Assembly (NCBI GenBank): GCA_018268915.1
Contig: JAFDVQ010000007.1
Location: forward strand, 124,001-188,000
Reading direction: 5' to 3'
Length of the DNA: 64,000 bases
DNA from: Acidobacteriota bacterium
Lineage (GTDB): Bacteria > Acidobacteriota > Terriglobia > Terriglobales > Acidobacteriaceae
Positions 1 through 64,000 of the stretch are shown here, in pieces (position 1 is the stretch's first letter; each line of letters starts with the position of its first letter). The translations under genes and the position numbers were made by a program. A model generated the notes under the pieces. It ran no database searches and was not told the DNA's origin. It was given only the letters and a program-made list of their open reading frames with translations.

Positions 1-1674
1 CCGATCCAACTCGCCGGCAGCGTCGACACCGTTGTCCCACAAATGCGCCTTGGGATGTGCCGACCCGAATGGCCGCGCATCTTCGTCCGTAATAAATACC
101 TGTCCCGCACGATCCGCATCCGAGAGAATTTTCGCGAGGGCAGCGTCCTGAGCTCCGGCATCCATCCCTGGAGAAAATTCGCGGTATCCGTAATCGATCG
201 CGACTTTGTCCCAGTCGCCGATCCCCGCTGCGTACGCGTGAGAAGTGTCGATCTTTCCGTTGCTATCCAGGGTGATCAGGGGATGCGGATAGTCCATAAC
301 GCTGTCGCTTTGCTTCACAGTCGAAGCTGCGAAATTGTGCGCCAGTCCGAGCGTGTGTCCGGTCTCATGAGCCGAGAGTTGTCGGATCCGCGCCAAAGCC
401 ATCTTCAACATCGGATCGTCTGCCGGCTTTTTGCCATCGGCATAAGGCGACAACAGCGCCTCGGCAATCAGGTAGTCCTGCCGCGCGCGCAGCGAACCGA
501 GCGTCACGTTTCCCTTGATGATTTCTCCCGTACGCGGGTCGGCGATTGCCGAGCCATAGCTCCATCCGCGCGTGTAGCGATGCACCCATTGAATGATGTT
601 GTAGCGGACATCCATGGGATCGGCGCCTTCCGGAAGCAGGTCAACGCGAAATGTGCCTTTGGCCCAGCCTGCAGCCTGAAAGGCGTCGTCCCACCAGCGT
701 GCGCCCTCGAGCAGAGCGGTTCGCACCGGCTCCGGCGCACCGCGGTCCACGTAGTACTGAATCGGCGTGACAGCTTTGCAGTCCGCCTCACACTTCGGAT
801 TCTGCTTTACAAGCCGATGGCGAACCAGCAGATGCTGGTCGAGCGGATCTCCGAGAGCAGCCGTGTAATCCCGGAAGCTGCTCGGGAAGAAACCAGCACG
901 GGGCACAAACTTGCGTGGCACAAACCCGGGTCCCGGCAGCTCGATAAAAGAGCTCCGTTCGCGTACCGTCATCGCATGAGGGTCCGGAGTCACGTTGCCG
1001 ACAAATTCACCGCTCGGCGGAGCGTCTGTGGTGAATGTCAGCTCCGCTTCAACCTCCGTATTCTTAGGGAAAGCCTTCGTGTCATCCAGCGCGATAGCCG
1101 ATCGCGTGGCATCCACCTTGTATGAGCCCTGTTTGAGCCGGGTCAGAGTGTCAGCCACTCCATGCGAATCGTGGAGAAAGAAGTCTGTGGCATCCAGGAG
1201 GATCGCTCCCTCCTGTGACTCGGCGGCGACCGTGAATCCCCACAGCACCGACCGGGCAAACGATTGCTTCACTGCAAGCTGCTCGTCCTCGTCGCTGCTC
1301 GATGTGCGGAATGCCAGATTTGGCTCGACTAGCAGGACCTTCGGTCCACGCCGCTCGAAGTGCACGATCCGCCCCTCGGACACCTGCCCGCGATCGAGGC
1401 CAAGATCATTGGAGCCAGTCCCAAACGGCAGGGAAGTAGCGAAGAGAAAATCAGCGCTCCTGCCGTCCGCGTCGATGCGCGGAACTTCGAGATACAGTTT
1501 CCCGCTGCGCGCATCCCAGTCCAGCGGAATCAAGCCTTCCATGTGTTTCATCCCTGCCGTTTTTTCGCGGACGGTCGGTAACTCCCCCGGCGTTTCTTTC
1601 GCCGAAGTCTGTGCGATAGCCACAACTGCCAAGAGGGAACAGAAGACAAGAGTAAAAGGAGGAAGCTTGCGCAT
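1..1674 (-). CDS. Zinc-dependent metalloprotease, DUF5117/DUF4953 type (3' end missing)
   Basis: I read this by translating the reverse strand; 558 codons stay open to the window edge, so the C-terminus is cut off. It starts at ATG 1674 behind an AAGGAGGA ribosome site and begins with a signal peptide ending near AIAQT. The metzincin zinc site is clear: HETGHTLGLAH, with His436, His440 and His446 as likely zinc ligands and Glu437 as the catalytic base. A later GDWDKVAIDYGYREF stretch and the upstream block around residues 130-160 (VLLVEPNLAFR, then SFARSVLWGF) are typical of the large secreted DUF5117/DUF4953 proteases. Family members usually run to about 800-900 residues, so roughly a third is missing. 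The likely role is secreted or periplasmic protein degradation; the substrate is unknown. The opposite strand carries long spurious open frames. Confidence 0.88.
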   Translation of the reverse strand, partial: MRKLPPFTLVFCSLLAVVAIAQTSAKETPGELPTVREKTAGMKHMEGLIPLDWDARSGKLYLEVPRIDADGRSADFLFATSLPFGTGSNDLGLDRGQVSEGRIVHFERRGPKVLLVEPNLAFRTSSSDEDEQLAVKQSFARSVLWGFTVAAESQEGAILLDATDFFLHDSHGVADTLTRLKQGSYKVDATRSAIALDDTKAFPKNTEVEAELTFTTDAPPSGEFVGNVTPDPHAMTVRERSSFIELPGPGFVPRKFVPRAGFFPSSFRDYTAALGDPLDQHLLVRHRLVKQNPKCEADCKAVTPIQYYVDRGAPEPVRTALLEGARWWDDAFQAAGWAKGTFRVDLLPEGADPMDVRYNIIQWVHRYTRGWSYGSAIADPRTGEIIKGNVTLGSLRARQDYLIAEALLSPYADGKKPADDPMLKMALARIRQLSAHETGHTLGLAHNFAASTVKQSDSVMDYPHPLITLDSNGKIDTSHAYAAGIGDWDKVAIDYGYREFSPGMDAGAQDAALAKILSDADRAGQVFITDEDARPFGSAHPKAHLWDNGVDAAGELDR

Positions 1675-1716
1675 TCCTCCTTCTATCACGCCGGATTCAT
1701 TTTCGAGTCCACTGTG

Positions 1717-1749
1717 CCCATTCATCGCGGCTTCATCGCGATGAATGGG
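1717..1749. repeat. Perfect 13-bp inverted repeat (hairpin)
   Basis: CCCATTCATCGCG at 1717-1729 is exactly mirrored at 1737-1749 around a 7-base loop. It sits between the stop of kduI (1777) and the start of the metalloprotease (1674), both on the minus strand. Neither side has a run of T, so it is not a textbook Rho-independent terminator. It could still attenuate transcription, protect a 3' end or be a regulator site. Confidence 0.75.
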
Positions 1750-1776
1750 AATCGGCCCCGGCGCTTCATCTGCACG

Positions 1777-2607
1777 TCACCGCATCGTACTCAGATCCAC
1801 TGGATCCATGTCCGAGTAGTCCTGATTCTCTCCGCCCATGCCCCAGCAGAATTTGTAGGCCTGCGTCCCAGCACCTGCGTGGATCGACCACCCCGGTGAA
1901 ATCACCACCTCGCGATTTGCAACCACGATATGCCGCGTCTCCTCAGGTGGGCCCATCAGGTGAAAGACGCGCGCATTCTCCGCCACATCGAAATAGAGGT
2001 AGAGCTCCGACCGGCGCATGTGCGTGTGCGCGGGCATGGTGTTCCAGGTACTACCCTCCTGCAGATGCGTCACTCCCATCACCAGCTGGCAGCTCTTGGC
2101 GCCGCCCATGTGGATGTACTTGTAGATTGTTCGCCGGTTGCTGGTCGCCGCTGCCCCAATCTCGGTCGGCTGCGCGTCTGCCTTCCGAACGACAGCGACC
2201 GGGTGGGCCGTGTGTGCCGGATAGCTCAGAATGTAGAAAACCGCCGGTGAATGCGCGTTGATCGACTCAAATCGAATCTCCGGATTCCCGCGACCGATAT
2301 AGATGAGGTCCAGGTTCTCGAGCTCATACTTCACATTTCCCACGTGAACCACACCCGTCCCGCCGATGCTCAGAGCTCCGAGCTCGCGCCGCTCGGTGAA
2401 GTACTCGGCCAGCAGCTGTGGGGTACTGCTCAAAGTCAGCGGTCCATCAGTTGGCGCCGCCAAGCCGACCACAGCGCGATCAAGATCAACGTAGCTCAGC
2501 CGAATCTCACCTGGCCCGTATAAACCATCAGCCAGAAAGCACTCGCGGAGTTCCTTCGTGGTCATCCGCGGATACCGCACCGGGTCTGAAATCAAAATCG
2601 TTTTCAT
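1777..2607 (-). CDS. kduI: 5-dehydro-4-deoxy-D-glucuronate isomerase (KduI)
   Basis: Cytoplasmic cupin enzyme (EC 5.3.1.17) that converts 5-dehydro-4-deoxy-D-glucuronate to 3-deoxy-D-glycero-2,5-hexodiulosonate in pectin and uronate breakdown. With the ATG at 2607 it has 276 residues, against 278 in the E. coli enzyme. The four zinc ligands are present as His194, His196, Glu201 and His243, each two positions before the E. coli numbering. An ATG at 2619 is in frame, but 2607 has a GGGGA ribosome site; the open frame runs further upstream to 2751 without family similarity. No other pectin or uronate gene lies nearby, so it is an isolated catabolic gene here. It is divergent from the exported protein starting at 2733. 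Confidence 0.95.
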   Translation of the reverse strand: MKTILISDPVRYPRMTTKELRECFLADGLYGPGEIRLSYVDLDRAVVGLAAPTDGPLTLSSTPQLLAEYFTERRELGALSIGGTGVVHVGNVKYELENLDLIYIGRGNPEIRFESINAHSPAVFYILSYPAHTAHPVAVVRKADAQPTEIGAAATSNRRTIYKYIHMGGAKSCQLVMGVTHLQEGSTWNTMPAHTHMRRSELYLYFDVAENARVFHLMGPPEETRHIVVANREVVISPGWSIHAGAGTQAYKFCWGMGGENQDYSDMDPVDLSTMR

Positions 2608-2732
2608 CAAGTTCCCCATGGCAAAGACTGTGCAGGCTTCGTCCCCACCAGCATATCCTTCGAGACTGAATAGGCCGGTTCGATCGCGATAAAATTGCTC
2701 TTTGCCGTGCAGGCTAATCCAGCTGTTACACA

Positions 2733-3998
2733 ATGCGCATGAACAGATCACCCTTGAGATCCCGGCTCCTGTTTACAGTTCTTGCGATCTCCTCCTCCTG
2801 TTTCTGGTCTGCGGTTGGTCGCGCGCAGATGCAAACCAAAGACATCACCTGCAATAACGGAAGCGGGGAATACACCACCCAATTCTCCTCGGGAATCAAC
2901 GTCGAAGTGGGACCGGTGCGGAAAGGTGAGTTTGCCGATCGTGCATGTGCCGCCAGGCTTGTCGCGAAAGGGGAAGAAGTTTCTGTTGTCGACGATGCCG
3001 GTCAGGTCGGCATCGATGTCCTGGGAGCCGATCTTGGCCTGGGACGGCCTGTCGTTGCGTTCCAAATTGATAGGACTGGGAGCGGCACCAATGTTGTGTA
3101 TCAGATCTACTCGCTCAAAAAGCCGGCGCAAATGATCTACAAGCTTTCGGGCGGCGACTACTACAGCGCCGCAGACACAGACATGGACGGACGCGTCGAG
3201 ATCTGGACAGACGATGCATCTGTGATGGATGGATTTGAAGGAGTGCCGGGGGCAGACTTCGACTTCGCGCCGACGATCGTTCTTCGCTTTGAAAATGGAC
3301 ATCCTGTTGATGTCGGATCAGAATTCACGGCACAGTACGACGGCATAATCGCGAAACTTCGTTCTCAACTCAACAAAGACGACCTCGCGGAATTCAAGCG
3401 CAGCGATGGCAAACCATCTCTCAAAACCCTGCAGTCAGGTGAGGAACTGCATAGACTGATGCGGACCAAGATCAGCATCATGGAGGTGATTTGGGAATAT
3501 CTTTACAGCGGGCGCGACAAGCAAGCCTGGGCCGCGCTCGAGGAGTTGTGGCCTTCGCGAGACAGCGATCGCATTCGCAGCGCGATTTCCGACCTTCATA
3601 GCCGCGGAGTTCTGCACAATGTCGGGCGGTCACAGCACGTTCACAGCCGCAGATCCCACGCAAGGATCTACGATGAGGTGCTTGATACTCCCGTATTGAA
3701 CACAGTAAATCCGTACGGAGGAGCACCGCCCTCCTCTGCGCCTGAACCACCTGTCGTACAACCGAAATCCATCCTTCTCCGCCGTCCGCCCAGTTCCGTA
3801 AATGGCGGTTTCCCTTCCGAGAACGAAACTCTGGAGCTCGTGGTTGACGCGGCGGGCAAAGTGCGATCTGCGAAGGTCATTAACGCGACGGATGATCTGC
3901 TCATACAAGCCAGTTCCGGCTGGCACTTTATCCCTGCATACCGAGAGGGTCTGCCTGTCGCCTGCCGTTTCCGCCTGGCGGTATCGACCTTGAAATAG
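2733..3998 (+). CDS. Exported protein of unknown function with TonB-C-like tail
   Basis: The protein has 421 residues. A hydrophobic signal peptide covers residues 10-30 and ends at GRAQ. The middle part (about 35-330) is not a family I recognise; it contains DTDMDGRVEIWTDD, resembling a calcium-binding or FG-GAP-like acidic loop. The last 80 residues (PPSSVNGGFPSE, then LVVDAAGKVRSAKVINA, WHFIPAYREGLPVACR) follow the TonB C-terminal fold pattern seen in many acidobacterial exported proteins. It lacks the membrane anchor plus Pro-rich linker of a real TonB, so energy transduction is doubtful. It is divergent from kduI, with a leader region of about 125 bp. Confidence 0.75.
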   Translation: MRMNRSPLRSRLLFTVLAISSSCFWSAVGRAQMQTKDITCNNGSGEYTTQFSSGINVEVGPVRKGEFADRACAARLVAKGEEVSVVDDAGQVGIDVLGADLGLGRPVVAFQIDRTGSGTNVVYQIYSLKKPAQMIYKLSGGDYYSAADTDMDGRVEIWTDDASVMDGFEGVPGADFDFAPTIVLRFENGHPVDVGSEFTAQYDGIIAKLRSQLNKDDLAEFKRSDGKPSLKTLQSGEELHRLMRTKISIMEVIWEYLYSGRDKQAWAALEELWPSRDSDRIRSAISDLHSRGVLHNVGRSQHVHSRRSHARIYDEVLDTPVLNTVNPYGGAPPSSAPEPPVVQPKSILLRRPPSSVNGGFPSENETLELVVDAAGKVRSAKVINATDDLLIQASSGWHFIPAYREGLPVACRFRLAVSTLK

Positions 3999-4101
3999 CA
4001 CGGAGATCGGCTAGTAAACGCTGCGCGGACAACACTGTCTCGCGAGATTCCATCAAATCAGCGATATAGAGGTGCGGAAGGTTCCTTATGGGAGCAGAGT
4101 C

Positions 4102-4566
4102 ATGAGTTCGACAGTACAAGCCGGCCGCGCACATCAGGCTCGTCGCGCTCATAAGGTTCTTCATGCTGCCAAGTCCCGGACGACCCGCAGCACCTTCGCT
4201 CACTTCTGCAGCAACGCTTCCAATTGGCTGGGGTCCAAGTGGGCCTTCATCGCCGCAATTCTCATCGTTTTCATCTGGGCGGCCACGGGCCCCATCTTTC
4301 ACTACTCCAACACATGGCAGCTAGTCATCAACACAGGTACGACCATCGTCACGTTTCTGATGGTCTTTCTGATACAGAACACCCAGAACAGGGACGCCCA
4401 GGCCATCAACCTCAAGCTGGATGAGCTGATTCTCTCCATCGGATCTGCCAGCAACCAGATGATGGATATCGAGAACCTGAGCGATGACGAGCTGGGCCTT
4501 CTCCACGACCGCTACGAAAAGATCCGTGCAGAGTGCATGAAACGCAACAAAAGAGAGCGAAAGTAG
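4102..4566 (+). CDS. Low-affinity iron permease-like membrane protein
   Basis: The protein has 154 residues. It matches the small bacterial members of the low-affinity iron permease family (PF04120): a hydrophobic helix WAFIAAILIVFIWAATGP, a second helix around INTGTTIVTFLMVFLIQ, then the conserved NTQNRDAQAINLKLDELI and a charged C-terminal tail with a short amphipathic helix. The ATG at 4102 is chosen because GGAG lies seven bases upstream; an in-frame GTG at 4072 lacks a site. Iron transport is assigned only by the family name; bacterial members are poorly tested. The gene stands alone. Confidence 0.85.
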   Translation: MSSTVQAGRAHQARRAHKVLHAAKSRTTRSTFAHFCSNASNWLGSKWAFIAAILIVFIWAATGPIFHYSNTWQLVINTGTTIVTFLMVFLIQNTQNRDAQAINLKLDELILSIGSASNQMMDIENLSDDELGLLHDRYEKIRAECMKRNKRERK

Positions 4567-4680
4567 TACCTCGCCACCCCCGCTGCGAGCCCGAGACGGT
4601 AGGTTTGGTCTTCGCCTCTTATTCTCTTGGCACTTCCACCTAGGTAATGGCGACCAGCTAGCGGAATCTGATCAATCTGG

Positions 4681-4696
4681 AGTGTACGGTTACACT
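4681..4696. promoter_or_regulatory. Short palindrome before the VWFA gene
   Basis: AGTGTA and TACACT flank CGGT, 22 bases upstream of the start at 4719. The size and symmetry fit a dimeric repressor site, but a six-base arm can occur by chance. I have no second copy to support it. Confidence 0.25.
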
Positions 4697-4718
4697 GGAC
4701 AGAGCATCTTATTCACTG

Positions 4719-5951
4719 ATGCGCGATTGCGTTTCGTACGGTCGAATTGTGTCTTCCAATCTCCAAGTCATCGCGCGCGTGGCTGCGCTAGCGTTTTGCG
4801 GCACTGCAGCACTGGCAGCCGCACAGAGTGCACCCCCCGCAGTGGCGCCTCAGCAGGGGCCTGCCACTCGTCCTGCCTCTCCCATTCAGAAAGACCCCCG
4901 CCGCCCCGAGATCCAGCCGGACCTCGCAGTGGACCGTGACCCGATCCCGTCTCCCGACCCCGAGCCGGTCTCCGAAACTTCGAACGACATTACCGTGAAT
5001 ACGCCCGGCAAGACCGGGGAGATTCAGAAGGGCCAGAACGGCGTCTATACCCTCCACGAAAACGTGGACGAGGTTCTGCTCAATTGCACGGTCATTGACG
5101 AGAATGGTCATCCTGTTGAAGGCCTAACCCAGGCTGATTTCCGTGTATGGGAAGACAATGCTCAGCAGCGCGTCAGCTCATTCCGGCACCAGGACCAGCC
5201 CGTTTCTCTGGGGCTCCTGATCGATAACTCGGGCTCCATGCGCGACAAGCGCACCGCGATCAATCACGCAGCTATAAACCTCATGCAGCAGTCCAACCAT
5301 GAGGACACGGCGTTCGTAGTTAACTTCAATGACCATGCCTACCTCGATCAGGGATTTACGACCGACCTCGTCGCCCTCAATCGCGGCCTGGCGCACTTCG
5401 ACTCCAAGGGAACTACGGCTCTTTACGATGCCGTTGCGGCATCCGCTGACGAGCTGTCGAAGCATGCCAAGTTCCCGAAGCAGGTACTGCTGGTCGTTTC
5501 AGATGGAGCCGATAACGCCTCGCATCTGACTGAGCAAAAGACCATTCAGCGTGTGCAGGACCTGGGCGGTCCGGTCATCTACTCCATCGGCCTTCTCTAT
5601 GACGCCGACGAGCGCGAGTACCAGAAGGCTCACGAGTCCCTTCAGGCGATGTCCAACGATACCGGCGGTATAGCCTACTTCCCACGCTCTCTGGAAGAGG
5701 TGAACTCGATCGCCTCCGACGTCGCCCGCGACATTCGCAATCAGTACACGGTCGGTTATCACTCCAACAAGGCTTCCGCGCAGGGAGGGTTCCGCACTGT
5801 TCACGTGGAAGCTTACGGCAAAAAGGGTGCAAAGCTCATCGTCAGAACACGCCGCGGCTATTACGCCAAGCCAAGCACTCCGAATCAGACCGCCCAGACC
5901 GCTCCGAGCGGACAGGCAACGCCGAGCGCCCAGACAGCTCCGAAACAATAG
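4719..5951 (+). CDS. Secreted VWFA-domain protein (acidobacterial VWFA-related type)
   Basis: The protein has 410 residues: signal peptide at about 17-36, then a Pro-rich spacer (37-85), a beta-rich segment with the EVLLNCTVIDENGHPVEGL pattern, and a von Willebrand factor A domain from about 163 to 370. The metal site (MIDAS) is intact: Asp169-x-Ser171-x-Ser173, Thr232/233 and Asp262. The layout is that of the VWFA-related proteins that are expanded in Acidobacteria. It probably acts outside the cytoplasm as a metal-dependent protein-binding module; the partner is unknown. The C-terminal 30 residues are a low-complexity Thr/Ala/Pro/Gln tail. A small 7-bp hairpin (5968-5986) follows the stop. 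Confidence 0.9.
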   Translation: MRDCVSYGRIVSSNLQVIARVAALAFCGTAALAAAQSAPPAVAPQQGPATRPASPIQKDPRRPEIQPDLAVDRDPIPSPDPEPVSETSNDITVNTPGKTGEIQKGQNGVYTLHENVDEVLLNCTVIDENGHPVEGLTQADFRVWEDNAQQRVSSFRHQDQPVSLGLLIDNSGSMRDKRTAINHAAINLMQQSNHEDTAFVVNFNDHAYLDQGFTTDLVALNRGLAHFDSKGTTALYDAVAASADELSKHAKFPKQVLLVVSDGADNASHLTEQKTIQRVQDLGGPVIYSIGLLYDADEREYQKAHESLQAMSNDTGGIAYFPRSLEEVNSIASDVARDIRNQYTVGYHSNKASAQGGFRTVHVEAYGKKGAKLIVRTRRGYYAKPSTPNQTAQTAPSGQATPSAQTAPKQ

Positions 5952-6240
5952 ACAGCTCTTAAGAGATTGAACCTGCAAGAGGTTCATGGATCAGATGCGC
6001 GGTCCCTCTTCAAGAGCTCGGTCAAGCTCGTTGCTGCATGGCTTCTTTGCCTGTTGATGCCGGGTATCATAAGGTCCTCTCGAGCCACATGCTGCATCTC
6101 TTGCTTGCCAACGGGGAGGGACTCGGATCGGGCCAAGACCCCAACATGACCAGCCGTTCTAGAGATCACATTCGGGGGTTTTTCAGAGCGCCTTAAGAGA
6201 GAACTGACGAGGCTTGGACGTGGCCCGCGGATAAAGTAAA
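5952..6240. other. Intergenic stretch without a supported gene
   Basis: About 290 bases between two convergent genes. A 60-codon plus-strand frame at 5967-6149 has no ribosome site or recognisable content. The only structures I see are the 7-bp hairpin TGAACCT/AGGTTCA at 5968-5986 and the terminator that follows. Confidence 0.6.
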
Positions 6241-6264
6241 AGGGGAGAGCATTCGCTCTCCCCT
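6232..6264 (-). terminator. Rho-independent terminator of the TonB gene
   Basis: A perfect 10-bp stem (AGGGGAGAGC / GCTCTCCCCT, 6241-6250 and 6255-6264) with a four-base loop. Read on the minus strand it is followed by TTTACTTTAT. It lies 25 bases after the stop of the TonB gene at 6289. Confidence 0.85.
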
Positions 6265-6288
6265 CTGTGCTTCTAACTATAGCCAGTC

Positions 6289-7305
6289 TCAGTGCAAGTG
6301 GAACTCTACCTCAACCACGATCTGCACCGGCACCGGGTGACCGTCGTACATGGCCGGCTTGAACTTGTACTGCCGAACAGCCTCGATGGCTTTCTCATCA
6401 AGGCCCATCGCCAGGTGCTTCGTCACATGCACGTTCTGCGGATTGCCCTGGGCATCGACGATCAGCTGAATCGAGCAAGAGCCCTGGAAACTCGCCTGGC
6501 GAGCTTCTTCGGTGAACTCCGGCTGAACTGAATGAACAACCGAAGGCGCGCTGACGCCGCCGCCGACTGTCATGAGGCCGCCGCCGTAGCCGCCGCCCTG
6601 GCCGGCACCAACGCCATTGCCTTTGCCGGCGCCGAAACCGCCGCCAAGTCCGTGGCCGAACGATCCGCCCTGCCCGTTACCCTGCGATACAAGCTTGATC
6701 TGCGGCGAATCGCTCACTCCCAGATTCGCCATCTTCGGCTGATCGGGCAGAGCCACCGTCGTTGTAGGCTGAATGGCCATCTTCGGATTATCAATCTTCA
6801 GCTTCGGAGCGCTCAGCTCAACCTTCGACACCACCACCGGCGGTGTGCCTTTTTGCACTTCGATCGGTTTGGGCTGAGGAATACCGCCGCCGCCGCCGCC
6901 GTGCGAAACCTTCGGAACCGGAAGGATCCGTGGAGGAGGAGGCACGGGTGCGAACAGCTTGAAGTCTACGTGGCTCATATTCATCGCGGGCGCGATCACC
7001 GGGCGCATTCTCATTCCCAGATACAAAACGCCGCCAATCACGATGACGTGCACGATCGCTGAGATGATGCGCGACTTCGGGTCGCGCTCCTTCAGCGCCG
7101 CGTCTAGTCCACCAAAGGTCGGAACGGTCGTTGGCGTCGTCACCCGCTCTGCGACGGGTGTCATCGGAACCAGATAAAGAGTCCGCGGTCTTTCCGCCTC
7201 ATCTTCACGCAGATCTACTGCGAGCGAGGAAGAGTTATAAAACGTGTTCGAGAAAGGTCTTATCTTCGAACTTGTTTTGCGCGATTTGGACCCAAAGTCT
7301 CCCAT
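6289..7305 (-). CDS. TonB family energy-transducer protein
   Basis: The protein has 338 residues: a cytoplasmic N-terminal part (1-78), a single membrane helix at about 80-97 (IISAIVHVIVIGGVLYLG), a periplasmic Pro-rich stretch beginning PVPPPPRILPVPK, a Gly-rich run (GGSFGHGLGGGFGAGKG) and a TonB C-terminal domain from about 258 to the end (VQPEFTEEARQASFQGS, KAIEAVRQYKFKPAMYDGHPV). Its job would be to pass the proton-motive force to outer-membrane receptors. The 78-residue cytoplasmic extension before the helix is long for TonB; the acidobacterial versions often have one. No ExbB/ExbD genes are in the window. It ends in a strong terminator. Confidence 0.92.
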   Translation of the reverse strand: MGDFGSKSRKTSSKIRPFSNTFYNSSSLAVDLREDEAERPRTLYLVPMTPVAERVTTPTTVPTFGGLDAALKERDPKSRIISAIVHVIVIGGVLYLGMRMRPVIAPAMNMSHVDFKLFAPVPPPPRILPVPKVSHGGGGGGIPQPKPIEVQKGTPPVVVSKVELSAPKLKIDNPKMAIQPTTTVALPDQPKMANLGVSDSPQIKLVSQGNGQGGSFGHGLGGGFGAGKGNGVGAGQGGGYGGGLMTVGGGVSAPSVVHSVQPEFTEEARQASFQGSCSIQLIVDAQGNPQNVHVTKHLAMGLDEKAIEAVRQYKFKPAMYDGHPVPVQIVVEVEFHLH

Positions 7306-7422
7306 AATTTTTTCCGGCTATGTACAGCTTCCGGCCTCCCCCATGATGAATAACTGCGACCAAAGAAGCATCGAGGTTGCGTTCCCGGAACGGGTTTACC
7401 CGTCCCGGCTGTTGAAGTTAGA

Positions 7423-8523
7423 TCACCAGATCCCCTTGTCACTCCCGGTGATTTTTTGCCCTACCAGCGCTGCTGTGGCGAGCCACGGCAGCAGGCTCAG
7501 TCGAGCGCCGCTTTGAATCTGTCGCCGGCGGAAGGTGCCTGCGAGCTGTTTGCCATAAAGCATTGCCGACTGAGGCAGAATCGGAACGCGAAGGAAGTCC
7601 TTCGCGAAATAAATCTCCCGCCCGTCGAACTTCGCGGCCTTCAACACCCATTGCGGAATGTCGAGCCCCTGACCGCGGAACCGCTTCACATAATCGGAGA
7701 CAATGGCCAGGTAAGTAGCCATTCCCTCCCAGATGCCGGCGGTCTTCGCCGCCACATATAGATCGTCGTAGTCCACCATTCCCGTCTCAACCAGCTGCGC
7801 GCTGTCGATCACGTCGCACAGTCTGAAATAGAAGTGGCGGTACATGCGCTGCAGGGTTGAGATCATCAAGCGATCCGAAACCGCAGGCACGCGGAACATC
7901 ATGTCGCCAACCGAAATGCATCTCGTCCGATCGATCAGCGAAGAAGCGATCGCGAACTGTTCGCCTGTCTGTCCGAGCCGCCCGACATGAATCTCAACCA
8001 ACTCTCCAAGTCCGGGCACGATGAAGTTCCATTTGCCTGCAAGCCGGTCTCCCCAGCTGCGCCCATCGGGAACAGCATTGAACTCTTCGCGCATCAGCCC
8101 GATTACCTGAGCCGGCGACGCATTGGTGAACAGATCAAGATCGCTGCCGAGATCCGGCATGTGATCCAGAGACTTGATCACCGCGACATTCAGCCTTCGG
8201 TTCGTGAAGGCGTTGGTGATTTGAAAGAGGTGAGGCACGGCATTGTCGATCCGTGCGCGCTCCGCTGTGAGCGCTTCATCCGCCCAGGCTGTCCGCGTCT
8301 GGTCCCCGGCTTTTGCGGTGATCTTGCGGAAGTTGTCGAGTCCGCGGACGATTACGTGATTCGTGTCTGCAAGGGCTACCAGGGCATCGAAATCAGTCTT
8401 TGAAATCTGCAGCACAGTCCGCTCCAGTTCAGGAGGAAATGTTCCTGCAGCAAGGTGATCGGTCGGCACGATCACGAGCCGTGAGATGAGATCCAGGGAT
8501 TTGTTTTCAGATAGAGATTGCAT
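7423..8523 (-). CDS. Nucleotidyltransferase-like protein (PF14907-like)
   Basis: The protein has 366 residues, with no signal peptide. A GSDLDLF motif at residues 126-132 with its preceding strand (RRLNVAVIKSLDHMPDLGSD) fits the nucleotidyltransferase fold signature GSx(10)DxD in the shortened form of the uncharacterised nucleotidyltransferase family found in polysaccharide and exosortase loci. The C-terminal 200 residues are mainly helical. AAGAAG precedes the ATG at 8523. It sits between the TonB gene and a secreted TPR gene, all on the same strand, and the surface-polysaccharide genes begin a few kilobases away. I infer a role in modifying a sugar or carrier; the substrate is unknown. Confidence 0.65.
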   Translation of the reverse strand: MQSLSENKSLDLISRLVIVPTDHLAAGTFPPELERTVLQISKTDFDALVALADTNHVIVRGLDNFRKITAKAGDQTRTAWADEALTAERARIDNAVPHLFQITNAFTNRRLNVAVIKSLDHMPDLGSDLDLFTNASPAQVIGLMREEFNAVPDGRSWGDRLAGKWNFIVPGLGELVEIHVGRLGQTGEQFAIASSLIDRTRCISVGDMMFRVPAVSDRLMISTLQRMYRHFYFRLCDVIDSAQLVETGMVDYDDLYVAAKTAGIWEGMATYLAIVSDYVKRFRGQGLDIPQWVLKAAKFDGREIYFAKDFLRVPILPQSAMLYGKQLAGTFRRRQIQSGARLSLLPWLATAALVGQKITGSDKGIW

Positions 8524-8550
8524 TCTTCTTTTTTCTCTCGGAATTCAGGA

Positions 8551-9702
8551 TTAAAACTGCGGACGCGTTTCCAGCTGCGGTTGTGAGGAAGAAGGAGCTG
8601 GAGTACTGGGCTCAATCACTCCGCCACGGGGTGTCAACTCTACAGGCGCTTGCTCTTGACGCCGCTTTTGGCTGTAGACCTCCAGTGCGTCATCCACCTT
8701 GCCATTGCTGCCTCCGGCTACGTTTTCCAGACTCTGCCCCTGGGCTGCGAGCTGTGTCGCCATGCCCACGCTGGCCGCAGCGTTCTCGGCACGTTGAGCC
8801 TTGCTGTAGAAGAACTGTGCTGATTCGAGATCCCCGTCCTGTTCAGCGACGAATCCCCGATTGTTCAGTGTGAACGCGCTATTCGGATCCAGCGAATAGG
8901 CCTTCAGGAAATCCTGTCGGGCAGCATCCCGGTCGTTCTGATTCTGCTCGAAGACTCCCCGGATGGTCAGCATGATGGCTTGCGACTCAGCGGAACCCGT
9001 ATCCCGAATTCGCTTTTGCAGCCTCTTTGCGCTTGCGGCTGCCATGTCGCTGACAGACTTCCCGCGCCACGCGCGATCTGCCGCGACAATCGTCGGCTCG
9101 GTAGAGTGGGTTGAAGCCGCGGTCAGGTAATACCGGAGCGCTCCGTTGAAATCGCCAATCGACTCGCTGGCCACACCCAGATTGTTCAGCGTGAACGTAT
9201 TGTTGGGATCAAGAGGCAGCGTCTTCTTCAGCAGGTCCATCGCCTCGAATCCACGATTCTGCGATAGAAGCCGCATGGCGTTGATGTTTTGCCGGTTCAC
9301 CTTCATCGTGGCGTCTTGCAGGTTGACGACGGCATCGCGCATGGGCTTGCCCTGCAGGTGCTTGGCGCTGCTGAAATCGATGGTCGCGTTGGATCCCTGT
9401 TCCGCTGCGAGCCCGTAGAACTTCTGCGCCTTATCCAGGTCGCCCTCGAGCTCGGAGACATACCCCAGGTTGTTCAGGGTAAACGGATCTGCCGGGTCAT
9501 AGAGATAAGCCTTGTAGAAGAGAGACTCGGCATTTTTGTAGTCCCGCTTCTTGATCGCATCCACACCGCGGCGGTTCAGTTTCTGTACCGGGGTCAGTTC
9601 GCTCCGGCGGGGGATCTTGATCACGTGCGAGTCTGCCGCCCAGCTAATTGAGCCGGCAAGGACGGTAAGTCCCACGATCCGCACTAGATACCTATAACCC
9701 AC
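8551..9702 (-). CDS. Exported TPR-repeat protein
   Basis: The protein has 383 residues from the GTG at 9702, chosen because AGGAG lies eight bases upstream; the frame is open to 9810 without a site. A signal peptide (LVRIVGLTVLAGSISWAADS) is followed by at least three separated TPR blocks sharing DPNNTFTLNNLG / DPNSAFTLNNRG / DPADPFTLNNLG, near residues 65-110, 150-195 and 255-300. The tail is Pro/Gln/Ser-rich. TPR proteins of this kind usually act as periplasmic or outer-membrane scaffolds. It overlaps functionally with the neighbouring envelope genes and is 28 bp upstream of the nucleotidyltransferase-like gene, so the two may be co-transcribed. Confidence 0.85.
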   Translation of the reverse strand: MGYRYLVRIVGLTVLAGSISWAADSHVIKIPRRSELTPVQKLNRRGVDAIKKRDYKNAESLFYKAYLYDPADPFTLNNLGYVSELEGDLDKAQKFYGLAAEQGSNATIDFSSAKHLQGKPMRDAVVNLQDATMKVNRQNINAMRLLSQNRGFEAMDLLKKTLPLDPNNTFTLNNLGVASESIGDFNGALRYYLTAASTHSTEPTIVAADRAWRGKSVSDMAAASAKRLQKRIRDTGSAESQAIMLTIRGVFEQNQNDRDAARQDFLKAYSLDPNSAFTLNNRGFVAEQDGDLESAQFFYSKAQRAENAAASVGMATQLAAQGQSLENVAGGSNGKVDDALEVYSQKRRQEQAPVELTPRGGVIEPSTPAPSSSQPQLETRPQF

Positions 9703-9806
9703 CCGACGTTCTCCTGTCCTTGCCGCTAGAATTGAAGGGGAAGAGGGTAATCCTTCACTTTTAGTTAGATGCCCAATTCCGCGCTGTGTTGCTCTATCGT
9801 TGAGTG

Positions 9807-9818
9807 CCACTTAAGTGG
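9807..9818. promoter_or_regulatory. 12-bp palindrome in divergent promoter region
   Basis: CCACTTAAGTGG lies midway between two divergent genes (starts at 9702 and 9901). It is a plausible operator. A site this short is expected by chance several times in the window, so support is weak. Confidence 0.25.
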
Positions 9819-9900
9819 AATGGCTGCATGGGACCAACGATGGCCTTGTTGACGCCATCTAATCGATTCTGACCGTCTTACTGAATAGGTGTGCAAGACC

Positions 9901-10770
9901 ATGAAACGAATCCCTGAATTCGCGTTGCTGGGAGCTGTATCTTTGTCACTCAGCGGACAAATTATTGCCCAGACAGCGCAGCAGGCCCCCGCCGAGCCTG
10001 AGACCCCACCCACTCATCTGAAACCGGTAACGACGATACCGCAACTCCCCAAAGGGACCAGCACCATCCTTGGAGGTGCTATTCGCGACATCGATCCGGT
10101 GCTTGACCGCTTCAATCTCAATATCGTCGGCGACAAGAAGATGAGGATTCTCTACGACCAGCGCACGCAATTATTTGTCGACGGCAAACGAATCTCGCTC
10201 AACAAGCTTCGTCCTGCGGAACATGCCTCGGTGCAGACCACGCTCGACGGCACCAACGTTTTCGCTATCAGCATTCATATCCTTTCCCAGCTTCAGCAGG
10301 GCGACTACAGCGGACAGGTCCAGAGCTACGACCCAACCACCGGCGATATTCAGATCGTCGGCGAGCGCGGGGGAGACCCGTTGCGGCTCCGTGTCTCCAG
10401 CAGTACCGTCTTCGAGAGAAAGGGGCAGGGAAGCTCCTCCAACACGCCGGCAGGTCCGGGGGACTTGCAACCCGGCTCGCTTGTATCCCTTCAGTTTGAC
10501 CCCGACGGAAAGGGCAAAGCCATTGCAACAAAGATCACCGTGCTGGCGACTCCGGGCTCGACCTTCGTCTTTACCGGCAATCTGGTTTCAATCGACAACA
10601 GTACCGGCACCATGATGGTTCTGGATCCGAGAAACGATGAGACGTACCAGGTGGGCTTTAACCCAGGCACGCTCCCATCTCTGCAGAACATCCATCCCGG
10701 CGAGCATGTCCGCATCAGTGCCGCCTACGACGGCAAGCGCTATGTCGCCGAAAGTGTGACCTCGGAGTAG
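9901..10770 (+). CDS. Exported DUF5666-like repeat protein
   Basis: The protein has 289 residues from the ATG at 9901; an in-frame GTG at 9889 is less likely. A signal peptide covers residues 1-23 (ending IIAQ). After a Pro-rich spacer there are about three similar beta-barrel segments: GGAIRDIDPVLDRFNLNIV, YSGQVQSYDPTTGDIQIVG and FTGNLVSIDNSTGTMMVLD, each followed by a short turn and a closing strand. This is the pattern of DUF5666-type OB-like repeats in secreted proteins. The molecular function is unknown. It is convergent with the phosphoesterase lipoprotein gene that ends at 10842. Confidence 0.7.
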   Translation: MKRIPEFALLGAVSLSLSGQIIAQTAQQAPAEPETPPTHLKPVTTIPQLPKGTSTILGGAIRDIDPVLDRFNLNIVGDKKMRILYDQRTQLFVDGKRISLNKLRPAEHASVQTTLDGTNVFAISIHILSQLQQGDYSGQVQSYDPTTGDIQIVGERGGDPLRLRVSSSTVFERKGQGSSSNTPAGPGDLQPGSLVSLQFDPDGKGKAIATKITVLATPGSTFVFTGNLVSIDNSTGTMMVLDPRNDETYQVGFNPGTLPSLQNIHPGEHVRISAAYDGKRYVAESVTSE

Positions 10771-10841
10771 GCCGTTTTTAGGCCCCTCCGAAGCCGTACT
10801 CTCATCCAGCACCCAGTTTTCCTTCCAACTCCGCCTATCTT

Positions 10842-13058
10842 TTACTGCGCGGGAGTTGTCGGAGCCGCCGTGTTCGCCCTTGGTGCAAAGCTGGTCGGCG
10901 TGCACGGATTCGTCGGAAACGACCCGGATGTGACCGGTGTCGGCGGGCTTGGCGGTGTCAGCCATGGCGACTTGCTGAAGTCGAAGAACTCCAGCAGGTT
11001 CGGCTGTGCCGCATCGCGCGCAGTCAGATGAGCTCCGTTTCCGATAAACCGATCCTCGACAAACTTGATCACCGCCGTGTGATCCATGGGTGTGTGCGAG
11101 ACGTAGTGTTTCCGGGTGAACGGCGACACGATGAAATTCGGCAGCCGGAATCCCAGTTGCGACGCAAAACCTTGCACAGCGGCGGCGTCTCCGGGATTCG
11201 CACCCGGATCGCTAGCTCCGAGGTCACAATGCGTCGTTGGTGTTCCGCCCGGAGCAACGCACGGGAAGTACGGATCCGGGTTCACTGAAATCTGCGCAAT
11301 GTCCGCCACCGAGCCCAGCGTCGTATCGGTGAAGTCGTTGGAGTGGCCTGGCACCGGCGGCACGTGGTCGTAAGGGCCGCCCCCCTCGTCGTAGCTGAAG
11401 AAGAACACCGAGCTGCTCCATGACGGGCTGGTCATCAGCGAATTGATCACGTTAGCGACCTGCGTCTGTCCCGACAGAATCGATTGCCCCGACCCGGGGT
11501 GCTCATCGTTGTTGCCATATCCGGCCTCGATGAACGCGAAACTCGGCAGGGTGTTGTTGGTCAGATCTGTGAAGTAGTTAGACAGCGGCGCGATGTGAGT
11601 CGGGTCGATGCAGAACGTATTTCCAGAATCCCCCACGACACTGGAGGGCTGAGTTGGAGCCGTGCAGGCCGCACCCGTCGGGTTCGCATACAGCCACCGA
11701 GCCGAGTACGCGAAGTTGGAAAAGTCCGTGGCTGGATAGGCTGATCCGCCGCCGGTGCATTCATCGTGGCCAACCAGGCAGAGCCCCTGGGTTGACGTGT
11801 AGTAGATCTTCCACGAAACCTTTGCGGTCTCAAGCTCCTCGAAGATGTTCGGAAGGAACAGCTGTGGAAGGTGGTCCTCGCCTGGATCCTTCACCAGACC
11901 CTGTGTCGTTCCGCCGCTGAACGTGGCAATACGATTGTCGACGCTCTTGCTGGCTATCGGCGAGAACCAGCGATCAGACAGCGCGAACTGCGATGCCATG
12001 TAGTAGTAGTAGTTCAGAAAGTTCTCGTCGTAGTAACCCATGGCGCGTTGTCCGGCAGTGTCCGTGAAATTGCCGGAACAGATCGCAGGGTTCGCGACGC
12101 AGCTTTTTGCGTAGCCTTCCGCGGTGTGGACAAATCCGTCCATGGAGATTTTGCGTCCGGTCGAGAAATCAAATCGATTCACATCGCCGAAACTTGCAAG
12201 CCAGTCTGAGCTCTCGTCATCGATGCAAGTGCTGGTGAATTTGAACAGCTGGAACGGCGTTCCCTCATCGTTTACGTTCACAATTCCGCCAAGCTTGTCG
12301 TCGATGCCGTCGACTTCGTAATCGACCCCGTCATCGCCGATGTTCATCGAGTTCTTCTGTCGATACGGATTCAGCATGCCAAAGTAGTTGTCGAACGAGT
12401 GATTCTCCTGCAGCATAAAGATCACGTGCTTGATGGACTGCAAGGTTGCGGCCGGCTGGACTACCACCTCTACTGTGGCTGTTGCAGTACCGCCGGGGCC
12501 TGTTGCAGTTGCCGTATAGGTGGTTGATGTGGTCGGATTGACCCCCTGACTTCCTCCATTCGCCTGCAGCTGATAGGTGTTGCCGTCCGTTCCGGTCACC
12601 GTTACCTGCGTAGCTGCAGTGGCCGTCACAAACAGTCTCGTATTCGCGCCGCTTGTGATGGATGCAGGATTGGCAGTGATGGTAACGGTCGGTTGCGTAG
12701 CTGATACCGTCACCGTTGCGGTGGCAGTCACGGACCCTTTTGCATTGGTAGCCACGGCGGTGTACGTAGTCGTCGTCGCCGGCTTCACGGCCTGGATGCC
12801 GCCCGCTACGCCCAGGTTGTAGCTGGTACCGTCGCTCCCGGTGATGGCCAGCGTCACTGCATTGGTCGCTGCGATGGTAAGGACCGAAGTCTGGTTCGCC
12901 GCCACGGTGGTCGGGCTGGCAGTGATCGTCACGGTAGGAACCTTCAGGGTGCCGCTTCCCGTAAACACTGCACATCCGGAGATCAGCGTCAAAAATCCAA
13001 TCGAAGCACAACAGAGAAGGACCCGATAGGTCCTGCAAAATAAAGGCGCTGTCGCCAA
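10842..13058 (-). CDS. Phosphoesterase-family lipoprotein (phospholipase C / acid phosphatase type)
   Basis: The protein has 738 residues from a TTG start at 13058 with AAGGAGAG just upstream; an in-frame GTG at 13130 has no ribosome site. The N-terminus carries a lipoprotein signal (FLTLISGC), so it is probably anchored in the envelope. Two tandem Ig-like repeats follow (PTVTITASPTTVA and PTVTITANPASIT, about 80 residues each). The catalytic part starts at IKHVIFMLQENHSFDNYFG, the first conserved block of the PF04185 phosphoesterase family (phospholipase C, AcpA), and includes FFFSYDEGGGPYDHVPP and the SPFTRKHYVSHTPMDHTA block. Expected substrates are phosphomonoesters or phospholipids; specificity cannot be read from the sequence. 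It lies 312 bp downstream of the GT4 gene. Confidence 0.88.
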   Translation of the reverse strand: MATAPLFCRTYRVLLCCASIGFLTLISGCAVFTGSGTLKVPTVTITASPTTVAANQTSVLTIAATNAVTLAITGSDGTSYNLGVAGGIQAVKPATTTTYTAVATNAKGSVTATATVTVSATQPTVTITANPASITSGANTRLFVTATAATQVTVTGTDGNTYQLQANGGSQGVNPTTSTTYTATATGPGGTATATVEVVVQPAATLQSIKHVIFMLQENHSFDNYFGMLNPYRQKNSMNIGDDGVDYEVDGIDDKLGGIVNVNDEGTPFQLFKFTSTCIDDESSDWLASFGDVNRFDFSTGRKISMDGFVHTAEGYAKSCVANPAICSGNFTDTAGQRAMGYYDENFLNYYYYMASQFALSDRWFSPIASKSVDNRIATFSGGTTQGLVKDPGEDHLPQLFLPNIFEELETAKVSWKIYYTSTQGLCLVGHDECTGGGSAYPATDFSNFAYSARWLYANPTGAACTAPTQPSSVVGDSGNTFCIDPTHIAPLSNYFTDLTNNTLPSFAFIEAGYGNNDEHPGSGQSILSGQTQVANVINSLMTSPSWSSSVFFFSYDEGGGPYDHVPPVPGHSNDFTDTTLGSVADIAQISVNPDPYFPCVAPGGTPTTHCDLGASDPGANPGDAAAVQGFASQLGFRLPNFIVSPFTRKHYVSHTPMDHTAVIKFVEDRFIGNGAHLTARDAAQPNLLEFFDFSKSPWLTPPSPPTPVTSGSFPTNPCTPTSFAPRANTAAPTTPAQ

Positions 13059-13370
13059 GGTTCTCTCCTTAACTTTCAACTTCAAGTTGGACTCGCTTCG
13101 TGAGCCATCGGGAATCGAAGCAATATGCACTTTCTGAGCAGCCCTTTAGCGCGTCAAAAAGCCGCACGGGAACGCGGCCCCTCGTCAAGAACCTCGCTCC
13201 ATCGCCCGCAGAAAACAGACTTACACTTCCGCAGCTCCGCTTCAACTCAACACTCAACTTGCAGGGGATGGATAAATACAACATACCGCTGTCTCCCGGT
13301 CAGACACCGATGTTGAGTGGCCTGAATTCAAGCTCGCCTTCATGCCCCGGCAAGTCCATCTTTGAACTCC
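13059..13370. other. Intergenic leader of the phosphoesterase gene
   Basis: About 310 bases between the GT4 stop and the phosphoesterase start on the minus strand. Plus-strand frames across it have no ribosome site and I consider them spurious. I see no clear terminator or repeat. Confidence 0.55.
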
Positions 13371-14729
13371 TCAATGGTCGTTTTCCGGAGCCGGCTTTGC
13401 GTTCTCATCCACGATTAGCACTGGGGACCCGCTTTCGCCCTCTTCGGGGAAAGTCTCCTGCAGACCCCAGTGGGGTGAGTTGCCTTTCGACCACGGTGCG
13501 TGCGAGGAAGAGAGGCCTCGTCCCATCTTCTTTTTTGCCTGCTGAAGCTTGAACCAGCGCAGATAATTCGCGATCACGTTGCTCATTGTCATCTGCACGC
13601 CGGCCGCAAAGTTCTGTTCGGCCATGCTCCTCTGCAGTTCCAGCGACTTCAGGATGCGAATGAGCTGCTGAGCAAGATCTTCATGGTCTCCGACCCGGTA
13701 GAAGCGAACCGCCATGTCCTCGTCTGTCACCATGCCGCGAAAATCGGCGAGGTCGGCGCAGACAATCGGCACTCCAAATTCGCAAGCCTGATGCGCCGGC
13801 CCGCTGGAACCAGTCGCGGAGTCGTAGGGCAGCACAAGGATTGAGGTCGACTGGAAAAGATCGGGAATATCCTCCTCGGCAACATATCCCTTGAACTCGA
13901 TGGGAAGCTCAGGTGGTTGCGCATCGCGAATCGATTCCCAGTATCCAGCTCGCGTATGGTGGTTTGCGCCGGCAACGACCAGCTTTGCCTCGGGAACCTC
14001 TTTCAGGACGAGCGGGAATGCCGCCATCAACGTCTCAAGCCGCTTGTAGGTTCCCCAATGGCCGATCGCAAGAATGCGCTGGTGGGGATTTCCACGCTTG
14101 CTGAAGTCGGGTGGCTCCGGTTCGGATGAGAACGTGCCATGAGTCCCCAGCAAAACGTTCTGCGCGGAGTACTTATTTACGAGGGTGCGGCGATAGCCAG
14201 GCAAAAGCACTGACACTGAGTTCGCCCGAAGAAGCGCTCGCGTGGCGAAATCGGAGCCGAGCTGGTAAAGCCTCTCTCGCTTCACTCCGGCCGCTGCAAA
14301 GTCAACGTGCTCGATGATGTGGTGAAGCGTGATGTGCGTGTAGAACCCTGCCGCGCGCACCATGGCAGGAATCGAAAGTCCGGCAAAGGCTGCAACAGGG
14401 TTCTCTGGTGTTGCGAAAGAGGAGAACACGAGGTTGAACCACACGATGTCTGGCTGCAGGCGGCGGATCGTGTTCAGAAGTCGGATCGGATTCGAAAGGG
14501 ATGCGAACTTCCAGCAGCGGATGACGTTGAAGCCTGGCAATTCTGGCTGAGCCTCTACATCGATCGGCTTGCCATTCTCGTCGGTAGCGAAGTCGTAGTT
14601 CGTCAGCTCATCGGCGAGGATCGTGAGTTCGACATCGGGACGGTTCTTGAGCTCGCGCGCGATGTGAAACGCGTACTCATTGAGCTGTCGACCGCTCGGG
14701 GGAAACGTTGCTACCAGACAGATTTTCAT
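13371..14729 (-). CDS. GT4-family glycosyltransferase
   Basis: The protein has 452 residues and is soluble. The GT-B fold is shown by the start MKICLVATFPPSGRQLNEYAFHIARELK (glycine-containing donor loop region), the mid-protein ILAIGHWGTYKRLETLMAAFP that opens the C-terminal Rossmann domain, the VVAGANHH strand and a donor-binding end PYDSATGSSGPAHQACEFGVPIVCAD, with the second Glu of the EX7E motif replaced by an Asp/Glu-rich variant. It would transfer a sugar from a nucleotide donor during surface-polysaccharide assembly. Residues 395-452 are a charged disordered tail not needed for the fold. The start is 15 bp downstream of the giant TPR gene's stop, so the pair forms an operon. Confidence 0.85.
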   Translation of the reverse strand: MKICLVATFPPSGRQLNEYAFHIARELKNRPDVELTILADELTNYDFATDENGKPIDVEAQPELPGFNVIRCWKFASLSNPIRLLNTIRRLQPDIVWFNLVFSSFATPENPVAAFAGLSIPAMVRAAGFYTHITLHHIIEHVDFAAAGVKRERLYQLGSDFATRALLRANSVSVLLPGYRRTLVNKYSAQNVLLGTHGTFSSEPEPPDFSKRGNPHQRILAIGHWGTYKRLETLMAAFPLVLKEVPEAKLVVAGANHHTRAGYWESIRDAQPPELPIEFKGYVAEEDIPDLFQSTSILVLPYDSATGSSGPAHQACEFGVPIVCADLADFRGMVTDEDMAVRFYRVGDHEDLAQQLIRILKSLELQRSMAEQNFAAGVQMTMSNVIANYLRWFKLQQAKKKMGRGLSSSHAPWSKGNSPHWGLQETFPEEGESGSPVLIVDENAKPAPENDH

Positions 14730-14743
14730 CTTAGCTATTGCCT

Positions 14744-17700
14744 CTAAAAAATACTCACTTGAATGTACGGCCTGATCTGTTGGCTATGTCCGCCCGGGAA
14801 ATTGAAGAATGTTTCCGTCTGCACCCCGCCCGAGATTCGGATCGGATATTGCAGTACTACTTCACCGGATTCGTCGCGGAACTTTCGCTTGAAAGGCCGC
14901 GCGTACGAAACCGAGAAACCGTTCTGGCTCGCGTCATAGACGTGGAAGCTACGCGTGCTCGAGAAAGCTGAACGAGCCTGAATCTCCCAGTTGCGTCTGG
15001 GCTTGAAATCAACCGATGCCGCGGGACGAAGATCCTGGGCGATGCCCGATCTTCCGTGCACCACGCGCCATGCTCTGAGATCCTCGACCATGCCTCTCAC
15101 GCTCAGCCGTTCTGAGAAACGATGCTCCAGACCGATATAGGAGGAGGTAAGGTAGTCTTCGATCTCCGCAGGATGGAAGACCTGGTCGCCTCCACCCCAT
15201 CCAGTCACCAGAGCCGTCTTTCCCCACGGTGCTCCCACCCGGAAATTCAGGGCAGCAGCGAGGACACGCGAATGTTCATCCGTGTTGGTGAAGGGCCCGC
15301 TCTCACGAATCAGATAGCCGCTGGCAGAGAGGGCATTGAAGAACGAACTCGTTTGCATGTAGATGAACGTGCGGAATAGGTTCTGGTTGATCTCGCGGGG
15401 AGACAACGAATCGCGCCGGATGGTCGTCTGAACGCCGCCGCTGAAAGTGATGATGTTCCGGCCCAGATTCACACTCGGGTTCAGAGCGAAATTCAGCGTC
15501 CAGTCCGTGGTGTTGCGGTTTGCGATCGAGTTGGTCGCGGGCACTGAGATCTGGCCTCTGCTATTTCGAATCTGGAAGAATCCGCCCGGCTCCGGCAGCT
15601 TGCCCAGGTGCAGGTGGAATGCATTGGTTGACTGCATTTGAAGTTGCGAGCGCGGCGGGGGAAGCAGCGAGGGATCTGTGCTTGGAACCACGAAACTGGC
15701 ATCCAGCTTGGAGTCCAGAACGTAAGTCGTCGTGTCCTCGAAGATCGGCGCCACCGTGAAGTCGGAAAGAACGCTGACCTGCGGCGTGACCCTCAAGCCC
15801 TCGTTAGCTCCGGCCTGAAGCAGGCTGGTCGAGGCCGACTCATCTTCGCCTCCGATGTTGGAGGCTTGGGCAAACGAAGAGAGCGCCTCAACATTCCGAT
15901 GCTCCTGGCGATAGAGATTCGCCTGAGCAAGGAGATACTGATAATCCGGAGCGCTGTCGGCGTCGGTCTTGATAGCAGCGAGTTCGGCGTTGGCCTTCGT
16001 TGTTTCCCCAAGTGCGAGATATGTGTTCGCCAGGCCGATTCGAACTGACGTTTCGGGAGCGCCGGCGATTTTGGCGTGCCCGATATATGTTTCCGACAGC
16101 TGGTAGTCGTGCAGAGACCGAAAGATGTCCGCTGCTTGGATGTACTGCTGACCCGTTGGGGGCAGGGAATCGCCCGCGGCTGCTTCCATCATTGCCAACG
16201 CAATTTCGCGCTGGGCATCGTCGTTGCGGTCTTGCTGAGCCATGGTTTGCGCAATCGCCAGCCGTACACTCACGCGATTCGCTTGTGGCATCTCCAGCGC
16301 CTTGCGGTAGCGGTCCATTGCCGCGTTCTGGTCGCCCAGTTCCGCCAGCGCCTGCCCGGTCGAAACAAATGTGTCGCTCTGGATCGACTCCGCATACGGG
16401 TTGCTCGGAGGCGGAGCAGCCAGTGCCACTTTCTCCGCAATCTCTACGTAGTGGAACGTCTGCTCCCGTTCACCCAGGAACGCATACGAGCGAGCAAGCA
16501 TCGCCGGGATAGCCGGATTGTCGGGGCCGTATTTCTCCGCCACCTGCAGTTCATCGATCGCGTCGTGATAGCGGCGAGCGCCAAACAGGGTTCCCGCGAG
16601 CCCGAGATGGAGCGCTGGATCATCGGGTGTGAACTTCAAAGCTGCCTTGTACTCGGTAGCTGCCTTGGTCAGCATCCCTTCGCGGCCGTAAGCCGTAGCC
16701 CGAATTACGTGCACATTCTTCGAGTCGCCCATCAGCTTTTCGGCAATGTCGGCGTGGCGAATTGCCGCCTGCGATCTGTGCAGATTCAAGTCGGCATAAG
16801 CCATGCCCAGGTTTGCTTCGCCGTTCTTGGGATCTCGCTTCAACGCTGCATCAAAGTCAGCCGAAGCGCCTTCGGGATTGTGCAGGTCGTTGCGCATGTA
16901 ACCGCGGTTCACATATGCGGTCACCATGTCAGGATCGCGCTTCAGGGTCTCGGTGAAGTCCTGCTCCGCCTCTTCCGATTTGTTCTGGTGTTTATGAACG
17001 TACCCCTGTAGCAGCGGAATATCCGGCTCCTTGGGCAGCACGTCCATGTACTGCTGTGTCAGAGCGAACAGCTCATCGTACCGCTCCATATGAAGCATGT
17101 CGTAGCCGAGGTAGACGACGACGTCTCGATCCTTCGGCAGGACTTTGATGGCCTGCTGCCCGATCTTGGCAGATTGTTCGTAGTCGCCCTTAAAACTGAG
17201 ATACCGTTCTTCCTCACGCAGGAACTGCGGCTCGGCGGCCATCTCCGGAGTCGAACGTGCCAGCCACTTGCCGGCGAGGTCCAGATCATGAGCCTCGATT
17301 GCAGCGTTCATCGCTCCTGCAACCACCATCGCGTTCTTCGGAGCAAGCTCGAACGCCTTCGCGTATGCGGTTTCCGCCTTGCTGTAATGCTTGCGAGCCG
17401 TATACAGATCGCCGAGAGCGGCGTATCCCACCGAGAGATTCGGTTCAACCTGCGTCAGCCGCTGAAAGTACTTTTCCGCATCGTCGTCCCGGCCCGCCGC
17501 TCGCGATGCGTACCCGAGAGATATAAGGGCAAAGCGGTTCTTCGCGTCGATGGCAAGAATCTTCTTATACGTCGTGATGGCTTCTTCGGTGCGCCCCAGC
17601 TTCATCAGCACGTCGCCGTTCAGCTGCAGTCCGCCAGGATTTCGGCTATCGATCGCGAGCGCATTCCTCACATCGGCGAGGGCTCCGTTCGGATCGCCCG

Positions 17701-18985
17701 AAGCAAGCTTGATCTGCGCACGAAGCCTGAGTAGCTGCGGCCGGTTCGGTCCTTGTTCGTCGAGCTTCTCGACTTGCTGCTTCGCGGTCGCAACTTCAGA
17801 CTGGGAATTCTGATCGTCTCTCTGCGCCTTGTAGAGGTCCGAGAGATTCATGTGGAGCTGAATCCCATAGAGCGGTCCTTCGACCGGCTCGGCCGGCAGG
17901 TGTGCAATGGCAATCTTGTATTCGTTGATCGCTTCGGGCCCCTGATCGTGAATGCGGGCAATCTCTCCGCGAATCGCATGAAGCCGGTAGTTGTTGCCGT
18001 CGATTCCGGCGGCCCGCTTCAGGAATGCATCCGCCTCTTCCGTCGATCCTGCCGCCACCTGCGCCTGCGCAGCTGACAACTGCAGGTTCAGGTCCTTGGG
18101 GACAGAGTTCGCGGCCTTGGCGTACGTCTTTGCAGATTCATCCAGTTTGCCGTCGAGCTGATAGGTGTAAGCAAGTTCGGCGACAACATCCGGTCGAGGA
18201 TTTTTGATTGATTTCAGCGCTGCGATCGCTTCGGGGTACTTCCCCTCCTGGCGGTAATAGCCGGCCATTGCTCGCTGCACCTCAGGATTATCTGGGGCCC
18301 TTTTCCTTGCCGCCTCGAGGTACCTGGTCGCCATATCCGGCTTGTTCAGGTGCTCGTAGCTGATGGCCAGCAGCAGTTCCGACCGTGCGTCCGGGTGAGC
18401 ACGCTCCGCCTGCCCCAGAGCGTCCACAGCAGAGGCGTAATCCCCACCACGCATATAAATATCGCCGAGAACAAGGGCGTCATTTGCACGTTTCGGATTC
18501 GCCGCCAGCACCTGTTTCAGCAGCTTCTGAGCTTCTTCGTTCTTGCCCATCGCGGCATAGGTCTGCGCCAAGCCCGACAGGCCTTCCAGGGAAGAGGGGT
18601 TGATCCTTAGCCCGTGTGAATATGCATCGGACGACTGCCCGTAGCGCCCATTTAGGCGGGCTGCGTATCCCACCAGAAACCACAGCTGGGCATCATTAGG
18701 TGCAGCCTGCGCGGCGCGCTGGGCGAATTCGAGCGCACGAACCTTATCGCCGCGCTGGAGAGCCTGTTCCGCCGCCCGTCCCAGTCGCGCGTTCTCGATA
18801 TTCGAGCCAAATCCAAGTTCTGGCTGCTGACCCTGCGCCTGTTTTGGCGCTTGCTTCTGCCCGGGTTTTGCGTTCTGATTAGGAGTTTCAGGTCCGATCT
18901 GGTACGTCTGCGCATGAGCAGCGCAGACAGCGGCCAAAAAAACCGCCAGATAGGCAGAATTCAATGGTCTGACTTTCAATTTCAA
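14744..18985 (-). CDS. Giant TPR protein with outer-membrane barrel (EPS export porin, BcsC/PgaA-like layout)
   Basis: The protein has 1413 residues from TTG 18985 with AGGTGA upstream. A signal peptide ends at AAHAQ (residue 26). Residues 70-1060 are continuous TPR repeats, for example the ALQRGDKVRALEFAQRA, NPSSLEGLSGLAQTYAAMGK and DPDMVTAYVNRGYM blocks, more than 20 units. The last 330 residues change to alternating polar/nonpolar strands with NWEIQARSAFSS and GGVQTETFFNFPGG, ending in Phe (QIRPYIQVSIF), which is the outer-membrane barrel signal. This is the layout of BcsC, PgaA and AlgK/E, in which TPRs bind the polymer or synthase and the barrel passes the polymer. I infer polysaccharide export; sequence family membership is not proven. 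It is divergent from the PTPS-related operon. Confidence 0.8.
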   Translation of the reverse strand: MKLKVRPLNSAYLAVFLAAVCAAHAQTYQIGPETPNQNAKPGQKQAPKQAQGQQPELGFGSNIENARLGRAAEQALQRGDKVRALEFAQRAAQAAPNDAQLWFLVGYAARLNGRYGQSSDAYSHGLRINPSSLEGLSGLAQTYAAMGKNEEAQKLLKQVLAANPKRANDALVLGDIYMRGGDYASAVDALGQAERAHPDARSELLLAISYEHLNKPDMATRYLEAARKRAPDNPEVQRAMAGYYRQEGKYPEAIAALKSIKNPRPDVVAELAYTYQLDGKLDESAKTYAKAANSVPKDLNLQLSAAQAQVAAGSTEEADAFLKRAAGIDGNNYRLHAIRGEIARIHDQGPEAINEYKIAIAHLPAEPVEGPLYGIQLHMNLSDLYKAQRDDQNSQSEVATAKQQVEKLDEQGPNRPQLLRLRAQIKLASGDPNGALADVRNALAIDSRNPGGLQLNGDVLMKLGRTEEAITTYKKILAIDAKNRFALISLGYASRAAGRDDDAEKYFQRLTQVEPNLSVGYAALGDLYTARKHYSKAETAYAKAFELAPKNAMVVAGAMNAAIEAHDLDLAGKWLARSTPEMAAEPQFLREEERYLSFKGDYEQSAKIGQQAIKVLPKDRDVVVYLGYDMLHMERYDELFALTQQYMDVLPKEPDIPLLQGYVHKHQNKSEEAEQDFTETLKRDPDMVTAYVNRGYMRNDLHNPEGASADFDAALKRDPKNGEANLGMAYADLNLHRSQAAIRHADIAEKLMGDSKNVHVIRATAYGREGMLTKAATEYKAALKFTPDDPALHLGLAGTLFGARRYHDAIDELQVAEKYGPDNPAIPAMLARSYAFLGEREQTFHYVEIAEKVALAAPPPSNPYAESIQSDTFVSTGQALAELGDQNAAMDRYRKALEMPQANRVSVRLAIAQTMAQQDRNDDAQREIALAMMEAAAGDSLPPTGQQYIQAADIFRSLHDYQLSETYIGHAKIAGAPETSVRIGLANTYLALGETTKANAELAAIKTDADSAPDYQYLLAQANLYRQEHRNVEALSSFAQASNIGGEDESASTSLLQAGANEGLRVTPQVSVLSDFTVAPIFEDTTTYVLDSKLDASFVVPSTDPSLLPPPRSQLQMQSTNAFHLHLGKLPEPGGFFQIRNSRGQISVPATNSIANRNTTDWTLNFALNPSVNLGRNIITFSGGVQTTIRRDSLSPREINQNLFRTFIYMQTSSFFNALSASGYLIRESGPFTNTDEHSRVLAAALNFRVGAPWGKTALVTGWGGGDQVFHPAEIEDYLTSSYIGLEHRFSERLSVRGMVEDLRAWRVVHGRSGIAQDLRPAASVDFKPRRNWEIQARSAFSSTRSFHVYDASQNGFSVSYARPFKRKFRDESGEVVLQYPIRISGGVQTETFFNFPGGHSQQIRPYIQVSIF

Positions 18986-19285
18986 AGAAGTTTCACCTGG
19001 TCCGCTCTTTCACTGCAGGAGTTCACACAGCCGCGAACTCTCGGATACTTGAATTAGATTCCAGAATATGCCGAAAATGTTGGCTGAATTCTGGATGCTG
19101 ACACGAATGGGTAATGCCACGAAAGTTATATGTTTCTGTGATTTTGGCCCATCATGCAACCGGAGCTGCCCGATTATGAATCGAATGAGGAAAGCTCAAA
19201 AAATGTCGGGGTGCTTAGCTGCGCGCTTTGATTTCATGGCACCAAGCTAGATTTTTCCCGCAAGAACAATCCATGAGAGGAACCT
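18986..19285. promoter_or_regulatory. Divergent promoter region of the EPS locus
   Basis: This 300-base gap separates the giant TPR gene (minus) from the membrane-protein operon (plus) and must hold both promoters. I see AT-richer tracts around 19040-19140 but no -35/-10 pair good enough to name, and no sigma-54 type GG-N10-GC site. Confidence 0.5.
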
Positions 19286-21043
19286 GTGCAGAAGTCTGAA
19301 GTGCACCTATCAAGGCGGCCCATACCGCTTCCCTTCATCTTAATGGCAGTTTTGCTGGTTCACCTGCCGCTGATGGTGATGAAGCTGCCGTTGAAGTCAT
19401 ACGACACTAACTTCCACATCTTCTTCGCCTCCCACTATCTGCAACACTGGTTCGACCCCTGGAATACCAAATGGTATGCAGGCTTCTCCCAGGCCACCTA
19501 CCCGCCCTTACCGCAGCAATGGGTAGCCGTCATATCGCACCTGATGGGCCTGGAATATGCCTACATGCTGGTGCAACTGATTGCGATTCTCCTGCTCGCA
19601 GTTGGCGTGTATCGTTTCTCGCTCCTGTGGGTATCGCCTCGTGCGGCGTCTCTTGCTGCTCTGGCCAGCGTTTTCCTCGGCTCGGAAAGCTTCCTGGTCT
19701 ACTCCGCCGGACAGCTCGGCACCACCTCAGCCGCCCCCATCTATCTCAACGCCCTTCCGTTTCTCTTCGAGTGGATTCGATTCGGCCGGTGGCGCGCCTT
19801 CCTCAAGGCGACAGCGCTCTTTGCTGCTGCCGCTGCCGCCCATCACGCGACCCTGATCTTCGGCTCATTCTTCTTCGCACTGCCCGTAGTAGCCCTGGCA
19901 ATCCTGGACCGCCATGAAGGGGAGGAGGATCAGAAGTCCTCTGCCGCTGCTCTCATCGCGCGCACCGTCGGAATCGTAGTCATCGTCACCGCGATCATTG
20001 CGGCAGTTCTTCTGCCCTTCTGGATCGCCCTCATTCACAACCCGGTGACGCAGGAGCCGATTCCCCACGCCAGCCGCGCCAACTATATCCTGAGCCCCTT
20101 CTGGGGCATAAACTACTTCATCGTCCCCTATGGTGCGCTCATCCTCGCGTTTCCGTTCATCTTCATGCGCGGAGCCTCCGTGCGGCGGCTTCGTCCCCTG
20201 CTCATCGGCTTCTGGGTCGCAATGCTTGTCGGGCTGGGTGGCACAACACCTGTCAGCCAGATCGTTCTCCGCCGCGCTGGAGAAGTCATCACCATGGAGC
20301 GCTTCAGCTACTGGGCGACGCTTCTGGCGCTGCCGTTCCTTGGCGTCCTCATCACGGAATTGATCGATCGCTACAAGACTCGCGCGGTTGCCGTGGTTTG
20401 CACCCTGGCTGCCATGACCTGTGGGCTCGCCGTAGCGTGGTCCACCATCCATCCGCCCGATGCGCAGGAATTTGATACCAAGCCTGTGGCCGACTGGCTC
20501 AACCGCGATGGCCACAACAACTACCGCTATGTGACACTCGGCTTCGGCAACAAGATCGCCCGGTTAGCAATGCAAACGGAAGCAGGGAGTGTCGACGGCG
20601 AGTGGAACTCTGGCCGCCAGCTTCCCGAGCTTACTGCGCACGGCGCCGGACAGCTTACCAGTTCAAAATTCTTCGGCAAGAACGGCATCGATTCACTGCG
20701 AGCAATTCTCGAGCACGCTGACCACTACGGCCTGAAGTGGGTCTTTGTCCGGGATCATTACTACGATCCGCTTCTGGCTTTTGCCGGGTGGCGGCCAGTG
20801 GATAATCTCAACGACCGCACCATCATCGTTTGGAGCAAGGATGGAGTTCCGCCGGCAACTCCCATTAACACGCCCCAGATTCCTCCGCATTGGCAAGGTT
20901 TGATGTGGGGCATTCTCCCGTTTGGCAGCAGCATTCTGGCATTGCTCGTTTTGTTGATTCCAGAAGGCACTCCCCTGGAGAGCCGAATATCTTTCCCTTC
21001 CCCAGCCGAGGAGGAATACGCGTCAGGGAGGCTAGCATCGTGA
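19286..21043 (+). CDS. Multispanning membrane protein, PTPS-related (PF10131-like)
   Basis: The protein has 585 residues with about ten membrane helices. It starts at GTG 19286 after GAGAGGAACCT. The early periplasmic loop YDTNFHIFFASHYLQHWFDPW followed by NTKWYAGFSQATYPP matches the 6-pyruvoyl-tetrahydropterin-synthase-related membrane proteins, a GT-C-like glycosyltransferase superfamily; the acidic Asp39/His43 pair after the first helix is where GT-C enzymes hold the metal or substrate. After the last helix of the core, residues 400-520 form a soluble region. It is a candidate lipid-linked sugar transferase or polymerase of the locus. It heads the plus-strand operon, and its stop overlaps the next start as GTGA at 21040-21043. 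Confidence 0.75.
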   Translation: MQKSEVHLSRRPIPLPFILMAVLLVHLPLMVMKLPLKSYDTNFHIFFASHYLQHWFDPWNTKWYAGFSQATYPPLPQQWVAVISHLMGLEYAYMLVQLIAILLLAVGVYRFSLLWVSPRAASLAALASVFLGSESFLVYSAGQLGTTSAAPIYLNALPFLFEWIRFGRWRAFLKATALFAAAAAAHHATLIFGSFFFALPVVALAILDRHEGEEDQKSSAAALIARTVGIVVIVTAIIAAVLLPFWIALIHNPVTQEPIPHASRANYILSPFWGINYFIVPYGALILAFPFIFMRGASVRRLRPLLIGFWVAMLVGLGGTTPVSQIVLRRAGEVITMERFSYWATLLALPFLGVLITELIDRYKTRAVAVVCTLAAMTCGLAVAWSTIHPPDAQEFDTKPVADWLNRDGHNNYRYVTLGFGNKIARLAMQTEAGSVDGEWNSGRQLPELTAHGAGQLTSSKFFGKNGIDSLRAILEHADHYGLKWVFVRDHYYDPLLAFAGWRPVDNLNDRTIIVWSKDGVPPATPINTPQIPPHWQGLMWGILPFGSSILALLVLLIPEGTPLESRISFPSPAEEEYASGRLAS

Positions 21044-22170
21044 GCAACGGAAGTCGCCTATTGGCTGTCGTACTCGCCGCCGCAACTGTAGCTCTGGTGA
21101 CGATTGGAACTCTCTGGCCCAGTAAGTCTGCAGCCGCCTTCGCCAGCGGCGCGCAGTTCACCACCTCGGCAGGTACACCGGAAGCCGCCGTTCGCACGCT
21201 TGGCGAGCAGATCCGTGCGAACTCATATGGCCGCGCTTATGAAGCCCTTGCCAACAAGGGCGAATTCAGCGAACAACAGTTCCATCGCGATCTCACCAGT
21301 GGCTGGCCTGATCTTCGTACCTATGCAACGCTCAGCGATTTTCAGGTTCAGCCCCTTCACGCCACCGACTCCGAAGCCAGCGTGCGGCTCAAAATGCAGT
21401 GGTCCACTGTCGTCGGCCCATCGATCAGCACCCGCGAGCTTCACCTGGTCAGGAATGGCAGCAAGTGGCAAATCGAGTGGCCCATCCAGAAAGAGCCAGT
21501 CGTTCCTCCGCAGGTCATCCCTGTCAACTATCTCCGCTGGGATGTGATCAACCGCGGTTCAGCAGATGACTGGGGCGCAAATGACGTCGAAGCGCCCCAC
21601 GTCCGCATCGTCGACATGCACCCTGTGCAGCGTGCCGAAGGGCTCGTTCTGCTTGGTGAGTTGTTGAACGAAGATGTTATCCCAGCTTACGTGTCTGTCT
21701 CCGCTACGCTTTTATCTAAGGATCAGAAGGTCATCGACACAGAAGGCAGTTTCGATAACATCTCGCATCAGCTTCTGCCCAAGCAGGTCACGCCCTTCCT
21801 CATTCGCTTCCCGAACGTCACGCTCTCGCAAGTCGGAAGCGTGCGCATGACGCCGTTCTCGACTCTGATTTCGGCATCGGCGGATCCCGTTATCGAAATT
21901 CAGGATGAGAAGCTGACGCCTGCACCTGATGCTTCGCTTACGGGACAGCTGGTAAACCAGAGCGGTCAGATTGCCAATGTCGCGCACGTGATGGGTACGT
22001 TCTACGACCAATCAGGCCAGGTCGTGTGGGTCGGCGATCAATATGTTGATCACGCGCTCCTTCCAGGAACCCCGATTGCCTTCAACATTCATATCCCGGA
22101 AGACCTCGCCCGCAAGGTCAGCAGCCAGCGGACAGTCGTTGCGACTTATAGCTTCGGAGGGGCTCAGTGA
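21040..22170 (+). CDS. Membrane-anchored protein of unknown function with FxLYD-like domain
   Basis: The protein has 376 residues. It starts at GTG 21040, with GGGAGG eight bases upstream and a GTGA overlap with the previous stop. One N-terminal membrane helix (LLAVVLAAATVALVTIGTLW) places the rest outside the cytoplasm. Residues 45-150 look like an NTF2/DUF4878 cone (AAVRTLGEQIRANSYGRAYEAL, then VRNGSKWQIEWPI). The last 130 residues (LTGQLVNQSGQIANVAHVMGTFYDQSGQVV) follow the FxLYD beta-sandwich pattern. No enzyme motif is seen. Its place between a GT-C-like protein and a GT2 enzyme suggests an accessory role in polymer assembly. Confidence 0.65.
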   Translation: MSNGSRLLAVVLAAATVALVTIGTLWPSKSAAAFASGAQFTTSAGTPEAAVRTLGEQIRANSYGRAYEALANKGEFSEQQFHRDLTSGWPDLRTYATLSDFQVQPLHATDSEASVRLKMQWSTVVGPSISTRELHLVRNGSKWQIEWPIQKEPVVPPQVIPVNYLRWDVINRGSADDWGANDVEAPHVRIVDMHPVQRAEGLVLLGELLNEDVIPAYVSVSATLLSKDQKVIDTEGSFDNISHQLLPKQVTPFLIRFPNVTLSQVGSVRMTPFSTLISASADPVIEIQDEKLTPAPDASLTGQLVNQSGQIANVAHVMGTFYDQSGQVVWVGDQYVDHALLPGTPIAFNIHIPEDLARKVSSQRTVVATYSFGGAQ

Positions 22171-23033
22171 GGACAGTTATCCCAACTTTGCTGGGTGGCC
22201 TCGCTCTCGGAATCACCACGGCTTTTGCGCAGTCCGGCGATCTCACCATGCCCAAGACCATCGAAGCTGGAGCTGCGTTCTCCATTCAGAGCGCCGGCAG
22301 CGGGAAGGGAACGATCTATATCGCTGGCCCTGGTCAGGTGATCAAGCAGGATGTCCAGCTGGGAGCTGGCATATCCATTCCTGCGGGCTCGCTGTACAAC
22401 GCTGGGCACTATTCGGTCTGGCTGACCTCGGATTCCTCGACGCAGTCAGGGTCGATTGATGTCCTCCCCGCGCAAAAACTTTCTGACATCACTTTTATTG
22501 CTAAACCCTCCCGTCTTCCTGTAGCTTTACACAACGCAATCACAGGTTCAGTCTACGTTTTCGATTCCTACGGGAATCTGATCACTAAGCCCATGCAGAT
22601 TTCTTTTCAGCTTTTGAATCCGGGTAGCGCTCCCCAGACCCGGACGGCGGAGACCCGTCACGGAGCGGCATGGACACAGATGGACTCTGCTGCGCGCGAG
22701 GGCAAGGCGCAATTTATTGCCAAGGTCGGGGATATTTCCAGCACTCGAATCGTCGGGCAGGTTCCCGGTGATCCCTGCACTATCAAAATGAACGCGAAAG
22801 CGGCGGGCAATAAGATTCAGCTCGTCACCGACCCCGTCAAGGATTGCAGTGGTAACGCTATTCCTGACGGTACCATTGTGACCTTCACCGCATCCTACGG
22901 TGATGCCAAGTCCACAGTAGATGTTCCCCTCAAGAAAGGAATCGCATCTACTGTAATACCAGCACACCGTGGAGCCATGATCTCAGTAGCCAGCGGTGTG
23001 GTCCTTGGAAACCAGATTAGGTGGGCACAGTGA
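22167..23033 (+). CDS. Exported Ig-like protein of unknown function
   Basis: The protein has 288 residues, with GTG start at 22167 overlapping the previous stop as GTGA. A signal peptide (PTLLGGLALGITTAFAQ) is followed by beta-rich segments: AGAAFSIQSAGSGKGTIYIAG resembles an Ig-like fold, and residues 110-280 (TGSVYVFDSYGNLITKPMQISF, IPDGTIVTFTAS, GIASTVIPA) resemble two bacterial Ig-like group-1 (invasin-type) domains. It contains two cysteines (DPCTIK, KDCSGN) that could form a disulfide. It is probably periplasmic; I do not recognise a specific family. Confidence 0.65.
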   Translation: MRTVIPTLLGGLALGITTAFAQSGDLTMPKTIEAGAAFSIQSAGSGKGTIYIAGPGQVIKQDVQLGAGISIPAGSLYNAGHYSVWLTSDSSTQSGSIDVLPAQKLSDITFIAKPSRLPVALHNAITGSVYVFDSYGNLITKPMQISFQLLNPGSAPQTRTAETRHGAAWTQMDSAAREGKAQFIAKVGDISSTRIVGQVPGDPCTIKMNAKAAGNKIQLVTDPVKDCSGNAIPDGTIVTFTASYGDAKSTVDVPLKKGIASTVIPAHRGAMISVASGVVLGNQIRWAQ

Positions 23034-23536
23034 TACCAAAACAGATGTTGCTGATTTCCGCCTTTTCCACCGCTCTCTCGCTCTCAGCCTATGCCGCTGA
23101 TGAGCCCACAGTACATGTCCAACAGCCTCGTCTGCAGGGTCCTCGCGAACTCCAGGAAGCCACCGCAAAAGCCGTGGTCCAGAACTACCTCGATTCCTGG
23201 CAGAGCATGAGCAAGGCCCTCAATCAGAACCGCCCCGATCTCCTCGACCGGGACTTTGTCGGTTCAGCCAAGGAGAAACTCGCGGCCACAATTAAGCAAC
23301 AGACGGCCGCCGGTGTAAGCACCACCTATCGCGATCGCTCCCACGACGTGCAAATCTTGTTCTATTCGCCGGAAGGGCTCTCTATTCAGCTCGCCGACGA
23401 TGTCGAATACGATGTGCAATTGTCCAGTGGCGGCAAGTCGTTGGGAACACAGCAGGTAAAAACCAGGTACGTCGTGGTTCTCACCCCTTCTGAAGTTCGC
23501 TGGCGGGTGCGTATTTTTCAGGCTGAGGAACAGTGA
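23030..23536 (+). CDS. Small exported protein of unknown function (NTF2-like pattern)
   Basis: The protein has 168 residues. The GTG at 23030 overlaps the preceding TGA as GTGA; an in-frame GTG/ATG earlier is not needed. A signal peptide (ISAFSTALSLSAYAAD) is followed by a helix-rich half (AKAVVQNYLDSWQSMSKALNQNRPDLLDRDFVG) and a strand-rich half (VQLSSGGKSLGTQQ, RYVVVLTPSEVRWRVRIFQAE). This resembles the NTF2-like cone fold of SnoaL/DUF4440 proteins, without catalytic residues I can name. It is the third GTGA-coupled member of the operon, so its stoichiometry is probably tied to the preceding exported protein. Confidence 0.65.
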   Translation: MIPKQMLLISAFSTALSLSAYAADEPTVHVQQPRLQGPRELQEATAKAVVQNYLDSWQSMSKALNQNRPDLLDRDFVGSAKEKLAATIKQQTAAGVSTTYRDRSHDVQILFYSPEGLSIQLADDVEYDVQLSSGGKSLGTQQVKTRYVVVLTPSEVRWRVRIFQAEEQ

Positions 23537-23621
23537 ATTCGAAATTAACTGCATCTAAACAATTTGGGCCGGGTGAAAAACCCTCTTGCGGGACACCCAA
23601 TGCGATCAAACAGGAGCTGAA

Positions 23622-24647
23622 ATGATCTCAATCGTCATACCGATTTATAACGAAGAAGAGCTGATCGAGCAGCTGAACGAGGCCCTCGCATCTGCCTTGA
23701 AGGGGGCGGTGGACGACTACGAAATTGTCTACGTCAACGATGGTTCAACTGACTCATCGCTCGAACTTCTTCGTGGGCTGCAGGCTGTTGATTCGCATGT
23801 GGTTGTCGTAGAACTCTCTCGCAATTGGGGTCACATGGGCGCCATTAACGCAGGCCTCCAGACCGCACGCGGGCGTGCCGTCATTCTCATGGACGGTGAC
23901 TTCCAGGATCCTCCCGAGGTTCTTCCTCGCATGATCGATGCCTGGCGCAAAGGGGCAGAGGTGGTGGTTGGCGTTCGCCGCAGCCGTCAGGAAAGCCGGA
24001 AGATGCTGGCATTCCTCTTCCCCCTGTTCTATCGCGTCATGGGCTCGCTCTCCGACTATCCGATTCCGCTCAACGCCGGCATCTTCAGCCTCATGGACCG
24101 CAGGGCCCTCGATTCCGTTCTCGCAATGCGGGAAAAGAACCGTTATCTCCCCGGCCTTCGCGCCTGGGTAGGCTATAAGAACGCCATCGTTTACTACGAC
24201 CGTCAGGATCGTCTCGGCGGAGAAGGCAAACTCTCCTTCATCAGCCGTATCAAGTACGCGATGGATGCGATCACCAGCTTCAGCTACAAGCCGCTCAGGC
24301 TGAGCTTCGGACTGTTTGGGTTCACGCTGAGCGTCTCCATGCTGATGCTGCTCTGCATGTTCATCCCCAAGAGTTCCGTAGCTACTGCAGCTTTCGGGCT
24401 GGCCAGCGCGATGTTCTTCGTCGGAGGCCTGGTGATGCTCTCAATCGGCATCCTTGGCGAGTATGTCGGCCGAATCTACGACGAAGTTCGCAACCGTCCA
24501 CTTTCCCTCATCAGCCACGTTCATCGTCCCCAGGTCAGCATCCAGACCGAAACTGGCACGATCGAGGTCCCCGTGGGCAGCTATGGCATCGCAGGCGGTC
24601 TGTCGGCAATGCAGGCCGGCAGCTTCCAGGAGCAAGACGCAGCATAA
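23622..24647 (+). CDS. GT2 glycosyltransferase, GtrB/undecaprenyl-phosphate sugar transferase type
   Basis: The protein has 341 residues. The ATG at 23622 has AGGAGC upstream. The GT-A core has IVIPIYNEEELIEQ at the N-terminus, VYVNDGSTDSS, the AINAGLQTARGRAVILMDGDFQDPPE donor block with the DGD metal site, and the RNRYLPGLRAW-like acceptor loop. Two C-terminal membrane helices (LRLSFGLFGFTLSVSMLMLLC and MFFVGGLVMLSIGILGEYVGRIYDEV) are typical of GtrB and ArnC/DPM1-like enzymes, which load a sugar onto undecaprenyl phosphate. The final 40 residues are unstructured. It probably makes the lipid-linked donor for the GT-C-like protein encoded at the start of the same operon. Confidence 0.9.
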   Translation: MISIVIPIYNEEELIEQLNEALASALKGAVDDYEIVYVNDGSTDSSLELLRGLQAVDSHVVVVELSRNWGHMGAINAGLQTARGRAVILMDGDFQDPPEVLPRMIDAWRKGAEVVVGVRRSRQESRKMLAFLFPLFYRVMGSLSDYPIPLNAGIFSLMDRRALDSVLAMREKNRYLPGLRAWVGYKNAIVYYDRQDRLGGEGKLSFISRIKYAMDAITSFSYKPLRLSFGLFGFTLSVSMLMLLCMFIPKSSVATAAFGLASAMFFVGGLVMLSIGILGEYVGRIYDEVRNRPLSLISHVHRPQVSIQTETGTIEVPVGSYGIAGGLSAMQAGSFQEQDAA

Positions 24648-24670
24648 CCCTGATGAAAAGTTCATTCCTG

Positions 24671-24704
24671 ACCCCGTCGCTGAGTCGACGGGGTTTTTGT
24701 TTTC
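24671..24704 (+). terminator. Rho-independent terminator of the GT operon
   Basis: A perfect 9-bp stem (ACCCCGTCG / CGACGGGGT, 24671-24679 and 24686-24694) with a six-base loop is followed by TTTTGTTTT. It lies 24 bases after the GT2 stop. Confidence 0.92.
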
Positions 24705-25177
24705 TGCTGGGGCATTCAACCGGTGCGTCTCTTGCACGGGTCTTCGGCCCAAAAACTGGGTCATCCTGGATTTTTGACCTTTTGCAGATTATTAGCCAGT
24801 TTGGGAGGAAAATATACGTAGTCAGCTCCCACAGCTATCGGTGCCAGCTGCCTGAGTTAGTAAATTGAGCAGTAGCAGGAACTTAGAAATAAGTCGTTTC
24901 GATAGAAGAATTTCAGAAAAACTAGTTCCACTCTGTTATGAGACGGTCAGGAATTGAGCACGCGGCATGAGAGCTGAGCCTGGCCTGGATTAAGTTGAGC
25001 TCTTTGAATAACTTGCAAATAAGTGGCCTGAATAGAATAATTTACAAGAATCTCCTTAGCTCTTAGAAAGCGCTGCCCAGCCCTGCTATATAAGTCCTTG
25101 ATTTTGTATTAAGTAGCAAATTCACTATCGTTCATGGGCGGTGCGGGGCAGGCCCGAACCACCCACGTCTGATTTTC
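24705..25177. other. AT-rich intergenic region
   Basis: About 470 bases without a credible gene, clearly richer in A/T than its neighbours. It lies between a plus-strand terminator and the end of a minus-strand gene, so it is not needed as a promoter for either. It contains the pair of related segments described separately. Confidence 0.6.
24863..25052. repeat. Pair of diverged direct repeats, TTGAGC-N10-ACTT..AAATAAGT
   Basis: Two related segments, about 24866-24921 and 24996-25051, 130 bases apart. Each has TTGAGC, ten bases, then ACTTxxAAATAAGT, then ATAGAAxAATTT at the same spacing. Over the 41-base core I count 29 identical positions. The second copy also reads as TTGCAA, 17 bases, AATAAT, so they might be duplicated promoter-like segments. 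Confidence 0.5.
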
Positions 25178-26191
25178 TCAGTGTCCGCCGCTGGGCCCAC
25201 CTGAAGGTCCTGCGCCCGCCGTAGACATCGGCTTCATCTGGCCGCCGCCCTTGCCGCAGTTATCAATCCCTTTTTCCATCGCCGTTCCTTCTTCGTAGTC
25301 ATTCCATGTTTCGAGCAGGATGAACGGGGGGACCTGGTCCGGAGGGAACACTTTTCGCCAGTAATTGAAGGTGTCCTGATAAGTCTGGCCGCAGCGGGCC
25401 GAAATGTGCCGGTTGAGCCCCCAGTGGGCCTTGCTGTCGTCGAACGTAGACCACGCCCCGCCCACGATCAGCTTGTCGGGGTGCTTGGTCTTCATCGTCT
25501 GATAGAAGTTGCTCAGATATTGTTCGCCCCAGTTGCTGCCGTCTGCGGTCCAGCCCTTTTCACCGGGATTCACCCATGCGTAAAAGCCGTCGAAGGCATT
25601 GGCATACTGCCCCGGCAAGTTCTCCTGAATCAGCAGGGGAGCTGGATCCCACGTGTTCACCATGGCACGCACCTTATCCCAGTTCGTGTGGCCGCTCTTC
25701 GGGAAGATGAAGATGATCGGGTGACCCTGATAGTTCAGGTAGGCGTCGTACCCCTCCGCCTTAGTTGCCAGGTAGGTGTCATGGAAGACGGTGAAGTCCG
25801 CGATCGCCACATCCGTCGCGTCCTCCTCGTGGTCGGTCTCGTCGTACATCATCGCGACCTTGAAGTGGTTCTTCCCGGCCGCCTTCTGCATTTCTGAATA
25901 AGCCTGGTTGATAAAAGGCTCGCGATCACCATACCAATCCACTACAAAGCCCGTGATTCCCATTGCCTTAGCGGACTTGATCTGACGGTCGATCACATCG
26001 GGATCTTGCGAGGAATAGCCAACAGAAATGTGCCGAGGATGCCCGAACCAGGCCTCATAAAGCGCGAGCACCTGCGGCGCATTGCCCGATGCCCGATACT
26101 TAAGTTGTAGGGGCGCATCCGCGGCCGAGCTCAGACACCCGTGCGGGAAGTAGGATAGGAGCAAGAGTACACATAATCGGTTGAGCATCAA
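25178..26191 (-). CDS. GH99-like secreted glycosidase
   Basis: The protein has 337 residues and a signal peptide with possible lipobox (LLSYFPHGC). The fold is that of GH99/GH71-like (beta/alpha)8 enzymes: VLALYEAWFGHP at the start, DVIDRQIKSAKAMGITGFVVDWYG (acidic residues at the barrel mouth), KVAMMYDETDH, HPIIFIFPKSG and the closing FILLETWNDYEEGT, which carries the usual catalytic-site acid pair. GH99-like proteins act on alpha-mannosides or remodel exopolysaccharides. Set between EPS genes, it may trim or release the polymer. The C-terminal 25 residues are Gly/Ser/Pro-rich. It runs opposite to the flanking operons. Confidence 0.8.
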   Translation of the reverse strand: MMLNRLCVLLLLSYFPHGCLSSAADAPLQLKYRASGNAPQVLALYEAWFGHPRHISVGYSSQDPDVIDRQIKSAKAMGITGFVVDWYGDREPFINQAYSEMQKAAGKNHFKVAMMYDETDHEEDATDVAIADFTVFHDTYLATKAEGYDAYLNYQGHPIIFIFPKSGHTNWDKVRAMVNTWDPAPLLIQENLPGQYANAFDGFYAWVNPGEKGWTADGSNWGEQYLSNFYQTMKTKHPDKLIVGGAWSTFDDSKAHWGLNRHISARCGQTYQDTFNYWRKVFPPDQVPPFILLETWNDYEEGTAMEKGIDNCGKGGGQMKPMSTAGAGPSGGPSGGH

Positions 26192-26373
26192 TACCTAATT
26201 AGAAGCCGCTGGAACCCCCTCGGTTGTAGCCAATTAGGCTTGCACTTAGGTCATCATCGAGCAGCTAAGAGGTTGTTTACAGCATCTGATTTAGTAACGG
26301 CCGTCTCAAGAGTTTACCCCACATCAGCTGGAGACCGAGACGGCTCCACATCCAATCGAATTCTGGAGTTTAG

Positions 26374-28332
26374 GTGGCCACTTCCTCAGTGCCAAGTAGA
26401 AAGACCCTGCAGGCACGGATTGTCTCAGGCAGCATTGTCCTGTTATCGGGCTCGGGCCTGAACACTGCCATCAATCTTGCGTACAACATTGCGGTCGCCC
26501 GCTATCTGGGACCAAAGGGCTTCGGACACGCAACTGTCATCTACACGATCCTCGTCCTCCTGTCGGCAGTTACGCTGGCATTCCAACTCATCGCCACCAA
26601 GATCGTCGCTCAGCAGCCCACAGCCGAGGCGAAGTCGGCTGTCTATCGCCTATTCCATCGCGCTTCCTGGATTTGCGGAATTGTAGTTGCTCTCGGCCTC
26701 GTCGCTTTCCAGAACGGAATTTCTAACTACCTTAACCTTCCTGCTGCGAGCCTTGTCGGCATCATCGCCATCGGCGCAGCGTTTTACGTGCCACTCGGCG
26801 CGCGACGCGGTTACGTTCAAGGCTCGTGTGGATTCCGCAATCTCGCTGCAAACCTCGTTACTGAGCAGCTTGTCCGCCTGGTGGGCTCGCTGGCATTGAT
26901 CTCGATGGGATGGGGACTCAAGGGCGTCATCGCAGCAAACTCCGCTGCCATCGCCATCGCGTACGTCACGGTGCGGGTCAAGCTGACTGGCCGCGGAACG
27001 CTCCCAATCCGCTATTCGCATGCAGCGCATGAGACCTTCCAGGCCGCGGTCTTCTTCGCGGGACAAATGATCATCAACAACGGCGGAATCGTTCTGGTGA
27101 ATCACTTCTTCCTCGCGCGCGAAGCGGGTTATTACGCAGCGGTTGCGATGGTCGGCCGCGTGATCTTCTCGTTCTCGCAGGCTGTTGTGAACTCCACCTT
27201 CCCGCTGGTTGCCGGTACAAGCAACGAAGAGCGAAGGGATTTGCGAGTCATCGCGACTGCATTGGCTCTCGTGGTGGGCGTCGGTGCGGCCATTTCACTT
27301 GCGCTCTGCATCGCACCGGCCGAACTCTGGACCCACTTGTTCGGCCCCGATTTCTCGATCGCAGGCAAATACAACTTGCCTTACCTCCTCGCCCTTTACG
27401 CTCTTGCGACCGTGATCTATTCACTGGCTGGAGTCATCATCACCTTCGAGATGTCGTACAAGATTGCAAACACCAGCTGGGTTCAGCTGGCGTTCAGCGG
27501 CATCCTCCTCGCCGCGTTCTGCTTCTTCCACTCCTCGCTTCGCGAAGTTGTGCTCGTGCAATTGGTGCTGATGGTCCTCCTGTTCATCTTCGTGGCGGTG
27601 CCGTTCCTCATCAACTCGCTCACTGATCCCAAGGACATTCTGGAGCCCGGCTCGACTCGCCCGGTGCGCCTGATCCGTCGAATCTCGGAAGACGCAGCTA
27701 TCGCCGAGTTCCTGAAGAGCGACTTCCATGTTCCGGCCTTTCGCGAGTACCAGAAAACACTCAGCGAGATCGTGCTGAATCCGGATTTTGAGGATGCTGA
27801 AGAGAATGCGAAGCGTCGTGCTCTTTTCTTCATCCGTCATTCTTACCTCTGGCGCGAAATCCCGGAAGACACCGAGTGGTATGAAGCGGAGATCAAGTAC
27901 GAGGATCTCGCGAGCGTTCGCATGTTTCCGCGCGCGCAATGGCGCAAGGTCGCAAATGGACGTTTCTCCTGCATTCACATTGCAGAGGGAATGACAAAAA
28001 ACGCGGATGTGCTCGACTCCGCATTTGTATCCAAGATCCACGCCATCAGCCGGCTATTTGATACGGAAGACACCGGGCTTAATTCTGTGATCCTGATCGG
28101 GACAAGCGAATCGGAACCGCTTACCGTCGTCGATGGCAATCATCGCCTGACAGGCGCCCTGATGCATTCTCCCGAAGCTGTCGGCAAATTGCGATTCATC
28201 TGCGGACTCTCGCCGCGCATGACGGAGTGCTGCTGGTACAGGACGAATCTCATCACGCTCTTCCGTTATGCCAAGAACGTGCTAACGCATTCAACCAGGA
28301 ATCCGGCCGCAGAACTCGCGCGGATGCTTTGA
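26374..28332 (+). CDS. Lipid-linked polysaccharide flippase fused to a ParB-like DGNHR domain
   Basis: The protein has 652 residues in one unbroken frame from GTG 26374. Residues 12-425 form a Wzx/MurJ-like flippase with about 12 helices (GSGLNTAINLAYNIAVARYLGPKGFG is the usual first block). After LINSLTDPKDILEPGS comes a soluble cytoplasmic part of about 220 residues: helical (ISEDAAIAEFLKSDFHVPAFREYQ), then LASVRMFPRAQWRKV, and VVDGNHRLTGAL with Asp587-Gly-Asn-His590-Arg591, the ParB/Srx-fold substrate loop. The end (RMTECCWYRTNLITLFRYAKNV) has a Cys pair. The flippase half would move undecaprenyl-linked glycans; the tail's role is unknown, perhaps nucleotide sensing. Confidence 0.8.
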   Translation: MATSSVPSRKTLQARIVSGSIVLLSGSGLNTAINLAYNIAVARYLGPKGFGHATVIYTILVLLSAVTLAFQLIATKIVAQQPTAEAKSAVYRLFHRASWICGIVVALGLVAFQNGISNYLNLPAASLVGIIAIGAAFYVPLGARRGYVQGSCGFRNLAANLVTEQLVRLVGSLALISMGWGLKGVIAANSAAIAIAYVTVRVKLTGRGTLPIRYSHAAHETFQAAVFFAGQMIINNGGIVLVNHFFLAREAGYYAAVAMVGRVIFSFSQAVVNSTFPLVAGTSNEERRDLRVIATALALVVGVGAAISLALCIAPAELWTHLFGPDFSIAGKYNLPYLLALYALATVIYSLAGVIITFEMSYKIANTSWVQLAFSGILLAAFCFFHSSLREVVLVQLVLMVLLFIFVAVPFLINSLTDPKDILEPGSTRPVRLIRRISEDAAIAEFLKSDFHVPAFREYQKTLSEIVLNPDFEDAEENAKRRALFFIRHSYLWREIPEDTEWYEAEIKYEDLASVRMFPRAQWRKVANGRFSCIHIAEGMTKNADVLDSAFVSKIHAISRLFDTEDTGLNSVILIGTSESEPLTVVDGNHRLTGALMHSPEAVGKLRFICGLSPRMTECCWYRTNLITLFRYAKNVLTHSTRNPAAELARML

Positions 28333-28403
28333 GTTTTTGATCCAGAGGTCGATTGTTTCAACTTGCTTTGCAGCTCTCTAAATCAGTTTCAAAAGGAACA
28401 GGG

Positions 28404-28802
28404 ATGAGAACAAAAATCAGATCAGTCGCAGTCAGGAAATTACCTGAGCGAATTTCCGGAGCGCAGCGTCAAGAGCTCTACAAGGCCCTTGAGGGCTGCA
28501 TCGTCGTGGATCGGCCAGCGGTGGTTCTCGATTGCTCTGAAGTGCGTGAACTGGACCGATCCGCGATTCACCTCCTACTCTGTTGCCTAGAAGAAGCCAT
28601 GAAACGGAACGGCGATGTTCGCCTTGCCTGCCTCAGCCTCGAAGTGAAGGCAGCATTGAAGGCTGCCGAAGTCAGCACTCTGTTTCATTCGTTCGCGGAC
28701 ATCAGCGATGCGGTCGAAAGCTTTCATAAGCCGCAGCTTGACTTCATCCAACTCCAGAACCCGGTGCTCGGCGACGAAAAATCGGAAATGAACGCGGCAT
28801 GA
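28404..28802 (+). CDS. STAS-domain protein
   Basis: The protein has 132 residues from the ATG at 28404, with AGGAACAGGG upstream. The anti-sigma-antagonist fold is seen in KALEGCIVVDRPAVVLDCSEVRELDRSAIHLLLCCLEEAMKRNGDVRLACLS: strand, helix, strand, then the Asp-Arg-Ser segment where SpoIIAA-like proteins carry the phosphorylated Ser. STAS proteins act in partner-switching control of sigma factors or transporters. No kinase or phosphatase partner is adjacent. It overlaps the next gene as ATGA and lies 72 bp after the flippase gene, so it belongs to the polysaccharide operon and might control it. Confidence 0.8.
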   Translation: MRTKIRSVAVRKLPERISGAQRQELYKALEGCIVVDRPAVVLDCSEVRELDRSAIHLLLCCLEEAMKRNGDVRLACLSLEVKAALKAAEVSTLFHSFADISDAVESFHKPQLDFIQLQNPVLGDEKSEMNAA

Positions 28803-29323
28803 AAGTGAGGAGTGAGATGTTGAAATATGGCAGCTTCCGGCGGAACAGCAGTTTCGTTTGCGCCGGACTCAAGGGCCCGCTCGTTATGGCTCTGTGTGCA
28901 ATGCTGCTCATACAGCCGACTCTCGGAACCGCCCAGGAGCCTGCGAAGAATCCGCAAGCCGCCCCCTCGCTGGTCAGCACGGCGGAGTTCAGCAGTTCGC
29001 AGCCTGCTGAAGAGCTTCCTTCCGCTCCGGTGCCGCAGGCGCAGCCCCCTGCGCCGCCGCAGCAGCAAAATCAGCCGGTGCCGCAAGACCAGGCATCGCC
29101 ACAGCAAAGTCAACCCGCGCAGCAGCCTCCCGTTGGCACGGCCGCTGCACCGTATGAAAAGCCTACCGGTGTGCCGGGATCGCGCCCCGCCGGCGCGGCA
29201 ATCGCTCCGGCTAAGCAGCGTCGAGTCCGCGCGATTGTGATCAGCCTCGGGCTCATCATTGCTGGAGGAGCCGCAATAGGCGCAATTGCCGGCATGTCGA
29301 AGGCGAGCCACAGCACACCTTGA
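28799..29323 (+). CDS. Pro/Gln-rich membrane-associated protein of unknown function
   Basis: The protein has 174 residues. The start ATG overlaps the STAS stop as ATGA. It has an N-terminal signal or anchor (PLVMALCAMLLIQPTLGTAQE), then 100 residues dominated by Pro, Gln and Ala (PPAPPQQQNQPVPQDQASPQQ), and a C-terminal membrane helix (AIVISLGLIIAGGAAIGAIAG). With a helix at each end it may span or tether envelope layers. No family is recognised. Its translational coupling to the STAS gene suggests the two work together. Confidence 0.65.
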   Translation: MKVRSEMLKYGSFRRNSSFVCAGLKGPLVMALCAMLLIQPTLGTAQEPAKNPQAAPSLVSTAEFSSSQPAEELPSAPVPQAQPPAPPQQQNQPVPQDQASPQQSQPAQQPPVGTAAAPYEKPTGVPGSRPAGAAIAPAKQRRVRAIVISLGLIIAGGAAIGAIAGMSKASHSTP

Positions 29324-29348
29324 TCTTTCTGAGGCCATAAAACAAAAA

Positions 29349-30080
29349 ATGAATACGGCAGCAAAGGTTAGAACCGTTAGCTTCTCAGGCGTGGACGGCG
29401 CTGGTAAAACTACTCAAATCGATAACCTGTGCGCATTCCTTACGCAGCAAGGGATTCGCTACCGGGTGTTTCGCTTCTGGGACGATATTGCGCAACTCAA
29501 AGACGTCCGTGAGGGCACCGGCCATCGAGTGTTCAAAGGCGAGAAGGGAATCGGCTCGCCAGAAAAACCAATCAACCGACGCGACAAGAATGTGCAGGGT
29601 TTTCCCATGACCTGCATTCGGATGTTTCTATATTTCGCGGATGCCCTCTCCACGCGCAGGGTATTCAAGCGCGCCGTGGCGGGCGATGTGGAATTCGTTA
29701 TCTTCGATCGCTACACCTACGATGAACTCGCGAACATGAAATTGGACAACTTATTTGTCAGAATCTATGTCCGGTTCATCATGGCTCTGGTTCCCCGGCC
29801 CGACATCAGCTACCTCCTCGATGCTGATCCCGAAGCTGCGCGCGCGCGAAAACCGGAGTATCCCGTCGACTTCATTCGCCAAAATCGGAAAGCCTATTTT
29901 GATATCAACCGCGTGGTGGGTGGCTTGACGGTGATAGCTCCGATGGCGATCGAAGATGCAAAGAGAGCAGTCGTGAGCCACGCCGCTGCCATTCTTCCTG
30001 CAACATCCGCGCCAGGGCTCGATCGGAATGTTGAATACGGTCGGACGGGTTCTACGAACACCGATCCAGCTCTCTCTTGA
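29349..30080 (+). CDS. Thymidylate kinase-like P-loop protein
   Basis: The protein has 243 residues from the ATG at 29349. The Walker A motif is GVDGAGKTT (residues 14-22), and the DRYTYDELAN segment matches the DRY/H motif of thymidylate kinases; the LID-like Arg cluster lies at EAARARKPEY. It is about 30 residues longer than the usual dTMP kinase (about 210) and lacks the canonical neighbours of tmk (holB). Because it sits in a polysaccharide locus behind the flippase and STAS genes, it may phosphorylate another substrate. An essential housekeeping tmk is likely elsewhere. A strong terminator follows. Confidence 0.75.
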   Translation: MNTAAKVRTVSFSGVDGAGKTTQIDNLCAFLTQQGIRYRVFRFWDDIAQLKDVREGTGHRVFKGEKGIGSPEKPINRRDKNVQGFPMTCIRMFLYFADALSTRRVFKRAVAGDVEFVIFDRYTYDELANMKLDNLFVRIYVRFIMALVPRPDISYLLDADPEAARARKPEYPVDFIRQNRKAYFDINRVVGGLTVIAPMAIEDAKRAVVSHAAAILPATSAPGLDRNVEYGRTGSTNTDPALS

Positions 30081-30103
30081 TCGGCCAGTTCGCCCATACA
30101 GTC

Positions 30104-30147
30104 AATGAGCTCGCCGGAGTTGATCCGGCGGGCTCATTTTCTTTTTG
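30104..30147 (+). terminator. Rho-independent terminator after the kinase-like gene
   Basis: A 12- to 15-bp stem (GAGCTCGCCGGA / TCCGGCGGGCTC, 30107-30118 and 30124-30135, one G-T pair) with a five-base loop is followed by ATTTTCTTTTT. It closes the 26374-30080 operon. Confidence 0.92.
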
Positions 30148-30161
30148 CCTAGTCGACTGAA

Positions 30162-31175
30162 TCACCATCTATGAATTGTCAGGTTGTCCATGATCAATTC
30201 AGCTGATCCGCTTCCGCTCGTCGCGCCGTCGAGCTGAACGTTCACCAGCAGCGTTGGCCTCCACCCCAGCATGAATGCGCCGAGGACGGTCTTGTTGATC
30301 GGATGCGACACGCCGTCCACCGCTGCGGATTTGTAAGTGATCCATCCTGTGTCATTTCGCGAACAGGTGAGTTGGATGTGGTGCCATTGATTTTTGCCCC
30401 AGCTCTGAACGTTGCAGGGCGCTGACGTGTGAGCCCAGGCGTTCCAGGGCTTTGTGGTCGTTCCCTTGTTGATGGATACGTCCCATGTGCCCGTCCAGCC
30501 ATCGCATTGCATCCCGTAGAGGACTGTCTGCCCGCCGGAAATCACCTGGTTCATGTCCAACTCCAGATTCTTCAATCCGGTGTCGCCAGCCGGGAGATAG
30601 ACCCAGGTATCCAGGATGAAGTTCGTTGCTCCCTCATCATCTCCAAACGAAATGCTGTAACGATGGCCGCCAAAGTACTTGTATGTCATCGCGAATTTTC
30701 TTGCAGTGCCGGTTCTCGATGGCGAACTCGTCACAGCGGACCAGCCGCTTGAAGTTCCTGGTGTTCCTCCATCGTGGACCGAGTACCAACCGCCAAAGGT
30801 CTGGATGCTGCTGACGCTTGAAGCATCCGTAGGAACCACGGATGACGTTCCCACGATGATTGCGACGTCAGTAACGCAATGCGCTCCATCAACTCCCCAT
30901 GCCTTGACGTGCAGGGTATGGCCTCCTGCTGGGGCCCAGACTGAGGTTGTGATTGCCGGAGTCTTGAAGATGGTGTCGTTCGAACTGTTGTCGAGCGAGT
31001 AGCCCGTTGCTGTGACTTGTTGCCCGGAACAGAGAGAGGTGTAAGCCGACAGGCTGAATGGCGACTTCACGGTACTGCCGTTCGCCGGAGCGTTGATGAC
31101 GACGCTTGCGGATGATGGAATTATTGCCGAGAAAAACAGGAGAATAGCGATACAAATGCTCTGCGGGGTTTTCAT
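30162..31175 (-). CDS. Secreted LamG-like (concanavalin-fold) protein with Ig-like domain
   Basis: The protein has 337 residues from the ATG at 31175 with AAGGAACTG upstream; the frame is open upstream to 31277. A signal peptide ends at SSAS. An Ig-like unit (VVINAPANGSTVKSPFSLSAY, ATGYSLDNSSND, GHTLHVKAWGVDG) is followed by a beta-sandwich of the LamG/concanavalin type, recognisable by AWAHTSAPCNVQSWGKNQWHHIQLTCSR-like strands and the WITYKSAAVDG pattern. Such proteins bind carbohydrate or are polysaccharide lyase-like without catalytic residues. It points away from the kinase-like gene and ends the EPS region. Confidence 0.75.
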   Translation of the reverse strand: MKTPQSICIAILLFFSAIIPSSASVVINAPANGSTVKSPFSLSAYTSLCSGQQVTATGYSLDNSSNDTIFKTPAITTSVWAPAGGHTLHVKAWGVDGAHCVTDVAIIVGTSSVVPTDASSVSSIQTFGGWYSVHDGGTPGTSSGWSAVTSSPSRTGTARKFAMTYKYFGGHRYSISFGDDEGATNFILDTWVYLPAGDTGLKNLELDMNQVISGGQTVLYGMQCDGWTGTWDVSINKGTTTKPWNAWAHTSAPCNVQSWGKNQWHHIQLTCSRNDTGWITYKSAAVDGVSHPINKTVLGAFMLGWRPTLLVNVQLDGATSGSGSAELIMDNLTIHRW

Positions 31176-31860
31176 CAGTTCCTTCTCGTCGAATGAAAAT
31201 GGTCGGTGGGGTTTGAGTTGGCAGATCCTCGATTCGATCGGGGGTCTGGGTTTGCGTTGCTCGCGATTTTGCTTCAAGAGTTTCGTTTCATTCGCCTCAG
31301 CGGGTGCTGCGTACCAGCTTTCTAAGTGCGAGTTCCATTGCGCTGAAAGAAATGCGCAGCTCTCCCACGCGGATTGCGACTCAAATCCGCTTGCGCCTTC
31401 TCACAAGGAGCGTTGTAACTGAATTGTGTAGGGCTGTTCTGAGACACAGGGCGGGGAACCGCCTGAGAGTACTACCCAGCAACCTCTGGTTCAACGTTGC
31501 GGAAGAGCCGGATCTTCCGTCTCTGCCACATCACGGCCAAGCTCCTCGTGCTGGAGCCCATCCTGAGTTTCGAAGCGATTCACTTCCTTCAAAAATCGGG
31601 CCCGTGAGGCAACCAATCTCTTAAAGCTTTCCAGAAATATTTCATGTTTGATACAGCCCGACAACCCTGTTTCAGCACTAATTCTCCAACCGGGATTGTG
31701 ACTCGGTGTCAGCCGTGAACTTACTACGCGATTCCAGTAATATTTACCCGGAAACCCCTTGTCCTCAGAGGTTTGTAGACTGTCTTGGTTCACAATCTGG
31801 GATCGGCTTTGTAAAACGGCGCGATCGTAAAAAGGCCAACTGTGAATCTTCCGTCACGGG
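31176..31860. other. Long intergenic stretch, no supported gene
   Basis: About 680 bases before the next gene. Two overlapping frames (31304-31624 plus, 31491-31793 minus) have neither ribosome site nor recognisable domain. The minus frame has a fairly natural protein-like composition, so a decayed small gene is possible but unproven. Confidence 0.5.
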
Positions 31861-31900
31861 CCGGGCGCGCTCATGACTTCCCGGGCGCACTGTCATGAAC
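31861..31900. repeat. Tandem 20-bp direct repeat upstream of an exported-protein gene
   Basis: Two adjacent units of 20 bases, each beginning CCGGGCGC and containing TCATGA, end about 55 bases before the ATG at 31955. The spacing of two helical turns fits cooperative binding of a regulator. Confidence 0.45.
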
Positions 31901-31954
31901 TAGCATCCTATTCAGTAGCGGATCTATTCTTCTGCGGCCGCTGGACGACTAAAC

Positions 31955-33013
31955 ATGTTCGAAAAAAGGGAATTCTTGCATCGCGCTTTTTTCCTGTCTA
32001 CGTGTGTGGCCCTTGCCGGTTCCACATTGTGCGCCTACGGCGCGACCTGCACGACTCAGTCTCAGATGAGCCCTGCGCAAAGGTCCACGTTCACTGGAGA
32101 GGCTCACACTTTCGGAGCCATCGTTCAAAGCGGCGACACGCAGGCTTTGCGCGCCAAGCTGCTGCCCGCTATCGCCTCCGACTTTGACGGCATTGCTTCA
32201 ACGGTGACGAGCCTCAAGCCTCTCGTCCAGACGGCCACGATGACGGTCGACTCGGTGTATCTGCTTGACGCCTCGAAGGACGCTCCGGGCGCGGAGCGAA
32301 CACAGTTCTTCTGCGGCTCTCCAATCGTCGTCCTCACGTTCAACGGAATCCCTCCGGGCACATACGCGCTCGTCATCCTGCACGCGACCGGTGTGAAAGA
32401 GCCGCAGCAGATATCGCTCATTCTCGCCAGCGCTCCGGGCAATCAATGGCAGCTTGCAGGCTTCTATGCGAAGCCGATGATCCACGCCGATCACGACGGG
32501 CTGTGGTATTGGGTAGAAGCGCGCAAGTACGAGCAATCGAAGGACAACTGGACTGCCTGGCTTTACTACCACATCGCCGAAGGGCTGCTGAGCCCAGTCG
32601 ATTTCATCTCAAGCCCAAACCTGCAGAAGCTGCAGCAGGAGTCTCAGCAGGCGCACCCAAAGGACTTTCCGGCCGATAAGACTCAGGTAAGCCTGAACGC
32701 GCAGGGATCTACGTACAGCCTGAGCGCGATCGACACCACCACACAGTTTGGCGGACTCGATCTGGATGTCCACTACATTCCCAATCCCACGCAGGCCGCC
32801 CAGCTCAGAACACCGACTGAAGCGCGCAAGCAGGTCACGGACGTGATGACGGCATTGCTCGCGCAGCACCCCGGTTTGCGACAGGCTTTCCACGGAATGT
32901 GGGTTCACGCTGATCAGGGTGATTCAAGCCTGTTTGCGCTGGAATTGCCAATGGAGCAGATCACGCCGGGAGCGCAGCCACAGGCATCGAACAACCCGCC
33001 TGCACCCCGATAG
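31955..33013 (+). CDS. Exported protein of unknown function
   Basis: The protein has 352 residues with a signal peptide ending at CAYGATC. After the cleavage site a helical segment (SDFDGIASTVTSLKPLVQTATM) leads into a beta-rich centre (PIVVLTFNGIPPGTYALVILHATG, NQWQLAGFYAKPMIHADHDGLWYWVEARKY) and a TPR-like helical pair (DNWTAWLYYHIAEGLLSPVDF). The end is Pro/Ala-rich. I recall proteins of this shape in acidobacterial genomes but no defined family. It stands alone, convergent with the phosphoesterase gene at 33025. Confidence 0.7.
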   Translation: MFEKREFLHRAFFLSTCVALAGSTLCAYGATCTTQSQMSPAQRSTFTGEAHTFGAIVQSGDTQALRAKLLPAIASDFDGIASTVTSLKPLVQTATMTVDSVYLLDASKDAPGAERTQFFCGSPIVVLTFNGIPPGTYALVILHATGVKEPQQISLILASAPGNQWQLAGFYAKPMIHADHDGLWYWVEARKYEQSKDNWTAWLYYHIAEGLLSPVDFISSPNLQKLQQESQQAHPKDFPADKTQVSLNAQGSTYSLSAIDTTTQFGGLDLDVHYIPNPTQAAQLRTPTEARKQVTDVMTALLAQHPGLRQAFHGMWVHADQGDSSLFALELPMEQITPGAQPQASNNPPAPR

Positions 33014-33024
33014 AGTTCCGCGCT

Positions 33025-33912
33025 TTAAGCTGTGCGCAGTGTGAAGATCGTAATTTCCGGGCGGCAGTCGAATCGGAACGGCACTCCGACGCTGCCGATG
33101 CCGCGGTTCACGTACAACTGCATCGAGCCGACCTGGAACATCCCTTCAACATAATTGCGGCCGCCGGGCGGCAGATGAAGTGGGCCCACGAACGGCAGCC
33201 GTATCTGCCCGCCATGCGTGTGGCCGCTCAGCACAAACGATACTGCCCGCCCTGCCGGGTGATCCCGAAGCTCATCCACGAAATCCGGCGCGTGGCACAT
33301 CAGGATGATTGGTTCGCCGGCCTTATTTCGTATCGACGAAGGAATCGCTTTGTCGGGGTCAGGTCTTCCGCACACGGGATCATCCAGTCCCGCAAGCCAC
33401 AGTCTGGAGCCGCCTCGCTCCAGGGGAAGGTACGCATTCTTGAGTACGGTTATTCCGTTCGAAGTGAGCGCATCGCCCACATGTTCCTCGCCTGCCCACA
33501 CATCATGATTCCCGAAGATTGCATAGCGCTCGGCGCACTCGATCTTGCTCAACATGCTTCCACATTGCCAGGTGGCTTTGGCCGTCAGATGACGCGGCAG
33601 CACCTCGGCACTGACATAGTCTCCGGTAAGCAACACCATGTCTGGCTTGGCGCGGTTGATCTGGTCAATTGCATCGCGCAGCAGGAAGGGCTCAGTGAAC
33701 TCATCAAGATGGATGTCACTTAGCTGCGCTACCCGCATCCCGTCGAAGGCTGCCGGAAGGCCACTGATTGCAACATCGGTGTGAACGATCTCAAGCCAGT
33801 GGCGTTCGAAAACGCCTGCGTAGAGTGCCAGGCCGCCAGCGCCGAACATCGCTCCTCGAAGAAAAGAGCGCCTTGAGACCTGCTGCCCTACAGCAGTAAT
33901 GGTTGATTCCAT
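33025..33912 (-). CDS. Tat-exported metallophosphoesterase
   Basis: The protein has 295 residues. The N-terminus carries a twin-arginine signal (SRRSFLRGAMFGAGGLALYAG). The calcineurin-type dinuclear metal motifs are complete: LSDIHLD (Asp, His), LTGDYVS, IFGNHDVW (Asn, His), LMCHAPDF and SGHTHGGQ. The family includes YkuE/LpxH-like enzymes that hydrolyse phosphodiester or pyrophosphate bonds. The Tat signal puts the enzyme in the periplasm or on the membrane, so a lipid or envelope substrate is likely. It is divergent from the adenosine deaminase gene. Confidence 0.92.
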   Translation of the reverse strand: MESTITAVGQQVSRRSFLRGAMFGAGGLALYAGVFERHWLEIVHTDVAISGLPAAFDGMRVAQLSDIHLDEFTEPFLLRDAIDQINRAKPDMVLLTGDYVSAEVLPRHLTAKATWQCGSMLSKIECAERYAIFGNHDVWAGEEHVGDALTSNGITVLKNAYLPLERGGSRLWLAGLDDPVCGRPDPDKAIPSSIRNKAGEPIILMCHAPDFVDELRDHPAGRAVSFVLSGHTHGGQIRLPFVGPLHLPPGGRNYVEGMFQVGSMQLYVNRGIGSVGVPFRFDCRPEITIFTLRTA

Positions 33913-34193
33913 CTATGTGTATCGACCTTTAGATAAGTCTGGATGGCGGTGCGTCCCGCGTTGCGTAAAGAAATCGCTCTACCTGCCGACCTCAACGCTG
34001 AGGGACCTGAGTACGCCTGCTGATTGATTGGATGCAGCTGCTTTGGAAGAATGCCTTTTCTTACCCCCACGAAGGTGTCATTGCTTTGCACATAACGGTA
34101 TGAGATCGCTCTCCGATGACAATTCGATGACTTTGCCGTCGGGGTGAGATGCCAGATAACGCTTCCCAATCGGCGCGATACTCGTAAACTGGA

Positions 34194-35813
34194 ATGCAAA
34201 CCATGCACGTGCAATCATTTCGAACTCGTTGTGTAGTTTCTTTCGGCCTCATTACCTCGGTGCTGGCACCCGGGGCAGTCTGTGCGGCTCCGGGGCAGCC
34301 AGCTACGGCAGGAGCCGAGACTCGCGTGGCGCGCGCGTACCAAGTTGCGGTTCGTCAGGGTCCACTTGCAGTGCAGGCCTTTCTGGCGCAATTCCCCAAG
34401 GGCGCAGACCTGCACGTCCATCTGACCGCCGGCGTTTATGCAGAGACGCTGATCCGCATCGCTGCTGAGGACAAGGTGTGCATCGATCCCGTAAAAGCGC
34501 AGTTTGCACGCGACGCACAAGGCAAGACCGCTAAAGAACCATGCAAAGCGCCCCTATTATCCGCAGCAGAACTCAATGGCAGCAGTCTTACGCCAAGCCA
34601 GCAGGATCGTTACGATCGCGTCATCGACGCTTTCTCGATGCGCAACTACGTTCCAACTCCCGGCTTCAGCGGACATGATCAGTTCTTTTCAACCTTCGAT
34701 CGCTTTGGCGGACTGGATAAGTCCCACATCGGGCAATGGCTCGACGAGATCACCCGCCGCTCTGACGCGGAGAACAATCAATACCTGGAGCTGATGCACA
34801 CTCCCCCGTTTGGGCATGCGGCGCGCATTGCGCATGAAATTGGCTGGAATCCCGACTTCGCCCAGATGCGCCAGGCGCTCATCGAGCATGGCCTTCGCGA
34901 CGAGATCGCATTGGATCGCGAGGAGACCCGGAAGGCGGTCGAAGCGCGCAATGACATTCAAAAATGCGGAACACCCCAGGCCTCATCGGCGTGCCGCGTG
35001 CAGGTGCGATTCATTTACCAGGTACTGCGCGCCTTTTCTCCTGAACAGGTTTTTGCCCAGACTCTGCTGGGTTTCGAAACTGTGCAGCAGGCCATTGAGC
35101 AGGGTTCAGACGATTGGATCGGGATCAACTTCGTACAGCCTGAGGACTACATGGTTGCGATGCGCGACTACTCGCTGCATATGAAAATGGTTGAATACCT
35201 CCATGGCCTGTATCCGAAGGTCCACATCTCGCTGCACGCCGGGGAACTTGCGCCAGGGATGGTGCCGCCAGAAGGCCTGAAGTTTCATGTGCGCCAGGCC
35301 GTTGAGGTCGCCCATGCGGAACGCATCGGTCACGGCGTCGACGTCATGTACGAGGACGATGCGCAGGGACTGCTGAAAGAGATGGCGCGCAAGCACGTCA
35401 TGGTCGAGGTCAACCTGACCTCCAACGATGGCATTCTCGGAATCACCGGCGACCGCCACCCATTTCAGTACTACCGCGCCGCGCATGTCCCTGTGGCGCT
35501 ATCGACGGATGATCAGGCGGTCAGCCGCATCGACTTGATGCATGAGTATGTCCGCGCCGCGAATGACTATCGCCTGACGTATGCCGATCTGAAGCAGCTT
35601 GCGCGAACGGGTATGGAGCATAACTTCCTTCCGGGCACTAGCCTGTGGGCGACTCCAGACGCATTTATGACGCCAGCTACGGCATGCAAGGCGCAGATCC
35701 TCGGCGGTTCAAAACCGTCCACTGCCTGCAAAGCTTTCCTCGACGCGAACGAGAAGGCGGCGGCCCAGTGGGAACTGGAGAAACGGTTCCGCGAATTCGA
35801 GTCAAAGTTCTAG
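34194..35813 (+). CDS. Exported adenosine deaminase family protein
   Basis: The protein has 539 residues, far longer than cytoplasmic adenosine deaminase (about 330-350). The signal peptide (VSFGLITSVLAPGAVCAAP) and the extended N-terminal half resemble the secreted ADGF/CECR1 group. The zinc site is complete: DLHVHL (two His), ISLHAGEL (His, Glu catalytic), RIGHGVDV (His) and LSTDDQAV (Asp pair). It deaminates adenosine or a related purine nucleoside outside the cytoplasm, probably as nucleic-acid scavenging or as a surface enzyme. Two in-frame ATG codons (34194, 34203) are possible starts. It precedes the threonine synthase gene by 72 bp. Confidence 0.9.
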   Translation: MQTMHVQSFRTRCVVSFGLITSVLAPGAVCAAPGQPATAGAETRVARAYQVAVRQGPLAVQAFLAQFPKGADLHVHLTAGVYAETLIRIAAEDKVCIDPVKAQFARDAQGKTAKEPCKAPLLSAAELNGSSLTPSQQDRYDRVIDAFSMRNYVPTPGFSGHDQFFSTFDRFGGLDKSHIGQWLDEITRRSDAENNQYLELMHTPPFGHAARIAHEIGWNPDFAQMRQALIEHGLRDEIALDREETRKAVEARNDIQKCGTPQASSACRVQVRFIYQVLRAFSPEQVFAQTLLGFETVQQAIEQGSDDWIGINFVQPEDYMVAMRDYSLHMKMVEYLHGLYPKVHISLHAGELAPGMVPPEGLKFHVRQAVEVAHAERIGHGVDVMYEDDAQGLLKEMARKHVMVEVNLTSNDGILGITGDRHPFQYYRAAHVPVALSTDDQAVSRIDLMHEYVRAANDYRLTYADLKQLARTGMEHNFLPGTSLWATPDAFMTPATACKAQILGGSKPSTACKAFLDANEKAAAQWELEKRFREFESKF

Positions 35814-35885
35814 CAACGCGTCGATGCTCATTCGGCTACTACGGAACTCTGGCAGGTAAGCTGATCCAGTAGCCTAAAGGAACTG

Positions 35886-37085
35886 ATGCCTTCCATCGCT
35901 TATCTTGAATGCGCTCGCTGCCACGCCCACATCTCTGCCGACACGCCGCAGACCGTGTGCACGCAATGCCCAACGCAGCCAGCCGGATCGCTCTTCGTTC
36001 GATATGATCTTTCGCCTCTTGAAGGCACGAATCCGCGCGAAGTGATCGCGGGCAATGCGGTAGGACCATGGTCAGGCATGTGGCGCTATCGCTCTGTTTT
36101 GCCCACGGCCCAGCCCGTGACGCTGGGCGAAGGCTGGACCCCGATGCTCAAGAGCCGACGCCACGAAGGCGCGTTTCTCAAGGAAGAGGGCGCAAACCCG
36201 ACTGGCACCTTCAAGGCTCGCGGCCTCGCCATGGCAGTCACGATGGCGCGGCACTACAACCTTCGCAAACTCGCCGTGCCTTCGGCGGGAAATGCTGCCG
36301 GCGCCCTCGCCGCCTACGCCGCCGCCGCACAGATCGAAGCGCACATTTTCATGCCGCGTGATGTACCCTTTGCCAACTACGTCGAAGCCGTCGCATACGG
36401 TGCTCATGTCGAACTCGTGAACGGCCTCATCTCCGACTGTGCGCGCATCGTGCAGGAACGCAAGCAGCACGAGGGCTGGTTTGACATCTCCACTCTCAAA
36501 GAGCCGTTTCGCGTCGAGGGTAAAAAGACCATGGGATACGAACTCGTTGAACAACTCGGGTGGGAGTATCCCGACGCTGTCTTCTATCCGACCGGCGGCG
36601 GCGTAGGCCTGATAGGTATGTGGAAAGCGTTCGAGGAAATGGAGCAACTGGGCTGGGTACGCCCGGGCAAACGACCGAAGATGATCGCGGTGCAATCTAC
36701 CGGATGTGCACCCGTTGCGCGCGCATTCGAGCAGGGCGCGAATGTGAGCACCATGTGGCAGGACGCGGCAACATTCGCCGCTGGTCTCCGCGTTCCCAAG
36801 CCGTACGGCGACACCATCATTCTCGATATCGTACGCGCGTCGAATGGCCTGGCCATGGCCGTCAGCGATGACGAGATACTCGCTTCGATCCTTGACTGGG
36901 GTCGAAACGAGGGCATCTTCCTTTCACCGGAGGGCGCGAGCGTGACCGCGGCCTATGACAAGCTCCTCGCGAATGGATTCCTCAGGCCTGCCGATCGCGT
37001 CGTTCTCTTCAACACCGGTGCAGGCCTGAAATACACCGATATGACGGCTGAGGCGATGAAGCTCAAACGTCCGGCAGTGAACTAG
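35886..37085 (+). CDS. thrC: Threonine synthase
   Basis: The protein has 399 residues, a PLP enzyme (EC 4.2.3.1) converting O-phosphohomoserine to threonine. An N-terminal Cys-rich ribbon (LECARCHAHIS, QTVCTQCPTQ) is like that of many bacterial ThrC-like proteins. The PLP lysine is in EEGANPTGTFKARG, and the glycine loop VPSAGNAAGALAAYAAA and the PTGGGVGLIGMW phosphate-binding motif are conserved. The C-terminal part contains NTGAGLKYTDM. It precedes the symporter gene by only 7 bp, so the two are co-transcribed. No homoserine genes are in the window. Confidence 0.93.
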   Translation: MPSIAYLECARCHAHISADTPQTVCTQCPTQPAGSLFVRYDLSPLEGTNPREVIAGNAVGPWSGMWRYRSVLPTAQPVTLGEGWTPMLKSRRHEGAFLKEEGANPTGTFKARGLAMAVTMARHYNLRKLAVPSAGNAAGALAAYAAAAQIEAHIFMPRDVPFANYVEAVAYGAHVELVNGLISDCARIVQERKQHEGWFDISTLKEPFRVEGKKTMGYELVEQLGWEYPDAVFYPTGGGVGLIGMWKAFEEMEQLGWVRPGKRPKMIAVQSTGCAPVARAFEQGANVSTMWQDAATFAAGLRVPKPYGDTIILDIVRASNGLAMAVSDDEILASILDWGRNEGIFLSPEGASVTAAYDKLLANGFLRPADRVVLFNTGAGLKYTDMTAEAMKLKRPAVN

Positions 37086-37091
37086 CTCTCG

Positions 37092-38468
37092 ATGGCGACT
37101 GCGACGAAAACGCGTTCCGTTTCGAAAGACCGAGTGGCGCGTGTGTCGCTTCTGGCTGGCGCTGTTCTTCTGGCAGCCGGAATCGCGCTCGCCTTCGTTC
37201 ATGCGTCAGAAGTAGCAGCCACCGTCCGCTGGATCGGTATTGCTTCTTTTCTCCTCTACACGGTGCGTCGCTCCTCGCTGATGAGCTGGACTTTCCTGGC
37301 GATGCTCGCCGGGATCGAACTCGGCATCGACGCTCCGCACGTGGCCGCGCAGGTTCGCCTTCCCGGGGACCTTTTCCTCCGCCTCATCCGCATGATCGTC
37401 GCGCCATTGCTCTTTGCAACGATCACCACGGGTATTGCCGGCCACAGCGAACTCAAATCGGTCGGCCGGGTAGCGATCAAGGCTCTCATCTTGTTCGAGG
37501 TAGTAACGACGCTGGGGTTGATCATTGGCGTGGTCGCCATGAATATCTCCGGAGCCGGTTGGGGTGTTGTCATTCCAGCCGCGCTCGAAACGGCGCAACC
37601 TGCCGCCGCGCAGGCCCCGCAAACCTGGCAGCAGATCATCCTCAATCTTTTCCCCAACAACATTGCCGAAGCCGTGGCGCAAAACCAGATCCTCCAGGTC
37701 GCAATCTTCTCCATCCTGTTCGGGTCGGCTCTTGCCATGATCTCCGATCAGAAGCGAGCTCCTCTGGTGAGTGTTTTGCAGTCATTGGCTGATGTGATGT
37801 TCCAGCTCACGCGGTTCATCATGTACCTAGCACCGCTTGCTGCAGGCGCCGCAATAGCCTACACCGTTGGAAACACCGGTATTGCGACCTTGCTGCCGCT
37901 TGTCAAGCTGGTCGGCACATACTACGTTGCCCTCACAGCCTTCAGTCTTCTCGTACTGATACCGACGCTCATGCTTTTCCGCGTTCCTGTCGGAAAGTTC
38001 ATCTCCGCCGTAGGTGAGCCTGCAGCCATAGGGTTCGCGACCACCACATCCGAAGCTGCTCTTCCTCTAGCGATGGAGCGGATGGAGGAATTCGGCGTCC
38101 CGCGCTGGATCGTCTCGTTCGTGATCCCCACGGGCTACAGCTTCAACATGACCGGCGGCAGCGTGTACCTCTCCATGGCCGCAATCTTCGTAGCCCAGGC
38201 AGCCGGGATGCATCTTGCCTTCGGACGACAACTCGCTATCGTCCTCGTACTCATGGCTGCCAGCAAAGGAATCGCAGGTGTACCCCGCGCCTCATTGGTC
38301 GTCCTGCTTGCAACCGCCAGTGCCGTGCACCTGCCCACGGCGCCGATTCTTCTCATCCTGGGCGTCGACACCCTCATGGACATGGGCAGGACCATGATGA
38401 ACGTAGTGGGCAACTGCGTCGCCGCTGCGGTTATCGGCCGCACGGAAGCCCCGGCTGCGAGCTCTTGA
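37092..38468 (+). CDS. Dicarboxylate/amino acid:cation symporter (DAACS)
   Basis: The protein has 458 residues with eight helices and two re-entrant loops. The HP1 hairpin serine-rich motif appears as FATTTSEAALPLAM, and helix 7 carries IPTGYSFNMTGGSVYLSMA, in which NMTGG replaces the family's NMDGT substrate-binding motif. The HP2 and helix 8 motif is VPRASLVVLLATAS, and the helix 8 end is LLILGVDTLMDMGRTMMNVVGN. It imports glutamate, aspartate or C4-dicarboxylates with protons or sodium. The 45-residue N-terminus before the first helix block and two extra helices are slightly longer than in GltP. It is the downstream partner of thrC. Confidence 0.93.
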   Translation: MATATKTRSVSKDRVARVSLLAGAVLLAAGIALAFVHASEVAATVRWIGIASFLLYTVRRSSLMSWTFLAMLAGIELGIDAPHVAAQVRLPGDLFLRLIRMIVAPLLFATITTGIAGHSELKSVGRVAIKALILFEVVTTLGLIIGVVAMNISGAGWGVVIPAALETAQPAAAQAPQTWQQIILNLFPNNIAEAVAQNQILQVAIFSILFGSALAMISDQKRAPLVSVLQSLADVMFQLTRFIMYLAPLAAGAAIAYTVGNTGIATLLPLVKLVGTYYVALTAFSLLVLIPTLMLFRVPVGKFISAVGEPAAIGFATTTSEAALPLAMERMEEFGVPRWIVSFVIPTGYSFNMTGGSVYLSMAAIFVAQAAGMHLAFGRQLAIVLVLMAASKGIAGVPRASLVVLLATASAVHLPTAPILLILGVDTLMDMGRTMMNVVGNCVAAAVIGRTEAPAASS

Positions 38469-38475
38469 GCTCCGA

Positions 38476-40005
38476 CTACTGCAGGATTGGAATCCCCGCA
38501 ATCCGTTGCTGCCACTCCGCGGGACCCGTTTGATGCACGCTTGTTCCCTTGGCATCGACTGCAACCGTAACGGGCATGTCTTTGACCTCGAATTCATAGA
38601 TCCCTTCCATGCCAAGGTCTTCAAAGGCGAGCTGCTTAGCGCCGACAATCGCCTTCGACACAAGGTACGCTGCCCCACCTACTGCCATTAGGTAGACGGC
38701 GCCGAATTCCTTGATGGCCTCAATGGCGGTTGGCCCTCGCTCCGCTTTTCCGACCATGCCGAGGAGACCGGTTTCCGCCAACATCTGGCGCGTAAACTTA
38801 TCCATTCGCGTAGCCGTCGTTGGTCCTGCCGGGCCAATTACCTCTTCGCGAACGGGGTCGACCGGTCCGACATAGTAGATAAAGCGATCCTTGAAATCGA
38901 CAGGCAATTTCTCGCCACGGCTCAGCATATCCGTCATCCGCTTGTGGGCGGCGTCGCGGCCTGTGAGAAGTTTGCCGTTCAGCAGCAGAACTTCCCCCGG
39001 CTTCCACGTATCAGCTTCAGCGCGAGTCACGGTGTCCAGGTTCACGCGTTTAGCTCGCGAAACGTCATAGGTGAGCTTTGGCCACGTATCCAGCGATGGC
39101 GGGTCGAGATAGGCAGGGCCCGAGCCATCCAGGACAACGTGTGCATGTCGCGTCGCTGCGCAGTTGGGGATCATAGCTACAGGCAGGTTGGCGGCGTGAG
39201 TCGGGGTATCGATAACTTTGACGTCGAGGACAGTGGTGAGCCCCCCAAGCCCCTGGGCACCGATACCGAGGCGATTCACCTTGTCGTAAAGCTCGATGCG
39301 AAGCTTCTCAGCCGTTGTTTTGGCGCCCCGGGCAATCAGGTCCTGGATGTCGATCGGATCCATCAGCGATTGCTTTGCCAGCAGCATCGCCTTCTCGGCA
39401 GTGCCACCGATGCCAATTCCCAGCATTCCCGGCGGACACCACCCGGCGCCCATCGTTGGCACCGTCTTCAAAACCCATTCGACTACGGAGTCCGATGGGT
39501 TCAGCATGACGAACTTGCTCTTGGCCTCGGAGCCGCCGCCCTTCGCCGCTACGGTGATTTCGACCGTATCGCCGCGGACCAGTTCTACATTCACTGCCGA
39601 GGGCGTGTTGTCGCGAGTGTTTTTGCGTGCACCGGCCGGGTCGGCCAGCATCGATGCACGCAGAACATTGTCGGGATCGGTGTAGGCGCGCCGGACGCCT
39701 TCATCCACCATCCCCTGAACGTCGAGAGTAGGAGCTCCGCCATCGGGCCCTTCGAACCGAACATCCATCCCCACCTTGATGAAGGCGTTGACAATACCCG
39801 TGTCCTGGCAGATGGGGCGATGGCCTTCCGCGCACATGCGGCTGTTGATAAGGATCTGCGCCATCGCATCCTTTGCAGCATGAGATTGCTCGCGCTCATA
39901 GGCGCGGGCCAGGCTCTCGATGTAGTCAGTCGGGTGGTAGTAGCTGATGTATTGCAGCGCGCCATAGACGCTGGCGATAAAGTCTTCTTGCTTGATGGTG
40001 GTCAT
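38476..40005 (-). CDS. fumA: Fumarate hydratase class I
   Basis: The protein has 509 residues from the ATG at 40005 with GGAG six bases upstream; the frame is open to 40044. It contains both halves of the iron-sulfur fumarase: an alpha part with PICQDTGIVNAFIKVG (first cluster Cys), GWCPPGMLGIGIGG (second Cys), IPNCAATRHAH (third Cys), and a C-terminal beta part with GPVDPVREEVIGPAGPTTATRMD and VGGAAYLVSKAIVGAKQLAFEDLGMEGIYEFEVKDMPV. It interconverts fumarate and malate in the citric-acid cycle. It is convergent with the symporter gene, which fits a C4-dicarboxylate role but does not prove it. Confidence 0.95.
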   Translation of the reverse strand: MTTIKQEDFIASVYGALQYISYYHPTDYIESLARAYEREQSHAAKDAMAQILINSRMCAEGHRPICQDTGIVNAFIKVGMDVRFEGPDGGAPTLDVQGMVDEGVRRAYTDPDNVLRASMLADPAGARKNTRDNTPSAVNVELVRGDTVEITVAAKGGGSEAKSKFVMLNPSDSVVEWVLKTVPTMGAGWCPPGMLGIGIGGTAEKAMLLAKQSLMDPIDIQDLIARGAKTTAEKLRIELYDKVNRLGIGAQGLGGLTTVLDVKVIDTPTHAANLPVAMIPNCAATRHAHVVLDGSGPAYLDPPSLDTWPKLTYDVSRAKRVNLDTVTRAEADTWKPGEVLLLNGKLLTGRDAAHKRMTDMLSRGEKLPVDFKDRFIYYVGPVDPVREEVIGPAGPTTATRMDKFTRQMLAETGLLGMVGKAERGPTAIEAIKEFGAVYLMAVGGAAYLVSKAIVGAKQLAFEDLGMEGIYEFEVKDMPVTVAVDAKGTSVHQTGPAEWQQRIAGIPILQ

Positions 40006-40071
40006 GCAAACTCCGAAATGATCCAACCTTCTAGGGTAAAACAAAGGCGGTAGTGAGCCGGTCGAGGCATA

Positions 40072-40650
40072 TCAATGATCATCGAACAAGGGTCTTGTTT
40101 CGCCCGGATCTGGGTAAGTAGGCTGACCCTTCACATCCACAAGAAATGGTGTGAGTTTGTGTTGAGCAGGCGGAGCAGTCGTCAGAATGTCGCGCACCTC
40201 CCAGCCTTTCAAAATAAGAGCATCCGCGATGAGAGATCGATGGCAGCGCCATGGAACGGCCTCGGCGCACATGATGGCTGTCGGAGCCGCTGTGCCAATC
40301 TGTATCAATTCCTCAAGTCCTTCGGCGAACTGCGGCGTAGCCATGTAATCCGCATAGCCGCGGAACGAAGTATTGCGCCATCCGGTGTTGATGGAGTCTT
40401 TCCGGCTGTGGCGCCGTCCTCCCAGGTTCTTCAGATGCGTGTATGCAATATTTGCGGCTTTGATCGAGTCTGACAACGGCTCCGAGTTGAACTGCGGCAC
40501 ATGCCTCGATTTCGGAATTGATCGAACGTCTACGAGGTGCCGCACTCCGTGAGTTCGAAGAAGCTCGATGAACTCTTCGAGAGAGTGGGTCGAGTGGCCG
40601 ATGGTGAACAGAACTGGCTGCGTCACACTCCATCGTAATGCGGCTAACAT
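40072..40650 (-). CDS. DUF488 family protein
   Basis: The protein has about 192 residues. The family pattern is plain: LFTIGHSTHSLEEFIELLRTHGVRHLVDVRSIPKSRHVPQFN at the N-terminus, YTHLKNLGGRR, FRGYADYM, and a late MCAEAVPWRCHRSLIADAL with a conserved Cys-Ala and Cys-His. DUF488 proteins resemble rhodanese or nuclease-like scaffolds and have no agreed function. The start is uncertain: ATG 40650 and GTG 40626 are both possible and neither has a good ribosome site. It is divergent from the MFS transporter gene, whose start is close by. Confidence 0.85.
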   Translation of the reverse strand: MLAALRWSVTQPVLFTIGHSTHSLEEFIELLRTHGVRHLVDVRSIPKSRHVPQFNSEPLSDSIKAANIAYTHLKNLGGRRHSRKDSINTGWRNTSFRGYADYMATPQFAEGLEELIQIGTAAPTAIMCAEAVPWRCHRSLIADALILKGWEVRDILTTAPPAQHKLTPFLVDVKGQPTYPDPGETRPLFDDH

Positions 40651-40693
40651 GACAGGAGTTGCCCGCGCATGATTGAGTAGAAAGCGACACCTG

Positions 40694-41992
40694 ATGACTT
40701 CCCCCGCGACTGCAAAGAAATCAATCAACACGCCCCGACAGGTTCTGTTCGCAAGCCTCGTCGGAACGGCAGTTGAATTCTTCGACTTTTATATCTACGC
40801 GACGGCCGCGGTCCTCGTTTTTCCCAAGCTGTTCTTCCCCAAAAGCGATCCGGCATCCTCAGTTCTGGCGTCGCTGGCCACGTTTGCAATTGCATTTGTC
40901 GCCCGGCCCATCGGCTCGGCCCTCTTCGGGCATTTTGGCGATCGCATCGGGCGCAAACGGACACTTGTTCTCGCGCTCTTGACGATGGGTATCTCGACTT
41001 TTGTCATTGGGACTTTGCCTTCGTATCAAAAGATCGGGATCGCTGCGCCTCTTCTTCTTGCCCTGTGTCGTTTCGGACAGGGAATCGGGCTTGGAGGCGA
41101 GTGGGGAGGCGCCGTTCTGCTTGCGGTAGAGAATGCTCCGCCATCGAAGCGAGCCCTGTATGGAATGTTCCCGCAACTAGGAGCGCCCCTGGGATTTCTG
41201 CTCTCGGGCGGCATCTTCCTCGCCCTCTCTCGGTGGTTGACTGATGCACAGTTCTTCGCATTCGGTTGGAGGTTGCCGTTTCTTGCCAGCGCGGTTCTCG
41301 TGCTGCTGGGTCTCTACGTTCGGCTGTCAATCACAGAGACGCCAGTCTTCGAGTCCGCCATGAAAAGGGCCCACCCGAAGCAGATCCCGATCGCACAGGT
41401 GTTCCGGAAACACACCCGCGATGTGATTGCCGGAATACTCGTGTGCCTGGCTACATTCGTTTTGTTCTATCTCATGACCGTGTTCGCGCTGTCGTGGGGA
41501 ACGACGGCATTGCATTACCCTCGCGCAGAGTTCCTCGTCATGCAGTTGATCGCCGTTGTCTTCTTCGGGGTCACGATTCCATTGTCGGCTTGGCTCGCGG
41601 AGCGCGGAAGAAGGCCGGTGATGTTGGGCGTCTCCGTGCTGATCGCAGTCTTCGGGCTGTTCATGGCGCGGCTGTTCGCCGCGGGCCCAAGCGGCGCATT
41701 GTGGATGATGATCCTCGGCCTTGCGTTGATGGGCATTACCTATGGCCCGCTAGGGACAGTTGTGTCCGAACTCTTTCCTACGACGGTGCGATACACCGGG
41801 TCATCGCTCGCATTCAGCATGGCGGGAATCCTCGGCGCATCCCTCGCCCCGTATATTGCAACCTGGCTGGCCGAGCGCTATGGCCTCGCTTATGTCGGCT
41901 ACTACCTTACGGCCTCGGCAGGTCTATCTATCGTGGGATTGTTGATGATTCGCGAAACCAGCGGCGAAGATATCAGCATCGCAGTCGATTGA
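40694..41992 (+). CDS. MFS transporter, metabolite:H+ symporter (MHS) family
   Basis: The protein has 432 residues with twelve helices. The MHS signature in the first helix is FASLVGTAVEFFDFYIYATA; the loop 2-3 motif is GHFGDRIGRKRTL (MFS motif A), and the helix 4-5 stretch is RFGQGIGLGGEWGGAVLL. It belongs with ShiA, ProP and KgtP, which import organic acids, shikimate or osmolytes with protons; the substrate here is not evident. The ATG at 40694 is preferred over an upstream TTG at 40673. It is convergent with the next gene at 41997. Confidence 0.93.
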   Translation: MTSPATAKKSINTPRQVLFASLVGTAVEFFDFYIYATAAVLVFPKLFFPKSDPASSVLASLATFAIAFVARPIGSALFGHFGDRIGRKRTLVLALLTMGISTFVIGTLPSYQKIGIAAPLLLALCRFGQGIGLGGEWGGAVLLAVENAPPSKRALYGMFPQLGAPLGFLLSGGIFLALSRWLTDAQFFAFGWRLPFLASAVLVLLGLYVRLSITETPVFESAMKRAHPKQIPIAQVFRKHTRDVIAGILVCLATFVLFYLMTVFALSWGTTALHYPRAEFLVMQLIAVVFFGVTIPLSAWLAERGRRPVMLGVSVLIAVFGLFMARLFAAGPSGALWMMILGLALMGITYGPLGTVVSELFPTTVRYTGSSLAFSMAGILGASLAPYIATWLAERYGLAYVGYYLTASAGLSIVGLLMIRETSGEDISIAVD

Positions 41993-41996
41993 TGGA

Positions 41997-43028
41997 TCAG
42001 CTCCTCGGCAGTGAAGTTACGAACGTCCAGAATTCCTTGTTGTTTTTTAGCTTCAGGAGCGAGTCGTCCTTCGCTGGATCAGGCATCGATTCGCCCTGGA
42101 TCACGTTCCTGCGGCGATCGAAGGCCTGCTGCAGATGGGTTCTGGCGCTCGTCGCGTCGCCTTTCTCAGCATCGGCACAGGCGAGATTGTAGTAATTGAT
42201 TGGGTAGTCCGGATCGGCCGCAATTGCCTTCTCAGCTTCTGCCCGGCTGTTTTTGAGGTCACCGCTCATGCCTAGCGCCATGACAAGCTGATCGGTAGCG
42301 ATGCGACGTGGTGTGAGGTAACTCGCGTCGGTCGGCATCGCGGCCAAAGAGGATCTGAAATACGGTACGGCAAGTGCCGGGGAGCTCTTGAAGAGGATCT
42401 GAGCGATGCGGAAGTAGTCAATGGCACCTGGTTTGTAGTCGAGAACCGGATGGAATTCCGAGACGATTTCGGTCATCGCCTTCAATCCGCCCGGTTGGTC
42501 GCCAACGAAAGATGCGTGCAGTTCGGCGCAGGTGTGTTGGTCTCCTGCGAAAGCAAAGATACTGGTCTCCACTCCGGCATCGCGTTCAGTCAGTCCCAGG
42601 AGAGCAGCTGCGGCACTGATGTCAACGACGAGCGTCGATGTAGCGAGGTGCGTACCGTCAGTTAGTGTTTGAATCGCGTCGGCGCGCTTCTTGAGGTTTT
42701 TGCCATGTCCTTCGATCAAGGGCGAAATTACGTCCTTGCGGCACCCCTCCGGATTTGGTTCGCCGGATCGGTTTTCGAAAAGGATGTAAGAGACGGATAT
42801 TTCGCTTTTTGTATGCAAGAACTGCGCGACAGGTCTCATGCCCTTGTCATAAACGGTGATGAGTTCAGGCTTCCATTCTTCGCCGTGCGGAAGCGCAATC
42901 GCTCCAGGCCCGAACGTCGTGACCAGGTGCAGTGGCTTGGATGAGGCGCTGTTCTGCCCTTGCATCACGTGGAACGAAGGAACGCAGAGTAGGAGGAAGA
43001 GCGCAAAAAACAGCCTGGGAGTTTGCAT
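41997..43028 (-). CDS. Exported TPR protein of unknown function
   Basis: The protein has 343 residues from the ATG at 43028. A signal peptide (LFFALFLLLCVPSFHVMQGQ) is followed by a beta-rich domain (residues 30-190, including HLVTTFGPGAIALPHGEEW), similar in feel to DUF1795-like sensor folds, and then two to three TPR units (SLAAMPTDASYLTPRRIATDQLV; NYYNLACADAEKGDATSARTHLQQAF). A proline-poor end contains DPAKDDSLLKLKNNKEFWTFV, typical of acidobacterial TPR proteins. The role is unknown; it is likely periplasmic. The start region overlaps no other gene. Confidence 0.75.
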   Translation of the reverse strand: MQTPRLFFALFLLLCVPSFHVMQGQNSASSKPLHLVTTFGPGAIALPHGEEWKPELITVYDKGMRPVAQFLHTKSEISVSYILFENRSGEPNPEGCRKDVISPLIEGHGKNLKKRADAIQTLTDGTHLATSTLVVDISAAAALLGLTERDAGVETSIFAFAGDQHTCAELHASFVGDQPGGLKAMTEIVSEFHPVLDYKPGAIDYFRIAQILFKSSPALAVPYFRSSLAAMPTDASYLTPRRIATDQLVMALGMSGDLKNSRAEAEKAIAADPDYPINYYNLACADAEKGDATSARTHLQQAFDRRRNVIQGESMPDPAKDDSLLKLKNNKEFWTFVTSLPRS

Positions 43029-43230
43029 TTGAGTTGCTGGCGATTGTACCCCATTGTTTGCTGCGCGGCGTCTGGCCAAAATGTGGTATTCGGTCATGGG
43101 CGACTCGGTCGAGTACCGCCTCTCGATATCTGGATTTAAGCGGCTGCAAGCTCAGTTTGCCCTGGTCCTTGAGGGGCAAGAAAGGCAGGTGGAAGAGAGC
43201 TCTACCGATGGCATGCCCTAATCTGGAGAC

Positions 43231-44283
43231 ATGGCAGATTTTCCTGCAGACTCCATCCCCGACTCCCAGCCCTCCTCCATGCTGGAGCGGAACAGAGAAA
43301 ATCCGTCCGATCGATCCTTTGACGTTCTCGTGATTGGGGCCGGGCCAACCGGCCTGGCCTGCGCTATCGAAGTGCAGAAAGCCGGCTTCAAAGTGGTCGC
43401 GGTCGATAAGGGCTGCATCTGCAACTCACTCTTCCACTACCCGTCCCACATGACGTTCTTTACTACGCCCGAGCTGCTCGAGATCGGGAACATCCCATTC
43501 CCAAGCCCGAATCCCAAGCCCACGCGCAACGAAGCATTGCAGTATTACCGCCTGGTGGCGGCGCATTACAAGCTCAATGTCCGGCAGTACGAGCGCGTCG
43601 AGCGTGTGACTGGCCACGACGGTGAGTTCGTTGTTCACACCGAAGACCGGTTTGGAAGGGCTGGAAAGCTGAGAGCTCGCAAGCTGATCGTCTCAACCGG
43701 CTACTACGACCTGCCGAATATGATGTGCATCCCAGGAGAGAACCTGAGCAAGGTCCACCACTACTACGACGATCCGCACCCCTATTTCGACACGGATGTG
43801 CTGGTCATCGGCGGCAAGAATTCCGCAGCAATCGCCGCTCTGGAACTGTGGCGAAGTGGAGCTCGCGTCACGCTCGTCCACCGGCACGAGGGCATGCATC
43901 GGCACGTCAAGTACTGGATCAAGCCGGACATCGAGAATCGGATCAAGAACCGCGAAATCAAGGCCTACTTCAACACCGACGTCCTGGAGATCGGGGAGGA
44001 TGCCGTTGTCCTGAAGACACCGGAAGGCCTGACGACAATTCCCAACGATTTCGTCTTCGCGATGACTGGCTATCACCCGGATTTCAGCTTCCTCGAGAGC
44101 ATGGGTGTGCGCTTCGAAGGGCCCGACAAATTGCCTGCCTGCAACCCGGACACCCTTGAGAGCAATGTGCCAGGTATCTTCCTTGCGGGTGTCATCGTAG
44201 CCGGGTCTCGCACCAACGAAATATTCATCGAAAATGGGCGTTTTCACGGTGGACAAATCGCCAGGGCCCTGTTGACCGCATGA
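43231..44283 (+). CDS. ypdA: YpdA-like putative bacillithiol disulfide reductase
   Basis: The protein has 350 residues. The FAD-binding motif is DVLVIGAGPTGLACAIE and the NADPH motif is DVLVIGGKNSAAIAALEL. The YpdA-specific blocks are present: DKGCICNSLFHYP, MTFFTTPELLEIGNIPF, and RKLIVSTGYYDLPN. YpdA (Bdr) reduces bacillithiol disulfide with NADPH in Firmicutes; the redox Cys lies in the DKGCICN segment. Some Acidobacteria make bacillithiol, but no bshA, bshB or bshC gene is in the window. The gene has a leader of about 130 bp and is followed by the sensor kinase with 140 bp between. Confidence 0.88.
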   Translation: MADFPADSIPDSQPSSMLERNRENPSDRSFDVLVIGAGPTGLACAIEVQKAGFKVVAVDKGCICNSLFHYPSHMTFFTTPELLEIGNIPFPSPNPKPTRNEALQYYRLVAAHYKLNVRQYERVERVTGHDGEFVVHTEDRFGRAGKLRARKLIVSTGYYDLPNMMCIPGENLSKVHHYYDDPHPYFDTDVLVIGGKNSAAIAALELWRSGARVTLVHRHEGMHRHVKYWIKPDIENRIKNREIKAYFNTDVLEIGEDAVVLKTPEGLTTIPNDFVFAMTGYHPDFSFLESMGVRFEGPDKLPACNPDTLESNVPGIFLAGVIVAGSRTNEIFIENGRFHGGQIARALLTA

Positions 44284-44423
44284 AGTTTCTCGACACTTCA
44301 GCCTATCTGCCTGACTTTTCGGGTCATGCGACCTTTGGATGCGCCTAAGTGGAGTGCAAATTCTTGCTTTTCCGGTAAACTCTAGGAACAAGGGCTCCCC
44401 CCATGATTCTGAGGTTTAGCTAA

Positions 44424-46298
44424 ATGCGCTGGTGGTGGCCGCGCACTGTTCGCTGGCAACTGATCACCTGGCTCATGCTGCTGGAAGCACTGTCTGTCGC
44501 CCTTTTCGCTCTGGTCCTCATCCAGATTCAGGGGCGCGAAATACGGCAGCGCGCCATGGAGCGGCTCGAGCACCAGGCGACGTCGCTAGCCGTCCAGGCA
44601 CAAGAAGCCTACCGCGAGAATCACTCCGAAATTCTTGTTACATCGCTGAAGATGATGGGCGCGGCTCCGAGTGTCGCACACGCCAAAATTACCGACACGG
44701 CAGGGAATGTTCTGTACGTGAGCGACGGCGAGCCTTCGAAGTTCCCCCTTGATCCAGCAGAGAAGGCGCAAATCGCAAAGGTGCAGACGCGTAAGCCGCA
44801 GGTGTTCTCCTTCGGCAACCATCGCTGGGAAGGTGTCAAGGCCATCTATGACGGAGATCGCCAGACGGGCTATGCATGGGTAGAGACTGATCGCTCATGG
44901 GACAACGAGCAGTTGAACACCATTCTCCGTAGCTCCTATTCGTTCGGACTGATCTGGATGGGCGCGTCGGGACTTCTGGTTCTGCTGTTGTCCCGATCAA
45001 TTTCGCGTCCTCTGAATGTTCTCCATGTAGGAACCCGAGCCTTGATGGAAGGCCCGGAGGCAAGGGCAAAGTTCCCACTTCCAGTTACAACCGACAACGA
45101 ATTCGGCGAATTGATTGAGGCGTTCAACCGCATGGTTGCCTCTCTCGAGGAACAGAGAGCCGGGCTGAACGACACGCTTTCTCTTCTCGACTCGATGCTG
45201 GCGAATGCGCCGATAGGCCTCGTTTTCTTTGACCGCCGCTGCAGAATTGTTCGAGTGAACGAAGTATTTGCCGAAATGACAGGCGTTCCAGTGAATCGGC
45301 AGCTGAGTCGCACGATACCCGAGTTCTTGCCCGCCCCGACTGCTCAACGGCTCGAGGAAGCGGTCAAGCATGTCGTCGAAACCGAGATGACGGTTCACGA
45401 TCTTGAGTTGGAAGGACAAGACGAGGCTCGAGGGGCAAGGACATGGCTGGTCACCGCCTATCCCGTCCGGCCCGCGCAGGAAGAGGTGCGCTGGATCGGC
45501 GTCATCGTTATGGACGTCAGCGAGCGAAAGCGCAGCGAAGACGCGCTGCGACGGACGGAGAAGCTGGCAGCAACCGGAAGGCTGGCGGCGTCGATCGCTC
45601 ACGAGATCAACAACCCGCTCGAGGCTATAACCAATCTGCTCTACTTGCTTCGCAGGTTCTGCAACCTCGACGACTCCGCGATGAATTACGTGAACATCGC
45701 CGAGCGTGAGGTTCGCCGCATGTCTGAAATCACCCAGCAGACGCTGCGGTTCTATCGGCAGTCAACGCAGCCTGTACGAGCGACGATGGCCGATCTGCTT
45801 GATTCGGTGCTCGACATGTACCACGTACGGTTGAACACGCTGGGGATCACGCTGGAGCGGGAGTACGAGCCGGAACTCGATCTTTATTGCTTCGCAGGAG
45901 AACTCCGTCAGGTCATCGCCAATCTGGTCAGCAATGCAATGGATGCGACCGCGGGGGGCGGCAGGCTCATCGTCTGTGCGCGTAAATCAAAGGACTGGGT
46001 GCACCCTGAACGCGGCGGGGTTCGGATCACCATCGCCGATACCGGCAGCGGGATGAACTCAGAAGTTCGTGACCGGCTCTTTGAGGCGTTTTTCACTACG
46101 AAAGGTGCCACCGGGACCGGCCTGGGCCTGTGGGTGAGCCACGAAATCATCCTGAAGCACCACGGCGTAGTGCACGTGCGCAGCCGCGAGGGCCAGGGTA
46201 CCGTTTTTCAGCTCTTCTTCCCAGACGACGAGGAACTCACGCGGGGTGTAGCCGCCGAAGCACAGGCCGCCCAGGAACAAGCCGCCGCCGAGGCTTAA
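44424..46298 (+). CDS. PAS-domain sensor histidine kinase
   Basis: The protein has 624 residues. Two membrane helices flank a periplasmic sensor of about 130 residues: WQLITWLMLLEALSVALFALVL near residue 10 and FGLIWMGASGLLVLLLSRSI near 180. The HAMP-like segment (SRPLNVLHVGTRALMEG) follows. A PAS unit starts at LLDSMLANAPIGLVFFDRRCR. The HisKA box has IAHEINNPLEAITNLLYLL with the phospho-accepting His, and the ATPase carries NLVSNAMDAT (N box), DTGSGM (G1) and TGLGLW (G2). No response regulator is adjacent. The signal is unknown; its position after ypdA suggests a link to redox or envelope stress, which is only a guess. Confidence 0.93.
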   Translation: MRWWWPRTVRWQLITWLMLLEALSVALFALVLIQIQGREIRQRAMERLEHQATSLAVQAQEAYRENHSEILVTSLKMMGAAPSVAHAKITDTAGNVLYVSDGEPSKFPLDPAEKAQIAKVQTRKPQVFSFGNHRWEGVKAIYDGDRQTGYAWVETDRSWDNEQLNTILRSSYSFGLIWMGASGLLVLLLSRSISRPLNVLHVGTRALMEGPEARAKFPLPVTTDNEFGELIEAFNRMVASLEEQRAGLNDTLSLLDSMLANAPIGLVFFDRRCRIVRVNEVFAEMTGVPVNRQLSRTIPEFLPAPTAQRLEEAVKHVVETEMTVHDLELEGQDEARGARTWLVTAYPVRPAQEEVRWIGVIVMDVSERKRSEDALRRTEKLAATGRLAASIAHEINNPLEAITNLLYLLRRFCNLDDSAMNYVNIAEREVRRMSEITQQTLRFYRQSTQPVRATMADLLDSVLDMYHVRLNTLGITLEREYEPELDLYCFAGELRQVIANLVSNAMDATAGGGRLIVCARKSKDWVHPERGGVRITIADTGSGMNSEVRDRLFEAFFTTKGATGTGLGLWVSHEIILKHHGVVHVRSREGQGTVFQLFFPDDEELTRGVAAEAQAAQEQAAAEA

Positions 46299-46479
46299 AT
46301 CTCATAAAAATTGGTATTTGACGGCACTCAAGGCCACCTGGGCGCTCGTTACCAGCGGGCGGAACTTTTTCACCGTACCCGTGTTAGTAACGATGACGGC
46401 GTTAGTCTTACGTCGTCAGAATAGGTACTTCGGCAGAATGAGCTGCACAGGTGATGCGGGCATGCAGGAGAAGCCAAAG

Positions 46480-47913
46480 ATGAACAGGCAATTGAAGGTT
46501 AAAGTTTTCTCCCGCGCAACAGCGTGGGTTGCAGTGATTGCTTTGGGCGGCGCGATCGCGCTTGCGCAAGATACGGCGTCCTCGAACGGGCCCCGGAGCG
46601 ACGGGCAAATCGAAATGGATGTAGTACATGCGCTGGACGGCTCGCAGGCGCTCAAGAACGACTTGATTACCGCAGCCACTATCCAGAGTGAGGTGACTCT
46701 CTCGGGAACGGTTTCCAGTGACTCGTCCAAACAGCTTGCCGAGTCGATTGTGAAGAGTGTTGCAGGTGTTTCAAAGGTTCACAACAACTTGAAGGTCGGC
46801 AATCCGGCCGAAGATGCCAATGCGCAGGGTGCAGCCGCAAATGATCCGGCCAACGACGACATGGCAGATGCGCAGGTGGCGCCGCCTCAGGATTCCCCGA
46901 ATCCGTCATACGACCAGAGCCCGAGCTACGGGGATAATTCGCGGCAGAACCCGCCACCGAGCGTGAATCAAGCTCCGCCTCCGGATTGGGGAAACGGTCA
47001 GGATCAGGGACAGCAGTCTCCCAACAACTACCCGCAGAGACCGGCCTACGGACAGAACTATCCTCAGCAACCGCCGCCTTACCGGCAGAACTATCCGCAA
47101 CAGGATCAGTATGGACAGCAGGGGCCTCCTCCGGGATATGGACAAGCGCCGCCTCCGGGGTATGGTCAGCGTCCTGAGTATTCGCAGGCTCCCCCACGGT
47201 ATGAAATCCCTCGCGGACCGGTGATGGTCCCGCAAGGAACATTGATCCAGCTTCGCACCAGCGAGGCAGTGAACAGCAAACATGCACGCGGTGGCGAGCC
47301 GATTGAGTTCACTGTTATTCAGGACGTGACAGTTCGGGGAGTGCTGGCAATTCCGCGCGGCGCGACAATTCATGGCGTGATCGCGGACGTGAAGCGGCCT
47401 GATCCGGGTGCGCTCACAGGCAGCAACGAACTTGCTCTTGAACTGACTTCGCTGGATCTGATGGGGCAGAGCTATCCGCTGCAGTCCGATCTCTTTCGAG
47501 TGAAAGGTCCTGGTAAGGGCGGCCGTTCAGCAGGAAATGTCGTCGGCGGTGCGCTGCTCGGAGCCATCATTGGTGGCGCGGTAGGCGGCGGGACAGGTGC
47601 TGCGGTCGGTGCGGTTGCCGGTGGTGGAACTGGGGCGGCTGTATCCGGAGCGACCTCGGGACCCGGCGTCTGGATCCCTGCAGAAGCTCTCGTGACATTC
47701 CATTTGGCATCGCCGGTGACGGTTGAACCTGTGAACCAGGCAGAGGCCATGCGTCTGGCGCAGGGGCTTTATCCCGGTGGTCCGCAACTGTATCAGCGGC
47801 GTGCATACGCATATCCTTACCGGCCCTATCGGCCGTACCCGTATGCGGCCTATTACGGTCCGGTGTATTACCGGCCGTACTACTCAGTTGGCGGCTACTA
47901 CTACTGGCGGTAA
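46480..47913 (+). CDS. Exported BON-domain protein with Pro-rich and glycine-zipper parts
   Basis: The protein has 477 residues from the ATG at 46480 with GGAG nine bases upstream. A signal peptide ends at AIALAQ. A BON domain (EMDVVHALDGSQALKND, VTLSGTVSSDSSKQLAESIVKSVAGVSKVHNNLKV, about 42-106) binds phospholipid or other envelope partners. Residues 130-240 are a Pro/Gln/Tyr-rich stretch with repeated YGQ and PPGYGQ units. Then comes a beta-rich domain and a glycine zipper (GNVVGGALLGAIIGGAVGGGTGAAVGAVAGG), which can insert in membranes. The end is Tyr/Pro/Arg-rich (YRPYRPYPYAAYYGP). It probably sits at the outer membrane. A terminator follows. Confidence 0.85.
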   Translation: MNRQLKVKVFSRATAWVAVIALGGAIALAQDTASSNGPRSDGQIEMDVVHALDGSQALKNDLITAATIQSEVTLSGTVSSDSSKQLAESIVKSVAGVSKVHNNLKVGNPAEDANAQGAAANDPANDDMADAQVAPPQDSPNPSYDQSPSYGDNSRQNPPPSVNQAPPPDWGNGQDQGQQSPNNYPQRPAYGQNYPQQPPPYRQNYPQQDQYGQQGPPPGYGQAPPPGYGQRPEYSQAPPRYEIPRGPVMVPQGTLIQLRTSEAVNSKHARGGEPIEFTVIQDVTVRGVLAIPRGATIHGVIADVKRPDPGALTGSNELALELTSLDLMGQSYPLQSDLFRVKGPGKGGRSAGNVVGGALLGAIIGGAVGGGTGAAVGAVAGGGTGAAVSGATSGPGVWIPAEALVTFHLASPVTVEPVNQAEAMRLAQGLYPGGPQLYQRRAYAYPYRPYRPYPYAAYYGPVYYRPYYSVGGYYYWR

Positions 47914-47968
47914 GACCAGCTTCGTAAGCTGGCCAGACTGCAAGACAAAAGTTGAATATGTAAGACAG

Positions 47969-48000
47969 CGGGCATTCCAACAGGGGTGCCCGTTCTACAT
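47969..48000 (+). terminator. Probable terminator after the BON-protein gene
   Basis: A 10-bp stem CGGGCATTCC / GGGGTGCCCG (two G-T pairs) at 47969-47978 and 47983-47992 with loop AACA, followed by TTCTACAT. The T run is short, so termination may be partial. Confidence 0.55.
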
Positions 48001-48049
48001 GTGTGGTACGGAGGCCGGAGCGACTGCGGTTGCCTGGTAGCCTCCCGCT

Positions 48050-48080
48050 CCCGACACATCAAGGCAGGCTCGTCTATAAT
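48050..48080 (+). promoter_or_regulatory. Possible sigma-70 promoter of the prolyl isomerase gene
   Basis: TATAAT at 48075-48080 is an exact -10 hexamer. A GACA-containing -35 lies 17-19 bases upstream (CCGACA at 48050-48055). It would leave a 5' leader of about 130 bases before the start at 48214. Confidence 0.35.
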
Positions 48081-48213
48081 GTGGGTGAATCGCCACGAGC
48101 GAAATTGCGCTTTTTCTGAAAGAGCAGCCGAGCCCCTTTGAGTCTGCCGCCAGCAGCGGGCATTTACGGTTCTCCTCGAATGCGCTCAGAGAGTTGAAGG
48201 CTACCACCCACCC

Positions 48214-50190
48214 ATGATCCGTTTCCTGCAATCGAAAGACAACCGTCTCGTCAAAGCTCTGTTTATTGTCATCATCGCCGCGGCTTCGGTCTCGATGGTC
48301 GTGTATCTGATCCCGGGCCTTGCCGCCGGTGGGACAATCTCGGCTGGTACTTACGCCGTCGTCTATCCGCACTGGTACAGCCGGATCTTTGCCAGCGGCC
48401 AGGAGATCAGCGATCAGAAGGTAGAGCAGCAGACGCGCCAGCGGTTGCAGCAGCAGAACCCGCAGTACGCCTCCAATCCCATGATCGTGAACATGTTCAA
48501 GCAGCAGATTGGGCAGCAGCTTGTACAGCAGGAGATTCTGCTCGCGGAAGCGGAGAAGCTCGGCATCTCAGCGAACAACGAAGACGTCAAGAACTTTCTC
48601 CATCAAGGACAGGCTGGTCAGGTTCTGTTCCCGAATGGAAAGTTCATCGGTCAGGACCAATACACGTCTCTGATCGCGAGTCGCTTCGACATGTCAGTGC
48701 CAGACTTCGAAGATAGCGTTCGCCACGACATCATCATTCAGCGTCTCCGGGCTCTGGTCACTGCCGGCACCACGGTAGGCGAAAAGGAAGCACGCGACCA
48801 GTACCTGAAGGGCAGCACAAAAATCAAGTTCCAGTACGCAGTGATTTCGTCAGACGATATCCGGAAGTCGATCAACCCAAGCGACTCGGAGCTCGAAGCG
48901 TTCTTCAAAAAGAATGCTTCGCGTTACTCCAATGCGGTTCCCGAAGAGCGGACGATCGAGTACTTCGCGTTTACGCCGAACGATGTACCGGGCGGCGTCC
49001 AACAGCCGACCCAGCAGGAAATTCAGGCGTATTACAACACGCATAAGAGCGAATATTCGGCACCGGAGCAGGCGAAGGCTCGCCACATCCTGATTCAGCT
49101 TGCTGCGGGCGCGGATGCCAAGGCTGACGCCACAGCCAAAGCTAAGGCCGACGACATCCTCAAGCAGCTTCAGAACGGCGGAAACTGGACCGAGCTGGCA
49201 AAGAAGAATTCCGACGACCCCGGCAGCAAGGACAACGGCGGCGAGCTCGGATTCGCGCGGCGCGGAATGATGGTTCCCCAGTTCGACAACGCCATCTTCA
49301 CGCAGAAGATCGGCGACATCAAGATTGTGAAGACGCAGTTTGGCTACCACATCGTTCAGGTGGAAGAGCGGAATGCAGCGCATACCCAGGACCTGAACGA
49401 GGTGCTCCCGACAATTCAGGCAACGCTACTTCGGCAGAAGTCCACCGCGTCGCAGGATGCATACGCGAAGGCGCTGACATCGGAAGCGATCAAGAACGGC
49501 ATTGAAAAGACGGCAGCGGCGCACCACCTGCAGGCTGTCACCACGCCTCCGGTGAATCAGCAAGGGGTGATTCCGGCGCTGCCCGACGGATCGCAGTTGA
49601 TCTCTCGCGCATTTGGATCGAAGCCAAGTGATCCTCCTCAATCTGCGCCCACCGGTGAAGGCTTCGCGATCTTCCAGGTGAAGAGCGTGACTCCAGCCCA
49701 TGCACCGACGTTCGCCGACTGGAAGAGCCACGTCCTCGACGACTACAAGAACGATCAGGTTCCAGCTTTGCTTAGCCAGAAAACAGCAGAGCTCGCCGCC
49801 AAGGCCAAGGCCGAGAACGATCTCGCCAAGGCTGCGAAGGAAGTGGGAGCTTCGGTAAAGACGAGCGACCTCGTTGACCAGCGCGGGCAAGTGCCCGACT
49901 TTGGCTCGGTCGGCCAGGTTGCTCCGCAGTTGTTCGATATGGCGCAGGGGAATATCAGCGGACCGATCAACGCGGGCCGCACCGGCGTTGTCGCCAAGCT
50001 GGTAGATAAGCAGCAGCCGAGTGACGCAGACGTTGCCAAGAATCTGGATCAGACAAAGGACCAGCTCCTCGATCAGAAGCGTCAGGAAGCATTTCAGGTA
50101 TTTGCCAGCAACGTATTCAGCGAATACAAGAAGAAGAACCTGATTCGCGTGAACGCCAAGTCGCCGCAGGGTCCGCTTACCGGCGAATAG
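48214..50190 (+). CDS. Peptidylprolyl isomerase, SurA/PpiD-like
   Basis: The protein has 658 residues. A cytoplasmic start is followed by one membrane helix (LVKALFIVIIAAASVSMVVYLI), which anchors it in the inner membrane as in PpiD. The N-terminal chaperone part (SurA_N; QQTRQRLQQQNPQYASN, LIASRFDMSVPDFEDSVRHDIII) spans about 65-215. A parvulin PpiC domain lies near 285-390: QAKARHILIQLAAG, LAKKNSDDPGSKDNGGELGFARRGMMVPQFDNAIF and VKTQFGYHIVQVEER. A second, diverged C-terminal region (480-640) resembles a repeated folding domain. It helps exported outer-membrane proteins to fold. A strong hairpin follows the stop. Confidence 0.93.
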   Translation: MIRFLQSKDNRLVKALFIVIIAAASVSMVVYLIPGLAAGGTISAGTYAVVYPHWYSRIFASGQEISDQKVEQQTRQRLQQQNPQYASNPMIVNMFKQQIGQQLVQQEILLAEAEKLGISANNEDVKNFLHQGQAGQVLFPNGKFIGQDQYTSLIASRFDMSVPDFEDSVRHDIIIQRLRALVTAGTTVGEKEARDQYLKGSTKIKFQYAVISSDDIRKSINPSDSELEAFFKKNASRYSNAVPEERTIEYFAFTPNDVPGGVQQPTQQEIQAYYNTHKSEYSAPEQAKARHILIQLAAGADAKADATAKAKADDILKQLQNGGNWTELAKKNSDDPGSKDNGGELGFARRGMMVPQFDNAIFTQKIGDIKIVKTQFGYHIVQVEERNAAHTQDLNEVLPTIQATLLRQKSTASQDAYAKALTSEAIKNGIEKTAAAHHLQAVTTPPVNQQGVIPALPDGSQLISRAFGSKPSDPPQSAPTGEGFAIFQVKSVTPAHAPTFADWKSHVLDDYKNDQVPALLSQKTAELAAKAKAENDLAKAAKEVGASVKTSDLVDQRGQVPDFGSVGQVAPQLFDMAQGNISGPINAGRTGVVAKLVDKQQPSDADVAKNLDQTKDQLLDQKRQEAFQVFASNVFSEYKKKNLIRVNAKSPQGPLTGE

Positions 50191-50213
50191 TTTAAACAGA
50201 TCCCTGGGGGGAT

Positions 50214-50245
50214 AAGGCCCGCCTCCGCACTTTGGGGCGGGCCTT
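50214..50245 (+). terminator. Hairpin after the prolyl isomerase gene
   Basis: A perfect 10-bp stem, AAGGCCCGCC / GGCGGGCCTT, at 50214-50223 and 50236-50245. It has no T run, so it is a GC-rich hairpin that may terminate poorly or protect the 3' end. Confidence 0.6.
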
Positions 50246-50312
50246 GGTGCGTCTGGGTACCAAGGATCAGAGCCGCAATGAATTCCAGAACTGCATCAGA
50301 GAGAATAAGCAT

Positions 50313-51854
50313 ATGGAGTTTCAGCGGTCATCTGGCGTTCTCTTACATATCAGTTCTCTGCCGTCTTACGGAGGCATCGGGGATTTTGGTCCTGCGGCTC
50401 ATGAGTTCGTCGAGTTTCTCGCAGCGGCGAAGCAGCACGTCTGGCAGGTATTGCCGTTGTGTCCCACAGGCTACGGGCATTCTCCCTATGCAGGCTCCTC
50501 CGCCTTTGCGGGAAATCCGTACCTGATCAGCCTCGAGTATCTGGCAGACTGGGGATGGATCGATGGTGAGCGGATCGCCGGCCTCGCAGGCCGTAGCGGC
50601 AACGTCGTCTTCGAAGATATCGAAAGCCGCAAACTGCCGCTCCTGTACGAAGCAGCCGGCAACTTTCTCGATCGCGGACCGCACGACGCTGAGCTCTCCG
50701 GACAATGGCAGCGGTTCCAGGATTTCTGCAGCCGCGAGTCGAGCTGGCTAACCGACTACGCACTCTATGCTGAGCTGCGGCGCACACACAAGACGGGCGC
50801 ATGGACCGCGTGGCCGGAAGCGATCCGTCGCCGTGAACCGAAAGCGCTCGCAAAAGTGGCCGCGGAAGCAGGTCGAACGTTGGCTCAGGAACAGGTGTTG
50901 CAGTTTGCCTTCGCGACGCAGTGGACCAACCTTCGTGCGGCTGCCGCGCAGCATGGAATTCGCATTCTGGGCGACGTAGCAATTTTTGTCAGCATGGATT
51001 CGGCAGACGTGTGGGCTCATCCCGAAATCTTCGAGCTCGACAAAGAACTCAAGCCGAGTCACATCGCCGGAGTTCCGCCGGATTACTTCTCTCCCACCGG
51101 ACAGCGCTGGGGAAATCCACTCTATCGATGGGACGTTCTCGAGGAGCGCGGCTTCGACTGGTGGGTCGATCGTATGCGCCGGTCGCGCGAACTCTACGAC
51201 ATCATTCGGCTCGATCACTTCCGCGGATTCGAAGCCTACTGGTCCATCCGCGCCGATGAGGTGACTGCGATCAATGGCGAGTGGGTAAAGGCTCCGGGTA
51301 TGCAGTTGTTCCGCACGCTGGAAGCAGTGCTCGGTCCACTTCCTCTCGTTGCCGAAGATCTTGGTCTCATCACTCCTGAGGTCGATGCTCTCCGCCTTGC
51401 GCTGGCGATGCCCGGTATGCGTGTGTTGCAGTTCGGCTTCAGCGACAAGGGCGCCCACATGCACCTCCCGCATCAGTTCGCGCCTGGAACAGTGGCCTAC
51501 ACTGGGACGCACGACAACGACACAACGCAGGGTTGGTGGAAAGTGTCGGGTAGCGTCGAGCACGCGGCCGTCGAGGCCCTTGTGGGTCCGGTACAGGATC
51601 GGCCCACGTGGCCGCTGATCCGTGCCGCTGCCGCCAGCGTCGCCGAGGTTTCAATCTACCCCGTGCAGGATCTGCTTGAACTTGGGTCCGAGGCCCGAAT
51701 GAACACGCCCGCAGTCCCGCATGGCAACTGGAGCTGGCGTGTCCCTGAAGGTAGCTGGACGAAGGACCTGACCTCGAGGCTGGCGGGCATTGTGGATGTC
51801 ACCGATCGTGATAACGATCCCCTTCAACGAGCAGCTACTGGCGCCGGCAACTGA
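50313..51854 (+). CDS. malQ: 4-alpha-glucanotransferase (amylomaltase)
   Basis: The protein has 513 residues from the ATG at 50313; an ATG-less open frame extends upstream to 50232. It matches the GH77 family of the Thermus type: SSGVLLHISSLPSYGGIGDFG, WQVLPLCPTGYGHSPY, GDVAIFVSMDSADVW, IIRLDHFRGFEAYW (catalytic Asp), LVAEDLGLITPEV (acid/base Glu) and TGTHDNDTTQGWW (stabilising Asp). It transfers alpha-1,4-glucan segments in maltodextrin or glycogen metabolism. It is well below the 694-residue E. coli enzyme but equals the short type. The ABC cassette gene begins 70 bp after its stop. Confidence 0.95.
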   Translation: MEFQRSSGVLLHISSLPSYGGIGDFGPAAHEFVEFLAAAKQHVWQVLPLCPTGYGHSPYAGSSAFAGNPYLISLEYLADWGWIDGERIAGLAGRSGNVVFEDIESRKLPLLYEAAGNFLDRGPHDAELSGQWQRFQDFCSRESSWLTDYALYAELRRTHKTGAWTAWPEAIRRREPKALAKVAAEAGRTLAQEQVLQFAFATQWTNLRAAAAQHGIRILGDVAIFVSMDSADVWAHPEIFELDKELKPSHIAGVPPDYFSPTGQRWGNPLYRWDVLEERGFDWWVDRMRRSRELYDIIRLDHFRGFEAYWSIRADEVTAINGEWVKAPGMQLFRTLEAVLGPLPLVAEDLGLITPEVDALRLALAMPGMRVLQFGFSDKGAHMHLPHQFAPGTVAYTGTHDNDTTQGWWKVSGSVEHAAVEALVGPVQDRPTWPLIRAAAASVAEVSIYPVQDLLELGSEARMNTPAVPHGNWSWRVPEGSWTKDLTSRLAGIVDVTDRDNDPLQRAATGAGN

Positions 51855-51923
51855 CTTCCTGCGGGCCTTTGCAGTACGTGCGTGTTGTTGCTCGACACGC
51901 ACTCCTTGGTATCCTTGCGGCAG

Positions 51924-52721
51924 ATGGAAATTCCGGCGATCCAGACCCGTGGACTGACGCGGACCTTCGGCGAACTGACCGCGGTCCAGGATGTGACATT
52001 CACGGTCTCCAGCGGGCAATTCTTCGGCTTCCTCGGGCCGAACGGGGCAGGGAAGTCGACCACGATCAAGATGCTGACCGGGCTTCTGGAGCCGACCGCC
52101 GGGTCGATCGAGATACTCGGCAAACCATTCAGTGCCAGCGCGCTTGATCTAAAGCGTCAGATTGGTGTTGTTCCGGAAGGCATGGCCCTCATGGGCCGTC
52201 TCACGGCTCCCGAATACCTGCGCTTCGTCGGCCGCATGTATGGCCTTGAACGCGAGACCGTAAACCGCCGCACAGAAGAATTGCTGGAGTTCATGCAGCT
52301 TGCCGACGAGCGGCGGAAGCTCATCACAGATTTCTCGCACGGCATGCAGAAAAAGCTGGCACTCGCTGCCGCAGTGATTCATGGTCCACGAGTGTTGTTT
52401 TTGGATGAGCCGTTCGAAGGCGTCGATGCGATCGCCGCGGGTATGCTCAAGACCATGCTGCAGGGAATGATCAATCGAGGAGCGACAATTTTTCTCACGT
52501 CGCACGTTCTCGAAATTGTCGAGCGCCTCTGCAGCCACGTGGCAATCATCCATCAGGGCCGCCTTGTTGCGAACGGCTCGATTGAAGAACTGCGTGCTGG
52601 AGTCGCCAGCGCAGTGCCAGGCATGGACAGCGAGCAACGCTTGACGCTTGAAGAGATCTTCTTGTCTGTTGTCGGAGCAGGCCCCCAGGAAACTCAGCAG
52701 GAACTTTCATGGCTGATCTAG
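51924..52721 (+). CDS. ABC transporter ATP-binding protein
   Basis: The protein has 265 residues from the ATG at 51924. Walker A is GPNGAGKST (residues 38-46), the signature loop is the variant DFSHGMQKKLALAAA and Walker B is RVLFLDEPFEGVD. The fold follows the CcmA/YhaQ-like drug and heme exporter group (type-2 ABC ATPases). It overlaps the permease gene by 13 bp (52709-52721), so it is the ATPase partner. Together they would export a lipid, heme or other envelope substrate. It is the first ABC pair of the region. Confidence 0.93.
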   Translation: MEIPAIQTRGLTRTFGELTAVQDVTFTVSSGQFFGFLGPNGAGKSTTIKMLTGLLEPTAGSIEILGKPFSASALDLKRQIGVVPEGMALMGRLTAPEYLRFVGRMYGLERETVNRRTEELLEFMQLADERRKLITDFSHGMQKKLALAAAVIHGPRVLFLDEPFEGVDAIAAGMLKTMLQGMINRGATIFLTSHVLEIVERLCSHVAIIHQGRLVANGSIEELRAGVASAVPGMDSEQRLTLEEIFLSVVGAGPQETQQELSWLI

Positions 52722-54415
52722 CGGCGAACGGACAAAGTGTTTCGTCAAGCGCGATAGGTTCTCTTGCGCTGCGTCAATACTCTGCGATCATCTGGATGCG
52801 CTTTCGCATGCTCACTAACAGCATCCGATCTGTACAGGGCGCTTTCGAATTCAGCGCCAAAGGCGTAGCCTTCCTGATCTACTCGATGATGGGGCTGGGG
52901 CTTGGGGTCGGCCTCGGCGGCGGCGCTTACTCGCTCGTCAAAACAGAACATTTCCAGTACCTGCCCGCGCTTTTCTGGACAGTATTTCTGGTGTGGCAGG
53001 TCTTGCCGGTTGCCCTTGCTTCCTTTCAGGAACAGTTCGATCTCAGCAGTTTGCTGCGATTTCCAGTAAGCTTCGGCTCGTTTTACCTGCTCAGCATTGC
53101 GTTTGGCCTGGTGGATGTGCCGGCGATTCTCGGAAGCATCTGCTGCGTTGGTATCTGGACCGGTGTGACGCTCGCACGCCCCGCTCTATGGGGTTGGATG
53201 GCCCTAATCCTCGCCATCTACGCAGTCTTCAATATTCTGCTCGGCAGGGCGGTGCTCGCCTGGGTCGACAAGTGGCTTGCCAAACGGAAAACTCGTGAGA
53301 TCGTCAGTGCGCTTTTTTTGCTGCTTATGCTCAGCCTCCAATTGCTCAATCCTGCATTGCATGAGCAGCGGCATCAGCGGCACGGGCATGGCGGAGCGCA
53401 ACCCAACGGGCAGGACATGCTCGACGAGCTGCCAAAATGGACCAGGTCTGCCATGGCTGTCGAACCATGGCTGCCGCCCGGGCTTGCTGCGGATAGTGTA
53501 CTTAGAATTGCCGAAAGTCGGACCCACCTTGTAGCCGTGTCGTTGGCAGGGCTTGGCGTCTATATCCTTGCCGCGGCGGCTGTGCTTGGGATCAGGCTTC
53601 GCGCCGAGTACGCAGGGGAACGTCTGAGTGAGGCCCCTGCGGCGCGAAGGCGTACCGCGGAGGATAGCAAATGGCTGCTCGACGGTTCCGGGCCAATTGC
53701 CGCGGTTGTGGAAAAGGAGCTGCGCATCGTCCCGCGATCGATGCCTCTGCTGTTCGCGATGGGAGCCCCGCTGCTCACCGTATTGGTGATCAGTTCGGTG
53801 TTAAGAAACACGAATGACACTGGCCGCCCGTTTACGTGGGCATTTCCTCTCTGTGTCTGCTACGCCCTGCTCGGTTTTACGCAGATGATCTTCAATAATC
53901 TGGGTTCGGAGGGGACCGGAATCCAGATGCTGTTTCTTTCTCCTACACCGATGCGGACGGTTCTCCTCGCCAAGAATCTGCTGCATGGAATCCTATTCTG
54001 CATCGTCGCGTTTCTCGCCGCGGCGTTTGCTACCTTTCGGCTCGGCTGGCCCAACGCAACTCTGGCCGCGACCACAGCCGCCTGGGTGCTATTCGCGGTG
54101 CCGGCGAATCTGACCGTCGGCAATCTGCTCTCCATCACCATGCCATACCGTGTAAACCTTGGCCGCCTCTCAAGGCAGCGGGGATCTCAGGCCAGCGCGC
54201 TGGTGAGCATGTTGATCCAGTTGCTGGTAATTGGCTGCGGGGTGGTTGTTACAGAACTCTGCGCCTTCTTTGGCAGGAACTGGATGGCGATACCAGTACT
54301 TCTCTCCCTGGCGGGAATCGCCACGATAGTGTGGTTCCGTGTGCTGGCTCATGCCGATTCGCTGGCTAACCGCAATCGGGAGAACCTGATCGCCACCCTC
54401 GCCAAGACCGAATAG
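52709..54415 (+). CDS. ABC transporter permease with His-rich loop
   Basis: The protein has 568 residues with about twelve helices in two halves. Helices include VAFLIYSMMGLGLGVGLGGG and IVSALFLLLMLSLQLL. A soluble loop near residues 212-230 contains HEQRHQRHGHGG, five histidines in about ten residues, which could bind metal; I have not seen this in the usual ABC-2 permeases. The second half has PLLFAMGAPLLTVLVI and PVLLSLAGIATIVWFRVL. It belongs loosely with ABC-2 type permeases and forms the pair with the preceding ATPase. It is followed by a 130-base gap before the sigma factor gene, which may hold a separate promoter. Confidence 0.85.
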   Translation: MADLAANGQSVSSSAIGSLALRQYSAIIWMRFRMLTNSIRSVQGAFEFSAKGVAFLIYSMMGLGLGVGLGGGAYSLVKTEHFQYLPALFWTVFLVWQVLPVALASFQEQFDLSSLLRFPVSFGSFYLLSIAFGLVDVPAILGSICCVGIWTGVTLARPALWGWMALILAIYAVFNILLGRAVLAWVDKWLAKRKTREIVSALFLLLMLSLQLLNPALHEQRHQRHGHGGAQPNGQDMLDELPKWTRSAMAVEPWLPPGLAADSVLRIAESRTHLVAVSLAGLGVYILAAAAVLGIRLRAEYAGERLSEAPAARRRTAEDSKWLLDGSGPIAAVVEKELRIVPRSMPLLFAMGAPLLTVLVISSVLRNTNDTGRPFTWAFPLCVCYALLGFTQMIFNNLGSEGTGIQMLFLSPTPMRTVLLAKNLLHGILFCIVAFLAAAFATFRLGWPNATLAATTAAWVLFAVPANLTVGNLLSITMPYRVNLGRLSRQRGSQASALVSMLIQLLVIGCGVVVTELCAFFGRNWMAIPVLLSLAGIATIVWFRVLAHADSLANRNRENLIATLAKTE

Positions 54416-54545
54416 GCACCCCCCAACTCCCGGTCGTCCGCCTCCCCGAATCGAGATTTCTGACCGACATCCTGAACCGATCGTCCGCAGTTGGCGTATT
54501 TCTCTTCAGCTGGATTAATATTCGGCTGGTTCTCACGTCATCCCT

Positions 54546-55115
54546 ATGAACGGTCAGAAAGGGCAACCCGTGGCAATCGCCATCCCAACCATGCCGGCGG
54601 TGGAAACGCGTCAGCGTCTTTCCGACCTGTTCGCAGCGCATCATCGCCGCGTTCTTATGGCTGCATATCGAATCACGGGCAGCATGGCAGACGCGGAAGA
54701 TGTGGCGCAGAGTGTGTTTCTGCGGCTCACGGCAGGGGACGAGCCTGCCATGAACAACGCTGGCAGCTATCTCTACCGGGCGGCCATCAACGGGGCGCTG
54801 GATCTGCTCCGCCGAAGGCTCACCGCAGCAAGCGAGCCTTTGGACTCGGCTTCAGCTGTGGCCTCGCAAGGTCGCGGTTCGCGTCCCGAGGCGGAAGCAG
54901 CAGCCGGGCAACTGGTCAGCTGGCTTCGCATAGCGCTAGGTGAGTTGAGCCCGCGGGCTGCCGAGATGTTCACTTTGCGCTACGTGGAAGAGTTGGACAA
55001 CCGCGAGATTGCCGCCATGATGCACACGTCGCAGGCTGTAGTTGCTGTCACGTTGCACGGCGCGCGATCGAAGCTGAAAAAGCGGCTGAGCGAGATGGAA
55101 CGGGGGAACCGATGA
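54546..55115 (+). CDS. ECF-type RNA polymerase sigma factor
   Basis: The protein has 189 residues. Region 2 is VETRQRLSDLFAAHHRRVLMAAYRITGSMADAEDVAQSVFLRL, and region 4 is LSPRAAEMFTLRYVEELDNREIAAMMHTSQAVVAVTLHGARSKLKKRL, the helix-turn-helix that recognises the -35 box. There is no region 1.1 or 3. The start ATG at 54546 overlaps no gene. Its stop overlaps the anti-sigma start as ATGA at 55112-55115, the usual mark of a sigma/anti-sigma pair. It probably activates its own operon and others in response to the partner membrane protein. Unlike most anti-sigma factors, the partner also has a FecR domain. Confidence 0.93.
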   Translation: MNGQKGQPVAIAIPTMPAVETRQRLSDLFAAHHRRVLMAAYRITGSMADAEDVAQSVFLRLTAGDEPAMNNAGSYLYRAAINGALDLLRRRLTAASEPLDSASAVASQGRGSRPEAEAAAGQLVSWLRIALGELSPRAAEMFTLRYVEELDNREIAAMMHTSQAVVAVTLHGARSKLKKRLSEMERGNR

Positions 55116-57688
55116 AGAACCAGGACGAAATTCTGCTGGATCAGGCGACGCAGTCGATGCGTTCCCTGAAGCCCGATGCGAGTCAGCTGTCTGCGTCAGC
55201 TGAAAACTTGGCTGCACGGCTTGGAGTCGCGTTCGCCGAAAATACAGACGCGATTGAAAGCTGCGACGAAATGCGCCCGCTGCTCGATGCCTACAGGACA
55301 GGCACGCTCCCGCTGACCAGGTCTCTGCTGGTCGAAGCGCATCTGCGTGAGTGCGCGGTGTGCTACCGCCGATTGCGCAGTGGTTCCGGAGCAGTGAACT
55401 GGTCGGCTCCCAAAGTCATGCCGGTACGGCCCAAGGTGCGGCCTCTCGCGGTGGCGTGGGCAATGGCGGCTTCGCTGGCAGTAGCTGCCGGCGGATTGTT
55501 TGTCTACCAGGCCTACTGGCAGATCCCGCCTGGAGTGCGCGCCGAGGTGCAGTCCATCGATGGGTCAGCTTCTCTGATCACAGATGGGGGCGACAGGCTC
55601 CTCACGCCCGGAACGCAGCTACACGAGGGGGATGTCCTTCGCACTGGCGGAGCATCGCACGCTGTCGTGCGGTTGGCCGATGGTTCAACGGTCGAGATGA
55701 ACGAGCGCAGCGCGCTTGGCTTCAAGGCCCGCGGACACAACGCGACGCTCGATCTCGATCGCGGCGCGCTGATCGTCAAAGCCGCCCACCGCAACACTGG
55801 TCACCTGTACGTGCAGACGGAAGATTGCCGCGTTGCTGTGACTGGCACCGTTTTCTCTGTCAACTCCGGCATTAAGGGATCGCGCGTTGCCGTGCTTCAG
55901 GGCGCGGTTGAAGTCCGCCATGCCGGCGTTCGCTCAATGGTTCATGCAGGCGATATGTTCACCACGACGGAGAATCTCGCGCCCGAGGCCCTCACTGAGC
56001 AGGTATCGTGGAGCCCTAATCGCGATGAATACCTGGAGCTTCTGGCTCAGTTCTCCATGCTGCAGCACAAGATCGAGCAGATCCCGCTGCCGCAGCCTCG
56101 CTACGGAAGCGATCTTCTTAACCGCATGCCTGCGGATACACAGCTCTACGTCAGCATCCCCAACCTCGGCGACTTCGTCACGCAAGCCAAGGTCATCTTC
56201 GACGATCAGCTGAAACAGAGCCCGGTCCTGCAAAGGTGGTGGAACACAGGCAAGCAGGACAAGACTGCGGAGCTGGATGAACTGGTTAACAAGCTTCACG
56301 ATCTCAGTCAGTACCTCGGCGAAGAAATGGTGATCGTTGCTCTGAAGCAGGAGCCCGGCCCTGGATTCGCAATCGTTGCGGATGTGCAGCGCCAGGGACT
56401 GGCCGATCTGCTCAAACAGGAATTCGCAAAGGAAGGTCATGAAGGCCTGACTGTGCTCGATGAGAGCGGCTTGAACGCAGCTTCTGCAGGCGGCCATGGC
56501 GGTTACGCTCTCGTTCGTCAGAAGGAAGTCGTCTTCTCTCCCAGCATCGCAACGCTCAAGACCATCGACGCGCAGCTCAATGCCGGCGCCAGCGGTTTCG
56601 CAACCGGAGAGTTTGGCCAGCAGATCACGGCAGCCTACAATCGCGGAGCGGGAATCATTCTCGCTGCAAATCTCCAGAACATGCTAAAAGAGATGGCGGG
56701 TCACGGCGGCCAGCACGCGAACAGCTTTATGCAGGAATCGGGCATGACCGGGGTGCGATATCTGATCGCCGAGCATCGCCAGACTAACAACGGGATCGAC
56801 AACCACCTGAACCTGCAGTTTGCGGGCAACCGTCAGCGCGTAGCGTCGTGGCTCGGTGCTCCTGCTCCAGTTGGATCTCTGGACTTCGTCTCTCCCAATG
56901 CGGCTCTCGCTGTTGCGGGAGTGACCAAGGATCCTGCATCGATTGTCGACGACATGATGGCAATGATGTCCGCCGACGGCCGTAAGAACGATGAATTCAC
57001 CAAGGCGCAAGCTGAACTCGGAATAGATATCCGCAACGACCTTGCTGGAAATCTCGGCGGCGAATTTGCCTTCGCGCTGGATGGCCCCGTGCTGCCGACT
57101 CCATCCTGGAAAGCTGTGATTGAGGTCAAGGATTCAGCCCGATTCCAGTCGACGCTCGAGCAACTGGTGCAGGCTGCCGACAGTCACTTCCAGGGCAGAG
57201 ACAAGCATGGCATCGCGATCAACAAGACCCAGGCGAGCGGCCAGACCTACTATGAAGCCCATGATCCGGCCTCAGGTGCACTGCTTGCCGAATACACTTA
57301 CGCCAGCGGGTATATGATCATGGCGCCCACGCGGGCATTGCTGATGGAAGCCTTGCAGACACACGCGAGCGGCAATACACTCGCGCACTCGGCGAGCTTC
57401 AAGGCGCTGCTGCCCGTAGATCAGAACGAGAACTACTCGGCGGTTGCCTATCAGAACCTCGGGCCAGTCTTGACGCCGCTTCTGTCTCAGCTGAATGGCG
57501 GACCCGCGGATGCAATCAAGAAACTGGCGGCTGATTCTCATCCCACCGCGATCTGCGCCTGGGGCAAAGATACACGCATCGAAGCTGCCAGCAACAGCAA
57601 CCTCTTCGGGTTCGATTTCCTGACGCTGGGTCAACTTCTCAAGGCCCAGAAGCAAGGCAACGCAAACAGTACGGAACTACGGCAGTAA
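55112..57688 (+). CDS. Anti-sigma / FecR / DUF3352-like membrane protein
   Basis: The protein has 858 residues in one frame. The cytoplasmic N-terminus carries a zinc-finger anti-sigma unit ([18 protein letters not shown], then [11 protein letters not shown] with the HxxxCxxC zinc pattern) near residues 50-85. One membrane helix lies near 112-132 ([21 protein letters not shown]). The periplasmic FecR domain follows: [44 protein letters not shown] and [11 protein letters not shown]. Residues 300-858 ([18 protein letters not shown], then [45 protein letters not shown]) resemble DUF3352. It should hold the sigma factor inactive and sense a periplasmic ligand. The DUF3352-like part could be the sensor. 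Confidence 0.85.
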
Positions 57689-57707
57689 GCAACGCGTAAG
57701 GATACGC

Positions 57708-58673
57708 ATGGGCGTGATTGCACTCGATCGGCTGGAGGTGCGGCTTGGCGGCCGCACCGTCCTCAATGGGCTGACAGGGGAACTCCGCGGTCACGCTGTA
57801 GGATTGCTAGGCCCGAATGGCGCAGGCAAATCAACACTGATCAACACACTTCTCGGATTCCACGAGCCATCTGGCGGCAATGCAAAAGTGCTCGGGCTGG
57901 ATGCGCGCACAGACCGCATGCGCATCCGGCAGAGCGTTGGTTACATGCCGGAGAACGATTCCTTCATCGGCAACATGAGCGGAGTTCGTTTCGTGCGCTA
58001 CATGGCCGAACTCTCCGGCCTTCCGCCCGCCGCCGCGCTTGAGCGCGCTCACGAGGCCCTGTTCTACGTAGGTCTCGGCGAAGTGCGCTATCGCAAAATC
58101 AGTACCTACTCCCTCGGCATGAAGCAATTGATCAAGCTGGCTCAAGCCCTGGCGCACGGGCCGAAGCTGTTGATCCTTGACGAGCCTACCAACGGGCTCG
58201 ATCCCACCGCCCGTCAGCGCATGGTCCAGCTCATCAAGGATATCCGCAAAGAAGGCAGCATGCACATGCTGATTTCTTCGCACCTTCTGCGCGACATCGA
58301 TGAAACCTGCGACGAGGTGCTCATCCTGAACAAGGGACGTATCGCTGCGATCTCCAATATCGAAGAAGAGCGCCGGTCCCATCGCAACTTTATTGAAATG
58401 GAAATGACCGGAAACACCGAAGCCTTCGCAGGCAAGATGCAGGCCATAGGCTGCGAGTGCGCACGCTTTGCAGGAGGTCGAGTCAAAGTCGTCATGCCTG
58501 ACGCGCTGAGCCAGCGCGATCTGTATATGGCCGCATCGGAGACCGGCGCTGAGATCCGGCGAATTCAGACAAGGCGAGACTCTCTCGAAGATATTTTCCT
58601 GCGAGCTATGGAGTATGAAGGCCAGGCCCGTCCATCGCAACCACAGGCCGTCGCAGCTGGGATGAAGGGATAG
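57708..58673 (+). CDS. ABC transporter ATP-binding protein (second pair)
   Basis: The protein has 321 residues. Walker A is GPNGAGKST, the signature is [15 protein letters not shown], and Walker B is [16 protein letters not shown]-terminal extension after residue 230 ([28 protein letters not shown]) is of the type seen in GldA/NosF/CcmA-like exporters. It starts 19 bp after the FecR stop and ends 3 bp before the permease gene. It works with the permease at 58677 as a type-2 exporter. Confidence 0.93.
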
Positions 58674-58676
58674 AGC

Positions 58677-59549
58677 ATGTCAGTCTTCGAGCACGATTAC
58701 CGGCCCTACGATGGACCAACTACCCCGCTGCGAACCCGTCCGCTGGTCCTCGCGCGCTATGGCCTCTCGGAAGCATGGGGATCGAAGATCACCGTTGGCC
58801 TGGCTGTACTTGCCCTCCTGCCCTGCGTCGTCGACCTGGTGCTGATGTACCTGGCAGACAATCCTGTCGCGAAGATGCTTGTCGTCGGCGGCAGCAAAGT
58901 GCTCGAGATCAACGAAAAGTTCTTCTTCGGAGTTCTGGAAACGCAATGCTGGTTCGCCCTGGTCCTGGCCGCTTGGATCGCGCCAAGGCTCATCTCCTTC
59001 GATCTCGGCGACAACGCTCTGCCAATTCTGCTGAGCCATCCGGTGTCGCGCTTCGGCTACGTGCTCGGAAAGTTCATAGCGCTCGCGCTATCTCTTTCCT
59101 ATGTCACGTGGATTCCTTTGCTAGTTCTGTTTGTCTATCAGTGCTACGCTTCGCCTGTGCCTTGGGCGATGAGCCATCTCGGAATTGCCTTTGGTCTCGT
59201 CGCTGGCGCAGCGGTCTGGATCGTCGTACTCTCGCTGATCGGCCTTGCCGTCTCATCCTGGGTAAAGTGGCGTGTCATCGCGACTGGTGCGATGTTCGCC
59301 GTCATCTTCGTTCCTGCCGGAATCGGCGGCATCGCCAGTGCAATCCTGCGCACCAAGTGGGGACTGCTCCTCAACGTTCCCGTGGTCATGTCTGAGCTCT
59401 GGCAGCGTCTCATCGGCGCGCCGGATGTGTTCCGCGGCAAGATGGACCTGCCGATGCCTGCCATCGTTGGCGTGTTGATCGCTGCTAGCCTCGCCTGCGT
59501 CGCTGTCCTGAATGCGCGTATCCGTGCGCGAGAGGTGGTGCGCGGATGA
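58677..59549 (+). CDS. ABC-2 type transporter permease (second pair)
   Basis: The protein has 290 residues with six helices, for example ITVGLAVLALLPCVVDLVLMYL and FIALALSLSYVTWIPLLVLFVYQ. A motif YRPYDGP at the N-terminus occurs in NosY/GldF-like permeases (YRxYxGp). It forms the transporter with the ATPase encoded at 57708. Its stop overlaps the next ATPase as ATGA at 59546-59549. The substrate is unknown. Confidence 0.88.
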   Translation: MSVFEHDYRPYDGPTTPLRTRPLVLARYGLSEAWGSKITVGLAVLALLPCVVDLVLMYLADNPVAKMLVVGGSKVLEINEKFFFGVLETQCWFALVLAAWIAPRLISFDLGDNALPILLSHPVSRFGYVLGKFIALALSLSYVTWIPLLVLFVYQCYASPVPWAMSHLGIAFGLVAGAAVWIVVLSLIGLAVSSWVKWRVIATGAMFAVIFVPAGIGGIASAILRTKWGLLLNVPVVMSELWQRLIGAPDVFRGKMDLPMPAIVGVLIAASLACVAVLNARIRAREVVRG

Positions 59550-60496
59550 CTGGGATAGACACAATTCGCTTTGACAATGTTTCGAAGTTCTACGGAGAAG
59601 TCCTCGGCGTTAATAGAATCTCCCTGACGCTTTCTCCTGGAATCACGACGCTGGTCGGTCCCAACGGCTCAGGAAAGACGACGCTGATGAACCTCATGAC
59701 CGGCCTCGTTCAGCCATCGCGCGGCAAAGTCTCGGTCCTCGGACTCGAGCCTTCGAACGCAACGGAGTTTTTCTGCAACGTAGGCTACTGCGCGCAGTTT
59801 GATTCCTTTCCCCGCGGACTAACAGGTTTCCAGTTTGTGCTGGACACCCTCATGCTTTTCGGCATGAGTGGAGAAGACGCACATGGGCTCGCAGCAGAAG
59901 CCTTGGAGCGTGTCCAGCTTGACGCCTCTGCGGCTCACCGCAACATCGCCGGATACAGCAAAGGCATGCGGCAGAAGATTCGTCTGGCGCAGGCCATCGC
60001 GCACCACCCGCGCGTGCTTGTTCTCGACGAGCCGCTGAACGGGCTTGACCCGATGGCACGAGCCGAGTCGCTTTCGCTATTCCAAGAACTCGGCCGTCAG
60101 GGAATGCACGTTGTCATCTCCAGCCACATCCTCGACGAAGTCGATCGCGTCTCCGACCGCGTCGTCCTTATCACCGGCGGCTACTTGATAGCCCAGGGCA
60201 ACATCCACGAGGTTCGCCAGGAAGTGCGCGACAAGCCCATGCAGCTTTTCATCCGCTGCGACAGGCCGGACCTGCTCGCCTCAAAAATGTTCGCAGTGAA
60301 TCACTGCGTCGAGGCGCGGCTCCATGCAGACGGCCGCGGCATCTTCCTTCGCACCGGAGATGTCGACCAGTTCTACCGCCTGTTGAACGAAATTGCTATA
60401 GAAGGCGCGGTAAAGATCGAAGCGGTTGCGCCATTCGACGACAACGCCAACGCAATCTACCAATACCTGATTGGCTCAGACGGGAGCTCTCTATGA
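59546..60496 (+). CDS. ABC transporter ATP-binding protein (third pair)
   Basis: The protein has 316 residues. Walker A is GPNGSGKTT, signature YSKGMRQKIRLAQAI, Walker B RVLVLDEPLNGLDP. The layout matches the ATPase at 57708, including a C-terminal extension, so the two pairs look like an ancient duplication; the sequences have since diverged. The ATGA overlaps with both neighbours show tight translational coupling. Confidence 0.93.
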   Translation: MTGIDTIRFDNVSKFYGEVLGVNRISLTLSPGITTLVGPNGSGKTTLMNLMTGLVQPSRGKVSVLGLEPSNATEFFCNVGYCAQFDSFPRGLTGFQFVLDTLMLFGMSGEDAHGLAAEALERVQLDASAAHRNIAGYSKGMRQKIRLAQAIAHHPRVLVLDEPLNGLDPMARAESLSLFQELGRQGMHVVISSHILDEVDRVSDRVVLITGGYLIAQGNIHEVRQEVRDKPMQLFIRCDRPDLLASKMFAVNHCVEARLHADGRGIFLRTGDVDQFYRLLNEIAIEGAVKIEAVAPFDDNANAIYQYLIGSDGSSL

Positions 60497-61344
60497 CGGA
60501 ATTGATTGGTACGCTCCGGCAGCAGCCATGGTCCCTCTGGTGGATTCAGTTCCGGCGGTTCGCCCGGATCGAGATCAGGCGAAACCTGATCACCAAGCGT
60601 GCCTGGTGGATTTACTTCCTTGCATTTGTGCCCGCCGTGATCATTTTTATCCATCTATTGATCGACAGGCACCAGCCCTCGTCGATGACCGAAGACACAA
60701 ACGTGCTCGCCGGAATCGTTCAGTTCTACTACGTTCGGCTGGGAATCTTCTTTGGCTGTCTGGGAATCTTCTCTCGTCTCATTCGCGGTGAAATGATCGA
60801 GCGCAGCCTGCACTACTACCTCTTGTCGCCGGTACGTCGCGAAGTGATCCTACTCGCAAAGTTCTTCGCGGGCTCAGTAAGTTCGGTAATCCTCTTCGTC
60901 TTTGCAATGACGCTGGACTTCGTGCTCATGTACATCGGGTACGGAGGTGCAGGGCAGGACTTCATGCTGCACGGCCCCGGCTTCGGACAGTTCCAGGCGT
61001 ATCTGCTCGTCGTCACGCTCGCATGCCTTGGCTATGGATCGATTTTCCTGTTGCTGAGCCTGATGTTTCGTAACCCCATGCCCGGAGCGCTTCTGCTGTG
61101 GGGATGGGAGGCAATCAATCCTGTGATGCCCTCGCTGTTGCAAAAGTTCAGCGTCGCATCGTACCTGCGTCACCTCATGCCCGTCAGTGTTCCTGCAGAA
61201 GGGATTTTCGCGCTGCTGACAGTTGAAACAGAGCCTGTTTCTGCATGGGTTGCGGTGATCGGATTACTCGGCTTGATCGCGGTCGTCCTTGTCTATTGCT
61301 GCTTCCGCATGCGTCGCCTGGAGATCCGCTACGCCACAGAATGA
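60493..61344 (+). CDS. ABC-2 type transporter permease (third pair)
   Basis: The protein has 283 residues with six helices. The N-terminus RFARIEIRRNLITKRAWWIYFL is followed by FVPAVIIFIHLLI; the loop VRREVILLAKFFAGSVSSVILF and ALLLWGWEAINPVMPSLL are typical of ABC-2 membrane subunits. It is the partner of the ATPase at 59546. It ends the region-4 operon; the next gene runs in the opposite direction with 38 bp between stops and no obvious terminator. Confidence 0.88.
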   Translation: MTELIGTLRQQPWSLWWIQFRRFARIEIRRNLITKRAWWIYFLAFVPAVIIFIHLLIDRHQPSSMTEDTNVLAGIVQFYYVRLGIFFGCLGIFSRLIRGEMIERSLHYYLLSPVRREVILLAKFFAGSVSSVILFVFAMTLDFVLMYIGYGGAGQDFMLHGPGFGQFQAYLLVVTLACLGYGSIFLLLSLMFRNPMPGALLLWGWEAINPVMPSLLQKFSVASYLRHLMPVSVPAEGIFALLTVETEPVSAWVAVIGLLGLIAVVLVYCCFRMRRLEIRYATE

Positions 61345-61382
61345 TCGGGATTTCTTGCTAGCGCATTTTGCCGCTCGATGTT

Positions 61383-64000
61383 CTAAGCCATCGCCGATGC
61401 CAGTGCTTTTACTCCACGCAGATCGATCTTTCCAGTTCCCAGAATCGGAAGTGCATCTACGTGGAAGAACTGGTTGGCACGCGGTTTCCAGAGCGCAGGC
61501 AGATCGCACTGCGCAAACTTCTCGACTACCGGAGCAAGCTTCTCATCGGAAAGCGTCGAAATCACAACAATACGCTCGCCCTTCTTGTCATCGGGCAAGG
61601 ATGTAACCGCGAAAACCTGCTCCGTCACTCCGGCCAGTTCCTGCAGCTTATCCTCGATCCGAACATGGGGAACCATCTCTCCGCCGATTTTGCTGAAGCG
61701 CGAAAGCCGGTCGGTGATCGTCAGAAAACCATCTTCCTCAAGCAGCGCAACATCGCCCGTCGTGTACCAGCCGTCGTGTAGAACCTCAGCCGTTTTCTCC
61801 GGGCGGCCGAGATAACCCTTCATCACGTTAGGCCCCTTCACAAGCAACATGCCGGGAGTTCCAGGCGTGACCGGCAGCCCTGTGTCGAGATCGACGACCT
61901 TCACCGTGACACCGGGCAGCGGATGTCCAATCTTGCCGCGTCGGGCACCCACCTGTCTGAAGCCAGGAGCGCGAAAATCGCGCGTATTTACCGTGACTAC
62001 AGGCGAACACTCCGTGCAGCCATAGCCCTCAAGCGGGCGGATCCCGAAGATATCCTCAAATCCCAGCGCGATGCGATCCGGCAATTTTTCGGCGCCTACC
62101 AGAACATACTGCAGGCTGCCGAAACTCTCAGGTGAGCAACGGCGCATATAGGCCTGAAGAAAGGTCGGCGTCGCAATCAAAAAAGTGACCCGATATTGAG
62201 AGACGAGTTCGCCGATCACCTTGGAATCGAGCGGATTCGGATGATAGACCACGCCGATGCCATTCGCTGCCGGCATCCACAGCGCTGCCATAAATCCAAA
62301 CGAGTGAAAGAACGGCAAAATCCCAAGAATCCGGTCCCCACTGTCAAGCATGAACACTTGCGAGACCTGATCGATATTCGAGCCCACGTTATAGTGCGTC
62401 AGCATTACACCCTTGGGATCGCCGGTGCTTCCACTGGAAAAGATGACCGTAGCCAGATCGTCGATGCTTCTTCGCGTCGGTTTCGCGCCGATGGCTCTTT
62501 GCAACAGCCCCTGAGGCATCAAAGCGGCGGACAGAAACGCGAAGAACTTCTCGAAGATGCCCGGCGATTCCAGCACATCTTCGAGAAATAAGGTCCGGCC
62601 TGGAATCTCAAGCTTTGGAAACCGCTCGACAAAAGCTTTGGACGTAATGACCACATCCACCTCGCACTGCTTCGCGCAGGAAGCAATCACCTCACTCGAT
62701 GCGGTGTAGTTCAAATTCACCGGGACGCGCCCGAGCATCGAAAGCGCATAGTTGGTGAGCGCTCCGCCGACAGATGGCGGCAGCAGCAACCCGGTCATCG
62801 GCTGATCACCTATTGCCTTGCGAAGCTGGCGTGCGATAAAAATCGTTTTCGTCAGCGCCGAGAAGAAGCGCACCTTCGGCGTCTTGCCTTCCGCCATCAT
62901 AAAGCGAAGAGGGAACCGTCGTGCGGTACGAACAAAAGCACGATCAAGCGTGCGCATCCTGCTCTTGCGCTGGTGGAACGCTTCGGCTTGCAGATCCTGT
63001 ACTGCACCGCGAACTTCAAGAGCGGTCGATGTTGGCGGCATCGGCTTCCCGAAACTCACCGTAACTGGATAAGGAATGCGTCTCGGCATCTTCCACAGAA
63101 ATCTTCCGCGTTCGAAGCTGAAGATACTGCCCCACACGCCGTCCAGGTTCACGGGGATGATCGGAACCTCGATGCCCTTGATGATGCGCTCCAGTCCCCG
63201 GCGGAAGGGAAGCATCTGCCCGGTACGCGTGATCTGGCCTTCAGCGAAGATGCAGACAATCTCGTCGTTGCGCAGAGCGTCGCTCGCGGTCCGCAGCGAA
63301 CGAATCATTTCACGCGGCCGTTGCTCGCCGGAGATCGGAATAGCTTTCAGCATTCGCGCGAACGGGTACACCGCTCGATTCTCGTAGATGCCCTTGTACA
63401 CGAGAAAACGAATTGGCCGGTCTGTGGATGCGATCAGCAACGCGGCATCTACGAACGACATATGGTTGCAGACCAGAAGCGCGCCTGATTTATCCGGAAA
63501 GTTGTCGCGCCCAAGAACCTTCACGCGATAGATGCTGTGCGTGATGAAGAAGAAGATGAGCCGGCCGAACCACTCGGGAAGCAGAACGAGAACGTAGATG
63601 GTTCCTGCCGCTGTTATCAGCGACGCCGCCAGAATCACTCCGCTTGGATTCAAGTGAACAAACTTCGTGAAGACGTAATATGCGCCCGAGGAAATCGCGA
63701 TCCCGACGAACGACAGAAGATTTGCTGCGGCAATAATGCCGCCCTTGTTCTCTTCTGCCGGCCGATGCTGGATCAGCGCGTTGACAGGCACCGCGAAGAA
63801 GCCAGCCCAGAACCCGAGCATAGCCAGCAGAACCGCCGATCCCCCCAGGCCGACATGCATCGTGCCGAGCAGAACACCGGTGATCGTCATCCCGATGGAC
63901 CCGAGCGGGATCAGCCCGTATTCGATCTTGTTACTGCTGACGATGCCCGCAATCATGCTGCCGATGCCAATGCCAATGGCGAGCGCTGCATTCAAGTAGC
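61383..64000 (-). CDS. aas: Aas/LplT-like MFS-acyltransferase-acyl-ACP synthetase fusion (5' end missing)
   Basis: About 872 codons remain and the frame is open to the window edge, so the N-terminus is missing. The first 170 residues are the last helices of an MFS (LplT-like) lysophospholipid transporter. Next is a PlsC acyltransferase with NHMSFVDA (HX4D) and FAEGQITRTGQM (the FPEG-like motif). The C-terminal half is an AMP-forming acyl-ACP synthetase: FSSGSTGDPKGVMLTHYN, GYGCTECSPVV and TGDVALLEEDGFLTITDRLSR. Together they flip, reacylate and recycle lysophospholipid. The full family protein is about 1100-1150 residues. It is convergent with the ABC operon. Confidence 0.92.
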   Translation of the reverse strand, partial: YLNAALAIGIGIGSMIAGIVSSNKIEYGLIPLGSIGMTITGVLLGTMHVGLGGSAVLLAMLGFWAGFFAVPVNALIQHRPAEENKGGIIAAANLLSFVGIAISSGAYYVFTKFVHLNPSGVILAASLITAAGTIYVLVLLPEWFGRLIFFFITHSIYRVKVLGRDNFPDKSGALLVCNHMSFVDAALLIASTDRPIRFLVYKGIYENRAVYPFARMLKAIPISGEQRPREMIRSLRTASDALRNDEIVCIFAEGQITRTGQMLPFRRGLERIIKGIEVPIIPVNLDGVWGSIFSFERGRFLWKMPRRIPYPVTVSFGKPMPPTSTALEVRGAVQDLQAEAFHQRKSRMRTLDRAFVRTARRFPLRFMMAEGKTPKVRFFSALTKTIFIARQLRKAIGDQPMTGLLLPPSVGGALTNYALSMLGRVPVNLNYTASSEVIASCAKQCEVDVVITSKAFVERFPKLEIPGRTLFLEDVLESPGIFEKFFAFLSAALMPQGLLQRAIGAKPTRRSIDDLATVIFSSGSTGDPKGVMLTHYNVGSNIDQVSQVFMLDSGDRILGILPFFHSFGFMAALWMPAANGIGVVYHPNPLDSKVIGELVSQYRVTFLIATPTFLQAYMRRCSPESFGSLQYVLVGAEKLPDRIALGFEDIFGIRPLEGYGCTECSPVVTVNTRDFRAPGFRQVGARRGKIGHPLPGVTVKVVDLDTGLPVTPGTPGMLLVKGPNVMKGYLGRPEKTAEVLHDGWYTTGDVALLEEDGFLTITDRLSRFSKIGGEMVPHVRIEDKLQELAGVTEQVFAVTSLPDDKKGERIVVISTLSDEKLAPVVEKFAQCDLPALWKPRANQFFHVDALPILGTGKIDLRGVKALASAMA

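Follow-up and report, generated by a model that had tools for sequence, protein, structure and literature searches.

A Wzx-type flippase of Acidobacteriaceae obligately fused to a probably ParB/Srx-like tail

The 64,000-nucleotide stretch of acidobacterial DNA analysed here (the window) encodes a polysaccharide flippase that continues, within a single reading frame, into a soluble domain of ~220 residues. In the protein family so defined, each half is found only together with the other. We tentatively read the protein as the Wzx-type flippase of an acidobacterial gene cassette dedicated to a surface polysaccharide, carrying an obligate cytosolic tail of ParB/Srx-like fold with a regulatory role. 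The features on which this reading draws are collected in Table 1.

To our knowledge, the cytosolic control of Wzx flippases is a largely open matter, for which one Wzx lineage, with its obligately fused tail, is a tractable case. The tail is of soluble size, offers invariant candidate ligand residues and has free-standing relatives; because a single genus contains species with the cassette and species that lack it, function can be compared between them. The pairing itself may hint at a cellular control of flipping, and the ParB-fold repertoire would extend to a family missed by the PF02195 profile.

MOP flippases are known, as are a cytosolic regulatory tail in one form (the MurJ-pseudokinase) and ParB-fold fusions, the last being diverse according to a 2025 survey that examined the fold through PF02195 (PMC12704722). 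What appears to be new is the combination of a flippase with a ParB-like tail. A literature search of partial coverage, in which absence is no proof, returned no report of it, and the words "flippase", "polysaccharide" and "transmembrane" are absent from the survey's main text. The view of the first-pass annotation that the architecture is unusual is thereby supported.

Table 1. Features of the fusion protein, its neighbourhood in the window and the free-standing relatives of its tail
Feature	Coordinates	Strand	Basis
Polysaccharide flippase half with Wzx/MATE fold (MOP superfamily), residues 1-415	26374..27618	+	Foldseek; PF01943 below cut-off; topology and charge pattern
Linker of low model confidence, residues ~416-430	27619..27663	+	pLDDT <50 at 418-427; variable in alignment
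Soluble domain, probably ParB/Srx-like, residues ~431-652, ~220 aa	27664..28329	+	Alignment A1, model, weak ParB/Srx matches
FPRAQWR, residues 518-524, after first core strand, positioned like the ParB NPxQxR segment	27925..27945	+	Match to ParB by eye
Helix 549-563 and loop preceding strand VILIG, candidate Box I (C motif), no residue signature	28018..28062	+	DSSP of model
DGNHR at residues 587-591, putative GxxR P motif of Box II	28132..28146	+	Column counts
CGLSPRMTECCWY, residues 610-622, three invariant Cys	28201..28239	+	Alignment A1, column counts
1413-residue TPR-rich protein	14744-18985	-	Homologues directly upstream of fusion in L047-L051
Two exported-looking proteins, conserved upstream	22167..23536	+	Cluster 5 at 22 loci, cluster 6 at 19; one with Big_1 PF02369, 4.6e-4, below cut-off
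Family-2 glycosyltransferase (GT2), conserved neighbour	23586..24647	+	PF00535, 3.9e-33; cluster 4 in 24 loci
GH71/GH99/WbsX-like protein, apparent signal peptide, conserved divergent neighbour	25178..26191	-	PF03659, 1.8e-7, and PF16317, 1.2e-5, both below cut-off
STAS-domain protein, conserved on the downstream side	28353..28802	+	PF01740, 3.7e-10; cluster 3 in 28 loci
P-loop protein resembling thymidylate kinase, conserved nearby	29286..30080	+	PF02223, 4.7e-11
Free-standing ParB-like family, ~200 aa	L052 5968-6573; L101 5028-5609; L081 1296-1895	L081 (-)	Streptomycetaceae megaplasmids and an acidobacterial genome

The flippase half and the fusion

Positions 26374-28332 (+) form one continuous ORF of 652 codons (652 aa) with a GTG start, no internal stop and its stop codon at 28330-28332, within a 5.9 Mb acidobacterial genome. 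The first-pass annotation had read this frame as a Wzx-like flippase running on into a soluble domain, and both parts of that reading are borne out. A Foldseek search with the full-length model returns WzxE as the best solved match (9g95_A, E 1.7e-7; 9g9o_A has a target TM-score of 0.73) and 48 matches in all with E of 0.001 or lower; among the matches listed, all are MATE, WzxE or MurJ. The Pfam family Polysacc_synt (PF01943) matches the flippase half below its curated cut-off (23.2 vs 28.2 bits; E 5.3e-5; region 17-279), but this cut-off is a detection threshold rather than a defining property, and the fold test outweighs the shortfall. On the strength of the modelled structure, residues 1-415 are a Wzx-type flippase of the MOP superfamily, with oligosaccharide flipping as its putative activity.

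Family-averaged hydropathy and DSSP of the model predict 12 transmembrane helices. For the N-terminus and the loops placed on the inside, the mean numbers of Lys and Arg across the family are 2.6, 4.3, 4.4, 3.2 and 3.4, and 1.2 for the last one, as against 1.2, 0.03 and 0.9 for the loops assigned to the outside. Because of the helix count and this mostly positive-inside pattern, both ends of the protein are placed in the cytosol, and the tail is hence predicted to be cytosolic, as the first-pass annotation had supposed. In fold and topology, as well as in its cassette with glycosyltransferases, the flippase half resembles WzxE; WzxE chains in the PDB, however, comprise only 409-418 residues, and the closest unfused flippase relatives found (404 aa in Deinococcus, 433 aa in Halobellus) likewise end where the window protein runs on for ~220 residues.

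Searching with the domain alone recovers the fusion in 10 of 35 same-genus genomes other than the window's own, a score that includes draft genomes in which some absences may be gaps. In the GTDB contig collection it turns up at 39 loci, of which three are interrupted by contig ends. The uninterrupted copies are open frames of 652-723 aa that align nearly end to end with the window protein at 43-89% identity. The nearest named relative, Occallatibacter savannae, is 82% identical over the domain and 89% over the full protein. Further genera of Acidobacteriaceae carry the fusion too, in one case in a genome assembled as a single 6.4 Mb contig, and in all the full-length protein is known from more than 40 loci of this family in independent assemblies of isolates and MAGs. 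One same-genus genome (G014, contamination 8%) holds two copies, L009 and L012, on separate contigs.

When the flippase half is the query, the same-genus genomes yield fused proteins only, in exactly the genomes found with the domain, and a class-wide profile search with this half found no unfused members of the family. The two halves diverge in step, their pairwise distances giving a Mantel r of 0.887 (0/5000 permutations), or 0.753 within the main clade only. Since the searches return only fused proteins and the distances of the halves go together, the fusion is old, has been inherited as a unit and apparently arose in a single event.

Fold of the tail

The model of the tail (pLDDT 86.3, pTM 0.82) begins with an N-terminal strand, three helices, the strand WYEAEI, a short helix, FPRAQWR and further helices, and continues through helix 549-563 and its loop to strand VILIG, strand LTVVDGNHR, a helix, strand LRFICG and C-terminal helices. 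Compared by eye, this order tracks that of the acidobacterial ParB sequences (EIPxxxxxxNPxQTR, LAELAASIxANGVVQPILVRP, RFQLIAGERRWRAS, IPAIL). In the same comparison by eye, GNHR falls at the end of a strand, where Box II has its GxxR phosphate motif, and helix 549-563 with its loop falls where Box I, as defined in the survey (PMC12704722), would lie.

Alignment A1, of 40 members, has 27 invariant columns in the tail. They include F518-P519-R520, W523, K554, G576 and G588-N589-H590-R591, and further C610-G611, S613, M616 and C619-C620-W621-Y622. All 37 fusions keep F518, P519, R520 and W523 constant, and equally G588, N589, H590 and R591. The DGNHR loop noted in the first-pass annotation is confirmed in the window protein, and the five most divergent fusions (L047-L051) carry EGNHR instead.

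Formal matches to the ParB clan are weak. Searched against the PDB with Foldseek, the tail gives no significant match, Noc and Spo0J appearing only at E 8.5 with highest probabilities of 0.10-0.11. The name ParB, Srx or Spo0J is borne by 12 of the 18 best-ranked hits in a viral structure library, none of them significant (E 0.08-1.8). Of the 40 members, 13 match the ParB-like phrog_33277 (best E 0.0027), and a free-standing relative matches a different ParB PHROG across its own GxxR region. No match to the tail was found in Pfam, PF02195 included, in NCBIfam or among PDB sequences, and no signal came from comparing its profile with that of 11 acidobacterial ParB N-domains, both alignments being too shallow. 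Because of the element order, the GxxR motif and the high share of ParB/Srx among the weak hits to structures and PHROGs, the tail quite probably has a ParB/Srx-like fold. Of the ParB identity proposed in the first-pass annotation, then, the core element order stands, and no single match bears it out at significance; since no significant ParB-clan family or structure match was found, we term the tail ParB-like and keep it out of PF02195. With the ParB-CTPase-fold fusions of the survey (PMC12704722) it shares the GxxR P-motif and the habit of fusing to other domains, and possibly the helix-loop before the middle strand; unlike them, it escapes PF02195 and has N-terminal helical and C-terminal Cys/helix extensions. 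The survey also judged co-folding with NTPs an unreliable guide to specificity.

Several more specific identities were considered and not borne out. A canonical ParB does not fit, HTH and ParA being absent among the annotated neighbours of the fusion; the genome's own PF02195 ParB sits elsewhere (G000:C16). In sulfiredoxin the catalytic Cys sits in GCHR; this place is taken in the tail by the invariant Asn589, which speaks against a sulfiredoxin role. A kinase-fold C-terminal domain of the mycobacterial MurJ kind is set aside by the lack of a kinase match in Pfam and Foldseek. Nor were relatives found in phage records or viral contigs that would trace the domain to a phage or virus; one partial match (E 3e-3 over 64 residues) lies inside a long hypothetical protein of a Fusobacterium phage.

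Searching for the domain by itself also uncovers free-standing relatives, whose spread is a lower bound, other phyla having been covered by one contig scan and by plasmid and phage sets. Streptantibioticus cattleyicolor and a Kitasatospora carry a 202-residue relative on megaplasmids that aligns over the whole domain (E 4e-3 in the first search, 2e-10 pairwise). Another acidobacterial family has a 200-residue relative, also aligning over the whole domain, with E 7e-34 to the Streptantibioticus protein. The free form matches no Pfam family, and its Kitasatospora neighbours (sigma factor, zf-HC2, acetyltransferase) give no pointer to polysaccharides. Fused and free forms share F446, L447, N478, R481, P497, W502, W523, G588, R591 and G611 in the numbering of the window protein. 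On the simplest reading, the domain was at first an independent unit, which a flippase later captured.

What the tail may do

On the reading we tentatively favour, the flippase half would move the lipid-linked oligosaccharide of the cassette, and the tail would be a regulatory module in which the GNHR loop and the Box I-like helix-loop bind a nucleotide. Were nucleotide binding lost, the ligand would instead be a protein partner from the cassette. In sensing either, the tail would modulate flipping, its bound or unbound state altering flipping itself or recruiting cytosolic enzymes that feed the flippase. A ligand-binding role is favoured because of the obligate pairing and the total conservation of GNHR, and a regulatory tail is made plausible by the precedent of mycobacterial MurJ (MviN), whose intracellular pseudokinase tail is proposed to be regulatory (PMC6180346). 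That protein is likewise a MOP flippase with a C-terminal cytosolic domain, but has 14 helices, a protein-kinase-like tail of another fold and another glycan pathway. The conserved Cys residues are left unexplained by the regulatory-module reading.

If a ParB-fold NTP switch (for CTP, ATP or GTP) tied the flipping of lipid-linked sugars to the nucleotide state of the cell, this would be the first case of a ParB fold controlling a membrane transporter. We regard such nucleotide gating as doubtful; a nucleotide-binding tail is weakened by the finding that 17 of 28 tested ParB-fold proteins bound no NTP in vitro (PMC12704722) and by the lack of a significant ParB match. The same preponderance of non-binders favours an alternative that dispenses with nucleotides, namely that the tail is a scaffold, a decayed ParB-like fold by which the flippase docks onto the glycosyltransferase, the STAS protein or the kinase-like protein. 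The close linkage within the cassette agrees with this, as does mycobacterial MurJ, whose linker and pseudokinase tail act through protein partners (PMC6180346). Yet GNHR is fully invariant across 37 divergent fusions, beyond what a pure scaffold would lead one to expect, and we consider this explanation, too, rather unlikely.

Also unlikely, in our judgement, is that the tail is an enzyme acting at the cytosolic face ahead of flipping, where it would perform a nucleotide-dependent phosphorylation or other modification either of the lipid-linked glycan or of its carrier. The fold does include a true small-molecule kinase, SerK, an ADP-dependent serine kinase annotated as ParB (PMC5120207, PMC12704722), which similarly places the ParB/Srx fold outside DNA partition but is archaeal, acts on free serine and has no flippase fusion. 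The very high conservation of the tail, its invariant columns including N478, R481 and W502 beside W523, K554 and GNHR, and the co-inheritance with a P-loop kinase-like protein would also suit an enzyme. On the other hand, no recognised catalytic motif was found in the tail, and the His of GNHR is displaced in the free-standing relatives, which read GHLR and GHIR and retain GxxR.

That the tail has no ParB fold and its GNHR resembles the motif by chance would accord with the want of any significant sequence or structure match. We hold this to be improbable in view of the element order, the placement of GxxR and the concentration of ParB/Srx among the weak matches of two independent searches. 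Least probable among the functional readings is that C610, C619 and C620 make the tail a redox or metal sensor, with the ParB-like core merely as its frame. All three Cys are constant in every fused protein and missing from the free-standing relatives P0002 and L081, and by their conservation could form a metal, redox or structural site; no known metal-site spacing is recognised among them, however, and they may be structural, so that a sensor is a distant prospect. An artefact joining two genes by frameshift or misassembly, for which no supporting evidence was found and which the first-pass annotation had named as one of the outcomes that would undo its reading, is excluded because the same continuous frame recurs in full-length copies at many independent loci.

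Gene neighbourhood

The usual gene order is two exported-looking proteins, the GT2, the divergent GH71/99-like protein and the fusion, followed by the STAS protein or proteins, a proline-rich exported-looking protein and the thymidylate-kinase-like P-loop protein, which is not obviously a housekeeping Tmk. Among 22 same-genus genomes, strong copies of the fusion, the GH71/99-like gene and the kinase-like gene coincide in one set of 9, and the genes with which the fusion is co-inherited have the look of a surface-glycan cassette. On a Deinococcus plasmid (L102) bearing an unfused relative of the flippase, a STAS gene (5571-5723) lies a few genes downstream; the association of flippase and STAS may be wider than the fusion.

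The five divergent fusions L047-L051 sit beside homologues of the window's 1413-residue TPR-rich protein instead of the usual cassette, and most of these loci also carry homologues of the DUF5666 protein (9889-10770) and of the TPR protein at 8551-9810. Because those fusions adjoin homologues of proteins encoded in the window, the window's own fusion may be part of a larger region.
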